The notes beneath the pieces are model-generated. The model made no database searches and was not told the DNA's origin. It was given only the letters and a program-made list of their open reading frames with translations. Shown here piece after piece: positions 1 to 54,384 of a stretch of DNA of 54,384 nt. Positions within the stretch are counted from its first letter, which is position 1, and every line of letters begins with the position of its first letter. The translations under genes were made by a program, and so were the position numbers. The stretch is from positions 1 to 54,384 of the forward strand of contig JALWYV010000034.1 of the NCBI GenBank assembly GCA_027003075.1, written 5' to 3'. Origin of the DNA: Caldifarciminota bacterium (GTDB lineage: Bacteria; Hydrothermota; Hydrothermia; LBFQ01).

Positions 1-12
1 TCGTGGTTTCTT

Positions 13-19
13 CCTCCTT
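13..19 (-). promoter_or_regulatory. Possible Shine-Dalgarno of a gene off the left edge
   Basis: On the minus strand AAGGAGG lies 12 bases before the window edge. Internal operon genes here use the same motif, so a minus-strand gene may begin just outside. No start codon is visible inside the window, so this is weak. Confidence 0.25.
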
Positions 20-35
20 GAGAGGCTTAGACTTT

Positions 36-362
36 CTAAAGGTATTTCCCCTTTCTCCCTTCAGCAACGATTACGATGGCTCGGTAGAGCCGCTCTTCAG
101 CCTCAACGTAATCCCCTTTTCTCTGTCCAAGCGCGAAACTACTGTATGTTTTTTGGAGCAAACTTCTGGGTGTACTTATGTCTCTTTGCGTTATCCCATA
201 CTTTCCCCTATGCATATCCGCATAAGGTTTCCAACGAGTTGCGAAATGTAGCAGTGCAGGGAAAAGGGGCATCAATCGTATCGGACGTTTCGCCCGAAAG
301 GGGATATGATATATCTCCCTGTTGAACGCCCCAAGGGGGGGATCATCATCTTCACCTTTCAA
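36..362 (-). pseudogene. Possible decayed TPR-like fragment in the spacer after rpoC
   Basis: The 300-odd bases downstream of rpoC hold no convincing gene. One minus-strand frame of 108 codons stays open to a TAG at 36-38. Its C-terminal part (GQRKGDYVEAEERLYRA) fits a tetratricopeptide helix pair: Gly-Asp-Tyr, then Glu-Ala-Glu, then Leu-Tyr-Arg-Ala. The rest does not look like a folded protein, and the region is more AT-rich than its neighbours. It could be a remnant of a TPR gene, the end of a shifted frame, or chance. No promoter or ribosome site was seen for it. Confidence 0.2.
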
Positions 363-382
363 ATTGGGAAGAATATTTGATT

Positions 383-410
383 AAAAAAGAGGGAGCGTTA
401 ACGCCCCCTC
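383..410 (-). terminator. Intrinsic terminator after rpoC
   Basis: On the minus strand a 9-bp stem (GAGGGGGCG paired with CGCTCCCTC, one G-U pair, TTAA loop) is followed directly by six T residues. It starts 21 bases after the rpoC stop and closes the ribosomal protein/RNA polymerase operon. It is one of only two clear intrinsic terminators in the window. Confidence 0.9.
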
Positions 411-430
411 TATCATTCCTACGGGGTTTG

Positions 431-3400
431 TCAGGATTCCTCGGCCTTTCTCCTCTCCTCTTCCTCCAGCTCCTCCACCTCAAGCATTATCTTGTCCATC
501 CTCCAGGCCGGGAACCCCGTACCGGCAGGTATAAGGTCACCTATTATCACGCGCTCCTTAAGGCCCCTGAGTTCGTCCCTCTGCCTGCGTATGGACGCCT
601 CGGCCAGCACCCTCGGAGCCTCCTCAAAGGATGCGGCTGCAAGGAAGCTGTCCGTGGTTGCGGCTACCTTACTTATACCGAGGAGGATAGGCTCGTACTT
701 GGCGGGCTTTCCACCCTGTGCGACCACCCTCCGGTTCTCCTCAAGTATGCGGTTGAGGTCCACGATCTGCTCCGGCAGGTAACGAGTATCTCCACCGTCC
801 ACTATACGAACGCGACGGAGCATCTGACGGATTATGATTTCTATGTGCTTGTCGTTTATCTTCACACCGGATACACGGTAGACCTTCTGGATCTCCTCAA
901 GGAGGTACTCGGCTGCGGCCTCCTTACCCTTGATCCGCAGGATGTCCTTGGGTGAGATGTCTCCCTCTATGAGCTTGTCCATCGCACGGACCCGATCGCC
1001 CTTATTCACGAGGAGATACTCACCGTACTTGACCTGATATACGCTCTCGGTGTCGTCGTCGTGCTTCACGATTATGCGGATCATCCCCTTACGGTCGTCT
1101 ATGATTATGTCCTTAACGACACCGTCCCTTTCAACGATCACGGCGTTGTTCTTGGGAACGCGGGCCTCAAACAGCTCCTCAACCTTGGGCAGTCCTCCGG
1201 TTATGTCCCTCGTCTTGTAAATCAGCCTTGGGACCCTTGCTATGACCTCACCGGGGTTGACGTAGGGGTTACCCGTTCCCTTGAAGATCTCATAGGCCTT
1301 CTTGGTGAGACGGGCGTCGTTCGCCAGAGGTATAACCTCCAGAACCTCACCGGTATTGGGATCTATCACCTTGGCTTTGGGGTAAAGACGGCGGTGTCTG
1401 ACCACCTCAACGACGTACTCAAGCGTGGTACCCTGAAGGTCCTCCTTCAAGGATACGCCCTCAACGAGGCCCTCAAACACCAGCTTGCCGGCTTTGGTGA
1501 CGAGGATGGGCATGGCGTAGAAGTCCCATTCGGCGAGGACGTCCCCCTTCTCAACCCTCTCACCATCACCGACGTATATCTTGTAACCGTACTCCAGACC
1601 GTACTCCTTCGTACGGCCATCCTTACTCTCAAGTACGAGGCTACCTTTACGGGACACGACCACCCATCCACCGTCGGCCTGCTCTATGGCCTTTATATCC
1701 TTCCACCTCACCACACCGGGGAACTGGGCGACGTGTCTGGACTCGCCAACTATACGTTCGGCGGCTCCACCCGTGTGCTTCGTCCTCAGGGTAAGCTGGG
1801 TACCCGGCTCACCGATGGACTGGGCTGCCACTATACCCACCGATTCGCCGGTGTCCACCTTCTTACCCGTGGCGAGGTTCCTTCCGTAGCACTTGGCACA
1901 CACGCCGTGGGGAGCCTGACAGTACAGCACGGAGCGGATATGGACGGTGTCTATACCCGCCTCCTCAATGATCCGGGCCTTTTCCTCCGTTATCTCCTCT
2001 CCCGCCTTGACTATGACCTCGGCCGTTACGGGATGGTAAATATCGTACAGGGAATACCTTCCGACTATACGGGAAGAGAGCGGCTCTATCACGGTTTCTC
2101 CCTCCTTCAGGGCCTGGACGGCGCGTCCCTGTATGGCTCCACAATCCTCCATCGTGACCACCACCTCCTGAGCGGCGTCCACGAGCCTACGGGTCAGATA
2201 ACCGGCGTCGGCCGTCTTCATGGCCACGTCGGACAGCCCCTTACGGGCGCCGTGGGAGGAGATGAAGAACTCTATGGACGAGAGTCCCTCCTTCAGGGAT
2301 GAGAGTACGGGTGTGGGGATTAGCTCACCGGCCTGTCCCTTCTTAGCGGGCCTGGTCATCAGCCCCCTCATGGCTCCGAGCTGGCGGGTCTGGTCTATGT
2401 TACCACGGGCGCCGGACATCACCATCATGTAGAGGGGGTTGAAGCCGTTCTTATCCTTCTTCAGGTACTCAAGCATCTTCTTCGTGACCTCTTCGGTCAC
2501 GCGGGTCCATATGTCAAAGATCCTCTGCTGCTTCTCGGCGTGGGTTATTTTACCCTGGGCGTGGAGTCTCTCAACCTGCTCTATCTCCTTGAAAGCCTTC
2601 TTGATTATCTTCTCCTTCTCCGGCGGAACTATCACGTCGTCCATACCGAAGGTGACACCCGACCAGGCCGCCCACTTGAATCCGAGCTCCTTCATATCGT
2701 CAAGGAAGTGGGTCGTCTTCCATGTTCCAAGTTTTTTGAAGATCCGGCTTACGAGGTTGGATATGTCCTTCTTTCCGTACTCTTTATTGAAGGTCTCAAA
2801 GGTGAACTCGTCGTCCCACATCTCCTGAGGGATGATGGAGGCGAATACGACGCGCCCGGCCGTCGTCCTCACCATCTTCGCTGGCACATCCGTCCTGTGG
2901 ACGAAGGGATTGCCCTTTTCAGGTACGAGGACGAACACGGGATCGTTGACGTGAACAGCATCGTTCTCAAGGGCCAGGATGACCTCGTAGGGGTCGGAGA
3001 ACTTCGGAAGGTCTTCCTCCTTCCTGTCCGTAGGCTTCTCCTTCGTCAGGTAGTTTATACCTATGACCATATCCTGCGAGGCCGTGGCGAGAGGCCCTCC
3101 GTGGGCGGGGGATAGGATGTTATGGGGGGCAAGGAGGAGGGCGTAGGTCTCGGCTATGGCCTCCGGGTGGATGGGTACGAATACGGCCATCTGGTCTCCG
3201 TCAAAGTCGGCGTTGTAGGCGGCACACACGAGGGGGTGGAGCTTTATGGCGTACCCTTCCGTCAGGACCGGCTCAAAGGCCTGTATTGACACCCTGTGGA
3301 GGGTAGGGGCGCGGTTGAGCATGACAGGGTAGTGCTTCGTGATATCCAGAAGTAGCTCCACGGTCTGCTGGTGCTTGGACTTAATGAACTCGTGCTTCTC

Positions 3401-4690
3401 CGATCGGGTGTAGGCGAGTCCGGCCCTCTCCAGCTTCTCCTCAAGCCACGGCTTGAACAGCTCAAGGGCCATATCTTTGGGCAGGCCTACCTGATGGAGT
3501 TTCAGCTCAGGGCCGACCACTATCACGGCACGGCCGGAGTAGTCCACACGTTTACCGAGGAGGTTGCGGCGGAGCAGTCCCTTCTTACCGCGGAGGTAGT
3601 CCGTGAGGGACTTCCTCCTCTGACCACTCCGGTTGGTTGAGGGGCGGCGGAGACGGGAGTTGTCTATTAAGGCTTCAACGGCGTGCTTTATCTGACGCTT
3701 CTCGTTTATGATCATCAGCTCAAAGCCGCCCCTCTCGTATATCTGCTTAAGCCTGTGGTTCCTGCGGATTACGTCCCTGTAGAGGTCCGTAAGGTCGGTG
3801 TTGGCAAACTTTCCACCTTCCAAGGGGAGGAGAGGCCTCAGGTCGGGAGGTAGTACGGGTATAACCTCAAGGACCATCCATGCGGGGTTCTGTCCGGAGA
3901 GTATGAAGGCTTCTATGATCTTAAGACGGTTTATAAGGCGGGTGCGCTCCGTGGGATTGGTGGTGTGCATAAACTTGAGCTTGGTGTCGTTGTAGAGGTA
4001 CTCCAGACGGGTCATGCGCTCGTGGGAGTTGGGATCCTCTATGGTCTCGTTCAACTCCTCAAGGAGTTTCTTTATGGCCTCCGCACCCCATCCGGCGGAG
4101 AAGGAGTCGGGGCCGAGTACGCTTATGAGCTTGCGGTACTCCTCAACCGACAGAACCTGTCCCTCCTTCATGTGTATGGTGCGGACGGAACCGTCGTCCA
4201 TCTCTATCTTCACGGTGCTGGGGGACTTCTTGGGATCAAGGATTACGTAGGCGTCGTAGTTTATGATGAGCTCAAACTTGCTCTTCGGTATCCCCAGGAG
4301 GGTGGGTATGATGTAGGGGGGCATCTTGTAGAACCACGGGTGAACCACGGGGGTGTTCAGGACTATGTAACCCATGCGCTCGCGGCGGACGTCGGATCTG
4401 GTGACCTCAACACCACACCTGTCGCATATGACCCCCTCGTATCTGCGCCCTTTAAACTTACCGCAGGCACACTCGTAGTCCTTCACGGGTCCGAAGATCC
4501 TCTGACAGTACAATCCCCCGGGTTCCGGTTTAAGGGTCTTGTAGTTTATGGTTTCGGCGCTCTTTACCTCACCCGCGCCGTACTCACCTCTCTCGCGCCC
4601 TTTTCTCTCGGCCTCTGACCAGAGCTTTATGTCCTCCGGCGAGGCCAGAGAGGCTATCACAGCCTTTATAGTTCTCCAAGTGGTTGCCAT
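431..4690 (-). CDS. rpoC: DNA-directed RNA polymerase subunit beta'
   Basis: Largest catalytic subunit of RNA polymerase; with beta it forms the active-site cleft. At 1,419 residues it is close to the usual 1,400 or so. The N-terminal zinc site is visible as C74, C76, C89 and C92. The catalytic Mg-binding motif NADFDGDQM begins at N493, with the three aspartates at 495, 497 and 499. The second zinc region (CQAPHGVCAKC) and the downstream SIGEPGTQLT block are intact. The ATG lies 10 bases after the rpoB stop and is preceded by GGGGGAG, so it is translated from the rpoB transcript. It is the last gene of the operon and is followed by a strong terminator. Identification is certain. Confidence 0.99.
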   Translation of the reverse strand: MATTWRTIKAVIASLASPEDIKLWSEAERKGRERGEYGAGEVKSAETINYKTLKPEPGGLYCQRIFGPVKDYECACGKFKGRRYEGVICDRCGVEVTRSDVRRERMGYIVLNTPVVHPWFYKMPPYIIPTLLGIPKSKFELIINYDAYVILDPKKSPSTVKIEMDDGSVRTIHMKEGQVLSVEEYRKLISVLGPDSFSAGWGAEAIKKLLEELNETIEDPNSHERMTRLEYLYNDTKLKFMHTTNPTERTRLINRLKIIEAFILSGQNPAWMVLEVIPVLPPDLRPLLPLEGGKFANTDLTDLYRDVIRRNHRLKQIYERGGFELMIINEKRQIKHAVEALIDNSRLRRPSTNRSGQRRKSLTDYLRGKKGLLRRNLLGKRVDYSGRAVIVVGPELKLHQVGLPKDMALELFKPWLEEKLERAGLAYTRSEKHEFIKSKHQQTVELLLDITKHYPVMLNRAPTLHRVSIQAFEPVLTEGYAIKLHPLVCAAYNADFDGDQMAVFVPIHPEAIAETYALLLAPHNILSPAHGGPLATASQDMVIGINYLTKEKPTDRKEEDLPKFSDPYEVILALENDAVHVNDPVFVLVPEKGNPFVHRTDVPAKMVRTTAGRVVFASIIPQEMWDDEFTFETFNKEYGKKDISNLVSRIFKKLGTWKTTHFLDDMKELGFKWAAWSGVTFGMDDVIVPPEKEKIIKKAFKEIEQVERLHAQGKITHAEKQQRIFDIWTRVTEEVTKKMLEYLKKDKNGFNPLYMMVMSGARGNIDQTRQLGAMRGLMTRPAKKGQAGELIPTPVLSSLKEGLSSIEFFISSHGARKGLSDVAMKTADAGYLTRRLVDAAQEVVVTMEDCGAIQGRAVQALKEGETVIEPLSSRIVGRYSLYDIYHPVTAEVIVKAGEEITEEKARIIEEAGIDTVHIRSVLYCQAPHGVCAKCYGRNLATGKKVDTGESVGIVAAQSIGEPGTQLTLRTKHTGGAAERIVGESRHVAQFPGVVRWKDIKAIEQADGGWVVVSRKGSLVLESKDGRTKEYGLEYGYKIYVGDGERVEKGDVLAEWDFYAMPILVTKAGKLVFEGLVEGVSLKEDLQGTTLEYVVEVVRHRRLYPKAKVIDPNTGEVLEVIPLANDARLTKKAYEIFKGTGNPYVNPGEVIARVPRLIYKTRDITGGLPKVEELFEARVPKNNAVIVERDGVVKDIIIDDRKGMIRIIVKHDDDTESVYQVKYGEYLLVNKGDRVRAMDKLIEGDISPKDILRIKGKEAAAEYLLEEIQKVYRVSGVKINDKHIEIIIRQMLRRVRIVDGGDTRYLPEQIVDLNRILEENRRVVAQGGKPAKYEPILLGISKVAATTDSFLAAASFEEAPRVLAEASIRRQRDELRGLKERVIIGDLIPAGTGFPAWRMDKIMLEVEELEEEERRKAEES

Positions 4691-4700
4691 GTCTCCCCCT

Positions 4701-7700
4701 TTACTTTTCTTCTTCCCTTTCCATCTTCAAATCAATAGCGAGCGCCTTCAGGAACTTGGTGAGGACCTGGAACGTGGCGGGTGTGGAGGGAAGAGGCGGT
4801 TCCGTTCCCTCACGGATCGCCTTGTAGGTCTGCACCCTTCCCTTTATGTCGTCGGACTTGACGGTGAGCATCTCCCAGAGGGCGTAAGCGGAGCCATGGG
4901 CCTCAAGCGCCCATACCTCCATCTCTCCGAACCTCTGCCCACCCATGTGGGCGCGTCCACCGACCGGCTGCTGCGTGATGAGAGAGTAGGGACCGGTGGA
5001 TCTGGCGTGGATCTTGTCCTCCGCCATGTGTATGAGTTTCATTATGTACATGGAACCCACGGTGACGGGGTAGTCAAGGTACTCGCCCGTGCGGCCGTCC
5101 CTGAGGCGCATCTTTCCGTCCTCCGAGAGACCGGCCAGCTTCAGCTGCTCCTTCACCTCGTCCACTGTAAGGCTCTGGAAAGCGGGAGCAGCGTACTTTA
5201 TACCCCTCTCGGCCAGTTGCTGGGCGAAGTAGAGCAGATCCTCCTTCTCCGCCTCCTTTATCCACTTCTTCAGATCCTCGTCCTTGTGTGGCTCGTAGAG
5301 CTTTAGCAGGAACTCCTTTATCCGGGAAACCGGTGCCTTGCTCTTGAGAAGGTCCCTGAGTTTCTCCGTGTTCTTTATGGCGGCGAACCCGAGCACGGTC
5401 TCTAAGATCTGACCGAAGTTCATACGGGAAGGCACGCCGAGAGGGTTAAGGACCACGTCCACGGGTGTACCGTCCTCCATGAAGGGCATGTCAGCCCTCG
5501 GGGCTATGATGGATATGACGCCCTTGTTCCCGTGGCGCCCGGCCAGCTTGTCCCCCACCTTTATCTTACGCTTCTGGGCTATGTACACCTTTATGACCTG
5601 ACGAACGCCGGCGGGCAGGTCGTCCCCGCGGCGTATCATGGCGAGACCCTGATCGTACTCCTCTATCAACCTCTCGTAGGTCTCCTGACCGTCCTCTATC
5701 GTCTTTATTACCTCGCTCTCTACCTCCGGATCGTCAAATGTACCCTCCTCAACCACCAGCTTCAGAGGATCCACACTCTGGAGGAACTCCAGGGTGACCT
5801 TCTCTCCCGCCTTCAGGGCCTCAACGAGTTCCCCACCTTTCCGTACGTATACGGGTCTCTTGACCTCGTGTCCGAGGGCTATTGAGAGGGACTCCCTCAG
5901 CGTTGCCCTCAGGTCGTCTATCCGGAGGTTTATCTCGTCAAGGAGCTTCTTCTGACGGGGACCTATGGGCCTGTCCTTGGGTATGGGCTGGTCAGGGCGC
6001 ACGCTGTCGTCAACGTACAGTTCTCCGGGTATGAAGTTCCCCTCTTTGTCATTCATGCCGAAGGCTATGGGGTCGTCGGGGAGGTTTCGGGTGAGGATCT
6101 CAACGCCGATGACGGTACCGTACACGCTCGGAGGCACCCGCAGGGAGGTGTTCTTCCACGGGCGAGACTTCTCACCGAAGATGGACATCAGGAGCTTCTC
6201 CTCGGGGGACAGCTCGCTGAACTTCTTCTCCTCCCTCGGTGTGTTCTTACCCACTAAGATATCCCTCGGTGCCACCTTCGTACCTATGCGGGCTATACCG
6301 TACTCGTCCAGATGCTTCAGTCGGGAGGGGTTCTCCTTGTAGGGTTCGGGGGTGACCACCTCAGGTCCAAGGCGAGTATCAAGCACCTCCGCCGTAAACT
6401 CAAGGATGTGTACGGACGTCAGGAGGTCGTCCATGACGACCCTGTCGGATATGACTATGGCATCCTCAAAGTTGTACCCGTACCAGGGCATGAAGGCTAC
6501 GGTCAGGTTCCTTCCGAGGGAGATCTCCCCACCGACGGAGGAGAGGTTCTCGGCCAGAATGTCGCCCTTCTTTACCTTCTGCCCCTTCTTAACTCTGGGT
6601 ACGTAATGGATAATGGTGTTCTGTCCGGACCTCTCAAAAACCCGGAGGTTGTAAGTCTTCAGGTTGAACTTGGCTCCCTCCGGGCGGATCATTATCTTGC
6701 TGTAATCAACGTAGGCGACCTCCCCGTCCTCCTCGGCCACGACCACGGCACCGCTATCTCTGGCTATCTTTTCCTCCATACCGGTACCCACCAGAGGAGC
6801 CTCGGGGTTAATAAGAGGCACGGCCTGACGCTGCATGTTGGACCCCATGAGGGCACGGTTGGCGTCGTCGTACTCAAGGAAGGGTATGAGTGAGGTGGAG
6901 GGGGATATGATCTGTCTGGGAGACAGGTCTATGTAGTCCACGTGATCCCTGTCCACGAAGATGTAGTTGCGGCGATGCCTTACTATGATGTTTTTAGCCT
7001 TCTTTATTAGTTTGGTCCGGGGGTGAATGGGTAAGTCCGCCGGTGCAATGCGGAGGTCATAGTCCTCGTGGGGAGCAACGTACTTCACCTCACCCGTGAC
7101 CTTACCCTTCTCCACCTTCACGATAGGAGTCTCAAGGAAACCGAGGTCGTTGATGCGGGCGTAGACCGTGGGCGAGAGAATAAGACCGATGTTCTGGCCT
7201 TCCGGAGTCTCTATTGGACAGATACGGCCATAGTGGGAGGGGTGGACGTCACGAACCTCAAGCGTGGCAGTCTCACGGGTCAGTCCACCCTTACCGAGGG
7301 CGGATATACGTCTCTTGTTGGTCAGCTCCGAGAGGGGGTTGGTCTGGTCAAGGAGCTGGGACAGGCTGTTCTGGGTAAAGAAGGCCCCAACAGATCGGGA
7401 TACTATCTTCGGATGCACGATCTTACGCAGGGAGCTCTCCTCGTCTATGAGCTTCTCACGGATACCCTTGGACGTCCTTATGAACTCCGTCCTTACGGCC
7501 TCGTAGAGCTGCTCCCCCACCCTCTTTATACGCCTGTGGGCGAGGTCGTCTATGTCGTCCTCCTCACCCTCACCACGGTAGAGGGATATCAGCTCACGGA
7601 GGGCAACTATAAAGTCCTCTTCCGTAAACCACTCAACGTCATCACCGGGTACTCCGTACCCCTCAAGGTCTCTCAGGTGCTTCTCAAAGTCAAGACGGGC

Positions 7701-9143
7701 GTTTATCTTGTAACGCCCAACCCTTCCGAGGAAGGTCTTATCCGGCGAGAAGAAGTAGGCCCGCAGGAACTCCTCCGCCGTCTCAAGCGTTGAGGAGGAG
7801 AACCTGATCGTACGGTATATGAACCTTATGGCCTCCTCCTTCGTGCGCATCTTATCGTCCCGCAGGGCCTTGTATATCAGGGCTACGGCCGGATCCTTGG
7901 GATCAAAGACCTTGACCTCGGTTATACGGTGTTCTTTCAGGATCTCAAGGACCTCACCGGTAATTACGGTAGGCTCAATGTTCTTATCTTTCTTTGATTC
8001 CCTGAACATCGGAACGAGGATCTCCCCGTCCTCTGAAACGATGTCTTCGGCGAGTATGTACCCCTCAGCCTCCGAAACGGGGACCACCCTCGCGAGGTTA
8101 CCTATGGCGACCTTTACTATCTGACGGGGAGTCTCAAGCCCCATAAAGCGCAGGAAACGGGTAAGGTAAAACTTCCTCTTACGGAGGACGAAGTATATAC
8201 CCTTCTCGCCCTCTATCCGGAGCTCCATCCAGGGGCCACGGTAGGGTATGAGGAGAGCCTTGAATATCTTGTTCAGACCCTCCTCATCTATAACGAAGTA
8301 GATGCCGGGGGATCTGTGGATCTGGCTTATTACGACCCTCTCAACACCCTGAACGACGAAGGTTCCCCTCTCCGTCATGTAGGGGATGTCGGTGAAGTAT
8401 ACGATATCCTCCCTCTCCTCCTCTAAGATACCGCTCTCGTCAAACACCCGCTCCGTCACCCTTATATGGATGGGGACGGAGTACGTGAGATCCTTCTTCT
8501 TCGCATCTTCGGCCGTCCTTGCAGGCTTACCCACCCTGTAGTCATGGTACTCTATCTCAACGCGGCCGGACGTGCTCTGTATGGGGAATATCTCCCGGAA
8601 TATCTGATGCAGGCTCGTCCGGGATCTGGGATCCGAGTAGTCAAAGAAGGACTCCTCCACCTCGTACCTCAGGGAGCCGAGCTTGCTCGCCACACGCTCC
8701 CTGAAGTCGGTCAGGGAATCTCTGGATAGACCCACAAAACCGACCTTGGCCTCGTAGGTCTGAACGTACTCGTTCGCTATGTCAAAGATCTGCTTGATCT
8801 CCTCTCTGGAGTAGGAGCGTTTGGGAAGTACGATGTAGTGCTGCTGGGGTTTCGGAATGTCCTCCCTCACTACCTCCTCTCCGAAAATCTCACGAAGGCG
8901 GCTCTCTATCTCCTTCGCCTTCTCGTATCTCTCGCTGGTTTTACCCTTGGCGACCTTTATGGCCAGGGCAAACCTGTCCGTGAACTCCCTTACGAAGTTC
9001 AAAAACGACGAGCCCCTGCCAACGGGGCTCCAGAAGACGTTGAACCTTTCGGCCAGAAAGTCGTCGTAAGACTTCAGCTGCAGGGCCAAAAGGTACGGTA
9101 TGTCCTTTTCCTCTACCTTACCTACCCTCACTGGTTCTACCAT
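4701..9143 (-). CDS. rpoB: DNA-directed RNA polymerase subunit beta
   Basis: Beta subunit of RNA polymerase, 1,480 residues, longer than the 1,342 of E. coli. The rifampicin pocket reads SQLLDQTNPLSEL then TNKRRISALG. The position equivalent to E. coli His526 is Asn609 here, and the residues before it (FFTQNS) also differ from the usual FFGSSQ. The downstream motifs HPSHYGRICPIETPEGQNIG and GRHGNKG are conserved. The start codon has a strong AGGAGG site 5 bases upstream. Between rplL and this gene lies a 74-base spacer with a 9-bp hairpin that may act as an attenuator or processing site. Identification is certain; the drug phenotype is inferred. Confidence 0.99.
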   Translation of the reverse strand: MVEPVRVGKVEEKDIPYLLALQLKSYDDFLAERFNVFWSPVGRGSSFLNFVREFTDRFALAIKVAKGKTSERYEKAKEIESRLREIFGEEVVREDIPKPQQHYIVLPKRSYSREEIKQIFDIANEYVQTYEAKVGFVGLSRDSLTDFRERVASKLGSLRYEVEESFFDYSDPRSRTSLHQIFREIFPIQSTSGRVEIEYHDYRVGKPARTAEDAKKKDLTYSVPIHIRVTERVFDESGILEEEREDIVYFTDIPYMTERGTFVVQGVERVVISQIHRSPGIYFVIDEEGLNKIFKALLIPYRGPWMELRIEGEKGIYFVLRKRKFYLTRFLRFMGLETPRQIVKVAIGNLARVVPVSEAEGYILAEDIVSEDGEILVPMFRESKKDKNIEPTVITGEVLEILKEHRITEVKVFDPKDPAVALIYKALRDDKMRTKEEAIRFIYRTIRFSSSTLETAEEFLRAYFFSPDKTFLGRVGRYKINARLDFEKHLRDLEGYGVPGDDVEWFTEEDFIVALRELISLYRGEGEEDDIDDLAHRRIKRVGEQLYEAVRTEFIRTSKGIREKLIDEESSLRKIVHPKIVSRSVGAFFTQNSLSQLLDQTNPLSELTNKRRISALGKGGLTRETATLEVRDVHPSHYGRICPIETPEGQNIGLILSPTVYARINDLGFLETPIVKVEKGKVTGEVKYVAPHEDYDLRIAPADLPIHPRTKLIKKAKNIIVRHRRNYIFVDRDHVDYIDLSPRQIISPSTSLIPFLEYDDANRALMGSNMQRQAVPLINPEAPLVGTGMEEKIARDSGAVVVAEEDGEVAYVDYSKIMIRPEGAKFNLKTYNLRVFERSGQNTIIHYVPRVKKGQKVKKGDILAENLSSVGGEISLGRNLTVAFMPWYGYNFEDAIVISDRVVMDDLLTSVHILEFTAEVLDTRLGPEVVTPEPYKENPSRLKHLDEYGIARIGTKVAPRDILVGKNTPREEKKFSELSPEEKLLMSIFGEKSRPWKNTSLRVPPSVYGTVIGVEILTRNLPDDPIAFGMNDKEGNFIPGELYVDDSVRPDQPIPKDRPIGPRQKKLLDEINLRIDDLRATLRESLSIALGHEVKRPVYVRKGGELVEALKAGEKVTLEFLQSVDPLKLVVEEGTFDDPEVESEVIKTIEDGQETYERLIEEYDQGLAMIRRGDDLPAGVRQVIKVYIAQKRKIKVGDKLAGRHGNKGVISIIAPRADMPFMEDGTPVDVVLNPLGVPSRMNFGQILETVLGFAAIKNTEKLRDLLKSKAPVSRIKEFLLKLYEPHKDEDLKKWIKEAEKEDLLYFAQQLAERGIKYAAPAFQSLTVDEVKEQLKLAGLSEDGKMRLRDGRTGEYLDYPVTVGSMYIMKLIHMAEDKIHARSTGPYSLITQQPVGGRAHMGGQRFGEMEVWALEAHGSAYALWEMLTVKSDDIKGRVQTYKAIREGTEPPLPSTPATFQVLTKFLKALAIDLKMEREEEK

Positions 9144-9167
9144 GTCCCCCTCCTGTTAAACGCCAAA

Positions 9168-9198
9168 GAGGGGAAGCCCCCTATAGAGACTTCCCCTC
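9168..9198 (-). promoter_or_regulatory. rplL-rpoB intergenic hairpin (attenuator or RNase III site)
   Basis: A perfect 9-bp stem, GAGGGGAAG with CTTCCCCTC around a 13-base loop, sits between rplL and rpoB. On the minus strand it is followed by only three consecutive T residues, too few for a full terminator. E. coli has a partial terminator and RNase III site at the same place that lowers rpoBC relative to rplJL; an equivalent role is inferred. Confidence 0.7.
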
Positions 9199-9216
9199 GC
9201 AGCCTTGTGCGCGGTA

Positions 9217-9606
9217 TCACTTGAGCTCAACCTTGGCTCCGGCCGCCTCGAACTTCTTCTTGATCTCCTCGGCCTCTTCTTTGGAGACACCCTCCTTTAT
9301 CACCTTGGGAAGGCCCTCTATCATCTCCTTGGCCTCCTTAAGGCCGACTCCGGTAACCTCCCTGATGACCTTCAGGGCCTTTATCTTGTTATCTATGGCC
9401 GTGAGGACCACGTCAAAGGAGGTCTTCTCCTCCTCCTGAGCCTCGGCACCCGCAGCGGCACCGGGAACGGCGGCCACGGCCACGGGAGCGGCCGCACTTA
9501 CGCCGAACTTATCCTCAAGTGCCTTAACGAGTTCGGCGAGCTCCAGAACCGTAAGGTTCTCAATTGCGGCTACTATCTCCTCCACTGAGAGCTTCTTCTC
9601 GGTCAT
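9217..9606 (-). CDS. rplL: 50S ribosomal protein L7/L12
   Basis: Stalk protein of the large ribosomal subunit, which recruits translation GTPases. At 129 residues it has the normal length. The layout is standard: an N-terminal dimerisation helix ([17 protein letters not shown]), an Ala/Gly-rich hinge around residues 40-55, and the C-terminal globular domain with [17 protein letters not shown]-like and [11 protein letters not shown] stretches. It follows rplJ by 2 bases, with an AAGGAGG-like site inside the end of rplJ, and is followed by the rplL-rpoB hairpin. L12 is normally made in excess over other ribosomal proteins, and the downstream hairpin fits such an arrangement. Confidence 0.98.
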
Positions 9607-9608
9607 TT

Positions 9609-10133
9609 TTAACCCTCCTTTTCTTTCTTTTCCTTTATAGCGTTAAGCGCGTAAACGAGGTTCCTCATAACACCGCTCAGAACCCCCACGATACCGTAGA
9701 GGGGACCGGCCACGGCACCCACCACCTGAGCCCGCAACTCCTGAGCGGACGGCAGTTTAGATAACCTCAGAACCTCGTCCTTACTTAAAAACTGGCCGTG
9801 CATCACGGCCGCCTTGAACTCGCCCTTCTCCACCTCTTTAGAGAAGTCGGCGAATATCTTGACAGGCTCCACCTCGTCCCCGAAGGACACGATTATGGCC
9901 GTGGGACCAACGAGTACGTCCACTATCTCCGGAACCTTCTCCTGAAGGGCGAGTTTCATCAGGTTGTTCTTTACGACCTTGACAACGTAGCCCTTCTCCT
10001 TGAGCTGCTTGCGAAGGTCGTTCATCTCCGCCACGGTGAGACCCTTAAAGTCAAACAGGGCTATCATGGTAGCCTCCTCGCCCCACTGGCGGAGTTGTTC
10101 TAACATTCTGGTCTTCCACTCTCTCGTCTTCAT
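9609..10133 (-). CDS. rplJ: 50S ribosomal protein L10
   Basis: Base of the ribosomal stalk; binds 23S rRNA and carries L7/L12 dimers on its C-terminal helix. 174 residues, normal length. Recognisable motifs are the [14 protein letters not shown] segment and [10 protein letters not shown] near the N-terminus, and [23 protein letters not shown] in the middle. It starts on an ATGA overlap with the rplA stop, so translation is coupled. Because of this there is no separate leader where the L10 autoregulatory structure is found in E. coli; any feedback on rplJL would have to act elsewhere. Confidence 0.97.
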
Positions 10134-10855
10134 ACCTTAACCCCCCTGCTTCTGAGAGCGTTTATAACGTCGTTCAGATCCACCTTGACGGAAGGGCCCA
10201 TGGTGGTGGTGAGGTATACGGACTTGAATATGTTGCCCTTGACACCCTGAGGACGGTTACGGGCTATCTCCTCAAGGACCGTCATGGCGTTCTCGTAGAG
10301 TTGCTCCGGAGTGAAGTTGGTCTTTCCGATTATCACGTGAACGTTTCCAGTCTTGTCGTTCCTTATCTCAACGCGACCTTTCTTGAGCTCGCTGACCACA
10401 TCCTTAACGTTCTGGGTGACGGTCCCGGTCTTGGGGCTGGGCATGAGGCCACGGGGACCCAGGATCCTACCGAGCTTACCCACCTCCCGCATGGCCTCCG
10501 GCGTGGCCACCACGGCGTCAAACTCAAGCCAGCCCTGCTTTATCCTGTCTATGTACTCCTTGAAGCCCACGTAGTCGGCACCCGCCTCCTTCGCCTCCTT
10601 CTCCTTCTCCGGGTCGCTGGTCAGTACCAGAACCCGAACCTTCTTGCCCGTACCGTGGGGGAGGACGACCGGGATACGGATGTTCTGTTCGGGTTTTCTC
10701 GGATCTATGTTCAACTTGGCGTGCAGTTCAACGGACTCAAGGAACTTCGCGCTCTGGAACTTGCGAACCAGATCAACGGCTTCCTTAAGGGTGTACGCCT
10801 TCTGAGGGTCGTACATCTCAAGGAGTTTGCGGTACCTCTTGCCTACCTTGGCCAT
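10130..10855 (-). CDS. rplA: 50S ribosomal protein L1
   Basis: Builds the L1 stalk at the E-site and in many bacteria represses its own operon. 241 residues; the N-terminal GKRYRKLLE, the central VATPEAMREVGKLGRILGPRGLMPSPKTGTV region and the C-terminal YLTTTMGPSVKVD block are all conserved. It begins 1 base after the rplK stop codon and ends in an ATGA overlap with rplJ. The rplK-rplA-rplJ-rplL order is the common bacterial one. Confidence 0.98.
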   Translation of the reverse strand: MAKVGKRYRKLLEMYDPQKAYTLKEAVDLVRKFQSAKFLESVELHAKLNIDPRKPEQNIRIPVVLPHGTGKKVRVLVLTSDPEKEKEAKEAGADYVGFKEYIDRIKQGWLEFDAVVATPEAMREVGKLGRILGPRGLMPSPKTGTVTQNVKDVVSELKKGRVEIRNDKTGNVHVIIGKTNFTPEQLYENAMTVLEEIARNRPQGVKGNIFKSVYLTTTMGPSVKVDLNDVINALRSRGVKV

Positions 10856-10856
10856 A

Positions 10857-11297
10857 CTATCCCTCCACGACCTTTATGCCCATACTCCGGGCTGTACCCT
10901 CTATCATGCGAACGGCAGCGTCTATGTCCGTGGTATTAAGGTCGGGCATCTTCTGCCTGGCGATCTCAACGAGCTGGGAGCGTTTTACGGTGCCGACCAC
11001 CTGCCTTCCGGGTTCGCTGGCACCCTTCTCTACGCCCGCGGCCTTTTTCAGAAGTACGGAGGCCGGTGGCGTTTTGAACTCAAGGTCAAACGTCCTGTCC
11101 TTATAGATGGTGATTACGACGGGTATTATGAGACCCATCTTGTCCCTCGTGGCATCGTTAAACTGTTTGACGAACTGCATCAGGTTGATCCCATGAGGGC
11201 TCAGAGTAGGACCCACGGGTGGCGCGGGCGAGGCCTGCCCCGCGGGCAACTGGAGTTTGACTACCGCCACGACCTCCTTCTTCCTTTTTCTGGCCAT
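10857..11297 (-). CDS. rplK: 50S ribosomal protein L11
   Basis: Part of the GTPase-associated centre of the 50S subunit. 146 residues, normal length is about 141. Typical N-terminal [26 protein letters not shown] (the proline-rich turn that contacts thiostrepton-type drugs) and the C-terminal RNA-binding domain ending in [11 protein letters not shown] good AGGAGG-type site lies upstream in the 13-base gap after nusG. Second cistron after nusG in the conserved order. Confidence 0.98.
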
Positions 11298-11310
11298 CTT
11301 CCTAACCTCC

Positions 11311-12231
11311 TTAACTTAGTCTTTCTACCATCTTAAACTTAAAGTCAAGCTCAAGGAACTTCCCGAACTCCTTTATCTTGACCCTCACGATTCCCTTATC
11401 CTCGTCTACGGCAACCACCGTACCCTCGCGTCCTCTGAAGGCTCCGTCTATGATTCTGACCCTGTCTCCCTCCACGAACGGAACCTTCCTCTTGCTCTCC
11501 TGCTCCTGCTGGCGTATCAACTCCTCTATCCTCTTTATCTCCTCTTCGGACATCTTCATGTACGTGGGTTCACCGGTCTCCGGGTCACGGGCGCGGATCG
11601 GACGGGTGCGGGATATGATCTGGGTTATCTTATCTATGACCTTCTGGTCCTCCTCCATCCGGATGAAGATGTAACCCTTGTATATGGGTTTCTCAACTAT
11701 CCGCATATCCTCTATCGTCTCGTACTGGCCGGGGGCGGGTTTTATAACGCTACGAGCAGTCTGGAACCTTATCTTCCAGGTTTCAAACTTCTTCTCAAGG
11801 TTGGGGAGTTCCCTCTCGTTGATACCGAATATAACGGGCTTTAAACCCTGCTCTTTCAGAAGACGGAAGAGCTCCTCAAGACGGTAACGATCCACCTTTT
11901 GAAATCGGTACACGCCCCTCTTTACCTCCTCGTACGGGTAAGGAAGTTCCTTTGAGGGCTTCCCCTTAAAGCCAAGGGGGTAGGGCTGGACGAATTTGAT
12001 GAAGTCTACGGGGAGGTTATCACCCCACTCTTCAAGGATCACATCCACAAGGCGGGGTTTCCGCTTGCGCTTTATAAACCGGGTGGTCCGTATTGTGGGG
12101 ACGAATACGCTCTCAACCTTATCCTCAAGTCCCAGATCTTTAACGAGTTTTTCTATACGCTTTTTAGTCCTTAACTCCTGACCTGAGACCGTCCAGAATA
12201 CGAGCCAGTTCTTTTCCTTTACTCCGGGCAT
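11311..12231 (-). CDS. nusG: Transcription elongation/termination factor NusG with large insertion
   Basis: Binds the RNA polymerase clamp through its NGN domain and Rho or ribosomal protein S10 through its KOW domain. At 306 residues it is far longer than the usual 180 or so. The first NGN strand and helix are residues 9-45 ([12 protein letters not shown], then VESVFVP). The last NGN strand ([12 protein letters not shown]) resumes only near 181. The intervening stretch of roughly 130 residues is rich in Lys, Arg and Glu. A KOW domain follows at about 252-304 ([20 protein letters not shown]). Thermotoga NusG also has an extra domain inside NGN; whether this insert is related cannot be decided here. 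It follows secE by 9 bases. Confidence 0.96.
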
Positions 12232-12240
12232 GCTACCTCC

Positions 12241-12477
12241 TTATCCGCCGAGAACCGCAAGTATGATACGCGATATTATCATGTCGGAGACCCAGATAAA
12301 CAGGGTGGTGAAGGCAGATATGGCTATTACACCGAGCGTTCCGGCTACGAGGCTGTTCCAGTCGGGCCAGGTAAGCCTTCCCAGCTCCTCCTTCACCCCC
12401 TCCATGAACTCAGGGAGGTTGACGAGCATGTCCCAGAACTTACCGAGCGTTTCCTTGAGGGAGCTCACTACGTTCAT
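12241..12477 (-). CDS. secE: Protein translocase subunit SecE
   Basis: Small essential subunit of the SecYEG channel in the inner membrane. 78 residues, typical of short bacterial SecE with one transmembrane helix (LVAGTLGVIAISAFTTLFIWV). The preceding amphipathic helix carries the family pattern VKEELGRLTWPDWNS. Its ATG overlaps the rpmG stop (ATGA). It lies upstream of nusG as in most bacteria. Confidence 0.95.
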   Translation of the reverse strand: MNVVSSLKETLGKFWDMLVNLPEFMEGVKEELGRLTWPDWNSLVAGTLGVIAISAFTTLFIWVSDMIISRIILAVLGG

Positions 12478-12641
12478 ATCTTTGCCTCCTTATGGAGGGT
12501 GTGCTTCCTGCACCACTTGCAGTACTTACGGAGCTCCATCTTCTTACGGTTTGTCCTCTGCTTACTTATGGCATAATTAAAACGTCCACACACGGTACAC
12601 TTCAACCCCACCGTATGCCTTCCCTGTGTTTTTTTGGCCAT
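12474..12641 (-). CDS. rpmG: 50S ribosomal protein L33
   Basis: Ribosomal protein near the E-site. 55 residues counted from the ATG at 12641, which gives the family's normal MAKK start and length. It is the zinc-binding form, with CTVC and CKWC pairs. A longer reading from 12671 would run through the tRNA-Trp acceptor arm and is rejected. The start codon lies 3 bases after the mature 3' end of tRNA-Trp, so there is no room for a Shine-Dalgarno outside the tRNA. Cleavage of the tRNA would leave an essentially leaderless mRNA. The stop overlaps secE. Confidence 0.95.
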   Translation of the reverse strand: MAKKTQGRHTVGLKCTVCGRFNYAISKQRTNRKKMELRKYCKWCRKHTLHKEAKI

Positions 12642-12644
12642 AAA

Positions 12645-12718
12645 CAGGGCCGGAGGGACTCGAACCCCCAACCTGCGGATTTGGAATCCGCCGCTCTGCC
12701 AAATTGAGCTACGGCCCT
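12645..12718 (-). tRNA. trnW: tRNA-Trp (CCA anticodon)
   Basis: 74 bases with a 7-bp acceptor stem (AGGGCCG with CGGCCCT), a D-arm, the anticodon stem GCGGA/TCCGC around loop TTCCAAA giving CCA, and a T-arm with GTTCGAGTC. The 3' CCA is not encoded. It is the first element of the rpmG-rpoC operon; its promoter lies about 45 bases upstream. Confidence 0.97.
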
Positions 12719-12761
12719 ACGCTAAAAACCTTCTTCCTCTTGTGGTATTCAGGCGGAAGGT

Positions 12762-12767
12762 ATTATA
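12762..12767 (-). promoter_or_regulatory. -10 box of the tRNA-Trp/ribosomal/rpoBC operon
   Basis: A perfect TATAAT on the minus strand, 43 bases upstream of tRNA-Trp. It is divergent from the promoter at 12833. No clear TTGACA-like -35 was seen. Confidence 0.7.
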
Positions 12768-12810
12768 CAGTTGAACGCACCGGTTGTGGGCACATGTTTC
12801 TGACCCACTG

Positions 12811-12827
12811 GCAGAGTTGTACTCTGC
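12811..12827. promoter_or_regulatory. Perfect inverted repeat between divergent promoters
   Basis: GCAGAGT-tgt-ACTCTGC is a perfect 7-bp palindrome whose right end lies 5 bases before the TAGAAT box of the plus-strand gene, where a -35 contact would be. It could be an operator or a hairpin; no regulator was identified. Confidence 0.4.
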
Positions 12828-12832
12828 AGCCT

Positions 12833-12838
12833 TAGAAT
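12833..12838 (+). promoter_or_regulatory. -10 box for the TPR membrane protein gene
   Basis: TAGAAT ending 7 bases before the GTG start at 12846. This geometry predicts a leaderless transcript. Confidence 0.65.
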
Positions 12839-12845
12839 ACGAGCG

Positions 12846-13658
12846 GTGAAACGTGCCGTATTGATTGTTTTATTGGTAATTGTTGGAGCCGCCATAGGCG
12901 GAGGCGTGGGAGTAGGTGTGGCGATATATTTCCTTCAGAACCGTAATGTGCAGCAGGCATCCGTGCAGGTTGAAACTTCCGATACCACGACTTCCGCCAC
13001 TCCGGAGGCTTCCAGAATAGTGGAAGGGTTACTTCCGGGGGACAGCGTCAGGAAGGTTGAAGGACAGAAAGGTAGAAATGTTGATGAAACGAAAATAGAA
13101 ACGGGAGAGGGAAGCACTCAGGACACATCCGGAGTTGCTCAGGTAACTCTTCCGGAAGAGGACACTGCGGACGTTGCGGCCGGAACCGTTGACATATCCC
13201 GGAAGGACACTTCGGAAAAACTCAAGCCCACCCTTACACCTAAAACGTCGCCCGATATAGGCTCAGGGGTGAGCGTTCCAACCATAGACCTGAGCAGTAC
13301 CATAGACCTGTCCACACCGAGTACCGGGCGTAAGAAGAGTACGCCGAGCATTCCGACGGTGCAACCGGATATAAAGAAGTCAACCCCCACGTTTACCATA
13401 AGTACCCTTTCGGAAAGTGAGATAAAGAAGGTGTACTATCAAGAAGGTAATCTGGCAAAGGCGGAGAGGATGCTCCGCAAGGAGTTGAAACGTAATCCGA
13501 AGAGTTCACTTGCGAAGAAGTACCTGCGCCTTATAAAACTGGAGCGTCAGGCCCTCGCCCTTGAGGCACAGGGAGACAGCGAGGGAGCAAAGCGGATATG
13601 GCAGCAGATCCTCAGGATAGCCCCGGACCATCCGAGGGCCAGGAAACGGATTCGGTAG
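12846..13658 (+). CDS. Membrane-anchored protein with C-terminal TPR-like helices
   Basis: 270 residues, function not recognised. A single hydrophobic segment at about residues 4-29 (AVLIVLLVIVGAAIGGGVG) would anchor it in the inner membrane, with the bulk most likely in the periplasm. Residues 40-180 are rich in Ser, Thr and Pro and look disordered. The last 80 residues form helix pairs with TPR features: YYQEGNLAKAERMLRKEL and LEAQGDSEGAKRIWQQIL, followed by APDHPRARKRIR. The GTG start is chosen because the TAGAAT box lies 7 bases upstream. Its 3' end overlaps the convergent rsmE by 47 bases. A scaffold or envelope role is a guess from the TPR. Confidence 0.8.
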   Translation: MKRAVLIVLLVIVGAAIGGGVGVGVAIYFLQNRNVQQASVQVETSDTTTSATPEASRIVEGLLPGDSVRKVEGQKGRNVDETKIETGEGSTQDTSGVAQVTLPEEDTADVAAGTVDISRKDTSEKLKPTLTPKTSPDIGSGVSVPTIDLSSTIDLSTPSTGRKKSTPSIPTVQPDIKKSTPTFTISTLSESEIKKVYYQEGNLAKAERMLRKELKRNPKSSLAKKYLRLIKLERQALALEAQGDSEGAKRIWQQILRIAPDHPRARKRIR

Positions 13659-14349
13659 CCCACGCTCTCTGGAGTAAACAGGCGGCCGACAGTACCGCCG
13701 CGGTCTCTACCCGGAGTATTATCCTTCCAAGTGAAAAACCGAGAAAACCGGCACGCCGTATCTTCTCCTTCTCCTTCGGGGTGAAGTCTCCCTCGGGACC
13801 TATCAGGACGATATTCCTCCTCTCAGGTCGTACGTTCACTATGGGAGTGGTACTCCCTATTATTCCAGCGAACTTGCCTTCGTAGTCAGAAAATCTGTCC
13901 AACACCTCTTCAAGACCCATAGGAGGGAGAACCTCCGGTACGTCCGTCCTCCGGGACTGTTTTACGGCAGATAGTACTATCCTCTCCCACCTCTCCTTCT
14001 TCTCCTTCGGCCTGCGTACCGTCCTCTCGCATATCGTCGGCACTATCCGCTTAACTCCTATCTCCACGAGACGGGATATGAGGTCGTCAAGCCTTTGCCC
14101 CTTCGGAGGGGATACCGCCACCACAACCTCAACCGGAGGGAGGAGAGGAGGAACTTCCCGTAGAATCTCAACGACAGCCACCTGATCGCGGGTGTTTACG
14201 CTCGCTATACGGCCCACGTACTCCCTCTCACCGTCAAAGACACCCACGACGTCCCCGACTCTGTGGTGCAACACCCTGTAAAGGTGATGGAACTCCTCAC
14301 CGGATATACGGGCAACCTTCCCCTCTACTCTCGCAAAGAACCTGTCCAT
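13612..14349 (-). CDS. rsmE: 16S rRNA (uracil-1498-N3)-methyltransferase RsmE
   Basis: SPOUT-class methyltransferase that modifies U1498 at the decoding centre of 16S rRNA. 245 residues, normal length. It shows the N-terminal PUA-like domain (HHLYRVLHHRVGDVVGVFDG) and the SPOUT knot: LVEIGVKRIVP, then ERW, then AVKQSRR, with LIGPEGDFTPKE and LGRIILRVETAA forming the SAM-binding knot. A TAGAAT box lies 10 bases before the ATG. The last 47 bases overlap the end of the convergent TPR gene in another frame, so the C-terminal tail after VETAAVLSAACLLQRA is constrained by both genes. Confidence 0.95.
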   Translation of the reverse strand: MDRFFARVEGKVARISGEEFHHLYRVLHHRVGDVVGVFDGEREYVGRIASVNTRDQVAVVEILREVPPLLPPVEVVVAVSPPKGQRLDDLISRLVEIGVKRIVPTICERTVRRPKEKKERWERIVLSAVKQSRRTDVPEVLPPMGLEEVLDRFSDYEGKFAGIIGSTTPIVNVRPERRNIVLIGPEGDFTPKEKEKIRRAGFLGFSLGRIILRVETAAVLSAACLLQRAWATESVSWPSDGPGLS

Positions 14350-14359
14350 GGGCGAAGGT

Positions 14360-14365
14360 ATTCTA
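14360..14365 (-). promoter_or_regulatory. -10 box for rsmE
   Basis: TAGAAT on the minus strand, 10 bases before the rsmE ATG; no Shine-Dalgarno. Confidence 0.55.
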
Positions 14366-14391
14366 CGGAAGGCAACACCTCGCTACACCCT

Positions 14392-14397
14392 TAAATT
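14392..14397 (+). promoter_or_regulatory. -10 box for folK
   Basis: TAAATT (in CCTTAAATTACC) ends 9 bases before the folK ATG. Divergent from rsmE with only 26 bases between the two boxes. Confidence 0.5.
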
Positions 14398-14406
14398 ACC
14401 GGGGAC

Positions 14407-14892
14407 ATGCCTCTGGTGTACGTGGGTGTCGGATCCAACGAGGGGAACAGGCTACAAAACCTCCTCGCGGGCATCTCCCTGATAGGAAGGAGGTACCCAA
14501 TACTCGCCGTGTCTTCCATCTACCTGACGGAGGCTCAGGGTTTCGTGGGCAGGGACTTTCTGAACGCCGTTCTCCTTATAAGGTCCAACGATAACCCTTT
14601 CTCCCTCCTTCGCTTTTTCAAAGATATTGAGGGAGTACTGGGCAGGAGAGGAACCGGATACGGCCCACGCCCCTTTGATGCCGACATCCTCCTGTACGAG
14701 GGACTTACCCTGCGCTCTCCTGACCTGACCGTTCCCCACCCCCGTATGTGGGAGAGGGACTTCGTCCTGCTTCCACTGAAGGAGCTGTTCTCCCTCGGCT
14801 TCCCAACTCTCTCCTACACCGTCAGGCCGGTGGGAAGGGGAAGGGTGATAAAAGTTATTGACAGGCGGGCCCTACGCGTGGAGAGGCTTTAA
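14407..14892 (+). CDS. folK: 6-hydroxymethyl-7,8-dihydropterin pyrophosphokinase
   Basis: Transfers pyrophosphate from ATP to 6-hydroxymethyl-dihydropterin in folate synthesis. 161 residues, normal length. It shows GVGSNEGNRLQNL at the N-terminus, the substrate loop around FLNAVLLI, and the Mg-binding PFDADILLYEG followed by VPHPRMWERDFVLLPL. No other folate gene lies nearby. Its TAA stop shares bases with the TAA of the convergent Memo gene (TTAA). Confidence 0.95.
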   Translation: MPLVYVGVGSNEGNRLQNLLAGISLIGRRYPILAVSSIYLTEAQGFVGRDFLNAVLLIRSNDNPFSLLRFFKDIEGVLGRRGTGYGPRPFDADILLYEGLTLRSPDLTVPHPRMWERDFVLLPLKELFSLGFPTLSYTVRPVGRGRVIKVIDRRALRVERL

Positions 14893-15677
14893 ACCCTATC
14901 GTACCGAAGGGCAGCGTACCCGACCACAGAGTGCGGATCCCCGGCGGTATCCGCGCTCGTTCCGTATGCCAGAAGCGTGGGTTTCCATCCGAGTTCCCTT
15001 GCTATGGCCGCGAGTGTAGCCCAGGCGTACCTCCCACACGCCTCCCGCTCAAGGAGGGCTTCGGCGTCGTTCTCAAGGGCTATGGCGAGGGTCTCCCTGT
15101 CCATGGCACGGGCGACGTGGTCGGGATAGTAGTGGGACAGGTCGGTGGATACGACCATCACGTCCCCTTCGCGGAGGATGCCAAGGATCTTCCGGGCGAC
15201 GGAAAGGGGATTGACTATACCGAAGGCGAGGGGAACGAGCCTGAAATCACCGAGGACCACCTGAAGGAAGGGAAGTTCCACCTCAAGGGAATGTTCCGGG
15301 ATGAGGGGATCTGCTATATCGGTAAAGGGATGTCCCAGAGAAAGAACCTCCCCCACCCTGTCAACGGCCACGGGAACGGTGCCGAGGGGTGTCTCCCACG
15401 CCGTAAAGGGGCCGGTTGTAACGCCGTTGAAGGCGACGAAGTGGGCGGGTCCGAGGAGAAAGACGGTGGGGTTCGTGCCGGATAGAGGCAGAAGGGTCTT
15501 GAAGGCGTAGGCCGCAAACGGGCCGGAGTATATGTAGCCAGCGTGGGGGGCGACGACAGCCTCCGGGGCCACCTCGTGGAGTACGTCGGCGGCCTCAAGC
15601 ATCCTCACCACGGCATCCCTGAGGGTGTCGGGGTCGGCCGGGTAAAAGGTTCCGGCGACTGCCGGTTTCCTTATCAT
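14889..15677 (-). CDS. amrB: Memo-family protein (AmmeMemoRadiSam protein B)
   Basis: Member of the Memo/LigB-like dioxygenase fold family; biochemical role in bacteria unsettled. It opens with MIRKPAVAGTFYPADPDTLRDAV and has the conserved histidines in VVAPHAGYIYSGP, GPAHFV and STDLSHYYPD. I chose the ATG at 15677 because its ATGA overlaps the stop of the radical SAM gene upstream; the ATG at 15683 would add two residues. 262 residues. It sits directly downstream of the radical SAM partner, as in many genomes where Memo, AMMECR1 and radical SAM genes cluster. No AMMECR1 domain is present here. Confidence 0.93.
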   Translation of the reverse strand: MIRKPAVAGTFYPADPDTLRDAVVRMLEAADVLHEVAPEAVVAPHAGYIYSGPFAAYAFKTLLPLSGTNPTVFLLGPAHFVAFNGVTTGPFTAWETPLGTVPVAVDRVGEVLSLGHPFTDIADPLIPEHSLEVELPFLQVVLGDFRLVPLAFGIVNPLSVARKILGILREGDVMVVSTDLSHYYPDHVARAMDRETLAIALENDAEALLEREACGRYAWATLAAIARELGWKPTLLAYGTSADTAGDPHSVVGYAALRYDRV

Positions 15678-16732
15678 TTCCATACTCCGGGTATCTTTTC
15701 CCCACAGTTATGGCAAACTCCCCTCTCCTCCCACATCTCCGTCACCCGATAACCGTCGCGACGGATGAGCATGGTACCGCACTTCGGGCAGTAGGTACTG
15801 GACCTCTCCGGGTCGTAGACGTTCCCGACGTAGACGAACTTTAGGCCCTCCTCCTTCCCTATCTCGTACGCCTTAATGAGGGTGCTGTGGGGGGTGGGAC
15901 GTATGTGGAGCATCTTGTAATCCGGATGGGCGGCCGTGACGTGCCACGGTATGTTAGGGTTGACGGAGGCGAGAAAGCGGGCGATTCCCCTCAGTTCCTC
16001 CTCGCTGTCGTTATAGCCGTCTATCACGAGGGTGGTTACCTCAAGCCATATCTTCGGCCATACCTCTCCTCCGAGGTACTCTATGTTCTCAAGGACGGGC
16101 TTGAGTCTGGCCCCCGTTATCTCCCTGTAGAACTTCTCGGTGAAGCCCTTCAGATCCACGTTTATGGCGTGAAGAAGACCCTCCATGTACTTCCACGCGT
16201 GGTGGGTCTCAAAGCCGGAGGATACGAAGACGTTCCTCATGCCCCTCTCAACGCCGAGGACGGCGATGTCGTGGGCGTACTCTATCCAGACGACCGGCTC
16301 GTTGTAGGTATAAGCCAGCAACCTGACACCGTAGTATTCGGCGGCCTCAACTATCCTTTCCGGCGGAGAATCGTAACCTATGAACCGGTCCGGCTCCCCC
16401 GTCTTTGGATCAACGTAAAAATCCCTGAGCTGGCTTATCTCCCAGTTCTGACAGAACTGACAACGGAAGTTGCACCCCACCGTACCTATGGAGAGGATAC
16501 CCTCCCCGGGCAGGAAGTGGTACAGGGGTTTCTTTTCTACGGGATCTATGTGGATGGCCGCAGCCTTTCCGTAGGTCACCAGATAGAGCTTACCGTCGTA
16601 GTTCCTCCTCACACCACACTTCCCCGACTCCCCCGGCTTTATGGCGCACCAGTGGTGGCAGGCCGTACACTGTACCACACCGTTCCTCAGAGGTCTGTAG
16701 AGGTCGCACTCCCTTAAAGCGGAAGATACCAT
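15674..16732 (-). CDS. amrS: AmmeMemoRadiSam system radical SAM enzyme
   Basis: Radical SAM protein of the group that accompanies Memo; related to glycyl-radical-enzyme activases but its substrate is not established. 352 residues. The 4Fe-4S SAM motif is C87-x3-C91-x2-C94 (CNFRCQFC). An N-terminal CTACHHWC pattern and C-terminal CPKC and CHNC pairs look like extra metal sites. It overlaps the following Memo gene by 4 bases, so both are coupled. A TAAAAT box ends 10 bases before the ATG, and no Shine-Dalgarno was seen. Confidence 0.95.
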   Translation of the reverse strand: MVSSALRECDLYRPLRNGVVQCTACHHWCAIKPGESGKCGVRRNYDGKLYLVTYGKAAAIHIDPVEKKPLYHFLPGEGILSIGTVGCNFRCQFCQNWEISQLRDFYVDPKTGEPDRFIGYDSPPERIVEAAEYYGVRLLAYTYNEPVVWIEYAHDIAVLGVERGMRNVFVSSGFETHHAWKYMEGLLHAINVDLKGFTEKFYREITGARLKPVLENIEYLGGEVWPKIWLEVTTLVIDGYNDSEEELRGIARFLASVNPNIPWHVTAAHPDYKMLHIRPTPHSTLIKAYEIGKEEGLKFVYVGNVYDPERSSTYCPKCGTMLIRRDGYRVTEMWEERGVCHNCGEKIPGVWK

Positions 16733-16742
16733 TTCAGTACGT

Positions 16743-16748
16743 ATTTTA
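16743..16748 (-). promoter_or_regulatory. -10 box for the radical SAM/Memo pair
   Basis: TAAAAT on the minus strand, 10 bases before the ATG at 16732. Confidence 0.5.
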
Positions 16749-16790
16749 AAGCGGATTCGTGGGGTTTATGGAACATTTAAGGAAAAATTT

Positions 16791-16845
16791 GCCCGTATTC
16801 GGGTGCGGGAAATATACGGGCTAAAATGGATATCCGTAAATACGG
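16791..16845. promoter_or_regulatory. Two inverted repeats upstream of purA and amrS
   Basis: GCCCGTAT (16791-16798) pairs with ATACGGGC (16814-16821), a perfect 8-bp stem. A second hairpin, CCGTA-aa-TACGG (16834-16845), follows and is trailed by TTTT. Both share a CGTA/TACG core. They lie in the 290-base AT-rich spacer between divergent amrS and purA and could be operators or an RNA element; the remainder of the spacer shows nothing else. Confidence 0.35.
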
Positions 16846-17006
16846 TTTTAAAATTTTGGAGCGAATTTCGTGCCTCCGGATTGTGGATGGTCGTTTCCTT
16901 CAACGTGTTTTTATAGGAGAGCATCCAACGCCGATTCGCCACTTTTTTTAGGGTATAACACCCCCGCACTTTTAACACTTCACCACGGGATGGAGATTTA
17001 CACCCT

Positions 17007-17012
17007 TAAAAT
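17007..17012 (+). promoter_or_regulatory. -10 box for purA
   Basis: TAAAAT ends 9 bases before the purA ATG; no Shine-Dalgarno is present. Confidence 0.6.
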
Positions 17013-17021
17013 TCCCGTGAA

Positions 17022-18266
17022 ATGCCGTATACTGCTATCGTGGGTCTCCAATGGGGAGATGAGGGTAAAGGTAAGGTTATAGACTATCTGGCCGAAGACT
17101 ACGACGTGGTCGTCCGCTTTCAGGGTGGGGCAAACGCAGGGCATTCGGTGTACGTGGGGGATAAATTCTTCGCATTCCACCTGATCCCTTCCGGGATGCT
17201 ACGGGAGGACGTGGTTGGTGTAATAGGCCCGGGAGTGGTTGTAGACCCGGACGCCTTCTTAAAGGAGCTGGAGGACCTTGAGAAGATGGTCGGCAGCCTC
17301 AGAGGGAGGCTGTTCGTTGATCCCCGAACACACGTAGTGATGCCCTACCACAAACAGGAGGATGCCCTATTTGAGACGGCGTCCGAGAAGCCCATAGGCA
17401 CCACCAGAAGGGGTATAGGTCCCACGAACCGGGACAGGTACGGCCGTCTGGGTATAAGGATCGGCGACACCCTGCGTCCCGCGTACCTGAAGGAGTACAT
17501 GAGGCGTCCTTACGACTTCAACCGCCGGATCGTTGAGTCCTACGGTGGCAGTATGCCCTCCTTTGAGGAACTTTACGGTTTCCTCGTGGAGTTCGGTGAA
17601 AGGATAGCACCCTACGTTGTGGACACGGTGATCCTCCTTGAAGATATGGAGAGGAAGGGGGCCCGCATCCTGCTTGAAGGTGCGCAGGGGACCTACCTTG
17701 ACATCAACTTTGGCACCTACCCTTACGTAACTTCCTCCCATCCGGTGAGTGGGGGCGCAACTGTGGGGGCGGGTATATCCCCATGGAAGATTGATAGGGT
17801 CGTGGGGGTTTTCAAGGCCTATACGACGCGTGTGGGCGAGGGCCCCTTCCCAACCGAGGATAACGGGGAGGTGGGGAAGAGGTTGAGGGACATAGGAGGG
17901 GAGTACGGGGCTACAACGGGGAGGCCCAGGAGGTGCGGATGGCTGGACATACCTCTCGTCGTTTACGCCAGCATAATCAACGGGGTAACCGACCTCTTCA
18001 TAACGAAGGTGGACGTTCTGGACGAGCTGGGGATATACAGGGCGGCTGTTGAGTACGAGATAAGAGGAGAGAGGGTCGCATATCCACCGGCGTACTCCGC
18101 CGACTGGTACGATCTGAAACCCGTGTACGAGGACTTCCCTTCCGGAGAATCCCTGATAGAGGAGGTGGAACGGAGGACAGGAGTACCCGTTCGTTTTGTG
18201 AGTGTGGGCAAGGAGAGAAAGGCGGTAATAGAGAGAAAAACAGGAGGTAAATATGGCAAAACTTAA
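17022..18266 (+). CDS. purA: Adenylosuccinate synthetase
   Basis: Makes adenylosuccinate from IMP, aspartate and GTP, the first committed step to AMP. 414 residues, slightly short of the usual 430. The P-loop WGDEGKGK carries the catalytic base D13, and the second catalytic residue H41 lies in NAGHSV; both match E. coli numbering. Further motifs are QGTYLDINFGTYPYVTSS and the C-terminal aspartate loop region TTGRPRRCGW. The leaderless-type start is supported by the TAAAAT box. Its end overlaps the next gene by 14 bases, so purA heads an operon with the DivIVA-like and Usp genes. Confidence 0.98.
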   Translation: MPYTAIVGLQWGDEGKGKVIDYLAEDYDVVVRFQGGANAGHSVYVGDKFFAFHLIPSGMLREDVVGVIGPGVVVDPDAFLKELEDLEKMVGSLRGRLFVDPRTHVVMPYHKQEDALFETASEKPIGTTRRGIGPTNRDRYGRLGIRIGDTLRPAYLKEYMRRPYDFNRRIVESYGGSMPSFEELYGFLVEFGERIAPYVVDTVILLEDMERKGARILLEGAQGTYLDINFGTYPYVTSSHPVSGGATVGAGISPWKIDRVVGVFKAYTTRVGEGPFPTEDNGEVGKRLRDIGGEYGATTGRPRRCGWLDIPLVVYASIINGVTDLFITKVDVLDELGIYRAAVEYEIRGERVAYPPAYSADWYDLKPVYEDFPSGESLIEEVERRTGVPVRFVSVGKERKAVIERKTGGKYGKT

Positions 18267-18990
18267 ACCCAGAGGACAGGCGAAGAAGACGGGTTTAACG
18301 CCTAACGAGATCAGGAACTATCAGTTCAAGGGATCCCTCTTCGGAGGGTATAACAAGAATCAGGTTGAGGAGTTCAAGGAGCTCGTCGCCAGAGAGATGG
18401 AGAGATTACGCAGGCAGGTATCCGAACTGGAAAACGAACTCGCCCAGACCAAACTCCAGCTTCTGGATCTGGACGAATTAAAGGAACAGCTTGAGCAGAA
18501 GAACGACGAGGTGGAACTTCTAAAGCAGCAGAACGAAATCCTGGAGAGGAAATTAAGGGAGTGCGAGGAGAAGTCTTCGGGAAGCGATGAGTACAAGGTG
18601 GCGTTTGAGAGTCTTTCAAGGGAGTACAACGTACTCAAGGAGGAGTTCGCTGCCCTCAGTCAGAAGGTTAAGGATCTGGAGGAGGAAAACGTCCGTCTTA
18701 AGGCTCAGGTTTCCGCGCCATCGGCAGATCCGGCCGAGATAGAGAGCCTGAAGAAGGCCATAGAGGAGCTGCGCAGGGAGAACGAGGAGTTGAAACGTAA
18801 GCTGGAAGAGAGTACGGCTACGACCCCCACGGAAGTTCTGAGGATAGCCAAGGCGACCGCCGACAGGATAAAGGAGGAAGCGGAGAGGACGCGCAGGGAA
18901 ACCCTCATGAACACCCTGCAGGTCCTCAGGGATATGATGAGTTCACTTGAGGGCATAGTTAAGGACCTTGAAAACAAAATAGGAGGTTAA
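18253..18990 (+). CDS. DivIVA-domain coiled-coil protein
   Basis: 245 residues. The N-terminal 25-60 region (LTPNEIRNYQFKGSLFGGYNKNQVEEF) matches the DivIVA/GpsB pattern: LTP, then a basic/aromatic turn with GY, then a helix. Nearly all the rest is Glu/Lys/Arg/Leu heptads, a long coiled coil, with one break at about 155-160 (SAPSADP). DivIVA proteins bind curved membrane and organise division or polar growth; the role here is inferred. An AGGAGGT site lies 6 bases before the ATG, typical of an internal cistron. It overlaps purA and is followed by a universal stress protein 2 bases later. Confidence 0.85.
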   Translation: MAKLKPRGQAKKTGLTPNEIRNYQFKGSLFGGYNKNQVEEFKELVAREMERLRRQVSELENELAQTKLQLLDLDELKEQLEQKNDEVELLKQQNEILERKLRECEEKSSGSDEYKVAFESLSREYNVLKEEFAALSQKVKDLEEENVRLKAQVSAPSADPAEIESLKKAIEELRRENEELKRKLEESTATTPTEVLRIAKATADRIKEEAERTRRETLMNTLQVLRDMMSSLEGIVKDLENKIGG

Positions 18991-18992
18991 TT

Positions 18993-19844
18993 ATGGCCCG
19001 TAAGATAGTCTGGGCAACGGATTTTTCGGAGAATAGCAGGTACGTGGGGACCTTTCTGAAGGCGGTTTCCCGGAAGGACGAGACCGAAGTACTCCTACTC
19101 CATGTGTTCCCCGATATCCCCGAGATGTACGGCCCGTTCGTCCCTCAGACTCCCAACATCGTATCAACCTGGGAGGGGGCCAGGGAGCGGGCGGAGTTGA
19201 CCCTTAAGAAGTGGGCGGAGGAGTGGAAGGCCAAGGGTCTGAACCTGACCCCTAAACTGGTTATAGGCACACCTGTGGACGATACCATAAGGGAGGCCGT
19301 ACGGTATAAGGCCGACTGCATAGCCGTTGGCACCCGGGGACTGTCCGGTATAAAGGGGTTCATAGTGGGTTCCTTCGCCAAGGATCTCCTGAGGTCGTCC
19401 CCCGTACCTGTCCTGACCGTACGCTTTCCCCACGTAAAGCTTGAGAAGATCCTCGTACCGGTTGACCTCTCGCCCGCAACGGAATTTGTCCTGAAGTACC
19501 TGCCGAAAATAGAGAATCTCGGTAAGATAACCCTTTACCACGCCGTCGTGGTTGACTTCTTCATGGAGAAGGAGGAGGAAGAGGAACTCCGCTCAAAGAT
19601 CATGGAGGATATGCCGAAGTACCCCGGCGCGGAGGTGGTCGTGGATATAGTTTACAACAGGGCTCTGGACGTACCCCAGACCATAGTGGACTACGCCGAG
19701 AGGAACCACTACGACCTGATAGTTCAGACGAGCCACGGGAGGAGCGGGATAGAGAAGGTGATCTTCGGTAGTGTGGCCGAAGGGGTAATAAGCCGCAGCC
19801 ACGTGCCGGTCCTGACCCTCAACATGAAGACGATGAAGCTGTAG
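18993..19844 (+). CDS. Universal stress protein, tandem UspA domains
   Basis: 283 residues with two UspA-type domains of about 140 residues each. The first ends in GTRGLSGIKGFIVGSFAKDLLR then SPVPVLTV. The second ends in TSHGRSGIEKVIFGSVAEGVI then HVPVLTL. Both keep the G-x2-G-x9-GS nucleotide-binding signature, so ATP binding is likely in each half. It has an AGGAGGT site upstream, is the third gene of the purA unit, and its TAG stop directly abuts the ATG of the DUF72 gene. Stress-linked function is a family property; nothing in the sequence shows its regulation. Confidence 0.93.
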   Translation: MARKIVWATDFSENSRYVGTFLKAVSRKDETEVLLLHVFPDIPEMYGPFVPQTPNIVSTWEGARERAELTLKKWAEEWKAKGLNLTPKLVIGTPVDDTIREAVRYKADCIAVGTRGLSGIKGFIVGSFAKDLLRSSPVPVLTVRFPHVKLEKILVPVDLSPATEFVLKYLPKIENLGKITLYHAVVVDFFMEKEEEEELRSKIMEDMPKYPGAEVVVDIVYNRALDVPQTIVDYAERNHYDLIVQTSHGRSGIEKVIFGSVAEGVISRSHVPVLTLNMKTMKL

Positions 19845-20648
19845 ATGGAGGTGTTCGCCGGCACCGGAGGGTACTCCAACGAGGATTGGGTCGGCATCCT
19901 GTATCCTGAAGGTACAAAACCTTCGGAGTATTTGGAAATTTATTCCCATTTTTTTAACGCCGTTGAGTTGAACATGACCTTCTACGTTATCCCCGGACGG
20001 AAGGCCGTAGAGGGGATAGTACGGAAGTCCGGGGATCTGAAGTTCTCCGTAAAACTCCATCAGAGTATGACCCACGACCTCTCGGCCACACCGGAGGACT
20101 ACGGGGCCTTCTTCGCCGTCCTTGAGCCTATGGAGGAGGCCGGAAAGTTGGGGGTATTTCTGGCACAGTTCCCGTACCGCTTCCACGATACACCGGAGAA
20201 CAGAACCTACCTTGAGGGTCTCGCCCGCACGTTTGAGGGAAGGAGGCTGGCCGTGGAGTTTCGGCACTGGTCGTGGGATCGGGAGGAGGTAAACGGATGG
20301 CTTGAGGATATCGGCCTCTTTCGGGTGAGTACGGACTACCCTCCCCTCCGGGGTCTCCCCCGTCCCGCCCTGTACGTTATGGGAGGATTCGCCTACGTCC
20401 GTTTTCACGGAAGGAACAGGGAGAAGTGGTGGCACGGAAAGGATCAGAGGGAGAGACACGACTACCGGTACTCTTACAAGGAACTTGCCCTCTGGCTGAA
20501 CGCCATAAGGAAGGAGAAAAGCAAGATTAACGAACTCTGGCTCGTATTCAACAACACGACGAAAGGTCACGCCCTTTATAACCTGTGCATGCTAAAACGT
20601 ATGTGGCCGGACCTGCCCACCCGTATAGACGAGGTCCTCGGCTGTTAA
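19845..20648 (+). CDS. DUF72 family protein
   Basis: 267 residues. Members have a TIM-barrel-like fold; no biochemical activity is firmly assigned. Visible family features are the start GTGGYSNEDWVGILYPEG, then HFFNAVELNMTFY, the central FLAQFPYRFH, VEFRHWSW and the end YVRFHGRNREKWW with VFNNTTKGHALYN. The ATG abuts the stop of the stress-protein gene, so it is the last gene of the purA unit. Its TAA shares bases with the TAA of the convergent gene (TTAA at 20645-20648). Confidence 0.92.
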   Translation: MEVFAGTGGYSNEDWVGILYPEGTKPSEYLEIYSHFFNAVELNMTFYVIPGRKAVEGIVRKSGDLKFSVKLHQSMTHDLSATPEDYGAFFAVLEPMEEAGKLGVFLAQFPYRFHDTPENRTYLEGLARTFEGRRLAVEFRHWSWDREEVNGWLEDIGLFRVSTDYPPLRGLPRPALYVMGGFAYVRFHGRNREKWWHGKDQRERHDYRYSYKELALWLNAIRKEKSKINELWLVFNNTTKGHALYNLCMLKRMWPDLPTRIDEVLGC

Positions 20649-21454
20649 AGGCGCCTCCTCTCCCTCTTGCCGAAGAAGTAGAGAATATTACCGATCAGGA
20701 TAAAGATGAGTATGACGAGGTGTCCACCCGTCTGGGCGAGCATACCCGTCGTTGCCATATCGGGGTGTCCGACGAGGTACTCGTAATCCGCCGCCCCCTT
20801 AAGGCCTCCGAGTATCCCCTCTATCTGCTCTGCCTGGTAGAACGGATATAGGGACGGGGCTATTACGGCCGTTGATCCGAGGATGATGGGGACACCGTAC
20901 CTCGCTCCGGTTATCATGACCCACGACTCCCCGGTGGACCCTGCGGCGAAGTCCACAACGAGGTCAAAGTCCTTTATCGTCTTTACGTCCTTCAGCCAGG
21001 GTATCTGATCCGTAGGGGTACCCTTAACGTCCGTATCAAAGACGCTCTTGAAGTCCGTACCTATGTTCGTAAGGACGGCCGTTATACCCGGACGGAAGCC
21101 GAGCATCACCCAGTCCTTGCCGTACTCCGCCCCCACCTTCCGGGTAACGTAGTTCATGGCCTCGTTCCCCATCATTATCCCCTCAAACCTCCACAGGGTC
21201 ATTACGGCGATCTTGCAGTTCTTCTTGAAGAGATGTCGGGCCATGGCCACGACCATGGGGTGGGTCTCCGGCTGGGAGGAGGGACCGTAGTCTATGGAGA
21301 AGAGGACCCGGCAGTTGTCGGGGAGGCTCTCCACGAAGTTATAGGCGTCCTTAACCTCCGGAGAAGGTTCAAGGGTTATTCTGGGCTTAAAGAAGAACGG
21401 AACCGTCAGAGCAAGTGCCATAAGCCCGTAAAGTGTAATCCTTATCTTATCCAT
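20645..21454 (-). CDS. Unknown protein with terminal membrane helices
   Basis: About 269 residues, not recognised. One hydrophobic helix lies at residues 6-22 (ITLYGLMALALTVPFFF) and one at the C-terminus (LVILIFILIGNILYFF followed by GKRERRRL), which suggests a periplasmic or extracytoplasmic middle domain tethered at both ends. The middle has alternating strands and helices: FSIDYGPSSQPETHPM, then VMTLWRFEG, VMLGFRPG and DLVVDFAAGSTGESW. It follows the acyl-CoA dehydrogenase with an overlapping stop (GTGATGG) and a GGAGGT site 6 bases before the ATG; a GTG at 21457 is the alternative start. The acyl-CoA dehydrogenase is probably only a transcriptional neighbour. Confidence 0.75.
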   Translation of the reverse strand: MDKIRITLYGLMALALTVPFFFKPRITLEPSPEVKDAYNFVESLPDNCRVLFSIDYGPSSQPETHPMVVAMARHLFKKNCKIAVMTLWRFEGIMMGNEAMNYVTRKVGAEYGKDWVMLGFRPGITAVLTNIGTDFKSVFDTDVKGTPTDQIPWLKDVKTIKDFDLVVDFAAGSTGESWVMITGARYGVPIILGSTAVIAPSLYPFYQAEQIEGILGGLKGAADYEYLVGHPDMATTGMLAQTGGHLVILIFILIGNILYFFGKRERRRL

Positions 21455-22635
21455 CACAGCACCTCCTTCATTAATCTTCTGCTGAGAATCAACCTCTGTA
21501 TCTCGTTCGTACCCTCGTAAATCTCCGTCACCTTTGCATCTCTGAACAGCCTCTGAACCTTGGTCTCACGGGAGTACCCCGTACTCCCCATCACCTGAAT
21601 GGCCTTTGTGGTCACCCACATGGCGGTTTCGCTGGCGTACATCTTCGCCATGGACGAGGCCCAGTAGTACTCCTGACCGGTATCCTTCAGCCACGCCGCT
21701 TTGTACAGGAGAAGGCGGGAGGCCTCTATACGGGTCCACATGTCGGCGAGGGTAAAGCCCACGGCCTGGTGCTGGTATATGGGCTTTCCGAAGGCTACCC
21801 TATCCTTTGCAAAGAGGCGGGCCTCCTCGTAGGCCCCTTCGGCTATGCCGAGGGCCTGCGCCCCTATACCGATGCGGCCGTCGTTTAATATCTCCATGGC
21901 TATCTTGAACCCCTGTCCCGGCTCTCCGAGGATTTCGTCTTCCGTCGCCTCGTAGTTCTCAAGGACTATCTCACCGCTCCACGCCGCCCTTATTCCGAGT
22001 TTCTTTTCCTTCTGTCCCCTTATCACCCCTTCCCTCTCCATGTCTATCAGGAAGGCCACCACCCCTTTGTGGCGCAGCTCCGGGTTGCTCTGAGCGAAGA
22101 GTATGGCGTACCGGGCTACGGGAGCGTTGGTTATCCATACCTTGTGGCCGTTGATTATCCACCTGTCCCCTTTTTTCTCGGCCCTCGTCTTGAGGGCGGC
22201 GGCGTCGGACCCCGTATGCGGCTCCGTCAGGGCGTAGGCACCTATCATTACGGACTCCCCTTCCCTCTTTCCCGCCGTCTCGGGTGAGACCAGAGGCTTC
22301 AGGAACTTCTCCTTCTGCTCCGGCGTCCCGAACTTCTCAACGCCGTAGGCGTAGAGGGAGTTGTTTACGGAGGCTATGACGGCGTGGGAGGCGCACTCCT
22401 TTGCCAGTTCCTCTATCACAAGAATGTAGGCGAGGGTGTCCATCCCGGCCCCTTCCCACTCCTCCGACACCTTCACACCGAGGAGACCCATCTCGCCCAT
22501 CTGGCGTACGGTATCGTACGGGAACTCTTCCTTCTCGTCAATTTCGGAGGCTATGGGGGCGACGTGGCGCTTTACGAAGTCTCTTACCACGTCCCTTAAA
22601 GCCCTGTGATCCTCGCTCAGGGAGAAGTCAACCAT
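21454..22635 (-). CDS. Acyl-CoA dehydrogenase
   Basis: FAD-dependent alpha-beta dehydrogenation of acyl-CoA. 393 residues, normal length. Family motifs are GAYALTEPHTGSDAAALKTRA in the FAD/substrate region, GHKVWITNAPVA, the RIGIGAQALGIAEGAYEEA helix, and the C-terminal YEGTNEIQRLILSR with the glutamate expected to be the catalytic base. Chain-length preference cannot be told. A TAGAAT box ends 8 bases before the ATG, predicting a leaderless mRNA. The next gene is a membrane protein of unknown role. Short-chain acyl-CoA oxidation would fit the methylmalonyl-CoA mutase at the other end of the window. Confidence 0.95.
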   Translation of the reverse strand: MVDFSLSEDHRALRDVVRDFVKRHVAPIASEIDEKEEFPYDTVRQMGEMGLLGVKVSEEWEGAGMDTLAYILVIEELAKECASHAVIASVNNSLYAYGVEKFGTPEQKEKFLKPLVSPETAGKREGESVMIGAYALTEPHTGSDAAALKTRAEKKGDRWIINGHKVWITNAPVARYAILFAQSNPELRHKGVVAFLIDMEREGVIRGQKEKKLGIRAAWSGEIVLENYEATEDEILGEPGQGFKIAMEILNDGRIGIGAQALGIAEGAYEEARLFAKDRVAFGKPIYQHQAVGFTLADMWTRIEASRLLLYKAAWLKDTGQEYYWASSMAKMYASETAMWVTTKAIQVMGSTGYSRETKVQRLFRDAKVTEIYEGTNEIQRLILSRRLMKEVL

Positions 22636-22643
22636 GAATGGTT

Positions 22644-22649
22644 ATTCTA
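22644..22649 (-). promoter_or_regulatory. -10 box for acyl-CoA dehydrogenase
   Basis: TAGAAT on the minus strand, 8 bases before the ATG at 22635. Confidence 0.6.
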
Positions 22650-22675
22650 CAGCAGGAAGCCCATGTGTTTTAGGT

Positions 22676-23803
22676 CTACCAGTTGAGAGTGTTCAGAAGT
22701 TTCTCGTACCGCCTCAGGGCGTCCTCCGGCTCCATGAACCCCTTAAGGACAGGCTCCATTACCTCCGTGGCGAAGTACCTCCTCGCCCTCATCCATAGGG
22801 GGGATCTCGGCTCGTACGTTGCCCGCTCTATCTGGTGAAATACCGGCTTCAGGTCCTCCTCGGCCAGATCAAGGTCGGTTATGGGGGCGTATCCGGTATG
22901 GGTCGTCCAGAACCTCTGGACGCTGTCCGACAGGAAGAGGGCCAGAAACCTTACGACCTCCCCGTACTCCTCCGGCCTATGCCCAACGAATATGCTGAGG
23001 TTGGTGCCGGAGATCACGACGGAGTCGTACCTGTCCACGGGGATGGGTGCGGCCTCCATCCTGAACTTCACCTTCGGCCTCATGAAGACGTAGGAGACGG
23101 AAGTTGCCCATATCATGAGTACCCTCCGGGAGGCGAAGTCGTCCTGATGGGAGTAACCGGAGCCGAGGTAGGCGCACGAATCCTTAAGTACGATATCCCT
23201 GAGGAACCTCAGGGTCTCAACCCCCTCGCGGGAGTTGAAGTTAAGGCCTTTACCGCCCTTCTGTTTGAATATGGTGTAGAAGATCCAGGGGTCTATGGTG
23301 AAGGCGAACCCCCAGACTCCCTTGCTTTTCGCCTCATTACACACCTTCCTGAGTTCGTCCCACGTTTCGGGAGGGGTCAGGCCGAGGGAATCCATGAGGT
23401 CGGCGTTGTAGAACAGGACGGGTACGCTCTTGTTGAAGGGAACGGCTATGTACCCTCCGGACACCTCAACCTCCGTAAGGAGCCTCGGATGTATTTTCCG
23501 CAAGAGGGAGTCGGGTACTACCTCCCTCGCATCAAGTATTAACCCCTTCTCGTAAAACTCAAGGGACCAGGAGGGGAAGGCCTGAGAGATAAGGGGGAGC
23601 TTTTTAGACATGGCGGCGGAGACGAGCCTCTGGGCGAGCGTGTTATAACTCCCGAAACTGACCTCTTTGAGGTGGGTCTTGGCCACTATCTGGGTCAGGG
23701 CGTCCCCCAGAGGCCCCCCCATGGCGTGCCAGAACTGGTAGGACGTATCCCCACGACTGCAGGAAGTTAAAACGAGAAGCAGCAGACCGAATATACGCCG
23801 CAT
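22676..23803 (-). CDS. Extracellular solute-binding lipoprotein (ABC sugar-type)
   Basis: 375 residues. The N-terminus MRRIFGLLLLVLTSC is a lipoprotein signal with the lipid-modified cysteine at 15. The mature protein resembles family-1 solute-binding proteins (maltose/glycerol-3-phosphate type): FWHAMGGPLGDALTQIV at the start, PFNKSVPVLFYNADLMDSLGL with PPETWDELRKVC, and TGYAPI near the end. No ABC permease or ATPase gene is adjacent, so the transporter partners must be elsewhere or the protein acts alone. A TAAAAT box ends 12 bases before the ATG, giving a leader of perhaps 5 bases. Its ligand cannot be predicted. Confidence 0.88.
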   Translation of the reverse strand: MRRIFGLLLLVLTSCSRGDTSYQFWHAMGGPLGDALTQIVAKTHLKEVSFGSYNTLAQRLVSAAMSKKLPLISQAFPSWSLEFYEKGLILDAREVVPDSLLRKIHPRLLTEVEVSGGYIAVPFNKSVPVLFYNADLMDSLGLTPPETWDELRKVCNEAKSKGVWGFAFTIDPWIFYTIFKQKGGKGLNFNSREGVETLRFLRDIVLKDSCAYLGSGYSHQDDFASRRVLMIWATSVSYVFMRPKVKFRMEAAPIPVDRYDSVVISGTNLSIFVGHRPEEYGEVVRFLALFLSDSVQRFWTTHTGYAPITDLDLAEEDLKPVFHQIERATYEPRSPLWMRARRYFATEVMEPVLKGFMEPEDALRRYEKLLNTLNW

Positions 23804-23815
23804 ATGGAGAAGGTT

Positions 23816-23821
23816 ATTTTA
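23816..23821 (-). promoter_or_regulatory. -10 box for the solute-binding lipoprotein
   Basis: TAAAAT on the minus strand, 12 bases before the ATG; no Shine-Dalgarno. Confidence 0.45.
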
Positions 23822-23835
23822 CGGGAAGGTCACCC

Positions 23836-24690
23836 TCAGTTTTCCTCTCCGTTATGGTTCTGGAGGCCGTGGTACGTGGGTATGTACTCCACGGACGGCC
23901 GTCTAAAGCTCCCGACCTCCGCCCTGTACAGTTCCATCAGTTCGTAAACCTCTCTGGGTACGTCCGTGTTGACGTTCAGGCCCATAGAGCGCACCGTCTC
24001 CACGGTGAGGGGGTAGTCGTGGGTCCATTTACCACTCGTCAGGTCTCGGGCCACCTCACGGGCCCTATCCTCCGGGAGCTTGTCCTTCAGGAGGGAGAAC
24101 ACGAACTCTTCCATCTGGGCGAGGGCCTTGCGGGATACGTCCGCGAGGATAAGGGTCTGGTCGTCTATCTTGTCCACGGGCTTCTCTTCCAGCACCTTCA
24201 CGACGGACGCGGCCGGTACAACGGAACCCCCCATGCCGAGCTGGGGGTCAACGGGGCCGAGGACGGCGTCCGGGTTCATTATTATCTCGTCGGCCGCGAG
24301 GGCTATGAGGGTACCTCCGGACATGGCGTAGTGGGGAACTATAACGGTGGTTTTAGCCTTGTGGCGCTTTATAGCGCGGGCTATCTGCCCGGCCGCTAGA
24401 ACGAGACCTCCGGGGGTGTGGATTATCAGGTCTATGGGAACGTTGTCGTCGGTCATGTGGATCGCCCGGATTATGGCCTCAGAGTCCTCTATATCTATGA
24501 ACCGGGAGATGGGTACACCGAAGAAACCGACCGTCTCCTGCCTATGTATGAGGGTTATGACCCGGCTACCGCGCTTCTTCTCTATCTCGCGGATCTTGGA
24601 GTACCTCGCGTTCTGGAGCATCTTCCTCTGTATAACCGGCTGCAGGGACATGAGGAAGATTAGTAAAAACAGTAGGTCAAGTCCACCCAT
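23836..24690 (-). CDS. Membrane serine protease of the SDH/Clp-fold family
   Basis: 284 residues. A hydrophobic N-terminal helix (LDLLFLLIFLMSL) anchors it to the membrane. The Clp/SppA-like core follows: VPIDLIIHTPGGLVLAAGQIARAI, then the nucleophile region VPHYAMSGGTLIALAADEI with the serine after Met, and NPDAVLGPVDPQLG. This matches the SDH family of Clp-fold serine proteinases, thought to cleave membrane or lipoprotein substrates. SppA at 39820 is a separate, larger relative. It has its own TACAAT box 6 bases before the ATG. Confidence 0.9.
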   Translation of the reverse strand: MGGLDLLFLLIFLMSLQPVIQRKMLQNARYSKIREIEKKRGSRVITLIHRQETVGFFGVPISRFIDIEDSEAIIRAIHMTDDNVPIDLIIHTPGGLVLAAGQIARAIKRHKAKTTVIVPHYAMSGGTLIALAADEIIMNPDAVLGPVDPQLGMGGSVVPAASVVKVLEEKPVDKIDDQTLILADVSRKALAQMEEFVFSLLKDKLPEDRAREVARDLTSGKWTHDYPLTVETVRSMGLNVNTDVPREVYELMELYRAEVGSFRRPSVEYIPTYHGLQNHNGEEN

Positions 24691-24696
24691 GCTGCA

Positions 24697-24702
24697 ATTG
24701 TA
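24697..24702 (-). promoter_or_regulatory. -10 box for the SDH-family protease
   Basis: TACAAT on the minus strand ends 6 bases before the ATG at 24690. Confidence 0.45.
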
Positions 24703-24760
24703 CGGGAGAAACTGTATAACAACCTGTCTGATATAATCGGAATCCGGAGGGCAAACGTGT

Positions 24761-25468
24761 TCACTTCCCCCGGACGTTGCTCCATAGCCTTATGTGGAGG
24801 CGGTCGGAGTACCTCCAGCCGTTCCGAAGGGCCATTTCGGCCACCTCCGGGGCTATGGGCAGCGCAGGGTCAACGCCTTCGGGCATCACGAAGACGGAAA
24901 AGGGCCACGTCCTTTCCGGAAGACCTAACCGGTGGAGCAGGTCCCTTATATTCCCCTCGTCCCTTTCCACGTCCGTTATTACGAACTTAAAGAAGGCTCT
25001 GCCCTTCTCAACGAGAGGTACGTAACGCCTCAGAACGTCCGGATCTATGGCATCCGGATTCCCGCTGTCCGGAAACTTGGGAGATACCACAAAGTGAACC
25101 CTGTCGTCGTCCATCAGAATGGGGGGAAAGGTCCCGTTGGTCTCAAACTGGAAGAGCGTGTTTACCTCTATCCTTCTTACCCAGGACTCCCAGATGTCGG
25201 AGTAGAGGAGGGGTTCACCCCCTGTAAGGACGAGTAGGGAGTACCGCGAGGCGTCTTCGGAGAACTCCTCAAAGGTGTAGGGAAAGCCCTCGTCCACCTT
25301 ACCATCTCCGTACCGACTTATTCCCCACCTGTCCCACGTGTAGGGGGAGTCGCACCATACGCACCTGAGGTTGCACCCCAGGACCCTGAGGAAGAGGGCG
25401 GGTACACCCGAAAAGGGGCCTTCCCCCTGAATGCTGTAAAATCTCTCAGATAACCTCAACGCCTCCAT
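24761..25468 (-). CDS. queE: 7-carboxy-7-deazaguanine synthase QueE
   Basis: Radical SAM ring contraction that builds the 7-deazaguanine core of queuosine and related bases. About 235 residues. Motifs are FYSIQGEGPFSGVPALFLRV, the SAM cluster GCNLRCVWCD (C-x3-C-x2-C), LTGGEPLL, and FETNGTFPP. The ATG at 25468 gives the usual start for the family; a GTG at 25489 would add seven residues. It overlaps the gene upstream, so it is the last cistron of nuoB-ribA-unknown-queE. QueC, QueD and QueF are not in the window. Confidence 0.94.
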   Translation of the reverse strand: MEALRLSERFYSIQGEGPFSGVPALFLRVLGCNLRCVWCDSPYTWDRWGISRYGDGKVDEGFPYTFEEFSEDASRYSLLVLTGGEPLLYSDIWESWVRRIEVNTLFQFETNGTFPPILMDDDRVHFVVSPKFPDSGNPDAIDPDVLRRYVPLVEKGRAFFKFVITDVERDEGNIRDLLHRLGLPERTWPFSVFVMPEGVDPALPIAPEVAEMALRNGWRYSDRLHIRLWSNVRGK

Positions 25469-26196
25469 CTCCTTCCCCTTCCCTTCCACCTCTTCCGGAA
25501 CTTTATGAGGTAGGCTGAGAGCGTATCCCCCTTCAGGGAGACGAGGGTATCCCCGTAAACCCTGAACCTGTGTATTCCCTCAAGGAGCAGTTTGCTCTCC
25601 GGCTTCTTCCTCTTTCCCTTCGGCGGAAAGTAAAGTACCAGATCTCCGCTCCCGAAGAGGGCTGCGAAGGCCTTACCGACGGGATAAACGGCGGAAATAT
25701 CCGCCAGACCTTCAAATACGACCACCGTATCGTTCTCTCCGGCGAGCCTGAGCAGGTAGTTCCTCTGGAGGACGAAGAGGGTATCCCCCCTGAAAAACAT
25801 GCTCTTAAGTACGTCGTCCGACGTGTACAGGATGATGGGAGCGGTATCGGGGAGCTTCAGATATACGTGGTGGGAGTCGTGCAGGAACAGGGTGTCCCCG
25901 TGGCACGCGAGACCGGATACGACGAAGGGGAACTTCATCTTATCTTTCAGGGTATCTGCTCTGTAGACCAGTACCTTACGGAAGTAGGCGAGGTAAAGTA
26001 TAGGATAGTTAACGCATATTGCCCGTATACCCGGATGCGTCGTGACGAGCGTATCTGCTCCCCATCCTTCCCCCTCTCTGTAAGACACTATAACGGTACC
26101 GTCAGCCCGTGCGTATATTACGGTGTCTCTGAAGTAGGCGAAATCAACCGCGTTCTTCCCGATCCATACGGAGAAGACGGGCTGGAGTACTACCAT
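25456..26196 (-). CDS. Unknown beta-rich protein in the nuoB-ribA-queE operon
   Basis: 246 residues, not recognised. Strands repeat with a GDT or ADT turn (HGDTLFLHD, RGDTLFVLQ, ENDTVVVFEG, YGDTLVSLKGDTLSAYL), spaced roughly 40 residues apart, as in a beta-propeller or WD-like fold. The C-terminus is strongly basic (KFRKRWKGRGRRWRR), suggesting contact with nucleic acid or membrane. There is no signal peptide. It starts on a TAATG overlap with ribA and overlaps queE by 13 bases, so it is certainly co-translated. Function unknown. Confidence 0.7.
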   Translation of the reverse strand: MVVLQPVFSVWIGKNAVDFAYFRDTVIYARADGTVIVSYREGEGWGADTLVTTHPGIRAICVNYPILYLAYFRKVLVYRADTLKDKMKFPFVVSGLACHGDTLFLHDSHHVYLKLPDTAPIILYTSDDVLKSMFFRGDTLFVLQRNYLLRLAGENDTVVVFEGLADISAVYPVGKAFAALFGSGDLVLYFPPKGKRKKPESKLLLEGIHRFRVYGDTLVSLKGDTLSAYLIKFRKRWKGRGRRWRR

Positions 26197-26774
26197 TACA
26201 CCTTCAGGAGGAGATGGCCTAACTTGAGCTTTTTCGTACGGAGATATTCGGCGTTGTGTTCGTTGGGTTCTATCTCTATGGGTACCCTCTCCACCACCTC
26301 TATCCCGTAGTTTCGGAGGTCCCAGATCTTGCCCGGGTTGTTGGTCATGAGTCGTACCCTGCTTATTCCGAGATGCTTGAGGATCTTCCCGGCCACCTCG
26401 TACCGCCGCATATCCGCCTCAAACCCCAGCTGGTGGTTGGCCTGTACGGTATCGTACCCCTCATCCTGAAGGGCGTAGGCGTTTATCTTGTTGAAAAGGC
26501 CTATTCCCCGCCCCTCCTGACGGAGGTATATCAGCACACCCCCCTCGCGGGCTATCCTGTAGAGGGCGTAATTGAGCTGCTCACCGCAGTCACACCTTAA
26601 GGATCCGAGGACGTCCCCCGTGAAACATTCGGAGTGGATACGCAGGAGTACGGGTTCCGCGAGGGGGTCCTTTAAAAGGACGACGTGTTCTTTATCTCCC
26701 TCCCTGACTACGAATATACGAAACTCCCCGAACTCCGTGGGGAGCCTCGCCTCCTTACTGAACTCCATTTTCAC
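26196..26774 (-). CDS. ribA: GTP cyclohydrolase II
   Basis: Opens GTP to the pyrimidine precursor of riboflavin. 192 residues, the normal size of a stand-alone enzyme without a RibB domain. Zinc ligands are in [18 protein letters not shown] (C-x10-C-x-C), followed by [14 protein letters not shown] with the catalytic Arg, and [14 protein letters not shown]. It starts on an ATGA overlap with nuoB and ends on TAATG with the next gene. No other rib gene is in the window. Confidence 0.96.
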
Positions 26775-27325
26775 CTGTAAGGCCCGAGATTGAAGTGCCT
26801 CCCGGTCTCCTTCTCCACCTTTTTGGCAAGCTCAAGGATTCCGTATATCAGGCTCTCCGGTCTGGGAGGGCATCCGGGGACGTATATGTCAACGGGTACT
26901 ATCTGGTCCACCCCCTGAAGGACGGCGTAGTTGTGGTACTTACCGCCCGTATTGGCGCAGGTCCCCATGGATATGACCCACTTGGGTTCGCTCATCTGGT
27001 CGTATATCTGCCTGAGGACGGGGGCCATCTTCATGGTTACGGTGCCAGCGACTATCATGAGGTCGGCCTGTCGCGGAGAAGCGCGGAAGACCTCGTACCC
27101 GAGCCGGGATATGTCAAACCTCGGCTGGGCAACGGCCATCATCTCAATAGCACAGCAGGCCAGCCCGAAGGTGGCCGGCCAGAAGGAGTGTTTCCGCCCC
27201 CAGTTCACGGCCCAGTTTACGGCCTTATCAAGCGTTGTAAACAGTACGGCTCTCTCAAGGTGGGCGCGGATGATCTTCTCTTCTTCCGGTGAAAGTTTAA
27301 CTTCATAAAAAACCTTGTTGGCCAT
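26771..27325 (-). CDS. nuoB: NADH-quinone oxidoreductase subunit B
   Basis: Carries the terminal N2 4Fe-4S cluster next to the quinone site of complex I or a related hydrogenase or membrane oxidoreductase. 184 residues. Cluster ligands are visible in [21 protein letters not shown] and VPGCPPRPE. The quinone-site helix [22 protein letters not shown] is conserved. It is alone: none of the other complex I genes is nearby. It heads an operon with ribA, an unknown gene and queE. A TAAAAT box ends 8 bases before the ATG. Confidence 0.95.
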
Positions 27326-27333
27326 AGGCAGGA

Positions 27334-27339
27334 ATTTTA
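27334..27339 (-). promoter_or_regulatory. -10 box for the nuoB operon
   Basis: TAAAAT on the minus strand, 8 bases before the ATG at 27325. Confidence 0.6.
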
Positions 27340-27496
27340 AGGGTGCATCCGGGTAAATCTCCGGCGTGTGGTAACCTCTCTTATCGCAGACGGTGTTGGG
27401 GGTATCGGGAAGGTGTTTTCCGGTGGTGGGGTGTGTGATAAAGAGAGATAATTTTGAGGCTTACGACCGAACTATGGGTGCAAACCTTTCATGGGT

Positions 27497-27502
27497 TATA
27501 AT
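27497..27502 (+). promoter_or_regulatory. -10 box for the pentapeptide-repeat gene
   Basis: Perfect TATAAT ending 8 bases before the ATG at 27511; leaderless geometry. Confidence 0.65.
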
Positions 27503-27510
27503 TTCGGGTG

Positions 27511-29931
27511 ATGGAAGAAAACTGGAAGGATCACTGGCACAAATATAACGTAAAAAACTTTCCGGATAGGTGGAGGGACGCCGAATCTCTGGGCCTTGAG
27601 TCTTCCATTTGCTCTGTTGAGGGATGTATGAGGGATGCGATTGGGTTTATGTGGGCGAATGAAGGAGATATTCAGGCTTTGAATGATAGGCCGGGGTTGA
27701 ACGGTGGGCAAAATAGGGCGGAGGAGTTAAGGGATGAACTGCAGAAGTGTATTTTTCACACGGATAAGGAAAATGAGATATGGATTGAGAATTGGAATAG
27801 GGAGATGGAAAGGTGGAAGAGGGATAGGGATGAGGCTCTGGAACGGATAAGAATGCTGAAGGAAAAAATATTCGTTCCACAGAAAGATATGAATGAGGCA
27901 CTTAATAACCTGAACCGCATTTTGAAAAATCGGCCGGGAGATTATGAGTGGAGAAGTGAGAGGGTCGGAGAATTTTGGAGGTTTATAAGGAGGTACAGGG
28001 ATGTTGAATTTAACCCAAACTCAAACGATCAAGATAGCAGGTGGGGAATTACACAGGGAGGAACATATAACTTTTCCCTTTTCGTATTCCCGGAGTTTGA
28101 AGAGGGAAATATTGAAAGAAGCGAGAACGGTGATTTTATTGTACAAAGGGATTTTTCTTTCTGGAGCGAGAATGAAATATACGGATTTACACAAAATGCT
28201 GATTTCAAAAATACAACATTTTCACAAGGTGCTAACTTCGGCAATACAACATTTTCACAAGGTGCTAACTTCGGCAATACAACATTTTCACAAGGTGCTA
28301 ACTTCGGCAATACAACATTTTCACAAGGTGCTAACTTCGGCAATGCAACATTTTCACAATATGCTAACTTCAGCAATGCAACATTTTCACAATATGCTAA
28401 CTTCAGCAGTGCAACATTTTCACAAGGTGCTAACTTCAGCAATGCAACATTTTCACAATATGCTAACTTCAGCAATGCAACATTTTCACAAGATGCTTAC
28501 TTTAGTAATGTAACATTTTCAAAAAATGCTGACTTCAGCAATGCAATATTCTCACAATATACCAACTTCATAGGTGCAACATTTGCACAAGATGCCAACT
28601 TTATAGGTGCAATATTTTCAAAAAATTCTGACTTCAGCAATGTAACATTTTCACAAGGTGCTAACTTCAGCAGTACAACATTTTCACAATATGCTTACTT
28701 CAGCAACGCAACATTTACACAAGATGCCAACTTTATAGGTGCAATATTTTCAAAAAATTCTGACTTCAGCAATGTAACATTTTCACAAGATGCTAACTTC
28801 ATAGGTGCAATATTTTCAAAAAATTCTGACTTCAGATGGGCAATATTTACACAGCGTGGGATATTTGAAAATATTAATATCAACAATCCTGAGCCTGGGA
28901 ATCTTATTTTATCACGCCTCAATTTGCCATCCGACACCTCACAGATCATCCTTCGGAACGTTAGACTCAGAGATCTAACCATCTCCTTCATTAACCACCG
29001 CCTCACTCCCGACAACTTCCTCATCCACAACCTTGACGTCTCCGACCCCAACGGCACCATACACTTTGAGAGCGTTTATCTTGAAGATCTGAAGTTCGTA
29101 AACGTTGACTGGGGCGATGTATCCACCCGAAGGATAAGTCCGAGGCTTTATAGCGACAACCCCCGCGCGGCACGGGACATATACCGCCAGATAAAACTCG
29201 CCCTTGACAAACAGGAAAACTACATAGACGCCCGCAAGTTCTACGCCCTTGAGATTCAGGCGCACGGAAGGGAGCTGGAAACGGAGTTAAGGGACAGGAG
29301 TTTCCCGCCAATATCTTGGATTTTCGCAGGAATAATACATTTCTCAAACGCCCTTCTCGGAGATAACGATTTCATAACTACCCTGAGCCTTCAGGTCGCC
29401 AGTGCTTCGTTAAAGACACTCAGCGTGCTGCTCTATCTCGTCCCCGCCCTCGGCCTGTTCTTCCTTGTTGCGTACTACACCAGTTACGCCCCTATCGTAC
29501 TTGCCCTTCTCCTGTTGCTTCTGATATTACCCCACCACAGGGTACCCGTCCTGCGATCCCTCGGCGCCTTCAACTCCCTCATCATCTACTACCTCTACGG
29601 CCTCACCGCCGGCTTTGGCCTTAGCTGGGTAAGACCCCTGTTGTGGCTCGTGGGTACTGTGGCCGTTTATACGTATTTAGACAACCATCTTTATCAGATT
29701 TACTGTGACATAGCGCTTCGTATTCCTGAAAACGTGAGAGATGTAGTGGTTAATGCGGTTTATAATATATCCAAAAACCTCAACGAATTCGCCCTGAACC
29801 TCCTCCAGTTCCTTCCCAACCAGAACCTCTCCAGCCCGGACCATCCCTTCCTGACCCTCGTCTTCTTCGTCCTCTCCTCCTACCTCATATACCAGACCAT
29901 CGTCGCCCTCCGCCGCAGGGTGCGGCGATGA
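27511..29931 (+). CDS. Large pentapeptide-repeat membrane protein
   Basis: 806 residues in three parts. Residues 1-229 are charged and partly coiled coil, with a KCIFH motif. Residues 230-449 are twenty 11-residue units of the form A-N-F-x-x-A-T-F-S-Q-x, that is two pentapeptides plus one residue, which should fold into a right-handed quadrilateral beta helix. Residues 450-600 are a less regular continuation. The last 190 residues hold about five hydrophobic helices (SVLLYLVPALGLFFLVAYY, IVLALLLLLLIL, and others to LTLVFFVLSSYLIY), so it is an integral membrane protein. The first 1.4 kb is AT-rich and the last 1 kb matches the genome average, so the gene looks mosaic. Function unknown. ATG is preferred over the overlapping GTG at 27508. 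Confidence 0.9.
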   Translation: MEENWKDHWHKYNVKNFPDRWRDAESLGLESSICSVEGCMRDAIGFMWANEGDIQALNDRPGLNGGQNRAEELRDELQKCIFHTDKENEIWIENWNREMERWKRDRDEALERIRMLKEKIFVPQKDMNEALNNLNRILKNRPGDYEWRSERVGEFWRFIRRYRDVEFNPNSNDQDSRWGITQGGTYNFSLFVFPEFEEGNIERSENGDFIVQRDFSFWSENEIYGFTQNADFKNTTFSQGANFGNTTFSQGANFGNTTFSQGANFGNTTFSQGANFGNATFSQYANFSNATFSQYANFSSATFSQGANFSNATFSQYANFSNATFSQDAYFSNVTFSKNADFSNAIFSQYTNFIGATFAQDANFIGAIFSKNSDFSNVTFSQGANFSSTTFSQYAYFSNATFTQDANFIGAIFSKNSDFSNVTFSQDANFIGAIFSKNSDFRWAIFTQRGIFENININNPEPGNLILSRLNLPSDTSQIILRNVRLRDLTISFINHRLTPDNFLIHNLDVSDPNGTIHFESVYLEDLKFVNVDWGDVSTRRISPRLYSDNPRAARDIYRQIKLALDKQENYIDARKFYALEIQAHGRELETELRDRSFPPISWIFAGIIHFSNALLGDNDFITTLSLQVASASLKTLSVLLYLVPALGLFFLVAYYTSYAPIVLALLLLLLILPHHRVPVLRSLGAFNSLIIYYLYGLTAGFGLSWVRPLLWLVGTVAVYTYLDNHLYQIYCDIALRIPENVRDVVVNAVYNISKNLNEFALNLLQFLPNQNLSSPDHPFLTLVFFVLSSYLIYQTIVALRRRVRR
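28198..28857 (+). repeat. Twenty tandem 33-bp units inside the pentapeptide gene
   Basis: Exactly 20 units of 33 bp (660 bp), each coding for one 11-residue repeat. Units 2-4 are almost identical at DNA level, later units diverge in a mixed order (for example units 13, 17 and 19 share the IGAIFSKN form). This pattern suggests recent unit duplication and conversion. Unit number may vary between strains. Confidence 0.95.
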
Positions 29932-29939
29932 TTCCACCT

Positions 29940-29945
29940 TAAACT
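29940..29945 (+). promoter_or_regulatory. -10 box for rnr
   Basis: TAAACT ends 6 bases before the GTG at 29952. Confidence 0.4.
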
Positions 29946-29951
29946 ACCGGC

Positions 29952-32012
29952 GTGGCAAAAAGAAAGAAGGAGACCTCACCTGAGGAAAAAGTCATTACAC
30001 TCCTGAAAAAGGCAAAAAAACCGAAACTAACCTTAAGCCAGATAGCGAAGGCCCTCAGGCTCAGTAAGAAGAAGACCAAAAAGATCCTCTTCCGTCTCAT
30101 AGAATCCGGGGAGGTTATACGGCTCGGAAAACGCTACGCCCACGTCCTTCGCGCTGGCAAGGTCGTAAGGGGAGTTATACAGATAAAGAGGGCGGGTTTC
30201 GGATTCGTTAAGACCGACGAGGGGGAGATATTCGTGCCAGCGTGGGCGACCGGAGATGCCCTGAGCGGCGATGAGGTTGAGGTTCTCATATTCCCCGACC
30301 GTAAGGGGGAACTGCCTGAGGGTAAGGTACTGAGGGTAATAAAGCACGGGCTTATATACGTCGGCGGCACTTACGTCGGCAGGGGCATGGTCATAACGGA
30401 CGACCCCCGCCTCGGCACCGTACGGGTAAAACTCAAGAAGGGGCAGAGGATAAAGCGGGGAACACGGGTAATCCTGCGCAGGAAGGACGGAAAATGGGAG
30501 ATATACGAGGTAAATCCGGACGACTACCGCCTGATAGAGCTCAAGTACTCGCTGCCGACGAAGTTTCCCCGCCGTGTCCTCAAAGAGGTTGAGAACCTAA
30601 GGATGGAGGAGGACAAGGGGAGGGTTGACCTGAGGGAGGAGTTCACGATAACCATAGACCCCCGCACTGCCAAAGATTACGACGACGCCGTATACGTTGA
30701 GAGGTACGAGAAGGGGTGGATTCTCAAGGTACATATAGCGGACGTCTCCTACTGGGTAAAGAAGGGAAGCGCCCTTGATAAGGAGGCCCTGAAGAGGGGG
30801 ACGAGCGTTTACCTGATAGACAGGGTGATTCCCATGCTTCCCCATAGACTCTCCGACGATCTCGCCTCCCTTCTCCCGGGCAAACCAAAGTACACCTTCA
30901 CGGTAGAGGTGAAGATAACCCGCGACGGCCGGGTCCTTACGAGGACGGCGAAGTTCTACAGGAGCGTGATAAAGTCGTGGGCGAGGTTTACCTACGAGGA
31001 CGCCGAGAGGGTCCTGAACGGTGAGGAGCCTGCGGACCCCGAAACGGTCATTCACAGGAAGGCCTTCGGAGGAGTGAAGCGTACCCTCAAGGAGGCCAGC
31101 GCTCTGGCGGAGATCCTCAGGGCAAAGAGGGAGGAGAGGGGAAGCATAGACTTTGACCTCCCGGAGGCGGAGTTCTTCATGGAGGACGGGAAGGTCGTTA
31201 TGGTATCCCCGAAGGAGAGGCTCTGGAGCCACAAGATAATAGAGGAACTCATGATAGTGGCCAACACCGTCGTTGCCACGTACATGCAGAAGAAGGAGTG
31301 GCCGGTACTCTACCGCGTACACGACAGGCCGGACCCGAGGAAGGTAAAGAAGTTCATAACCCTCGCCGAAAGGCTTCTGGGGAAGTCCTTCAAACACCGT
31401 CGCATAACGCCAAAGTTTCTATCAGAGGTCGTAAAACAGTTCCGGGGAAGGCCGGAGGAGACCCTTATGAACTACCTCCTACTTCGCAGTATGGCGAGGG
31501 CGGAGTACTCCCCCATAAACGTAGGACACTTCGGGCTTGCCCTGAAGAACTACCTGCACTTCACCAGCCCCATCCGCCGTTATCCCGACCTCGTAGCCCA
31601 CCGCCAGCTGTGGCAACTGATAAACGGTAAGAAGTCCCTTTACACCCACGAAGAACTTATAGAACTGGGCAAATACCTCTCCGAGAGGGAGAGACTCGCG
31701 GAGGATGCCGAGTGGGAGATGTGGAGGCTGAAGATATACGAGTTCATGCAGGATAAGGTAGGGGAGGTTTACGAGGGCATAGTTACGGGGGTGTCGTCGG
31801 AGAGCCTGTTCGTCCAGATAACCGACCACCTCGCCGAAGGTTACGTCCCCTACCATACCATAAAGGGAAGGGTCGTTCCCCTGCCGGAGGAGTATTCGGT
31901 TATGGTCTTCCGGGGTAGGGAGAGCAGCAGGATAACCCTCGGAGACAGGGTAAAGGTGCGGGTGGTCAACGTCAACAAGTACATGAAGGATATGGTTCTG
32001 GAGCTGGTGTGA
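29952..32012 (+). CDS. rnr: Ribonuclease R
   Basis: 3'-5' exoribonuclease that degrades structured RNA. 686 residues, on the short side for RNase R. In order: a basic N-terminal helix-turn-helix (LTLSQIAKALRLSKKKTKKIL), cold-shock domains (KRAGFGFVKTDEGEIFVP), the RNB catalytic domain starting near residue 225 with IDPRTAKDYDDAV (aspartates near 236-245 bind Mg), then HRLSDDLASLLPGK, and a C-terminal S1 domain (GEVYEGIVTGVSSESLFVQI). It starts with GTG; TTG or ATG alternatives are not needed because the AKRKKE start is in phase with the promoter box. The stop abuts the convergent band-7 gene with no spacer. Confidence 0.96.
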   Translation: MAKRKKETSPEEKVITLLKKAKKPKLTLSQIAKALRLSKKKTKKILFRLIESGEVIRLGKRYAHVLRAGKVVRGVIQIKRAGFGFVKTDEGEIFVPAWATGDALSGDEVEVLIFPDRKGELPEGKVLRVIKHGLIYVGGTYVGRGMVITDDPRLGTVRVKLKKGQRIKRGTRVILRRKDGKWEIYEVNPDDYRLIELKYSLPTKFPRRVLKEVENLRMEEDKGRVDLREEFTITIDPRTAKDYDDAVYVERYEKGWILKVHIADVSYWVKKGSALDKEALKRGTSVYLIDRVIPMLPHRLSDDLASLLPGKPKYTFTVEVKITRDGRVLTRTAKFYRSVIKSWARFTYEDAERVLNGEEPADPETVIHRKAFGGVKRTLKEASALAEILRAKREERGSIDFDLPEAEFFMEDGKVVMVSPKERLWSHKIIEELMIVANTVVATYMQKKEWPVLYRVHDRPDPRKVKKFITLAERLLGKSFKHRRITPKFLSEVVKQFRGRPEETLMNYLLLRSMARAEYSPINVGHFGLALKNYLHFTSPIRRYPDLVAHRQLWQLINGKKSLYTHEELIELGKYLSERERLAEDAEWEMWRLKIYEFMQDKVGEVYEGIVTGVSSESLFVQITDHLAEGYVPYHTIKGRVVPLPEEYSVMVFRGRESSRITLGDRVKVRVVNVNKYMKDMVLELV

Positions 32013-32960
32013 TCACTTCTCCAGCTTATCTATGTTCAGGATGTTCTCCTGATCCGTGACCAGAACCTTTATCTTCTTTCCGAGCTTCTCAATGTAAAGG
32101 TAGGTGAGGATCTTCGGGTTCTTCCTTATGGCCTCCCCGACGATGGATAGGGCCTTCGCCTTGCCACGGGCCTCTACCATCATCTTCTCAACCTTCAGGC
32201 TCTCCTGCTTTATGGCGTACTTCATCTTGAGGGCCTCCTGCTCGGCGATCCGCCTCTCCTCCAGAGCCTTCTCGTAGTCGGGCGAGAGCTTTATATCCCT
32301 TATGACGGCGTCAACGAACATGAAACCCATCGGCTCAATTTTGGCCTTTATGTACTCCTTCAGGTCGTACTCCACACCGTGCCGGCTGTAGGCTATCAGG
32401 TCCTCCGCCGTGTACTTGGATATTATGTACTTTATGGCGGCTACGAACGTGGGCCTTATGAACTTCTCCTCGTAGTCCGGCCCGAAGTTCCTGTGAACCT
32501 TCATGAGGTTCTCCGGAATGAGCTTGTACCACATGGTGGCCTCAACCCCCACGGTTATACCGTCCTTACTCGTTCCCCATACCGTACCCTCTCCCTTCCG
32601 CTTCTTCGTAGGGCTGATGGTCACCTCCCTCACCCTCAGGTCGTAGAGGTAGATCTTCTCAAAGAAGGGCATTATGAAGACCGTACCCTCCCGCACTATG
32701 CTGTATTTACGGAACAGGCTGTTGAACTTGACTCCGGCGTTCCCCTGAGGTATGACCTTAACCGACATGAAGGCGAGGGCAACCACTACCGCCACTATCG
32801 TCCCGGCAACAAGTTGCGGGGTAATAATGAACTTCCGTACCGTCCGTATATCACCACCCTTCTCAACGAGAACCTCCTGCGTACCGTAACGGTAAATCAG
32901 GTAGAGTACTACGGCGATGAGCGCAACCGGTACGAGAACGTTCAAAATATCATAACTCAT
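32013..32960 (-). CDS. Band-7/SPFH (prohibitin-like) membrane protein
   Basis: 315 residues. Two hydrophobic segments at about 7-24 and 48-67 precede the SPFH domain (VKVIPQGNAGVKFNSLFRKYSIVREGTVFIMPFFEKIYLYDLR). A coiled-coil tail rich in Glu, Ala and Lys follows (EERRIAEQEALKMKYAIKQESLKVEKMMVEARGKA). SPFH proteins form rings at the inner membrane and often regulate FtsH-type proteases; no protease gene is adjacent. It starts on an ATGA overlap with purS. Confidence 0.92.
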   Translation of the reverse strand: MSYDILNVLVPVALIAVVLYLIYRYGTQEVLVEKGGDIRTVRKFIITPQLVAGTIVAVVVALAFMSVKVIPQGNAGVKFNSLFRKYSIVREGTVFIMPFFEKIYLYDLRVREVTISPTKKRKGEGTVWGTSKDGITVGVEATMWYKLIPENLMKVHRNFGPDYEEKFIRPTFVAAIKYIISKYTAEDLIAYSRHGVEYDLKEYIKAKIEPMGFMFVDAVIRDIKLSPDYEKALEERRIAEQEALKMKYAIKQESLKVEKMMVEARGKAKALSIVGEAIRKNPKILTYLYIEKLGKKIKVLVTDQENILNIDKLEK

Positions 32961-33199
32961 AACTTCTGGACGCTATAGTCCTCTATTATAGGGTTGGAAA
33001 GCACCTCGCTGGCCATCTTTTCCACCATTTTAATGGCCTCCTCCTCTCCGTCGGCCTCAACCTCCACATCTATGCTCCTGCCTATGCGGACGTCCTTTAC
33101 CTTCATACCCATATCCCTGAGGACTGAGGAGACGGCCCTTCCCTGAGGATCCAGAAGGTCCTTACGGGGCATGACTATAACCCTGAACCTGAAGAGCAT
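32957..33199 (-). CDS. purS: Phosphoribosylformylglycinamidine synthase subunit PurS
   Basis: Small subunit of the three-part FGAM synthase (PurL, PurQ, PurS) in purine synthesis, which helps channel ammonia. 80 residues from the ATG at 33199: LFRFRVIVMPRKDLLDPQG, then LRDMGMKVKDVRIGRSIDVEVEAD, the typical double beta-alpha-beta. A longer reading from 33226 would run through the promoter; the TATAAT box ends 7 bases before the ATG at 33199, which decides the start. PurL and PurQ are not here; instead it is translationally coupled to a band-7 gene. Confidence 0.93.
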   Translation of the reverse strand: MLFRFRVIVMPRKDLLDPQGRAVSSVLRDMGMKVKDVRIGRSIDVEVEADGEEEAIKMVEKMASEVLSNPIIEDYSVQKL

Positions 33200-33206
33200 G
33201 GTGGGG

Positions 33207-33212
33207 ATTATA
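33207..33212 (-). promoter_or_regulatory. -10 box for purS
   Basis: Perfect TATAAT on the minus strand, 7 bases before the ATG at 33199. It lies just downstream of the korB terminator. Confidence 0.65.
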
Positions 33213-33224
33213 CCCCCGAACCAC

Positions 33225-33250
33225 AAAAAAGAGGGGGCGTGCGCCCCCTC
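33225..33250 (-). terminator. Intrinsic terminator after korB
   Basis: Perfect 8-bp stem GAGGGGGC/GCCCCCTC with a 4-base loop, followed on the minus strand by six T residues. It ends the korB transcript 25 bases after the stop and insulates the purS promoter. Confidence 0.92.
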
Positions 33251-33274
33251 AGGACGAAAAGAGCAAGGGCGCTC

Positions 33275-34162
33275 CTATACGAAGTTCTCCTCTATGATCT
33301 TCTTTACCTTCTCCTTCCAGACGTCCGAGGTTATGTCGTCGTACACGGGGACGGTGTCCTTGTTCTTGAGAAGCAGCTCCTCGTACGTGGGAAGGCCCTC
33401 CTCCTTGTAGATTATACCCAGAGGGAGTTTCCCCTGCGCCCAGGTGTCGGAGACGGCCTTTAGGGCCTCCATACGGGTGGGAAGGGGACCGTTATCATCA
33501 ACGTAGTGAACCCTCTCCTTGAACCAGTCGTAGGTGTTGAACCGGTTGAAGGTCACGCACGGGGAGAATATGTCAACGAAGGCGAACCCCTTGAACCTTA
33601 TGGCCTCCGTAAGGATCTCGGCGAGGCGTTTGGGATCTCCGGAGAAACCTCTGGCGACGAAAGGCGCGCCCATGGACAGGGCGATGTAAACCGGCTCTAT
33701 GTTACCCTCAACGGACCCGAAGGGGGACGTACCGCTCTTGAACCCCGGAAGGGAGGTGGGTGAGGTCTGACCTTTCGTCAGGCCGTAGATCATGTTGTTC
33801 ATGACGATGTAGGTTATGTCCGGATTCCGGCGCATGACGTGGAGGAAGTGGTTCCCACCTATGGCGTAACCGTCACCGTCCCCACCCGCCCCTATGACCG
33901 TAAGGGTGGGGTTGGCTATCTTTACGGCCGTGGCCGTCGGGAGAACTCTCCCGTGGATACCGTGGTAGCCGTAGGACTTCACGTAGTCGCTGATCTTACC
34001 GCTGCACCCTATCCCCGACACCACCACCACCTCGTGGGGCTGTTTGTTAAGGTTAACGAGGGCTTTCTTAAGAGCAAGCAGTACGGCATAATCCCCGCAC
34101 CCCGGACACCACGTCGGTTTATGGGAGTCGTAGTCTTTCAAGGTAACCTTGACTTCTACCAT
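33275..34162 (-). CDS. korB: 2-oxoacid:ferredoxin oxidoreductase, beta subunit
   Basis: Thiamine diphosphate subunit of a 2-oxoglutarate- or pyruvate-type ferredoxin oxidoreductase. 295 residues. Cluster cysteines are in WCPGCGD, GIGCSGK and SPCVTFN. The TPP/Mg motif is GAGGDGDGYAIGGNHFLH, and MNNMIYGLTKGQTSPTS is typical of the two-subunit KorAB type. The gamma-alpha partner is not adjacent, which is unusual. Unlike most first genes here it has a real leader: TATAAT, then AAGGAGGT, then ATG. It is bounded by its own promoter and terminator, so it is monocistronic. Confidence 0.95.
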   Translation of the reverse strand: MVEVKVTLKDYDSHKPTWCPGCGDYAVLLALKKALVNLNKQPHEVVVVSGIGCSGKISDYVKSYGYHGIHGRVLPTATAVKIANPTLTVIGAGGDGDGYAIGGNHFLHVMRRNPDITYIVMNNMIYGLTKGQTSPTSLPGFKSGTSPFGSVEGNIEPVYIALSMGAPFVARGFSGDPKRLAEILTEAIRFKGFAFVDIFSPCVTFNRFNTYDWFKERVHYVDDNGPLPTRMEALKAVSDTWAQGKLPLGIIYKEEGLPTYEELLLKNKDTVPVYDDITSDVWKEKVKKIIEENFV

Positions 34163-34183
34163 ATTTGACCTCCTTAAGTGGGT

Positions 34184-34189
34184 ATTATA
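34184..34189 (-). promoter_or_regulatory. -10 box and short leader with Shine-Dalgarno for korB
   Basis: TATAAT on the minus strand, 21 bases before the ATG at 34162. The sequence AAGGAGGT (34175-34168) sits where the mRNA should begin. It is the clear exception to the leaderless pattern. Confidence 0.65.
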
Positions 34190-34211
34190 GGCCTGAATAC
34201 CTCAACGCCGT

Positions 34212-34217
34212 TATACT
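34212..34217 (+). promoter_or_regulatory. -10 box for hutI
   Basis: TATACT ends 6 bases before the hutI ATG. It is divergent from the korB promoter, with 22 bases between the two boxes. Confidence 0.5.
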
Positions 34218-34223
34218 AACAGG

Positions 34224-35357
34224 ATGCGAACCGTTCTTAAGGGGATGAGGGCCGTCTTTGACGGCTACACCCTCCGCTCCGGCCTTGACGTGGCGGTGGA
34301 GTTCGGTAAGGTGGTGGAGATCGGTGAGAACCTCAAGGGGGACGAGTACGTGATCTTAGAAGGAAAGGTGCTTTACCCTGCTCTGGTAGACGCCCACACC
34401 CACCTGATATACGCCGGAGACCGGGTGTTTGAACTGAAGATGAGGCTCACCGGGGCCTCCTATCTGGACATCCTGAAGGAAGGAGGCGGAATAAGGTCAA
34501 CGGTCAGGGCGACCGTTGAGGCTTCGGACGAGGAACTCATATCTTCAACGCTAAAAAGGATAGAGGAGTTAAAGCGCAGGGGAGTGGGAGCAGTTGAGAT
34601 AAAGACGGGCTACGGCATATCCTACGAGCAGGAGATCAGACTGCTGAAACTTATACACGAAGTTTCAATCAAGACGGACGTTATCGTCGTTCCCACCCTC
34701 CTCTTCCACGTGCCTCCGGAGGACGGGGACGTAAAGGGTTACCTCAAGGAGTTCTTTGAGAGGTACGAGGAGTACGCCCACCTGATAAAGTTCGTGGACG
34801 TCTTCGCAGACGAGGGAGCCTTCGGGCCAGAGGAAACCGAGATGATATTATCCTTCTATAAGAGCAAAGGGGTGCCGTGTAGACTACACGCCGACGAGTT
34901 CAAGCCCTTCGCATCCAGACTTGCCGCAAAGTACGGGTGCGTCTCGGCCGATCACCTGATCCACACGACGGAGGAGAACGTTAAGGCTCTGGCCGAAGCT
35001 GGCGTGATGGCCACCCTATGCCCGGTAACGGGGTTCTTCCTCAGGGAGGGGTTTGCTCCCTACGATCTCCTGAAGGAGTACGGTGTAAGGGTCGCCCTAT
35101 CCTCGGACCACAACCCCGGAACCGCCCCCTTCCTCAACCCGTTCATAACCGTCCTCCTCGCCGTCTTTGGCTACGGTATGACACCGGAGGAAGCGTTCGC
35201 GGCCCACACCTCTGCTGCGGCCGATTCCCTGTTGCTGAACAAGGTGGGAAGGATAGAACCCGGATCCCGCGCCCTGATGTTCGCGATGGATTACACACCG
35301 GACGAGCTGGTATACCGGGGTAAGGTGGACGCAGTCGTGGACTTCGTTGAACTTTAG
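34224..35357 (+). CDS. hutI: Imidazolonepropionase
   Basis: Hydrolyses 4-imidazolone-5-propionate to N-formimino-glutamate in histidine breakdown. 377 residues, slightly short of the usual 405. Amidohydrolase metal motif VDAHTHLIYAGDRVFEL, substrate residues in EGGGIRSTVRAT, IKTGYG, HADEF with the metal histidine, DHLIHT, and SSDHNPGTAP. No hutH, hutU or hutG is nearby, so the pathway, if present, is dispersed. The four bases TTAG at its end hold both its stop and that of convergent thiL. Confidence 0.94.
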   Translation: MRTVLKGMRAVFDGYTLRSGLDVAVEFGKVVEIGENLKGDEYVILEGKVLYPALVDAHTHLIYAGDRVFELKMRLTGASYLDILKEGGGIRSTVRATVEASDEELISSTLKRIEELKRRGVGAVEIKTGYGISYEQEIRLLKLIHEVSIKTDVIVVPTLLFHVPPEDGDVKGYLKEFFERYEEYAHLIKFVDVFADEGAFGPEETEMILSFYKSKGVPCRLHADEFKPFASRLAAKYGCVSADHLIHTTEENVKALAEAGVMATLCPVTGFFLREGFAPYDLLKEYGVRVALSSDHNPGTAPFLNPFITVLLAVFGYGMTPEEAFAAHTSAAADSLLLNKVGRIEPGSRALMFAMDYTPDELVYRGKVDAVVDFVEL

Positions 35358-36307
35358 AAGTGCTGCCAGCCGGTGGGGTTTATACGGTTCCCCTCCGTAT
35401 CAAATACCCCCTCCGGTCCCAGCTCCACCCGTCCTATGCGGTAGAAACCCAGACTCTCAACCCTGGCAGCCTGAGACTCCGGAACGGTAAACAGAAGTTC
35501 GTACTCCTCCCCGCTCCCGAGGGCTATGTCAAGGGGGTCGGCGTTGAGATTCTCCCCGACGAAGCGGACGGAGTCGTCCAGCGGTAAGGCCTCCGTATCC
35601 AGAACTATCCTGACACCGGACGCCACGGCCATACGGTAGGCGTCAGTTGAAAGGCCGTCCGATACGTCTATGGCAGCCGCCACCTCTATGCCCTCGGCTC
35701 TCAGACGTTTGGCCTCATCTATACGGGGCGTGGGTCTGGCCACCTTCTCCCTCAGACGAGAGTACCACCACTCGTTTCCTCTGGGGGATAACTTCTGAGC
35801 CATAAAAAAGGCCTTCACCCTTCCGATATCTCCGGTGATAAAGACCGCCTGCCCCTCATCCGCCCCGCTCCTCAGCCATTTGCTCTTACGGGATACCTCA
35901 CCGAGTACGACGAAAGTCAGGGCAAGCTCCTTACCCCTGCTTATGTTCCCTCCCGCCAGAGGCACGCAGAACTTCTCGCTCAGAGGGATAAAGCCCTCGT
36001 AGATCTTCTCCAGTTTATCCAGATAGTTCCTCGGAGTTTGAACGTTCACGAGGAAGGACAGGGGTTCTCCGCCCATCGCTGCTATATCCGACAGCGCCCC
36101 CGCCAGGGCCCTGTACCCTATCTCAAAGGGCTGGAGTATACCGAAGTCAAAGTGAACGCCCTCAACCGCCGTATCCACACTTATGAGTAGATCCTTTCCG
36201 GGATTCTGCTTTATAGCAGAGCAGTCGTCCCCCACCCCCACCACAACGCGGGGGTGGGGAGATCCGAACCGCTCCGTGAGTTTACGTATAAGTTCGTCCT
36301 CACGCAT
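35354..36307 (-). CDS. thiL: Thiamine-monophosphate kinase
   Basis: Phosphorylates thiamine monophosphate to the active cofactor. 317 residues. Motifs are VGVGDDCSAI, LISVDTAVEGVHFDF, LAGALSDIAAMGGEPL, LAGGNISRG and the C-terminal DVSDGLSTDA then GSGEEYELLF. The cofactor product is needed by korB and dxs in this window. Its ATG overlaps the stop of the parvulin gene upstream (TAATG), so they form one unit. No TPP riboswitch is visible. Confidence 0.95.
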   Translation of the reverse strand: MREDELIRKLTERFGSPHPRVVVGVGDDCSAIKQNPGKDLLISVDTAVEGVHFDFGILQPFEIGYRALAGALSDIAAMGGEPLSFLVNVQTPRNYLDKLEKIYEGFIPLSEKFCVPLAGGNISRGKELALTFVVLGEVSRKSKWLRSGADEGQAVFITGDIGRVKAFFMAQKLSPRGNEWWYSRLREKVARPTPRIDEAKRLRAEGIEVAAAIDVSDGLSTDAYRMAVASGVRIVLDTEALPLDDSVRFVGENLNADPLDIALGSGEEYELLFTVPESQAARVESLGFYRIGRVELGPEGVFDTEGNRINPTGWQHF

Positions 36308-38430
36308 TACTTCTTCTCTTCCTTACCACCCTTCTCCTTCTTCTTTCCCTCCTTGCTCTCCCTGTACATCTTCTCTATCCTGTCTTCGTACACCTTCACG
36401 TGGTACTTCTTCTTGAGGTACTCAAGGGCCTTCTCGTAGAGCTCCTTCTCCTTCTCGTACTGGAGCTTCTGACGGATACGCCCCTTCACCTCCTCAAAGG
36501 GCTGGGTGGTCGTCTTCTGTTTCTCAAGGACCCTGTACACCGCCCAGCGGCCGTCCTTCATCCTCATGACCCGCCACCTCTTGAGGGGGGACCTCCACGC
36601 CCTCCTGAAGAAGTCCGGCTCCTGAGACTTCGTTATGAAGACGTAACCGGCGCGGCTCCTCTCGGCCTGAATGTCTGTCATGGCCCTGGCTACGGAGTCG
36701 GCCTTCACCTTGCCGCTGCGGATCTTCCTGAGGAGCTGGTACGCCGTCTTACTGTCCTTTACGACTATCCTCTGGACCCTCACGCGGGCTTCCTTCGTGA
36801 ACTCGTCCTTCTTGTGGATGTCGTAGTACTTGCGTACCTCCTCATCGCTCACGTTCACCTTCTCCTTGACCAGCTTGTTGTATAGGGCGACGAGCATGGC
36901 GTCCTTGTAGGCCTGCCTCATGCGAGAGTATATGGGGTAGTGGAGGTAGTACCTCCTGAGTTCGGCCTCGGCCACTTCAAGGATCTCCGGCAGTATGGCG
37001 TTCTCAAGGTACTTCTTCGCACCGGCAGGCGTGGCGTAGAGGGACTGGTACCTTCCGGGGAGCTTCCGGATGCGGTTCACCAGATCCTTATCGGTTATAA
37101 CCTTGCCGAGCTTCTCTATAACGGCCACGGTATCGGGGAGTTCCTTGAGGAGCCTCTCAATCTCACCGGCTTTCATCCCCTCTTCCCTTTCCTCCTCTGC
37201 TCCCTCCTTAACCGTGGTGTCCTCGGCCTCTATGAAGACCTTAACGCCGTAGAACTCCTTGAGCCTCTCCCTGTCCTCCTGATAGATCTTCCTCTCCTTC
37301 TCGCCCTCCACGGCGTTCTTAACGATGTTCTTCACCTCGTCAAAGGTCTTGTACCTTTCCGGTTTCTTATCCAGAACCTTTATCACCATCCAGACGGTAT
37401 CCCCGCGATAGACGAAGACGTCGCCCGTGTCGTGCTTGAAGGCCTCCTTAAATAGGTCCTTGTACGCCTCGTAGGTGTCGTATATGACGAGTTTACCCTT
37501 ACGCCTTGCCTCGGGCTTGAATACGTTTACGGTGGTATCGGCGGCTATGGAGTCCAGTTTGGCCCCCTTCCTCACAGCCTTGAGGATCTTATACGCCGTT
37601 GCGCTGTCCTTCACACCCACCCTGACTATCTCAAGACGGGCGGGGTCCCTGTAGTTGGACTTGTGGGCGTTGTAGTAAGCCTTGAGTTCCTTTTCGGTGG
37701 CCCTGGCTTTGGCCTTCACACCGTACATGTAGTAGGCCTGGCGGAGGGCGGCCTTCCTCTCGGCCTCCATCTTCTCCTTCACCTCGCGGGTAGTATCAAG
37801 CCTCATGGCTTCCGCCTCCCTGAGGGCCACCTCCTCTATGGCTATCCTCTCAACGAGCTGCTTCCGGCCTTCGGGATTGTCAAACTTGCCCCTCTGGAAG
37901 GGGGGTATCTGCTCAAGTACCCACTCCAGCATCATGGAGCTGACGTACCCGCCGTCGTAGACTCCGAGGGTCTCCGGGAAGTTGCGGCGGAACATCTCCT
38001 CAACGGCCTCCGTAGCGTCCTCAAAGTACCTGCCCTCGGGGAAGTTAACGGCGACGTACTCAAACACCTTCCCGGCCTCCGGGTACCTGCCCTGCGCCTG
38101 AAGGATGAGTCCCTTACGGTAGAGTACGTTTTCGGCCTTCGGGGATTTCTTGCCCACCGACTTCTCCACACGTTCCACCTCTTTGAGGGCGCGGTCGTAG
38201 TCCCTCAGACGGTAGAAGTAGAGATCGGATAGGAGAAGCCCACCCCAGTACTTGTCCGGTGAGGACCTGAACACCTCCTCCGCTTTCTTGTAGTCACCCT
38301 TTAGTTCGGCGAACAGTCCGGCCTGAAGGTTGGGATCGGAGACGTAAACGTCCTCAGTTACCTTCTTTGCGCAGGAAGTTATTCCAGCGGTTAATACACT
38401 CAAAACCGCCAAGGTCGCAATTCTTTTCAT
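36307..38430 (-). CDS. Lipoprotein with TPR-like repeats and two parvulin (PpiC) domains
   Basis: 707 residues. A lipoprotein signal ends in ITSC with the cysteine at 20. Residues 30-150 form TPR-like helices (LFAELKGDYKKAEEVF, LQAQGRYPEAGKVFEYVA). Two parvulin-type peptidyl-prolyl isomerase domains follow, the first around ARLEIVRVGVKDSATAYKIL, the second around ARVRVQRIVVKDSKTAYQLL, each flanked by SurA-like helices. The C-terminal 40 residues are almost all Lys and Glu. It is probably a periplasmic chaperone for outer-membrane or secreted proteins. A TATAAT box ends 8 bases before the ATG. It is coupled to thiL, likely without functional meaning. Confidence 0.9.
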   Translation of the reverse strand: MKRIATLAVLSVLTAGITSCAKKVTEDVYVSDPNLQAGLFAELKGDYKKAEEVFRSSPDKYWGGLLLSDLYFYRLRDYDRALKEVERVEKSVGKKSPKAENVLYRKGLILQAQGRYPEAGKVFEYVAVNFPEGRYFEDATEAVEEMFRRNFPETLGVYDGGYVSSMMLEWVLEQIPPFQRGKFDNPEGRKQLVERIAIEEVALREAEAMRLDTTREVKEKMEAERKAALRQAYYMYGVKAKARATEKELKAYYNAHKSNYRDPARLEIVRVGVKDSATAYKILKAVRKGAKLDSIAADTTVNVFKPEARRKGKLVIYDTYEAYKDLFKEAFKHDTGDVFVYRGDTVWMVIKVLDKKPERYKTFDEVKNIVKNAVEGEKERKIYQEDRERLKEFYGVKVFIEAEDTTVKEGAEEEREEGMKAGEIERLLKELPDTVAVIEKLGKVITDKDLVNRIRKLPGRYQSLYATPAGAKKYLENAILPEILEVAEAELRRYYLHYPIYSRMRQAYKDAMLVALYNKLVKEKVNVSDEEVRKYYDIHKKDEFTKEARVRVQRIVVKDSKTAYQLLRKIRSGKVKADSVARAMTDIQAERSRAGYVFITKSQEPDFFRRAWRSPLKRWRVMRMKDGRWAVYRVLEKQKTTTQPFEEVKGRIRQKLQYEKEKELYEKALEYLKKKYHVKVYEDRIEKMYRESKEGKKKEKGGKEEKK

Positions 38431-38438
38431 AGGCGGGT

Positions 38439-38444
38439 ATTATA
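38439..38444 (-). promoter_or_regulatory. -10 box for the parvulin lipoprotein
   Basis: Perfect TATAAT (in GCGGTATAAT) 8 bases before the ATG at 38430. Confidence 0.65.
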
Positions 38445-38464
38445 CCGCTGTGGGATTAATCAGG

Positions 38465-38476
38465 CGGGCAAGCCCG
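38465..38476 (-). terminator. Short hairpin directly after the 38477 gene
   Basis: CGGGC-tt-GCCCG on the minus strand abuts the stop codon, without a T-tract. It may be a weak terminator or an mRNA 3' cap. Confidence 0.3.
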
Positions 38477-38890
38477 TCATTCAACGAAGTACAGGTAATA
38501 GGTATCCGGGAACCTCCGTTTGAGTATCACCTTCGCGGAGTCTACGCCGAGCCTGTACGCCCTGTAGCACGTTTCAGCAGCGAAGAGGCCCTCCGCCTCC
38601 CTGCAAACCTTAAGGTACTCCTGAGCAGCCCTATCCTTTCTACCCATGCGCTCGTAAAATACGGCGAGGACGTACCTGTCGTAAACGCTCTTGACCTTAA
38701 ACCTATCCTCCCTGAAGTCCCCACGTAATACCGTCATATAACCGTAGGCGAAGTTCTTCTTATCAGGTACGTCGTCCCACACCCTGTAGAGGAATGCGGC
38801 CTCCGCGCTCTCCTTTGAGGCCTGAAGTAGGGCGGTCTTACATCCCTTCTCAAGGTAGCACAGGTACAGGGCGTTAAAGAGGAGGCTCAT
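38477..38890 (-). CDS. Small helical protein of unknown function
   Basis: 137 residues from the ATG at 38890 (SLLFNALYLCYLEKGCKTAL). A longer reading from 38917 overlaps the end of the upstream gene and places the promoter inside the coding region. The TAGAAT box ends 7 bases before 38890, which supports the shorter form. The sequence is all helix, with repeated pairs such as YVLAVFYERMGRKDRAAQEYLKVC and GLFAAETCYRAYRLG, similar to TPR or Sel1-like repeats. There is no signal peptide or membrane segment. Function not recognised. Confidence 0.7.
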   Translation of the reverse strand: MSLLFNALYLCYLEKGCKTALLQASKESAEAAFLYRVWDDVPDKKNFAYGYMTVLRGDFREDRFKVKSVYDRYVLAVFYERMGRKDRAAQEYLKVCREAEGLFAAETCYRAYRLGVDSAKVILKRRFPDTYYLYFVE

Positions 38891-38897
38891 GCTCTCT

Positions 38898-38903
38898 ATT
38901 CTA
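38898..38903 (-). promoter_or_regulatory. -10 box overlapping the stop codon of the methyltransferase gene
   Basis: TAGAAT on the minus strand; its first three bases are the TAG stop of the upstream RNA methyltransferase gene. It ends 7 bases before the ATG at 38890. Confidence 0.55.
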
Positions 38904-39815
38904 AATCCGTTTTTCAAACAGGGCTATGAAGAAACCTTCCGTATCCGTCCTGTGGGGATAAAAGCGTTTCGTTCCCGGAATCCTTCCCTCAATCTCCCCT
39001 ATGCCTATTTCCGGTACGGGCAGGAGGGTGGCGTCCGTATCGCTCAGGAACTTCTCAACCACGTTCTCGTTCTCCTCGTAGGTTATCGTACACGTGGAGT
39101 ACACGAGCCTTCCACCCGGCTTCAGCATCTGCCACCCCGCCATGAGGAGCCTGTACTGGATACGGCTGTAGGTCTTTACGTCCTTAGGGGACCACCAGAG
39201 GGCGACCTCCGGGTTTTTGTGGAGAGTCCCCACAGAGGAGCAGGGGGCGTCCACCAAGACGTAATCGTAGTACTCCCGGTAGAACCTCACCAGTTTTTCA
39301 CCCCTGTATATGCTCACGACTACGTTGAGGCATCCCATCCGCTCCACGTTGTTCACCAGCGCCCTCACCCTGTCCATGGAGGCGTCGTTCGCAAACACCA
39401 TGCCCGTGTTCTCCATTAGGGCGGAGAGGAGGGTGGTCTTGGAACCGGGTGCGGCTGCTATGTCTAAGACGAAGGAGTGGGGACGGGGGTTGAGGATGTG
39501 GGCGGGGAGCATGGAGGCGAGGTCCTGAACGTAGAAGTATCCGAGGAAATGTTCAAGGGTCTTGCCCATCTCCGAAGGGTACCGGAGGACCCGGAAGGCG
39601 TAAGGGAGTACGGTATCCTCAAGGACGAACCCCTTCCTCTCTAACCTCTCCTTTAGAGCCTTCGGCTCTATCTTGAGCGTGTTCGCCCGTATGTAGGGGC
39701 GGTAGGAGGGGGAGGTTATATAACGGAGGTAATCCTCGTACTCCTCCCCCATAATATCCCTGACCGTCGTCCATAGGGTACGGTTCTTCTCAAGGTACTC
39801 CCGTTTTATAGGCAT
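38901..39815 (-). CDS. RsmB/NOP-family RNA m5C methyltransferase
   Basis: Class I SAM-dependent methyltransferase making 5-methylcytosine in rRNA or tRNA. 304 residues. SAM-binding motif LDIAAAPGSKTTLLSALM, then FANDASMDRVRAL, the VDAPCSSVGTLHKNPE motif with one catalytic cysteine, and LVYSTCTITYEENENVVEKF with the second (nucleophile) cysteine. The N-terminal part is short (YIRANTLKI), as in RsmF or YebU-like and archaeal forms. It follows sppA by 4 bases with GAGGG upstream, so they are one unit. Exact RNA target unknown. Confidence 0.94.
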   Translation of the reverse strand: MPIKREYLEKNRTLWTTVRDIMGEEYEDYLRYITSPSYRPYIRANTLKIEPKALKERLERKGFVLEDTVLPYAFRVLRYPSEMGKTLEHFLGYFYVQDLASMLPAHILNPRPHSFVLDIAAAPGSKTTLLSALMENTGMVFANDASMDRVRALVNNVERMGCLNVVVSIYRGEKLVRFYREYYDYVLVDAPCSSVGTLHKNPEVALWWSPKDVKTYSRIQYRLLMAGWQMLKPGGRLVYSTCTITYEENENVVEKFLSDTDATLLPVPEIGIGEIEGRIPGTKRFYPHRTDTEGFFIALFEKRI

Positions 39816-39819
39816 CCCT

Positions 39820-42036
39820 CTACTTCACCTCAACGTCGTACTCCATCCTGTACAGGATCTGAAGGCCCTCAGGTACGAGGTCCTCCACGTTGAAGTTCAG
39901 GGACGCCCCCTTACCGAACATTCCCTTTAGCCTATCAAACGTACCCTTAGGCTTCGGATAGACCACCACGTCGTAATCCTCCACCCCGGCCTTCTTCGCG
40001 GCCAGATCCACGGCGTCTATCACCCCGCCGAAGCCGTCCGCTAACCCTATCTCTACGGCGTCGTATCCTGCCCACACCCTTCCGCCTCCTATGGCCTTTA
40101 CGGAGTCCTTAGACAGTCCCCTGCCCTTTGATACGACGGAGACGAACCTATCGTACACTGCTGCTATAGTACGCCGTACCCTCTCAACCTCGCTGGAGTC
40201 CATCCGACGCCAGAGGGACCAGGCGTCGCTGAAGGGGTAGGTCTTGACCACGTCCCGGTTCAGGTGGAGTTTCTTCTTATAGAAGTCCCTCAGGACGAAT
40301 TTAGCTCCCAGTACACCGATAGAACCGGTAATCGTGGTGCGATCCACGAGGATGGTGTCGGCGAGGGTGGAGATGTAGTACCCTCCGGAGGCTGCGACAT
40401 TTCCCATTGAAACTATGACGGGCTTCTCCTTCTTCAGGAGATCCACAGCACGGGCTATGTTGTCGGAGGCGAGGGCGCTCCCACCGGGGGAGTTCACCCG
40501 CAGGACGACGGCCTTCACGCTTTTATCCCTGCGTAGTTTCTCCAGTATCCTGACCATCGTCCTGTCTCCTATGGTCTTTCCTCCAACTATTGGCAGGGGA
40601 CTGTAGGAGCTCTCACCTACGGTTATACCACCTTCGGCCACCACGACGGCTATCTTCGGCTTCTCCGCATTCCACTCTCTTCTGTCAACCTTCACCAGCT
40701 TCACCCTGCTCCCCTTCTTCTTGAGCAACTCCTTCCACTGGTCCTCGTAGACGATACTGTCCACAAGACCGAGTTTCTTCGCGTCTTCGGGCAGGAAAAC
40801 TCCCATGTACCCCTTCACCAGAGAGTTGAGGGAGTCGGCGTCCATCTTCCTGCTCTCGGCGACGTCCTTGAGCCATACACCCCACATAACGTCAAGGAGA
40901 CGTGTGTACTGCTCCCTGTTAGGCTCAGACATCGTGTCCCTTACGAAAGGCTCAAGGGCCGACTTGTACTTGCCCATACGGAAGTCCTGAACCTCTATGC
41001 CGAGGGAGTCAAAGGTCCTCTTGAAGAAGGTTAACTCTGCAGACAGACCGGGGAAGGACAGGTCCCCCTCGGGAGGCAGGTAAACCTTGCCGACGGATGC
41101 GACGTAGTAGGAGGCGGTACCGTAAGAGTCGCTGAAGAAGAGGACCTCCTTACCCTTCTCCTTCGCCCTTTTGAGTAGATTTCTGAGTTCCTCAGCCTGT
41201 GCAAGAGAAAGACCGAAATCCCTCAGGTCAAGCGCTATGACCTTAACGTTGGGCGACTCAACCGCCCTCTTAATCTCGCTGATGAAATCGTAGAACTTCC
41301 TCCCGCTACCGAGGAAACCCGTCCGACCGTCCTCCGTGTAGGACTTAACTTTCACCTCGTACCTTCCCTTTTTCGGTGATGGCGTGAAGTAAGACTTTGA
41401 GAGCATGAGACCGAAGGACCTTCCCTTGTCGGAGAGGGCGCCACCGAGACGGAGTTTCGCGAAGGCCACCTCAACACCTGCCGAAAGCCTGTAGTTCTTG
41501 AGGTCGGACGATGAGGCTTCAACCCGAACGCCCACGTAAGGCAGAGGCTGAACGAATACGCCGAAGACGGGGTTTATGCCGGCTATTTCGTTGAGATCTG
41601 TACCGTCCGTCAGGTCCAGTTTCGTATACCTCGTTCCCACGTAAGCCGTGATGTAATTTTTGAACGGTCTGACACCCACACCTACGTCCGCACTGCTGGG
41701 ACCGCTCCCGTCAGTGTTTAGGGCCGCCCCGAAGGAGATGAAGGGATAGGGTCTCAGGAGCAGACCCGCGTTCCATCGCCCGTTGAGGGGGTCGTAACTC
41801 CCACCGAGGGACACGGGACCCCCACCGAAGGCGGAGGAGAGCAGGATGGAATGCCCTCCGGAGTACCCGTACCCTATTCCGAAGTTTCCGAACGCCATAT
41901 TGAAACCGTAGGAGCTGTCGGCGTAGTATAGAAGGAACTCGTTTCCGCCGTAGGAGAGACCGGCGGGATTGTTTACGGAGTTGGCCCCGTAAGAGAGCGC
42001 AACCGATGAAAGTTCAAAGAAGGGGTACAGCACCAT
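39820..42036 (-). CDS. sppA: Signal peptide peptidase SppA with N-terminal beta-barrel-like domain
   Basis: 738 residues. The C-terminal 500 residues are a tandem SppA protease: the general-base lysine K358 in GKYKSALEPF, and the nucleophile S550 in GNVAASGGYYIS, with TITGSIGVLG after it. The first 215 residues are different: alternating Gly, aromatic and short strands (FGNFGIGYGYSGGHSILLSSAFGGG, then VGVGVRPF, LRLGGAL, SFGLML), like an outer-membrane barrel that begins with an ANSVNNPAGLSYGG motif. No signal peptide is seen; a TAA is in frame 12 bases upstream, and TATAAT ends 8 bases before this ATG. Substrates are inferred to be envelope peptides. Confidence 0.93.
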   Translation of the reverse strand: MVLYPFFELSSVALSYGANSVNNPAGLSYGGNEFLLYYADSSYGFNMAFGNFGIGYGYSGGHSILLSSAFGGGPVSLGGSYDPLNGRWNAGLLLRPYPFISFGAALNTDGSGPSSADVGVGVRPFKNYITAYVGTRYTKLDLTDGTDLNEIAGINPVFGVFVQPLPYVGVRVEASSSDLKNYRLSAGVEVAFAKLRLGGALSDKGRSFGLMLSKSYFTPSPKKGRYEVKVKSYTEDGRTGFLGSGRKFYDFISEIKRAVESPNVKVIALDLRDFGLSLAQAEELRNLLKRAKEKGKEVLFFSDSYGTASYYVASVGKVYLPPEGDLSFPGLSAELTFFKRTFDSLGIEVQDFRMGKYKSALEPFVRDTMSEPNREQYTRLLDVMWGVWLKDVAESRKMDADSLNSLVKGYMGVFLPEDAKKLGLVDSIVYEDQWKELLKKKGSRVKLVKVDRREWNAEKPKIAVVVAEGGITVGESSYSPLPIVGGKTIGDRTMVRILEKLRRDKSVKAVVLRVNSPGGSALASDNIARAVDLLKKEKPVIVSMGNVAASGGYYISTLADTILVDRTTITGSIGVLGAKFVLRDFYKKKLHLNRDVVKTYPFSDAWSLWRRMDSSEVERVRRTIAAVYDRFVSVVSKGRGLSKDSVKAIGGGRVWAGYDAVEIGLADGFGGVIDAVDLAAKKAGVEDYDVVVYPKPKGTFDRLKGMFGKGASLNFNVEDLVPEGLQILYRMEYDVEVK

Positions 42037-42044
42037 AGCAGGCG

Positions 42045-42050
42045 ATTATA
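42045..42050 (-). promoter_or_regulatory. -10 box for sppA
   Basis: Perfect TATAAT (in GCGGTATAAT) 8 bases before the ATG at 42036. Confidence 0.65.
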
Positions 42051-42164
42051 CCGCTGCTATCCGGGACTTATGTTGAGTTATGCACACGAAAAGTCGTATG
42101 GGGCGTTTGGCCAGTTTCAACAAAAAATACCCGGACGTTCAGAACACGTTAAGGTTTTCTGGGA

Positions 42165-42170
42165 TAGAAT
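42165..42170 (+). promoter_or_regulatory. -10 box for sdhB
   Basis: TAGAAT ends 8 bases before the ATG at 42179. Confidence 0.6.
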
Positions 42171-42178
42171 AACCTCTT

Positions 42179-43009
42179 ATGGAGAAAGTTAAGGACGTCG
42201 TATTCCGAATACTTCGGTATTCCCCGGAAGACGGAAAACCCACCTGGGCCGAGTATAAGGTACCCGTTATAAAGGGCATGACGGTACTACAGGGCCTGTT
42301 TCATATCAAAGAAACGCAGGATCCGACCCTCTCCTTTCGGGCATCCTGCCGCATGGGAGTGTGTGGATCGTGCGCCATGAAGGTAAACGGTAAGCACATC
42401 CTCGCCTGTCAAACTCAGATACTTAAACTTCACGCTGACGTCCTCAACGTTGAGCCGTTGAGCAACTACAACGTAATAAAAGATCTGGTGCCCGACCTTT
42501 TCCCCATGTTTGAAAAACATGCAACGGTGAAGCCTTACATTATCCGGTATTCCGACCCCGAAGAGTTCAACGAGCCTACTGGAGAGTACCTCCAGCTTCC
42601 GGACGAACTGGAAGAGTACCTGCAGTTCACGTACTGTATAAAGTGCGGAGCGTGCGTATCCGCCTGTCCCGTGGTATCCGGAGACGAGGACTTCCTCGGC
42701 CCCCAGGCCCTTACTCAGGCCTACAGGTACGCCGTGGACACCAGGGACGAGGGCTACATCGTGGACAGGGATGTGGTCTCCGATATAGTATCCGGTGTGT
42801 TCCGTTGCCACTTCGTGGGGGCATGCTCTGACGCCTGTCCCAAGGGCGTGGACCCCGGTATGGCCCTGCAGCTTCTGAAGAAGGAACTGTTCCTGAACAC
42901 CTTCGGCCTGAAGCGTAAGAAGAAGACAGCAGGCTTCCACAGGATAGACTTCAACGCTCCTCCCCCTCCCGATGCGCCCAAACCGCCACCTAAGACCGTA
43001 GAGGGTTAA
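42179..43009 (+). CDS. sdhB: Succinate dehydrogenase/fumarate reductase iron-sulfur subunit
   Basis: Electron-transfer subunit between the flavoprotein and the membrane anchor. 276 residues. 2Fe-2S site SCRMGVCGSCAMKVNGKHILACQ, 4Fe-4S site CIKCGACVSACP, and the 3Fe-4S/4Fe-4S region RCHFVGACSDACPKGVDP. The last 30 residues are an unusual Lys- and Pro-rich tail (KKKTAGF, then FNAPPPPDAPKPPPK). The flavoprotein and membrane subunits are not in the window. Leaderless-type start from TAGAAT. Two tRNA genes follow on the same strand. Confidence 0.95.
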   Translation: MEKVKDVVFRILRYSPEDGKPTWAEYKVPVIKGMTVLQGLFHIKETQDPTLSFRASCRMGVCGSCAMKVNGKHILACQTQILKLHADVLNVEPLSNYNVIKDLVPDLFPMFEKHATVKPYIIRYSDPEEFNEPTGEYLQLPDELEEYLQFTYCIKCGACVSACPVVSGDEDFLGPQALTQAYRYAVDTRDEGYIVDRDVVSDIVSGVFRCHFVGACSDACPKGVDPGMALQLLKKELFLNTFGLKRKKKTAGFHRIDFNAPPPPDAPKPPPKTVEG

Positions 43010-43016
43010 TCGTCCT

Positions 43017-43022
43017 TAGAAT
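43017..43022 (+). promoter_or_regulatory. -10 box for tRNA-Ser
   Basis: TAGAAT ends 9 bases before the mature tRNA 5' end, so the predicted 5' leader is about 2 bases. Confidence 0.5.
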
Positions 43023-43031
43023 TGACACCCT

Positions 43032-43118
43032 GGAGGGTTGGCCGAGCGGACGAAGGCGGCGGATTTGAAATCCGCTGGGGGCGTAAGCCCCCCGGGGGTT
43101 CGAATCCCTCACCCTCCG
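43032..43118 (+). tRNA. trnS: tRNA-Ser (TGA anticodon)
   Basis: 87 bases with GGAGGGT/ACCCTCC acceptor, anticodon stem GCGGA/TCCGC around TTTGAAA giving TGA, a long variable arm (GGGGGCGTAAGCCCCC) typical of class II tRNAs, and GTTCGAATC in the T-arm. CCA is not encoded. Confidence 0.97.
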
Positions 43119-43155
43119 CTTCAAAGAGGGGAACAACACACCTCCGTTTCCCCCT

Positions 43156-43161
43156 TATAAT
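43156..43161 (+). promoter_or_regulatory. -10 box for tRNA-Asp
   Basis: TATAAT ends 11 bases before the mature tRNA-Asp 5' end. Confidence 0.6.
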
Positions 43162-43172
43162 ATCCACCTCAC

Positions 43173-43247
43173 GGGGACGTAGTTCAGCCCGGTTAGAACG
43201 CCGGCCTGTCACGCCGGAGGTCGCGGGTTCAAATCCCGTCGTCCCCG
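43173..43247 (+). tRNA. trnD: tRNA-Asp (GTC anticodon)
   Basis: 75 bases with GGGGACG/CGTCCCC acceptor, anticodon stem CCGGC/GCCGG around CTGTCAC giving GTC, and GTTCAAATC in the T-arm. CCA is not encoded. A TTG start codon of the next gene begins one base after the discriminator, inside a TTG plus T7 run. Confidence 0.97.
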
Positions 43248-43248
43248 C

Positions 43249-44217
43249 TTGTTTTTTTCTGAACCCGTACGTGTGGGGGTTGTGGGTGTAGGTTATCTGG
43301 GTTCTCTTCACGTCAAACGACTTTCGGAAATACCCCTCGCCCATCTCGTCGGGGTTTACGATATAGATCCTCAGAGGTCAAAATCTATCTCCGAAGAGTA
43401 CGGTGTGGTCGCCTTTGAGGATCTTCAATCTCTCCTCGGGGAGGTTGAGGCGGTCGTTATAGCAGCCCCGACCACGGCCCACTACGAGATAGCCCGTGAG
43501 AGCATCCTCATGGGCAGGCATACCTTCGTTGAAAAACCCCTTACCGACTCCCTCACCACCGCGCGGGAGATCGTTGATCTGGCAAAAAAGCACAACGTGA
43601 AGGTTCAGGTCGGGCACATAGAGCGGTTCAACCCCGCCTTCCTCTCCGCCCGCAAGTACATGGACGGTAGGGTCTACTTCATAGAGAGCATCAGGATGAG
43701 CGTTTACAACCCCAGAGGGACGGACGTGGACGTCATCCTTGACCTCATGATCCACGATATTGACCTTACCCTCGCCCTGATAAAGGAGGACCCTTCCTCA
43801 ATAAGCGCCGTGGGGATACCCGTCGTCACCGGGGACATAGACATAGCCAACGTCCGGCTGGAGTTCCCTTCCGGTGCCGTGGCCAACCTCACCGCGAGCA
43901 GGATATCCCTTGAGAAGATGAGGAAGTTCAGGGTGTTCGTAATGAACCGATACCTGTCCATAGACCTTTACAGGCGACGCATAGACATGGTTCAGAAGGT
44001 TAACGACGAGCTCATACCGTACTTCCCACCTGTTGACGCATCCAAAGACGCCATAACTCTTGAGCTGGAGGCCTTTCTGAAGGCCGTAAGGGGGGAGGGA
44101 GAGGTGGTGGTAACGGCCGAGGACGGATACAGGAACATGGAAGTGGCCGACAGGATAAAACGGGAGATATATAAAAGGATCAGGAGGATTCAGGAAAATG
44201 AAGATACCGGGTCATGA
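43249..44217 (+). CDS. Gfo/Idh/MocA-family oxidoreductase
   Basis: NAD(P)-dependent sugar or cyclitol oxidoreductase type. 322 residues from TTG. The Rossmann motif VGVVGVGYLGSLHVKRL is followed by VYDIDPQRS, AAPTTAHYEIARESI and the active-site region FVEKPLTDS with the conserved lysine, then VGHIERFNPAF and MIHDIDL. The start is uncertain: TTG at 43249 lies one base after tRNA-Asp and keeps the whole first strand, while GTG at 43273 would shorten it. No Shine-Dalgarno is present for either. It overlaps the thioesterase gene by 20 bases. In some diderms this family acts in lipid A or surface sugar synthesis; the substrate here is unknown. Confidence 0.92.
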   Translation: MFFSEPVRVGVVGVGYLGSLHVKRLSEIPLAHLVGVYDIDPQRSKSISEEYGVVAFEDLQSLLGEVEAVVIAAPTTAHYEIARESILMGRHTFVEKPLTDSLTTAREIVDLAKKHNVKVQVGHIERFNPAFLSARKYMDGRVYFIESIRMSVYNPRGTDVDVILDLMIHDIDLTLALIKEDPSSISAVGIPVVTGDIDIANVRLEFPSGAVANLTASRISLEKMRKFRVFVMNRYLSIDLYRRRIDMVQKVNDELIPYFPPVDASKDAITLELEAFLKAVRGEGEVVVTAEDGYRNMEVADRIKREIYKRIRRIQENEDTGS

Positions 44218-44584
44218 GAACTGTTTCGTATGCGGTAAGGATTCGGAAATAGCCCTTGACTTCTTCACCGAGGGGGGAAAGGTGAGCGCGGCCTTCCTCC
44301 TTCCGGAAAAGTTCCAGAGCTTTAAGGGAATAGTTCACGGGGGGGTTCTGGCCTCAATACTGGCCGAGGCGATGGGGACGGCCGTTTCTCTATTTGAAAG
44401 CAAATTTCTGGGGAAGCGTATATGCGTTGAGTACCACGCTCCCGTGAGACCGGAAGTCAGGTACAGGGTACACGGGGAGGTTGTCCGCCGGGAGGGGAGG
44501 AAGATATTCGCAAGGGCGGAGATATACGACACCGACGGCAACCTCTGTGCCAGCGCCGAAGGCCTCTTTATAGCCCTGCGGTAA
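44198..44584 (+). CDS. PaaI-type hotdog thioesterase
   Basis: Acyl-CoA or aryl-CoA hydrolase of the PaaI group. 128 residues, one hotdog domain: NCFVCGKDSEIALDFFTEGG at the N-terminus, then the central helix FKGIVHGGVLASILAEAMGTAV with the HGG motif, and VEYHAPVRPEVRYRVHGEVVRREGRKIFARAEI. It is translationally coupled to the Gfo/Idh gene by a 20-base overlap. Natural substrate unknown. Confidence 0.9.
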   Translation: MKIPGHENCFVCGKDSEIALDFFTEGGKVSAAFLLPEKFQSFKGIVHGGVLASILAEAMGTAVSLFESKFLGKRICVEYHAPVRPEVRYRVHGEVVRREGRKIFARAEIYDTDGNLCASAEGLFIALR

Positions 44585-44586
44585 GT

Positions 44587-45708
44587 CTAAACGACCTCTC
44601 CGTATACCTCGCGGATTATCCGGTTCTTCAGGTAGGCCTCCGCCGGTAGGTCGGTCTGGAGGATAACGCCTCCCGGCGTATCGTCCGGAAGTACGTCAAG
44701 GGCCGCCAGAGCTCCACCGGAGGTGGTGGCCTGTATGGCGGAGAGCCTGAAGCCGTCGTAATTGGATGGGTGGACCTCTACCAGCCTGTCCATCTGGCGG
44801 ATCTCCCCTTCGGAATCCTCCCCGGAGACCGAGACGTATACCACGACCCAGTCGTCCTCAACCAACGGTATCCTCTTCAGCTCCTTCAGGAGGTTATTTA
44901 TCTTCTCGTTGTGGGAAAGATGGCGCCAGGTCCCGAGGAGGTTCCTCGCCCACCCGTAATGGCCGGGCCACCTCAGGGTCTTGTAATCAAGGTTCCGCAC
45001 CTTCCCGGCGAAGTACTCCGGCGTGGTGGAGGCTCCTCCGGACGTCAGGTCGGCCTCAAGGGTTTTCCCGTTCAGGATCAGGGTCTCCGGCTCGGATAGA
45101 GAGGGTACGTACTTGATGGTCCCTTCCCGGAGTACTACCGAAGGCTCAACGTACTCAACGGCCACCCCGGCTGCACTCCAGGTCCGGGCGTAGAAGTAGG
45201 GGGAAGACACGTTAGGCGTCAGCGCCCCCACCCTCATCCTTACATCAATCGGGTACTTGCCGAACTTCTCTCTGAACTTCTCTGCGAGGTAGACCGTCAG
45301 AACGTTGACGAACCCCGGAGCCAATCCCGCCTGAAGTACGAAAACCGGAGGGTTTTCCGCCTCCTCCACCATCTTCCTTATGGCGGATGTAGCCTTCACG
45401 TGTTCCGTGAGGTTCACGTAATGGGTTGAGGTCCTCAGGGCGGCCTTTGCCATCCTCACGGCCTCCTTACCGGGGAGGCAGTCTATGAGGACGTCCGTTT
45501 TCTCAAGTACCTTCAAAAAGTCATCCGTAAGGCCCTCCGAAGGGAGACTGAAGGCCTCACCACCCACCTCCCTCGCTATCCCCTCGGCTTTCTCCTTTCT
45601 ACGGCCACCGATCAGGATGTGGGTGTCGGGATAGAACTTCCTGAGCAGTATTGCCGTGGACTTCGCTATTATGCCAGAGCCGGCTATGGCGACGCTTTTG
45701 GGATTCAT
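44587..45708 (-). CDS. Saccharopine dehydrogenase-like NAD(P)-binding protein
   Basis: 373 residues. The N-terminal Rossmann motif is VAIAGSGIIAKSTAILL, with GGRRKEKAEGIA as the second strand, DVLIDCLPGKEAVRMAKAAL, and THYVNLTEHVKATSAI. The middle has QAGLAPGFVNVLTVYLA, the stretch seen in saccharopine reductases and carboxynorspermidine-type enzymes. A lysine or polyamine role cannot be decided without other pathway genes. A TATAAT box ends 8 bases before the ATG. Its 3' end lies 2 bases from the convergent thioesterase. Confidence 0.88.
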   Translation of the reverse strand: MNPKSVAIAGSGIIAKSTAILLRKFYPDTHILIGGRRKEKAEGIAREVGGEAFSLPSEGLTDDFLKVLEKTDVLIDCLPGKEAVRMAKAALRTSTHYVNLTEHVKATSAIRKMVEEAENPPVFVLQAGLAPGFVNVLTVYLAEKFREKFGKYPIDVRMRVGALTPNVSSPYFYARTWSAAGVAVEYVEPSVVLREGTIKYVPSLSEPETLILNGKTLEADLTSGGASTTPEYFAGKVRNLDYKTLRWPGHYGWARNLLGTWRHLSHNEKINNLLKELKRIPLVEDDWVVVYVSVSGEDSEGEIRQMDRLVEVHPSNYDGFRLSAIQATTSGGALAALDVLPDDTPGGVILQTDLPAEAYLKNRIIREVYGEVV

Positions 45709-45716
45709 AACCGGCG

Positions 45717-45722
45717 ATTATA
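45717..45722 (-). promoter_or_regulatory. -10 box for the saccharopine dehydrogenase-like gene
   Basis: Perfect TATAAT (in CGGTATAAT) 8 bases before the ATG at 45708. It lies 19 bases beyond the dxs stop. Confidence 0.65.
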
Positions 45723-45740
45723 CCGTGGTACGCGGGTCCT

Positions 45741-47621
45741 CTATCCCCTTTTAACTTTCACTCCTGTAAGTATCTCAAGGGTCCTCTCAAACAGGCTATC
45801 GTTATCCAGGTTCAGTTCCTTGAGAAGAAGGGACTTGTTGCCGTGGGTTACGAAGCGGTCGGGTATGCCAAAGCGGACGATCCGCTTCCCGTTCAGGTGT
45901 CCTCTGGACTGGAGGTACTCAAGAACGCCGCTCCCGAATCCCCCGGCGAGGACGTTGTCCTCAAAAGTGAAGACGTACCTGCTACGGGAGACCACCTCCT
46001 CCATAACCTCCACATCAAGGGGTTTTATGAAGCGGGCGTTGTATACGGTCGGGTATACCCTCCTCTCCTGCAACCTCCTGACCACCTCAAGGACCGGGTA
46101 CACGAAGTATCCGACGGGGAGGAAGACGATGTCCGGGTCCCCCTCGGTCAGGAGTTCCCACTTACCTATGGGCAGGATCTCCACCCGGTCCCACTTCGGA
46201 GGAACGGGTACCTCCCCTCTGGGGAACCTTACGAATATCGGGCCTTCCTCGTACTGCCATGCGGTGTAAACCATATTGCGGAGTTCGTCCCCATCTTTCG
46301 GGGCCATTATTACGGTATTCGGTACGGGCCTGAGGTAGGAGAGGTCAAACACACCGTGATGGGTGGGGCCGTCGTCCCCCACCAGTCCGGCCCTGTCAAG
46401 GAAGAACCTGACGGGCAGTTTCTGGAGGGCAACGTCGTGGATGACGCTGTCGTAAGCCCTCTGAAGGAAGGTGGAGTATATGGCAACGAAGGGCTTCACC
46501 CCGGCCCTCGCCAGACCCGCCGCGAAGGTAACGGCGTGCTGTTCGGCTATCCCCACGTCGTAGTACTGGTTGGGCAGGGTATCCCGGAGTTGATCCAGAC
46601 CCGTACCCTTGGGCATGGCCGCCGTTATACCCACCACCTTGAGATCCCTCTGGGCTATCTCCACCACCGATTTCCCGAACAGTTTGGAGTACTTCGGGTT
46701 GGAGTTAGGTTTCTTCCGCGGGCTTCCGTCTATCTTGTCGTACGACCCCAGGCCGTGAAAGGTCTCTGGATCCTTTAAGGCAGGGACGTAGCCGTGTCCC
46801 TTCTCGGTTATGACGTGTATGAGGATGGGGCCCTTGAGGTCCCTGGCCTGACTCAGTATCTCGTCCAGACGTCTGACGTCGTGGCCGTCTATCGGTCCGA
46901 TATAACGGAAGCCGAAGAACTCAAAGAGGGCGGCCGGGTCCTGAACTATGGTCTTAATCACGTCCTCCAGTTTGCTCCCCCAGTACTTACCTTTGCTCGG
47001 AAGGAGTCTGTAGAGTTTGTCCCTGAGGGTGTTGTAAATGGGGTTCACCTGAACGTGGGCGAGCATCTGGGCTATACGTCCTACGTTCTTATCTATGGAC
47101 CACCCGTTGTCGTTCAGAATGGTTATCAGGTCAACGCCGAGCGATCCGGCGTTGTTCATGGCCTCAAGCGTCATTCCTACGGTCAGCGTCGCGTCTCCTA
47201 TAACGGCCACCACGTGGTAATCCTCACCCGTGTAATCTCTCGCCTTGGCCATACCGAGGGCTGCGGATAGGGCGGTACCGGCGTGGCCAGCGCCCCAGGC
47301 GTCGTATTCACTCTCAAATATGTTGGCGAACCCCGATATTCCACCGTACTGTCTGAGGGTATGGAAACGATCCTTCCTGTCGGTGAGTATCTTGTAAACG
47401 TAAGTCTGATGGGACACGTCCCAGAGTATTTTGTCCTTAGGGGGGTTGAAGTTACGCAGCAGGGCGATGGTCAACTCCACGACCCCCAGATTTGGGCCAA
47501 CGTGGCCGCCGTTCCTTGAGGTCACCTCCACTATCATCTCCCGTATCTCACGGGCGAGTTCTTTCAGCTCGTTGTAATTCAGACGACGGAGATCCTCGTA
47601 CGAACGTAATTTATCAAGCAT
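45741..47621 (-). CDS. dxs: 1-deoxy-D-xylulose-5-phosphate synthase
   Basis: TPP-dependent first enzyme of the MEP isoprenoid pathway, condensing pyruvate with glyceraldehyde 3-phosphate. 626 residues, normal length. N-terminal LRELNYNELKELA-like start, SQNGGHVGPNLG-type motif, TPP motif GDATLTVGMTLEAMNNAG with NDNGWSIDKNVG, then GIAEQHAVTFAAGLA and DRAGLVGDDGPTHHGVFDLSYLRPVPN. Thiamine diphosphate dependence links it loosely to thiL. A TAAAAT box ends 8 bases before the ATG. No other MEP gene is here. Confidence 0.97.
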   Translation of the reverse strand: MLDKLRSYEDLRRLNYNELKELAREIREMIVEVTSRNGGHVGPNLGVVELTIALLRNFNPPKDKILWDVSHQTYVYKILTDRKDRFHTLRQYGGISGFANIFESEYDAWGAGHAGTALSAALGMAKARDYTGEDYHVVAVIGDATLTVGMTLEAMNNAGSLGVDLITILNDNGWSIDKNVGRIAQMLAHVQVNPIYNTLRDKLYRLLPSKGKYWGSKLEDVIKTIVQDPAALFEFFGFRYIGPIDGHDVRRLDEILSQARDLKGPILIHVITEKGHGYVPALKDPETFHGLGSYDKIDGSPRKKPNSNPKYSKLFGKSVVEIAQRDLKVVGITAAMPKGTGLDQLRDTLPNQYYDVGIAEQHAVTFAAGLARAGVKPFVAIYSTFLQRAYDSVIHDVALQKLPVRFFLDRAGLVGDDGPTHHGVFDLSYLRPVPNTVIMAPKDGDELRNMVYTAWQYEEGPIFVRFPRGEVPVPPKWDRVEILPIGKWELLTEGDPDIVFLPVGYFVYPVLEVVRRLQERRVYPTVYNARFIKPLDVEVMEEVVSRSRYVFTFEDNVLAGGFGSGVLEYLQSRGHLNGKRIVRFGIPDRFVTHGNKSLLLKELNLDNDSLFERTLEILTGVKVKRG

Positions 47622-47629
47622 GAGGTTTT

Positions 47630-47635
47630 ATTTTA
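47630..47635 (-). promoter_or_regulatory. -10 box for dxs
   Basis: TAAAAT on the minus strand, 8 bases before the ATG at 47621. Confidence 0.6.
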
Positions 47636-47674
47636 CAGCCGCCGGCGCCCTGTTGCCACGGGGGATTAACGTAT

Positions 47675-47684
47675 AAAAAAAAAA
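47675..47684 (-). terminator. T-tract directly after tRNA-Thr
   Basis: Ten T residues on the minus strand, beginning at the discriminator position of tRNA-Thr. The tRNA's own acceptor/T-arm stack could act as the terminator hairpin. Confidence 0.5.
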
Positions 47685-47756
47685 GCCAGCGGTGGGACTC
47701 GAACCCACAACCTGCGCATTACGAATGCGCCGCTCTGCCGATTGAGCTACGCTGGC
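47684..47756 (-). tRNA. trnT: tRNA-Thr (CGT anticodon)
   Basis: 73 bases with GCCAGCG/CGCTGGC acceptor, D-arm, anticodon stem GCGCA/TGCGC around TTCGTAA giving CGT, and GTTCGAGTC in the T-arm. CCA is not encoded; the discriminator is the first T of a T10 run. Confidence 0.96.
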
Positions 47757-47767
47757 CCGAGGGCGAT

Positions 47768-47773
47768 ATTATA
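47768..47773 (-). promoter_or_regulatory. -10 box for tRNA-Thr
   Basis: TATAAT ends 11 bases before the mature tRNA 5' end. A possible -35 (TTGCAG) lies 18 bases upstream. Confidence 0.6.
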
Positions 47774-47813
47774 CTGCGGAACGGCAAGCGTCTGCAACCT
47801 CCTTTACCGACGG

Positions 47814-47819
47814 TAGAAT
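47814..47819 (+). promoter_or_regulatory. -10 box for hpt
   Basis: TAGAAT ends 7 bases before the ATG at 47827. It is divergent from the tRNA-Thr promoter. Confidence 0.6.
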
Positions 47820-47826
47820 ACTCTCT

Positions 47827-48354
47827 ATGGCTTTCCGTATAGGCGAAGAGGACATCCGGAAGCGCGTTAAAGAGCTGGCAAACGAGATAAACCGGGACTA
47901 CGCGGGAAAGGAGATCCTCCTTGTGGGAGTCCTCAAAGGTGCCTTCATATTCCTCGCGGATCTGATTCGGCATATAAACGTACCCGTTAAGGTTGACTTT
48001 CTGGCCGTCTCCAGCTACGGACAGCAGACCGAGAGTACGGGCGAGGTAAGGATGGTAAAGGATCTGGACCATCCCATTGACGGGGAACACGTGTTGGTGG
48101 TGGAGGACATACTTGATACCGGTCTGACTCTCTCCTATATAGTGCGGCTCCTCAGAGACAGGAACCCGGCGTCCCTGAAGACGGTCGTCCTTCTGGACAA
48201 GCCCGAAAAGAGGAGAGTGGAGTTTGAAGCGGACTACGTGGGTTTTAAGGTACCGCCCGTTTTCCTCGTGGGGTACGGTCTTGACGCCTACGAGAAGTAC
48301 AGGAACCTGCCCTATATAACCGAACTCTCCGCGGTGGAGGGAGAAGATGCGTAG
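47827..48354 (+). CDS. hpt: Hypoxanthine phosphoribosyltransferase
   Basis: Purine salvage: joins hypoxanthine or guanine to PRPP. 175 residues, normal length. LVGVLKGAFIFLADLIR near the N-terminus, the flexible loop SSYGQQTESTGEV, and the PRPP motif VLVVEDILDTGLTL. The purine-contact lysine lies in DYVGFKVPPVFLVGYGLDA. It overlaps coaD by 8 bases and heads the hpt-coaD-glycosylase unit. Confidence 0.96.
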   Translation: MAFRIGEEDIRKRVKELANEINRDYAGKEILLVGVLKGAFIFLADLIRHINVPVKVDFLAVSSYGQQTESTGEVRMVKDLDHPIDGEHVLVVEDILDTGLTLSYIVRLLRDRNPASLKTVVLLDKPEKRRVEFEADYVGFKVPPVFLVGYGLDAYEKYRNLPYITELSAVEGEDA

Positions 48355-48841
48355 GACCGCCCTCTATCCGGGTACGTTTGACCCGTTTACCCTCGGACAT
48401 CTGGACATAGTTGAGAGGGCGTCCAGACTGTTTGACCGCGTACTCATAGCCGTGGCCGAGCCGCGACACAAGACCCCTCTTTTGCCTCAGGAGGTAAGGC
48501 TTGAACTCATCAGGAAAAGCGTGAGCCATCTTCCGAACGTTGAGGTTAAGGGTTTCTGCAAACTTCTGGTGGAGTTCGCCCGTGAGGAGGGTATAAACGT
48601 AATAATCAGGGGGATACGGGCGGTCTCGGACTACGAGTACGAGATGAAGATGGCGTGGATGAACAAGAAACTCTACCCCGAACTTGAGACCATATTCCTC
48701 CTTTCGTCCGAGAAGTACGCTTACCTGTCCTCTTCCTTTGTGAAGGAAATTTTCTCCCTCGGTGGGGACGTCTCCAACTTCGTTCCGGCTCCGGTGGCGG
48801 AGTACCTGAACCGTATGAGAACGGGCGAGGGTGAAGTCTGA
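48347..48841 (+). CDS. coaD: Phosphopantetheine adenylyltransferase
   Basis: Penultimate step of coenzyme A synthesis, making dephospho-CoA from phosphopantetheine and ATP. 164 residues, normal length. Nucleotidyltransferase motif YPGTFDPFTLGHLDIVERASRLFD (TxGH form), then NVIIRGIRAVSDYEYEMKMAWMNKKLYPELETIFL, and the SSSFVKEI motif near the end. It starts within the end of hpt and ends 11 bases into the glycosylase gene. Confidence 0.97.
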   Translation: MRRTALYPGTFDPFTLGHLDIVERASRLFDRVLIAVAEPRHKTPLLPQEVRLELIRKSVSHLPNVEVKGFCKLLVEFAREEGINVIIRGIRAVSDYEYEMKMAWMNKKLYPELETIFLLSSEKYAYLSSSFVKEIFSLGGDVSNFVPAPVAEYLNRMRTGEGEV

Positions 48842-49460
48842 AGCCTATCGCGTATTTCTGAAACTCCTCTGCCGTTTCGGTCCCCAGAGGTGGTGGCCGG
48901 GGATATGGGAGAGGGGGAACTTCAGAGATGAGGTAATAGTCGGGGCCGTTCTAACGCAGGGTACGAACTGGAAGAACGTTGAGAGGGCGCTGAGGAACCT
49001 TGAGGGGGCCGGAATAACCGACCTCTACCGCCTGTACCGGACACCCGAATATGAACTTCACGAGCTTTTGAAACCGGCGGTTTACGTGAAGAGGAAGGTG
49101 AGAACTCTCAAAGAACTGTACGGGGTCGTTTACGGAAAAGACGGCGTTCCGAAAAGGGTGGAACTCTTGAGTGTCCATGGGATAGGGGAGGAGACGGCCG
49201 ACGTGATCCTTCTATACGCCTACGACGTGCCGGTGGTTGTGCTAGACGTATATACCCGAAGGTGGGCGGAAAGGTACTTCGGGAAAAGTGTAAGGGATGG
49301 GGAACTGCGAAAACTCCTTTACGATACAGATCTGTTCTACCTGAAGGAACTACATGCCCTGATAGATGAGCTGGGTAAAAGGTACTGTCGGAAAGAGCCA
49401 AAATGTGAGGTCTGCCCGCTGAAAGATACGTGTTTGACGGGTATTTCAGGGGATGAATAA
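48831..49460 (+). CDS. Endonuclease III-like DNA glycosylase (HhH-GPD), possibly 3-methyladenine type
   Basis: 209 residues. The fold is that of Nth: VLTQGTNWKNVERALRNL, the helix-hairpin-helix LSVHGIGEETADVILL (113-128) and catalytic D139 in VLDVYTRR. The lysine that makes Nth a lyase (E. coli K120) is Glu121 here, so it should be a monofunctional glycosylase. The iron-sulfur cysteines are C186, C192, C195 and C201, spaced 5-2-5 instead of the usual 6-2-5. It resembles the MagIII-like branch more than true Nth; MutY is too large to fit. It starts with GTG, overlapping coaD by 11 bases. A damage-repair role is inferred. Confidence 0.88.
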   Translation: MKSEAYRVFLKLLCRFGPQRWWPGIWERGNFRDEVIVGAVLTQGTNWKNVERALRNLEGAGITDLYRLYRTPEYELHELLKPAVYVKRKVRTLKELYGVVYGKDGVPKRVELLSVHGIGEETADVILLYAYDVPVVVLDVYTRRWAERYFGKSVRDGELRKLLYDTDLFYLKELHALIDELGKRYCRKEPKCEVCPLKDTCLTGISGDE

Positions 49461-49568
49461 CTTTGTTTGTATTACAGACAAGTTTACATCACAAACCAAC
49501 TTCGCAAACCCCCGGGATTTCTGCAGGATTGGAGGTTTGCCGCTCTTCCACCTTCATTTTCCCGCCCT

Positions 49569-49574
49569 TATAAT
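49569..49574 (+). promoter_or_regulatory. Promoter of the CRISPR array (leader 49461-49625)
   Basis: TATAAT 51 bases before the first repeat, on the strand where repeats end in ATTGAAAC. The leader is AT-rich. A 7-bp inverted repeat, GCAAACC with GGTTTGC, lies just upstream of it. No gene is seen between 49461 and 49625. Confidence 0.55.
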
Positions 49575-49625
49575 ACCCGGTAGTTCCGCATGAGAATTGA
49601 GAATTTGGCGAGGGATGAGAGACGG

Positions 49626-49925
49626 GTTTTCAGCCTACCTATAAGGGATTGAAACTATCTGGCTTCATTCTGGCCGCTTCTGTTGTAGTTGGTTTTCAGC
49701 CTACCTATAAGGGATTGAAACCCGAGGATAAGGAAGTCTATGTTCTGGATCACGTTGGTGTTTTCAGCCTACCTATAAGGGATTGAAACCCCGTCCCCAC
49801 CCCTGTTCCCAGCCCGTGGCGGTCGTGTTTTCAGCCTACCTATAAGGGATTGAAACACTCAGATAAATAAATGGTATAGGTCGGCTCCTCGTCAAGTTTT
49901 CAGCCTACCTATAAGGGATTGAAAC
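49626..49925 (+). CRISPR. CRISPR array, five identical 30-bp repeats and four spacers
   Basis: Repeats at 49626, 49692, 49760, 49827 and 49896 are identical over 30 bases, beginning GTTTTCAG and ending ATTGAAAC. Spacers are 36, 38, 37 and 39 bases long. The ATTGAAAC end is the usual 5' handle of type I and III crRNAs, giving plus-strand transcription. The repeat resembles those of type I-B systems of thermophilic Firmicutes, from memory. No cas gene is present in the window, so the array is separated from its effector or orphan. Spacer targets were not found within the window. Confidence 0.97.
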
Positions 49926-50015
49926 CCGGAAGCATAAGCTCAGAGGGGTAATCTGCAGGTTTCCGTGTACCTACCGATTATCAGAAGTGGGGTATATTCG
50001 GGTTTAGAACAACCT

Positions 50016-50021
50016 TAGAAT
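50016..50021 (+). promoter_or_regulatory. -10 box for the Roadblock gene
   Basis: TAGAAT ends 9 bases before the ATG at 50031. Confidence 0.5.
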
Positions 50022-50030
50022 AGATTAGAT

Positions 50031-50402
50031 ATGGTGGACGAACTCCAAAGCATCGTGGAAGACGCCAGAAAATTCGTTCCCACGCTTCTGGGGGCGATAG
50101 TTATAAGCGAGGACGGTCTTCCGATCAGCTACTCCTTCTCAAAGGCGTGGGAGGTTGAAGATCCCATCGTAATAGGAGGCCTCATATCCTCAGCCGTGGC
50201 CATGATGGAGAACGTGATGAGGGAGTTCGGGGATAGCGAGACGGATCTCGTCTTTACGCAGGGGAAGGATTACACTCTGCTCGTAAGCAGGGCCGGAAAC
50301 GTCTTCGTCGGCTTCATTGCTACGGCTGATACTAAGCTCGGACCGCTGTTCATGGAGATGCGCAAACAGAGCAAAAAGATAGCCCAGATGTTCTCAAGCT
50401 GA
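50031..50402 (+). CDS. Roadblock/LC7-domain protein
   Basis: 123 residues, one Roadblock/LC7 domain: IVEDARKFVPTLLGAIVISEDGLPISYSFS, the middle helix IGGLISSAVAMMENVMREF, and TLLVSRAGNVFVGFIATADTKLGPLFMEM. Such proteins dimerise and bind Ras-like GTPases, as MglB does for MglA. No GTPase gene is nearby. It lies 106 bases after the CRISPR array and starts a unit with a V4R-like protein and a DUF4159 protein. Function inferred only from fold. Confidence 0.88.
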   Translation: MVDELQSIVEDARKFVPTLLGAIVISEDGLPISYSFSKAWEVEDPIVIGGLISSAVAMMENVMREFGDSETDLVFTQGKDYTLLVSRAGNVFVGFIATADTKLGPLFMEMRKQSKKIAQMFSS

Positions 50403-50412
50403 GGAGGGAAGT

Positions 50413-50850
50413 ATGACCGAGAAACTGGATGAATTCATAAAGAACGAGGGGGTAATTCTCCCCAAGGACTTCGTGGTAGAGGTTTATGCTCAGGTTTTGA
50501 AATTTGCCGGTGGACTGGCAGGTCTCCTTCAGGCCGGCTCAAAAAAGGCCGGTGTAAGCGCCGCAAAGGCCCTCTCGCCTTACATATCCGAGGAGGAGGC
50601 TGCATCCAACCTGAAGGAGGTGGTTGAGGAGTTTTTCAGGAAGGCGGGGTTCGGTGAGATAGAGGTTGAGGTGGGAGATTCTGAGGTAGTTATGAACGTT
50701 AAAGACAGCTTCCTTCTGAAAGCCCACAAAAAGCCCGAAGTGGCTCTCCGTCCTCTGGCCGGTGCCGCCGAAGGGTTCATAGGAGAAGTGATGGGTAAAA
50801 AAACGAAAACAAAGATAGACGGAACCCGTATAGTGATAAACCTCGGATAG
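50413..50850 (+). CDS. V4R-like small protein
   Basis: 145 residues, partly recognised. The layout fits a V4R (vinyl-4-reductase) small-molecule-binding domain: a helical N-terminus (VEVYAQVLKFAGGLAGLLQAGSKKAG), then VEEFFRKAGFGEIEVEVGDSEVVMNVKDSF, and the end PLAGAAEGFIGEVMGKKTKTKIDGTRIVIN. The metal-binding cysteines of many V4R domains are absent. An AGGAGGG site precedes the ATG, 10 bases after the Roadblock stop. Roadblock and V4R domains are often linked in archaea and some bacteria. Ligand and partner unknown. Confidence 0.7.
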   Translation: MTEKLDEFIKNEGVILPKDFVVEVYAQVLKFAGGLAGLLQAGSKKAGVSAAKALSPYISEEEAASNLKEVVEEFFRKAGFGEIEVEVGDSEVVMNVKDSFLLKAHKKPEVALRPLAGAAEGFIGEVMGKKTKTKIDGTRIVINLG

Positions 50851-51450
50851 ATGCTTTTACTCGTAGGACTGCTCAAGATAGCCCGGCTCCAATACGATGG
50901 TGGAGGAGACTGGTACAACGACCCCGAAATCCTGCCGAACATAACGAAAGCATTTAACGCCAGAGTTTCCCCCGTTTTTGATACCCTTCCCTACAGTGTT
51001 AGACCTTCATCTCCAGAAATATACGAGTACCCTATTCTGTTCATGACGGGACACGGGAAGGTCGTCTTTTCAGAAAAGGACGCGAAGAACCTGCGTCGCT
51101 ACCTCCTCAACGGTGGGTTCCTGTACGTTGACGACGACTACGGCCTTGACGAACACTTCCGGAGAGAGATAAAGAAGGTACTTCCGGAGTACGAATTGGT
51201 TGAGATACCCCCGGAGCATCCCATCTTTCACATCTTCTACGATCAGTCCCTTCCCAAAGTTCACGAGCATTATCCGGGACCACCTAAGGCTTACGGTATA
51301 TTCGTTAAAGGAAGACTCGTGGTGTTCTATACGTGGAACTCTAACGTCTCAGATGGCTGGACCGACCGCTACGGCGATCCTCCGGACATACGGGAGAAGG
51401 CCATCCGTATGGGCATAAACATCCTAATGTACTCTCTGGTCGGGATATAG
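50851..51450 (+). CDS. DUF4159-domain protein
   Basis: 199 residues. Matches the DUF4159 pattern: RLQYDGGGDWYNDPEILPNI near the start, then YPILFMTGHGKVVFSEKDAKNLRRYLLNGGFLYVDDDYG, PPEHPIFHIFYD and the end YTWNSNVSDGWTDRYGD. The ATG follows the V4R stop directly, so the three genes are one unit. The fold resembles class I glutamine amidotransferase-like domains without an obvious nucleophile. A short hydrophobic start (MLLLVGLL) is too brief to call a signal peptide. DUF4159 proteins often accompany von Willebrand and MoxR-type genes; none is here. Confidence 0.88.
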   Translation: MLLLVGLLKIARLQYDGGGDWYNDPEILPNITKAFNARVSPVFDTLPYSVRPSSPEIYEYPILFMTGHGKVVFSEKDAKNLRRYLLNGGFLYVDDDYGLDEHFRREIKKVLPEYELVEIPPEHPIFHIFYDQSLPKVHEHYPGPPKAYGIFVKGRLVVFYTWNSNVSDGWTDRYGDPPDIREKAIRMGINILMYSLVGI

Positions 51451-51457
51451 ACCCCCG

Positions 51458-51463
51458 TAAAAT
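51458..51463 (+). promoter_or_regulatory. -10 box for biotin carboxylase
   Basis: TAAAAT ends 7 bases before the GTG at 51471, which favours the GTG over the ATG at 51462 (whose first bases are part of this box). Confidence 0.5.
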
Positions 51464-51470
51464 GGGCGGC

Positions 51471-52925
51471 GTGAAGGTCCTCATAGCCAACAGGGGGGAG
51501 ATAGCCCTGCGTATTCACCGTACGCTGTCGGAGATCGGAATGCGAAGTGTGGGGATATACACGGAGCCGGATAAGGACTGGCCCTTCGTTTACGAGCTGG
51601 ACGAGGTCTACCCGATAGACTCCTACCTCAACATGGACGCCGTAGTAGAGGTTGCCCTTAAGAGTGGTGCGAAGTACGTCCATCCCGGGTACGGATTCCT
51701 GTCCGAGAACCCGGAGTTTGCCCGGAAGGTGAGGGAGGCAGGCCTGATGTTCGTAGGTCCCGACCCCGAAGCCATGGAGATGGTGGGGGATAAGGCGAAG
51801 GCGAAGGAGGTGGCCCGGAGGGTCGGTGTGCCAACGGTGCCGGGGTCGGAGCCGTCTGACGACCCCGACTTCATACTGGAGCAGATAGAACGCATAGGAC
51901 TACCTATCCTCCTGAAGGCCGTGGCCGGGGGTGGCGGCAAGGGTATGCGGATCATCAGGGAGGGGGGTAATTTGAAGGAGACGGTACAGTCAGCGATGAG
52001 GGAGGCCCTCGGTGCCTTCGGGGATCCACGCCTCATGGTTGAGAGGTTCGTATTCCCGGCCCGGCACATAGAGGTTCAGGTTATAGCGGACAGGCACGGG
52101 AACGTCCTTATCCTCGGGGAGAGGGAGTGCTCCCTTCAAAGGAGACACCAGAAGATACTTGAGGAGACACCATCTACCGCCTTAAACGAGGATCTCAGGA
52201 GCAAACTCTTTGATTACGCCCGGAGGATAGTTGAGGGGGTAGGGTACACCAACGCCGGAACGGTTGAGTTCCTGTACGACGAGGAGCGAAAGGAGTTCTA
52301 CTTCCTTGAGGTAAACGCCCGCCTTCAGGTGGAGCATCCCGTTACGGAGATGGTTACGGGTCTGGATCTGGTCAGGCTCCAGATGGACGTGGCCATGGGG
52401 AAGGAACTCCCCTTAAAACAGGAGGACGTGGTATTCCGTGGACACTCCGTGGAGGTAAGGCTATACGCCGAGGATCCGGAGAGGGATTTCCTGCCCTCCT
52501 CGGGGAAACTTGAGGCCCTTGAGTTCCCCATAATGCCCGGCCTGCGGATAGATACGGGTGTAATGGAGGGGACGGAGGTGTCCCATCTGTACGACCCCAT
52601 GATAGCGAAGGTCATAGTACACGCCCCGGACAGAGATCAGGCCCGCAGGAGGCTCATCAACGCCCTGAAGCGGATACTCCTCTTCGGTCCGAAGACCAAC
52701 CTCCACTTCCTCGTATACCTCCTTGAGAGCGAAGAGTACACCTCCGGGAGGACCTACACTCATACTGTCGGAGATCTTCTGAGGCGTTACCTATCGGAGG
52801 AATTCAAACTTCCGGAAGATATCGCGGAGTTCGTCAGAAACCTGAGAGTAGGGAGGAGGGCCACCGTATCGGAGGTCGTGGAGGACTCTCTCTTTGTACG
52901 GGTCAGGCCCGGGATCTATCCCTGA
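51471..52925 (+). CDS. accC: Biotin carboxylase
   Basis: ATP-dependent carboxylation of biotin carried on a partner protein, for acetyl-CoA, propionyl-CoA or a related carboxylase. 484 residues from GTG (487 from ATG at 51462), longer than the usual 449 through a C-terminal tail. KVLIANRGEIALRI, the ATP-grasp loop KAVAGGGGKGMRI, EVQVIADRHGNV, ERECSLQRRHQKILEE and FLEVNARLQVEHPVTE with the catalytic glutamate and arginine. No biotin carrier or carboxyltransferase gene is adjacent. The methylmalonyl-CoA mutase 1.3 kb downstream makes propionyl-CoA carboxylase plausible. The 3' end overlaps the convergent sufU by 23 bases. Confidence 0.95.
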   Translation: MKVLIANRGEIALRIHRTLSEIGMRSVGIYTEPDKDWPFVYELDEVYPIDSYLNMDAVVEVALKSGAKYVHPGYGFLSENPEFARKVREAGLMFVGPDPEAMEMVGDKAKAKEVARRVGVPTVPGSEPSDDPDFILEQIERIGLPILLKAVAGGGGKGMRIIREGGNLKETVQSAMREALGAFGDPRLMVERFVFPARHIEVQVIADRHGNVLILGERECSLQRRHQKILEETPSTALNEDLRSKLFDYARRIVEGVGYTNAGTVEFLYDEERKEFYFLEVNARLQVEHPVTEMVTGLDLVRLQMDVAMGKELPLKQEDVVFRGHSVEVRLYAEDPERDFLPSSGKLEALEFPIMPGLRIDTGVMEGTEVSHLYDPMIAKVIVHAPDRDQARRRLINALKRILLFGPKTNLHFLVYLLESEEYTSGRTYTHTVGDLLRRYLSEEFKLPEDIAEFVRNLRVGRRATVSEVVEDSLFVRVRPGIYP

Positions 52926-53286
52926 TACTCCGCAGGGCCGTCTTAACGGCGCTGAGGGATACGGTACTGCATTTCGGCCTCATCCTGACCAGCTCTTCAC
53001 CTATCATCTCCACTATGTGATCCACGCCCATGGCCGTGACCTCATCTACGGTCCTGTTTCTGATCCTGTCCATCAGCAGGTCGGCGGTAGACTGGCTTAT
53101 CGTACATCCCTCCCCCTCAAAGCGGGCGTCCACGACCTTTCCGTCCTCCACCTTCAGGTACACCCTCACCACGTCACCACATCCGGGGTTTCCGGCGGCC
53201 CCCGATACGACCCCCTCCCCCTCAAGCCTTCCCCGATTTCTGGGACGCCTGTACCGGTAGAGCAGTTCCTCTATTATCTCGTTCAA
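52903..53286 (-). CDS. sufU: SufU/IscU-type iron-sulfur scaffold protein
   Basis: Scaffold on which iron-sulfur clusters are assembled, or a zinc-dependent sulfur acceptor. 127 residues from TTG. Ligands are C36 and D38 (NPGCGD), C61 (GEGCTISQS) and C106 (RPKCSTVSLSAV). The start is the TTG at 53286, overlapping the TGA of the sulfurtransferase gene (TTGA) and preceded by GAGAGGAG. A longer reading from 53397 would lie inside the upstream gene. Coupling to a sulfurtransferase suggests sulfur delivery; no cysteine desulfurase is in view. Its 3' end overlaps accC. Confidence 0.93.
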   Translation of the reverse strand: MNEIIEELLYRYRRPRNRGRLEGEGVVSGAAGNPGCGDVVRVYLKVEDGKVVDARFEGEGCTISQSTADLLMDRIRNRTVDEVTAMGVDHIVEMIGEELVRMRPKCSTVSLSAVKTALRSIRDRSRA

Positions 53287-54128
53287 GGCTCCTCTCCCCT
53301 CTTTATCGGCACCCTGACCATGTTCCCCCACTCCGTCCAGGAGCCGTCGTAGTTCCGCACCTCCGGGTAGCCGAGGAGGTACTTGAGGACGAACCACGTT
53401 AGGGCCGACCTCTCCCCTATCCGGCAGTAGGTTATGACCTCCCTGTCGGGCGTTATACCCTTCCCCTCGTACAGCCTCTTTAACTCCTCCTCACTCCTGA
53501 AGGTCCAGTCCTCGTTTACGTTCAAACCCCACGGCAGGTTTACGGCTCCGGGTATGTGACCTCCCCTCTGCGCCCCCTCCTGCGGGTAGTCGGGCATGTG
53601 GATTAACTTCCCGGTGTACTCGTCGGGAGATCGGACGTCAACTAAGGCGAAATCCTGAGACAGGAGCAACCGGTTCAGTATGTCGTAGGCGTACGCCCTT
53701 ATATCCTCGTCGGGTGGAGAAGCGATGTACGTGGTGGGTGGATATGTGGGAACCTCCTTGCTCTTAGGCTTGCCCTCCATCTCCCACTTTTTCCTTCCAC
53801 CGTCCATTATGCGGACGTCCTTGTGGCCGTAGTACTTCATGAGCCAGAAGAAGTAGCACGCCCACCAGTTGGACTTGTCGCCGTAGAGGACGACCGTGGT
53901 GTCGTTGGAGATGCCGAGCCGGGACATGAGAGCCTCAAAACCCTTCCGGTCAACCACGTCCCTGACGTCCTGCCTCTGGGCATCCCTCTCCCATACCACC
54001 TGTACTGCCCCCGGAACGTGCCACTCGTGATAGAGCAGCACGTCCTCGCTGACTTCAACTATGCGCACATTGCTGTCCTCAAGGTGTTCAAGGACCCAGT
54101 CGGTAGTTACCAGAACTTTCTTCCTCAT
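53283..54128 (-). CDS. sseA: Thiosulfate/3-mercaptopyruvate sulfurtransferase, two rhodanese domains
   Basis: 281 residues, the standard two-domain length. The N-terminal inactive domain holds WVLEHLEDSNVRIVEVSEDV and DTTVVLYGDKSNWWACYFFWLMKYYGH. The C-terminal catalytic domain holds FALVDVRSPDEYTGK, GHIPGAVNLPWG and the active-site loop ITYCRIGERSALTWF with the persulfide cysteine. The CRIGERS loop is nearer thiosulfate sulfurtransferases than mercaptopyruvate enzymes. TATAAT ends 8 bases before the ATG. It is coupled to sufU. Confidence 0.95.
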   Translation of the reverse strand: MRKKVLVTTDWVLEHLEDSNVRIVEVSEDVLLYHEWHVPGAVQVVWERDAQRQDVRDVVDRKGFEALMSRLGISNDTTVVLYGDKSNWWACYFFWLMKYYGHKDVRIMDGGRKKWEMEGKPKSKEVPTYPPTTYIASPPDEDIRAYAYDILNRLLLSQDFALVDVRSPDEYTGKLIHMPDYPQEGAQRGGHIPGAVNLPWGLNVNEDWTFRSEEELKRLYEGKGITPDREVITYCRIGERSALTWFVLKYLLGYPEVRNYDGSWTEWGNMVRVPIKRGEEP

Positions 54129-54136
54129 ACGTGGCT

Positions 54137-54142
54137 ATTATA
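54137..54142 (-). promoter_or_regulatory. -10 box for the sulfurtransferase-sufU unit
   Basis: Perfect TATAAT on the minus strand, 8 bases before the ATG at 54128. Confidence 0.65.
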
Positions 54143-54197
54143 AAGCCGACCAAAATGGTCAGGATTTGTCCCGTTTCGGACGAGGCGGCGGCAACCT

Positions 54198-54203
54198 TAA
54201 AAT
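54198..54203 (+). promoter_or_regulatory. -10 box for methylmalonyl-CoA mutase
   Basis: TAAAAT 18-19 bases before the ATG at 54223; an in-frame TTG at 54214 would restore the short spacing. Confidence 0.4.
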
Positions 54204-54222
54204 TCCGTACTTTTGGACGTTA

Positions 54223-54384
54223 TGAAGAAGAAGTACATCACCTCCTCCGGCATAGATATAAAGGAGCTTTACACGGACGAGGACCTGAAGGACTTTGACC
54301 CCAAGGAGAAGCTCGGCCTTCCGGGGCAGCCCCCCTTCACCCGCGGCGTATATCCCAACATGTACAGGGGCCGCCTCTGGACGA
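54223..54384 (+). CDS. Methylmalonyl-CoA mutase large subunit, N-terminal part (cut by window end)
   Basis: First 54 codons only. The sequence [18 protein letters not shown], then [24 protein letters not shown], is the characteristic N-terminal arm of B12-dependent methylmalonyl-CoA mutase, with the [15 protein letters not shown] substrate-channel motif. It interconverts succinyl-CoA and methylmalonyl-CoA. The gene runs off the right edge; whether it is fused to the B12 domain is not visible. Start ATG at 54223 (TTG at 54214 possible). Confidence 0.93.

Follow-up and report, generated by a model that had tools for sequence, protein, structure and literature searches.

The E. coli protease SppA (protease IV, 67K type, peptidase family S49; structures 3bez and 3bf0) is anchored in the inner membrane by one N-terminal helix. 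The short Bacillus-type SppA (3rst, 4kwb) consists of a single protease domain. FadL, TodX and PorV are 14-strand membrane barrels with an N-terminal hatch, and FadL and TodX act as substrate channels. Proteins exported by the classical Sec/SPI route carry an N-terminal signal with a positively charged n-region and a hydrophobic core of at least about seven residues. Among the E. coli signal peptides in UniProt the median length is 22 residues, and the shortest have 15-16 (PMC5963308). We show here that a gene in the window, the whole stretch of 54,384 nucleotides that was analysed, encodes a 738-residue fusion of a complete SppA protease with an N-terminal domain predicted to form a small barrel, and that this fusion starts without a classical signal peptide. 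In titles and abstracts of the open-access literature we found no report of a barrel-SppA fusion or of an outer-membrane SppA.

Results

The gene (Table 1) belongs to a genome of 2.1 Mb in 62 contigs, termed G000 here, and a relative labelled candidate division WOR-3 has a protein that is 95% identical to the fusion over its whole length. A preliminary description of the locus had reported an in-frame stop codon and a -10 box 8 bases upstream of the reading frame, and had concluded that no signal peptide is hidden there. Both elements are confirmed, and a TATAAT hexamer is found at near-identical distance in homologous loci (L006-L010). The start position is common to all eight family-level homologues, which come from different genomes; an upstream stop directly adjoins in most of these loci and a -10 box is present in six. 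Since the eight homologues share the same start, a hidden signal peptide is excluded, and the conclusion stands; a frameshift or a start further upstream is ruled out by the same loci. The position of the hexamer points to a leaderless message. One homologue (L011) has a tRNA-Ala gene (1425-1501) whose end lies 3 bases upstream of the start codon of the fusion. This arrangement is not general; at this locus the 5' end of the message might be released by tRNA processing itself.

Table 1. Features of the barrel-SppA gene and its upstream region, in window coordinates.
Feature	Position	Strand	Evidence
Barrel-SppA fusion gene, 738 aa	39820..42036	(-)	ORF 42036-39820, SppA profile, phylum survey
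TATAAT, -10-like box, ends 8 bases before ATG	42045..42050	(-)	Sequence reading
In-frame TAA stop, four codons upstream of start	42046..42048	(-)	Sequence reading
Residues 1-31: M-x-LYPFFELSS remnant and predicted helical hatch with NPAG motif	41944..42036	(-)	AF2, conservation
Residues 32-213: predicted compact 14-strand barrel	41398..41943	(-)	AF2 pLDDT 93, strand alternation, Foldseek
Residues 249-702: complete SppA 67K protease	39931..41292	(-)	Profile and structure matches
Lys358, predicted general base	40963..40965	(-)	Alignment with 3bez, invariance
Ser550, predicted nucleophile	40387..40389	(-)	Alignment with 3bez, invariance

The protease part is a complete SppA with Lys358 and Ser550, as initially described. 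Residues 249-729 match SppA_67K (TIGR00705) with an E value of 7.8e-106 and 354.7 bits (curated cut-off 311.45), and the protease part matches E. coli SppA (3bez) with an E value of 2.6e-59 over most of its length. The SppA fold begins near residue 225-249 and ends near 702, followed by a low-confidence tail (residues 703-738). Lys358 and Ser550, one in each half of the protease, correspond to the Lys and Ser of 3bez in the alignment, and neither varies among 29 homologues. The single N-terminal inner-membrane helix of the 67K family is missing. Judged from the models, the fusion is a variant architecture of this family in which the helix is replaced by a predicted barrel.

AlphaFold modelled the full-length protein with 29 homologues (pLDDT 87.7) and the N-terminal domain alone with 85 homologues (pLDDT 93, pTM 0.87). 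Both models have short helices between residues 7 and 29, followed by 14 strands between residues 32 and 213, the combination of 14-strand barrel and N-terminal hatch seen in FadL, TodX and PorV. Residues 1-215 had been called barrel-like as a whole. The prediction indeed gives a barrel and not another fold, but residues 1-31 are modelled as a helical hatch with the NPAG motif and not as strands. Hydropathy alternates along the predicted strands more strongly than in all of 5000 shuffles. At the same strand columns the contrast between lipid-facing and lumen-facing positions is 2.92 in 77 sequences of other families and 2.0-2.9 in the window's own family, with a null of 0 +/- 0.35. In a Foldseek search of the PDB, the matches listed up to an E value of 0.001 are membrane proteins of the beta-barrel type. 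The greatest query overlap was seen with a chain of the type 9 secretion complex, probably PorV to judge by chain length, and with TodX, while FadL lies slightly beyond an E value of 0.001. By sequence, the domain profile matches TodX with an E value of 0.0042 over 94 positions. Profile searches assigned residues 1-215 to no Pfam or NCBIfam family, and among 85 domain members compared with Pfam one weakly reached UPF0164 and none Toluene_X. Searched against viral structures with Foldseek, the full-length protein gave protease matches only. The NP of the hatch motif is invariant among homologues. There is strong support for a small barrel, as modelled for residues 32-213, with the FadL/TodX/PorV outer-membrane family as the nearest known fold.

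The full-length fusion profile matches 121 of the 133 genomes of the phylum WOR-3, some of them via a short SppA only, and the N-terminal domain is present in the great majority of the long matches. The barrel-SppA fusion is phylum-wide in candidate division WOR-3, and old; the survey also rules out a contaminant or a local oddity as its origin. G000 encodes in addition a separate SppA of 298 residues with an N-terminal helix, and therefore inner-membrane SppA duty needs no fusion. A second, helix-anchored SppA without barrel occurs in family f2 and a few others. Further SppA proteins, about 530-550 aa long, that have an N-terminal helix but lack the barrel were seen at L118, L119 and L121 (G008, G010, G011), where they coexist with the barrel fusion, and at L122 (G125). 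A group of larger SppA-like proteins (L112-L117; open frames of about 800-835 aa) mostly has ordinary signal peptides and a different N-terminal domain with a YGY[DEA]NPA motif; it is perhaps another barrel fusion.

The N-termini of 85 fusions were read, with the start chosen by a Shine-Dalgarno sequence, a -10 box or an upstream stop; all WOR-3 sequences are assemblies of uncultured organisms, with inferred starts. Five of the 85 have ordinary signal peptides (e.g. L092, MKKAIFVFLFVCSISTLLYAFESVAV; L100, MRRFSILHFLFTLCPLLFASTQSVAT), three have a single Lys in the N-terminus, and about 70 begin with a short hydrophobic stretch without Lys or Arg (e.g. L023, MLILLMLGFFNFNSVALSERS). These stubs comprise about 7-12 uncharged hydrophobic residues, and a positively charged n-region is absent from most of the 85 homologues. 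Since some fusions have full signal peptides, the architecture is an exported one. The eight fusions of the window's family start with M-(0-3 residues)-YPFFEL, without a hydrophobic run. Their best seven-residue hydropathy is 1.2-1.9, with 1.21 for the window protein, while nearly all stubs of other families reach at least 2; the window protein has neither a hydrophobic core of about seven residues nor a charged n-region. In a pairwise alignment with L100 it begins at F6, opposite F18, close to where the signal peptide of L100 ends. Within the family, residues 4-16 have a mean column identity of 90%, compared to 57% in the rest of the domain, and are therefore under a constraint of their own; the sequences suggest that this stretch probably serves as part of the hatch. 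The preliminary description was correct in that the fusion lacks a classical signal peptide: this is true for the window's family, which keeps almost nothing where its relatives have a full signal peptide or, mostly, a stub.

Short hydrophobic starts are not confined to the fusions. N-terminal statistics covered about 0.65 Mb of the 2.1-Mb G000, window included, and 321 genes of at least 150 aa with at most one internal helix and with start evidence. A stub was defined as Met followed by seven hydrophobic uncharged residues; the criterion was set after the first list had been seen, and the weight rests on the internal-Met and E. coli controls, not on the threshold. Stub starts were found in 48 of the 321 genes, compared to 1% after internal Met. 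In the control (200 kb of E. coli with annotated starts) 2 of 114 genes fit (Fisher p 2.7e-5), namely YaaA and KefF, both cytoplasmic proteins. Hydrophobic first strands of cytoplasmic proteins, as in YaaA, mimic stubs and are the false positives of the criterion, so that some of the 48 may not be stubs; weak ones, that of barrel-SppA included, escape it. No in-frame start lies upstream in 43 of the 48 genes. Most of the 30 stub proteins searched in Pfam fall into usually exported families, among them an alginate-export barrel, SLT transglycosylase, amidase, subtilases, M1, M14 and M28 peptidases, FG-GAP, polysaccharide export and GWxTD proteins. The domain of a DUF4159 protein (window 50851-51450, plus strand) begins at residue 9, after the eight-residue start MLLLVGLL, and an AhpC/TSA domain starts at residue 10, right behind its stub. 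Directed look-ups revealed stubs on BamA (MILLLIGQMQGAG; MILLLIGQMQ...), a second Omp85 protein (MILLFAYTYL), TolC-type proteins (MILLLVSLDL, MILLLGVTLQ) and a barrel related to the N-terminal domain of the fusion (MTILLFAQM). In orthologues of an M28 peptidase and of BamA the letters of the stub change and its hydrophobic character is kept. Taken as a class (G000 loci L123-L162, the window, and L257-L267), stubs consist of Met and about 6-9 uncharged hydrophobic residues, favour Ala at position 7 and lead straight into the mature domain. Among lipobox proteins one has a stub start and at least 19 have a classical MKR-type start. By the same criterion, 9 of 161 genes in G018 and 11 of 135 in G104, two other WOR-3 genomes, count as stub starts, and these lower rates indicate that the window's family shows the habit most strongly.

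Of the 321 G000 genes with start evidence, 215 have a -10-like box next to the start codon and no Shine-Dalgarno sequence, so that leaderless-looking starts predominate. Hence, the hexamer in front of barrel-SppA is ordinary, and we dropped it as a special feature of this gene. The boxes resemble TATAAT, TAAAAT or TAGAAT, and within operons of G000 and the window Shine-Dalgarno sites prevail. A search of the open-access literature for leaderless genes in WOR-3 returned no paper.

SecY and signal peptidase I are encoded. The SecY of G000 (L163, contig C20) has Ala at the residue aligned with E. coli I187, likewise in f1, f2 and f3. A prl-type SecY was rejected as an explanation: the plug and pore-ring positions compared are ordinary except for this alanine, which is common to other families. 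The SecY sequence would allow a permissive channel but lends it no support. G003, an assembly with 7% contamination, has a second, better-scoring SecY (L208, contig C77), possibly on a foreign contig.

Discussion

We favour, with moderate confidence, the view that the fusion is a periplasmic SppA anchored in the outer membrane by its small barrel, a protein that Sec exports on a minimal signal or none at all and that BAM inserts. The FadL/PorV-like 14-strand barrel would take the place of the helix that fixes E. coli SppA in the inner membrane. Because the number of strands is even, both ends of the barrel come to lie on the periplasmic side, and the protease, seated at the inner leaflet of the outer membrane, would look into the periplasm. 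Sec would carry the fusion to the periplasm via a signal below the textbook minimum, and BAM would insert the barrel. In the window's family this signal may be a weak M-x-LYPFFELSSVAL stretch, mostly retained in the folded hatch, or there may be none. By analogy with E. coli SppA, the fusion would probably assemble as a tetramer and its protease would degrade peptides or misfolded envelope proteins. It is likely that the missing signal reflects a lineage-wide reduced signal and not a separate export system, because most fusions and many exported proteins, BamA included, carry stubs, so that the fusion appears as the extreme of a lineage habit. The preliminary description had proposed that export or membrane insertion must work differently, or that the barrel-like part has another role such as substrate capture; the puzzle is, however, not specific to SppA, stubs being common on exported proteins.

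Against the stub-signal account, M-x-LYPFFELSS makes a weaker start than the stubs seen elsewhere. The window's family might have no N-terminal signal at all and depend on targeting by the mature part, helped by a translocon that is permissive or by a signal supplied in trans. This would suit a start that is hardly hydrophobic and in which the exact letters of M-x-LYPFFEL are kept, as for a structural element (identity 0.90 compared to 0.57), and signal-less substrates can be exported by signal peptides added in trans or by prl mutants of SecY (PMC5963308). However, the plug and pore ring of SecY are ordinary apart from Ala187, which is common to f2 and f3, and other exported proteins of G000 keep their stubs; we regard signal-free export as unlikely. 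That an ordinary signal peptide is concealed by a sequencing error or a wrong start is extremely improbable, given the agreement of eight loci from different genomes and the stops and -10 boxes in front of them.

The lack of a recognisable signal could also mean that in the window's family the fusion stays in the cytoplasm, with the former barrel as a soluble or membrane-peripheral domain. AlphaFold still predicts a barrel, however, and the lipid-facing pattern is maintained in the family (contrast 2.0-2.9, compared to 2.92 in other families and a null of 0 +/- 0.35), which makes a cytoplasmic role very unlikely; a lipid-facing barrel in the cytoplasm would be expected to aggregate. Alternatively, the barrel might mainly conduct or capture hydrophobic ligands or peptides from outside and hand them to the protease, with a secondary role as anchor. 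Its nearest folds include the substrate channels FadL and TodX, its profile matches TodX, and the NP of the hatch is invariant, but the barrel is only about half as large as FadL and has few long loops, which makes this quite unlikely as the main role. Such a function is compatible with the stub-signal account of export.

Beyond the fusion, we see an even chance that in WOR-3 a large part of the envelope proteome, with BamA and TolC-type proteins among it, is exported via uncharged hydrophobic stubs of about 7-9 residues, often from leaderless messages, and that at least one outer-membrane protein, barrel-SppA, dispenses even with the stub. If so, the Sec system of WOR-3 would accept signals much shorter and less charged than the limits known from E. 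coli allow. If stubs are real export signals, a whole phylum uses Sec signals of about half the length of the shortest ones listed for E. coli, without a charged n-region, and it becomes possible to test directly what Sec needs at minimum to recognise a substrate. Stubs would escape standard signal-peptide criteria, thus current secretome estimates for such uncultured bacteria may be much too low.

Compared to known systems, the fusion shares with E. coli SppA the whole protease fold (TM 0.85-0.87 to target) and the Lys/Ser dyad, but has a predicted 14-strand barrel where E. coli SppA has one helix, and would place at the outer membrane a protease that is normally held in the inner membrane. 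With the Bacillus-type short SppA it has the S49 catalytic fold in common, while that type is without a barrel. The likeness to FadL, TodX and PorV comprises the 14 strands, the N-terminal hatch, the NPAG-type opening and a query TM-score of 0.55-0.62; in contrast to these barrels of about 400 residues, the barrel of the fusion has about 180, few long loops, and is joined to a protease. The stubs resemble classical Sec/SPI signal peptides as N-terminal hydrophobic stretches on exported proteins, but with about 7-9 residues and no charged n-region they are far shorter than the shortest listed E. coli signals of 15-16 residues (PMC5963308).
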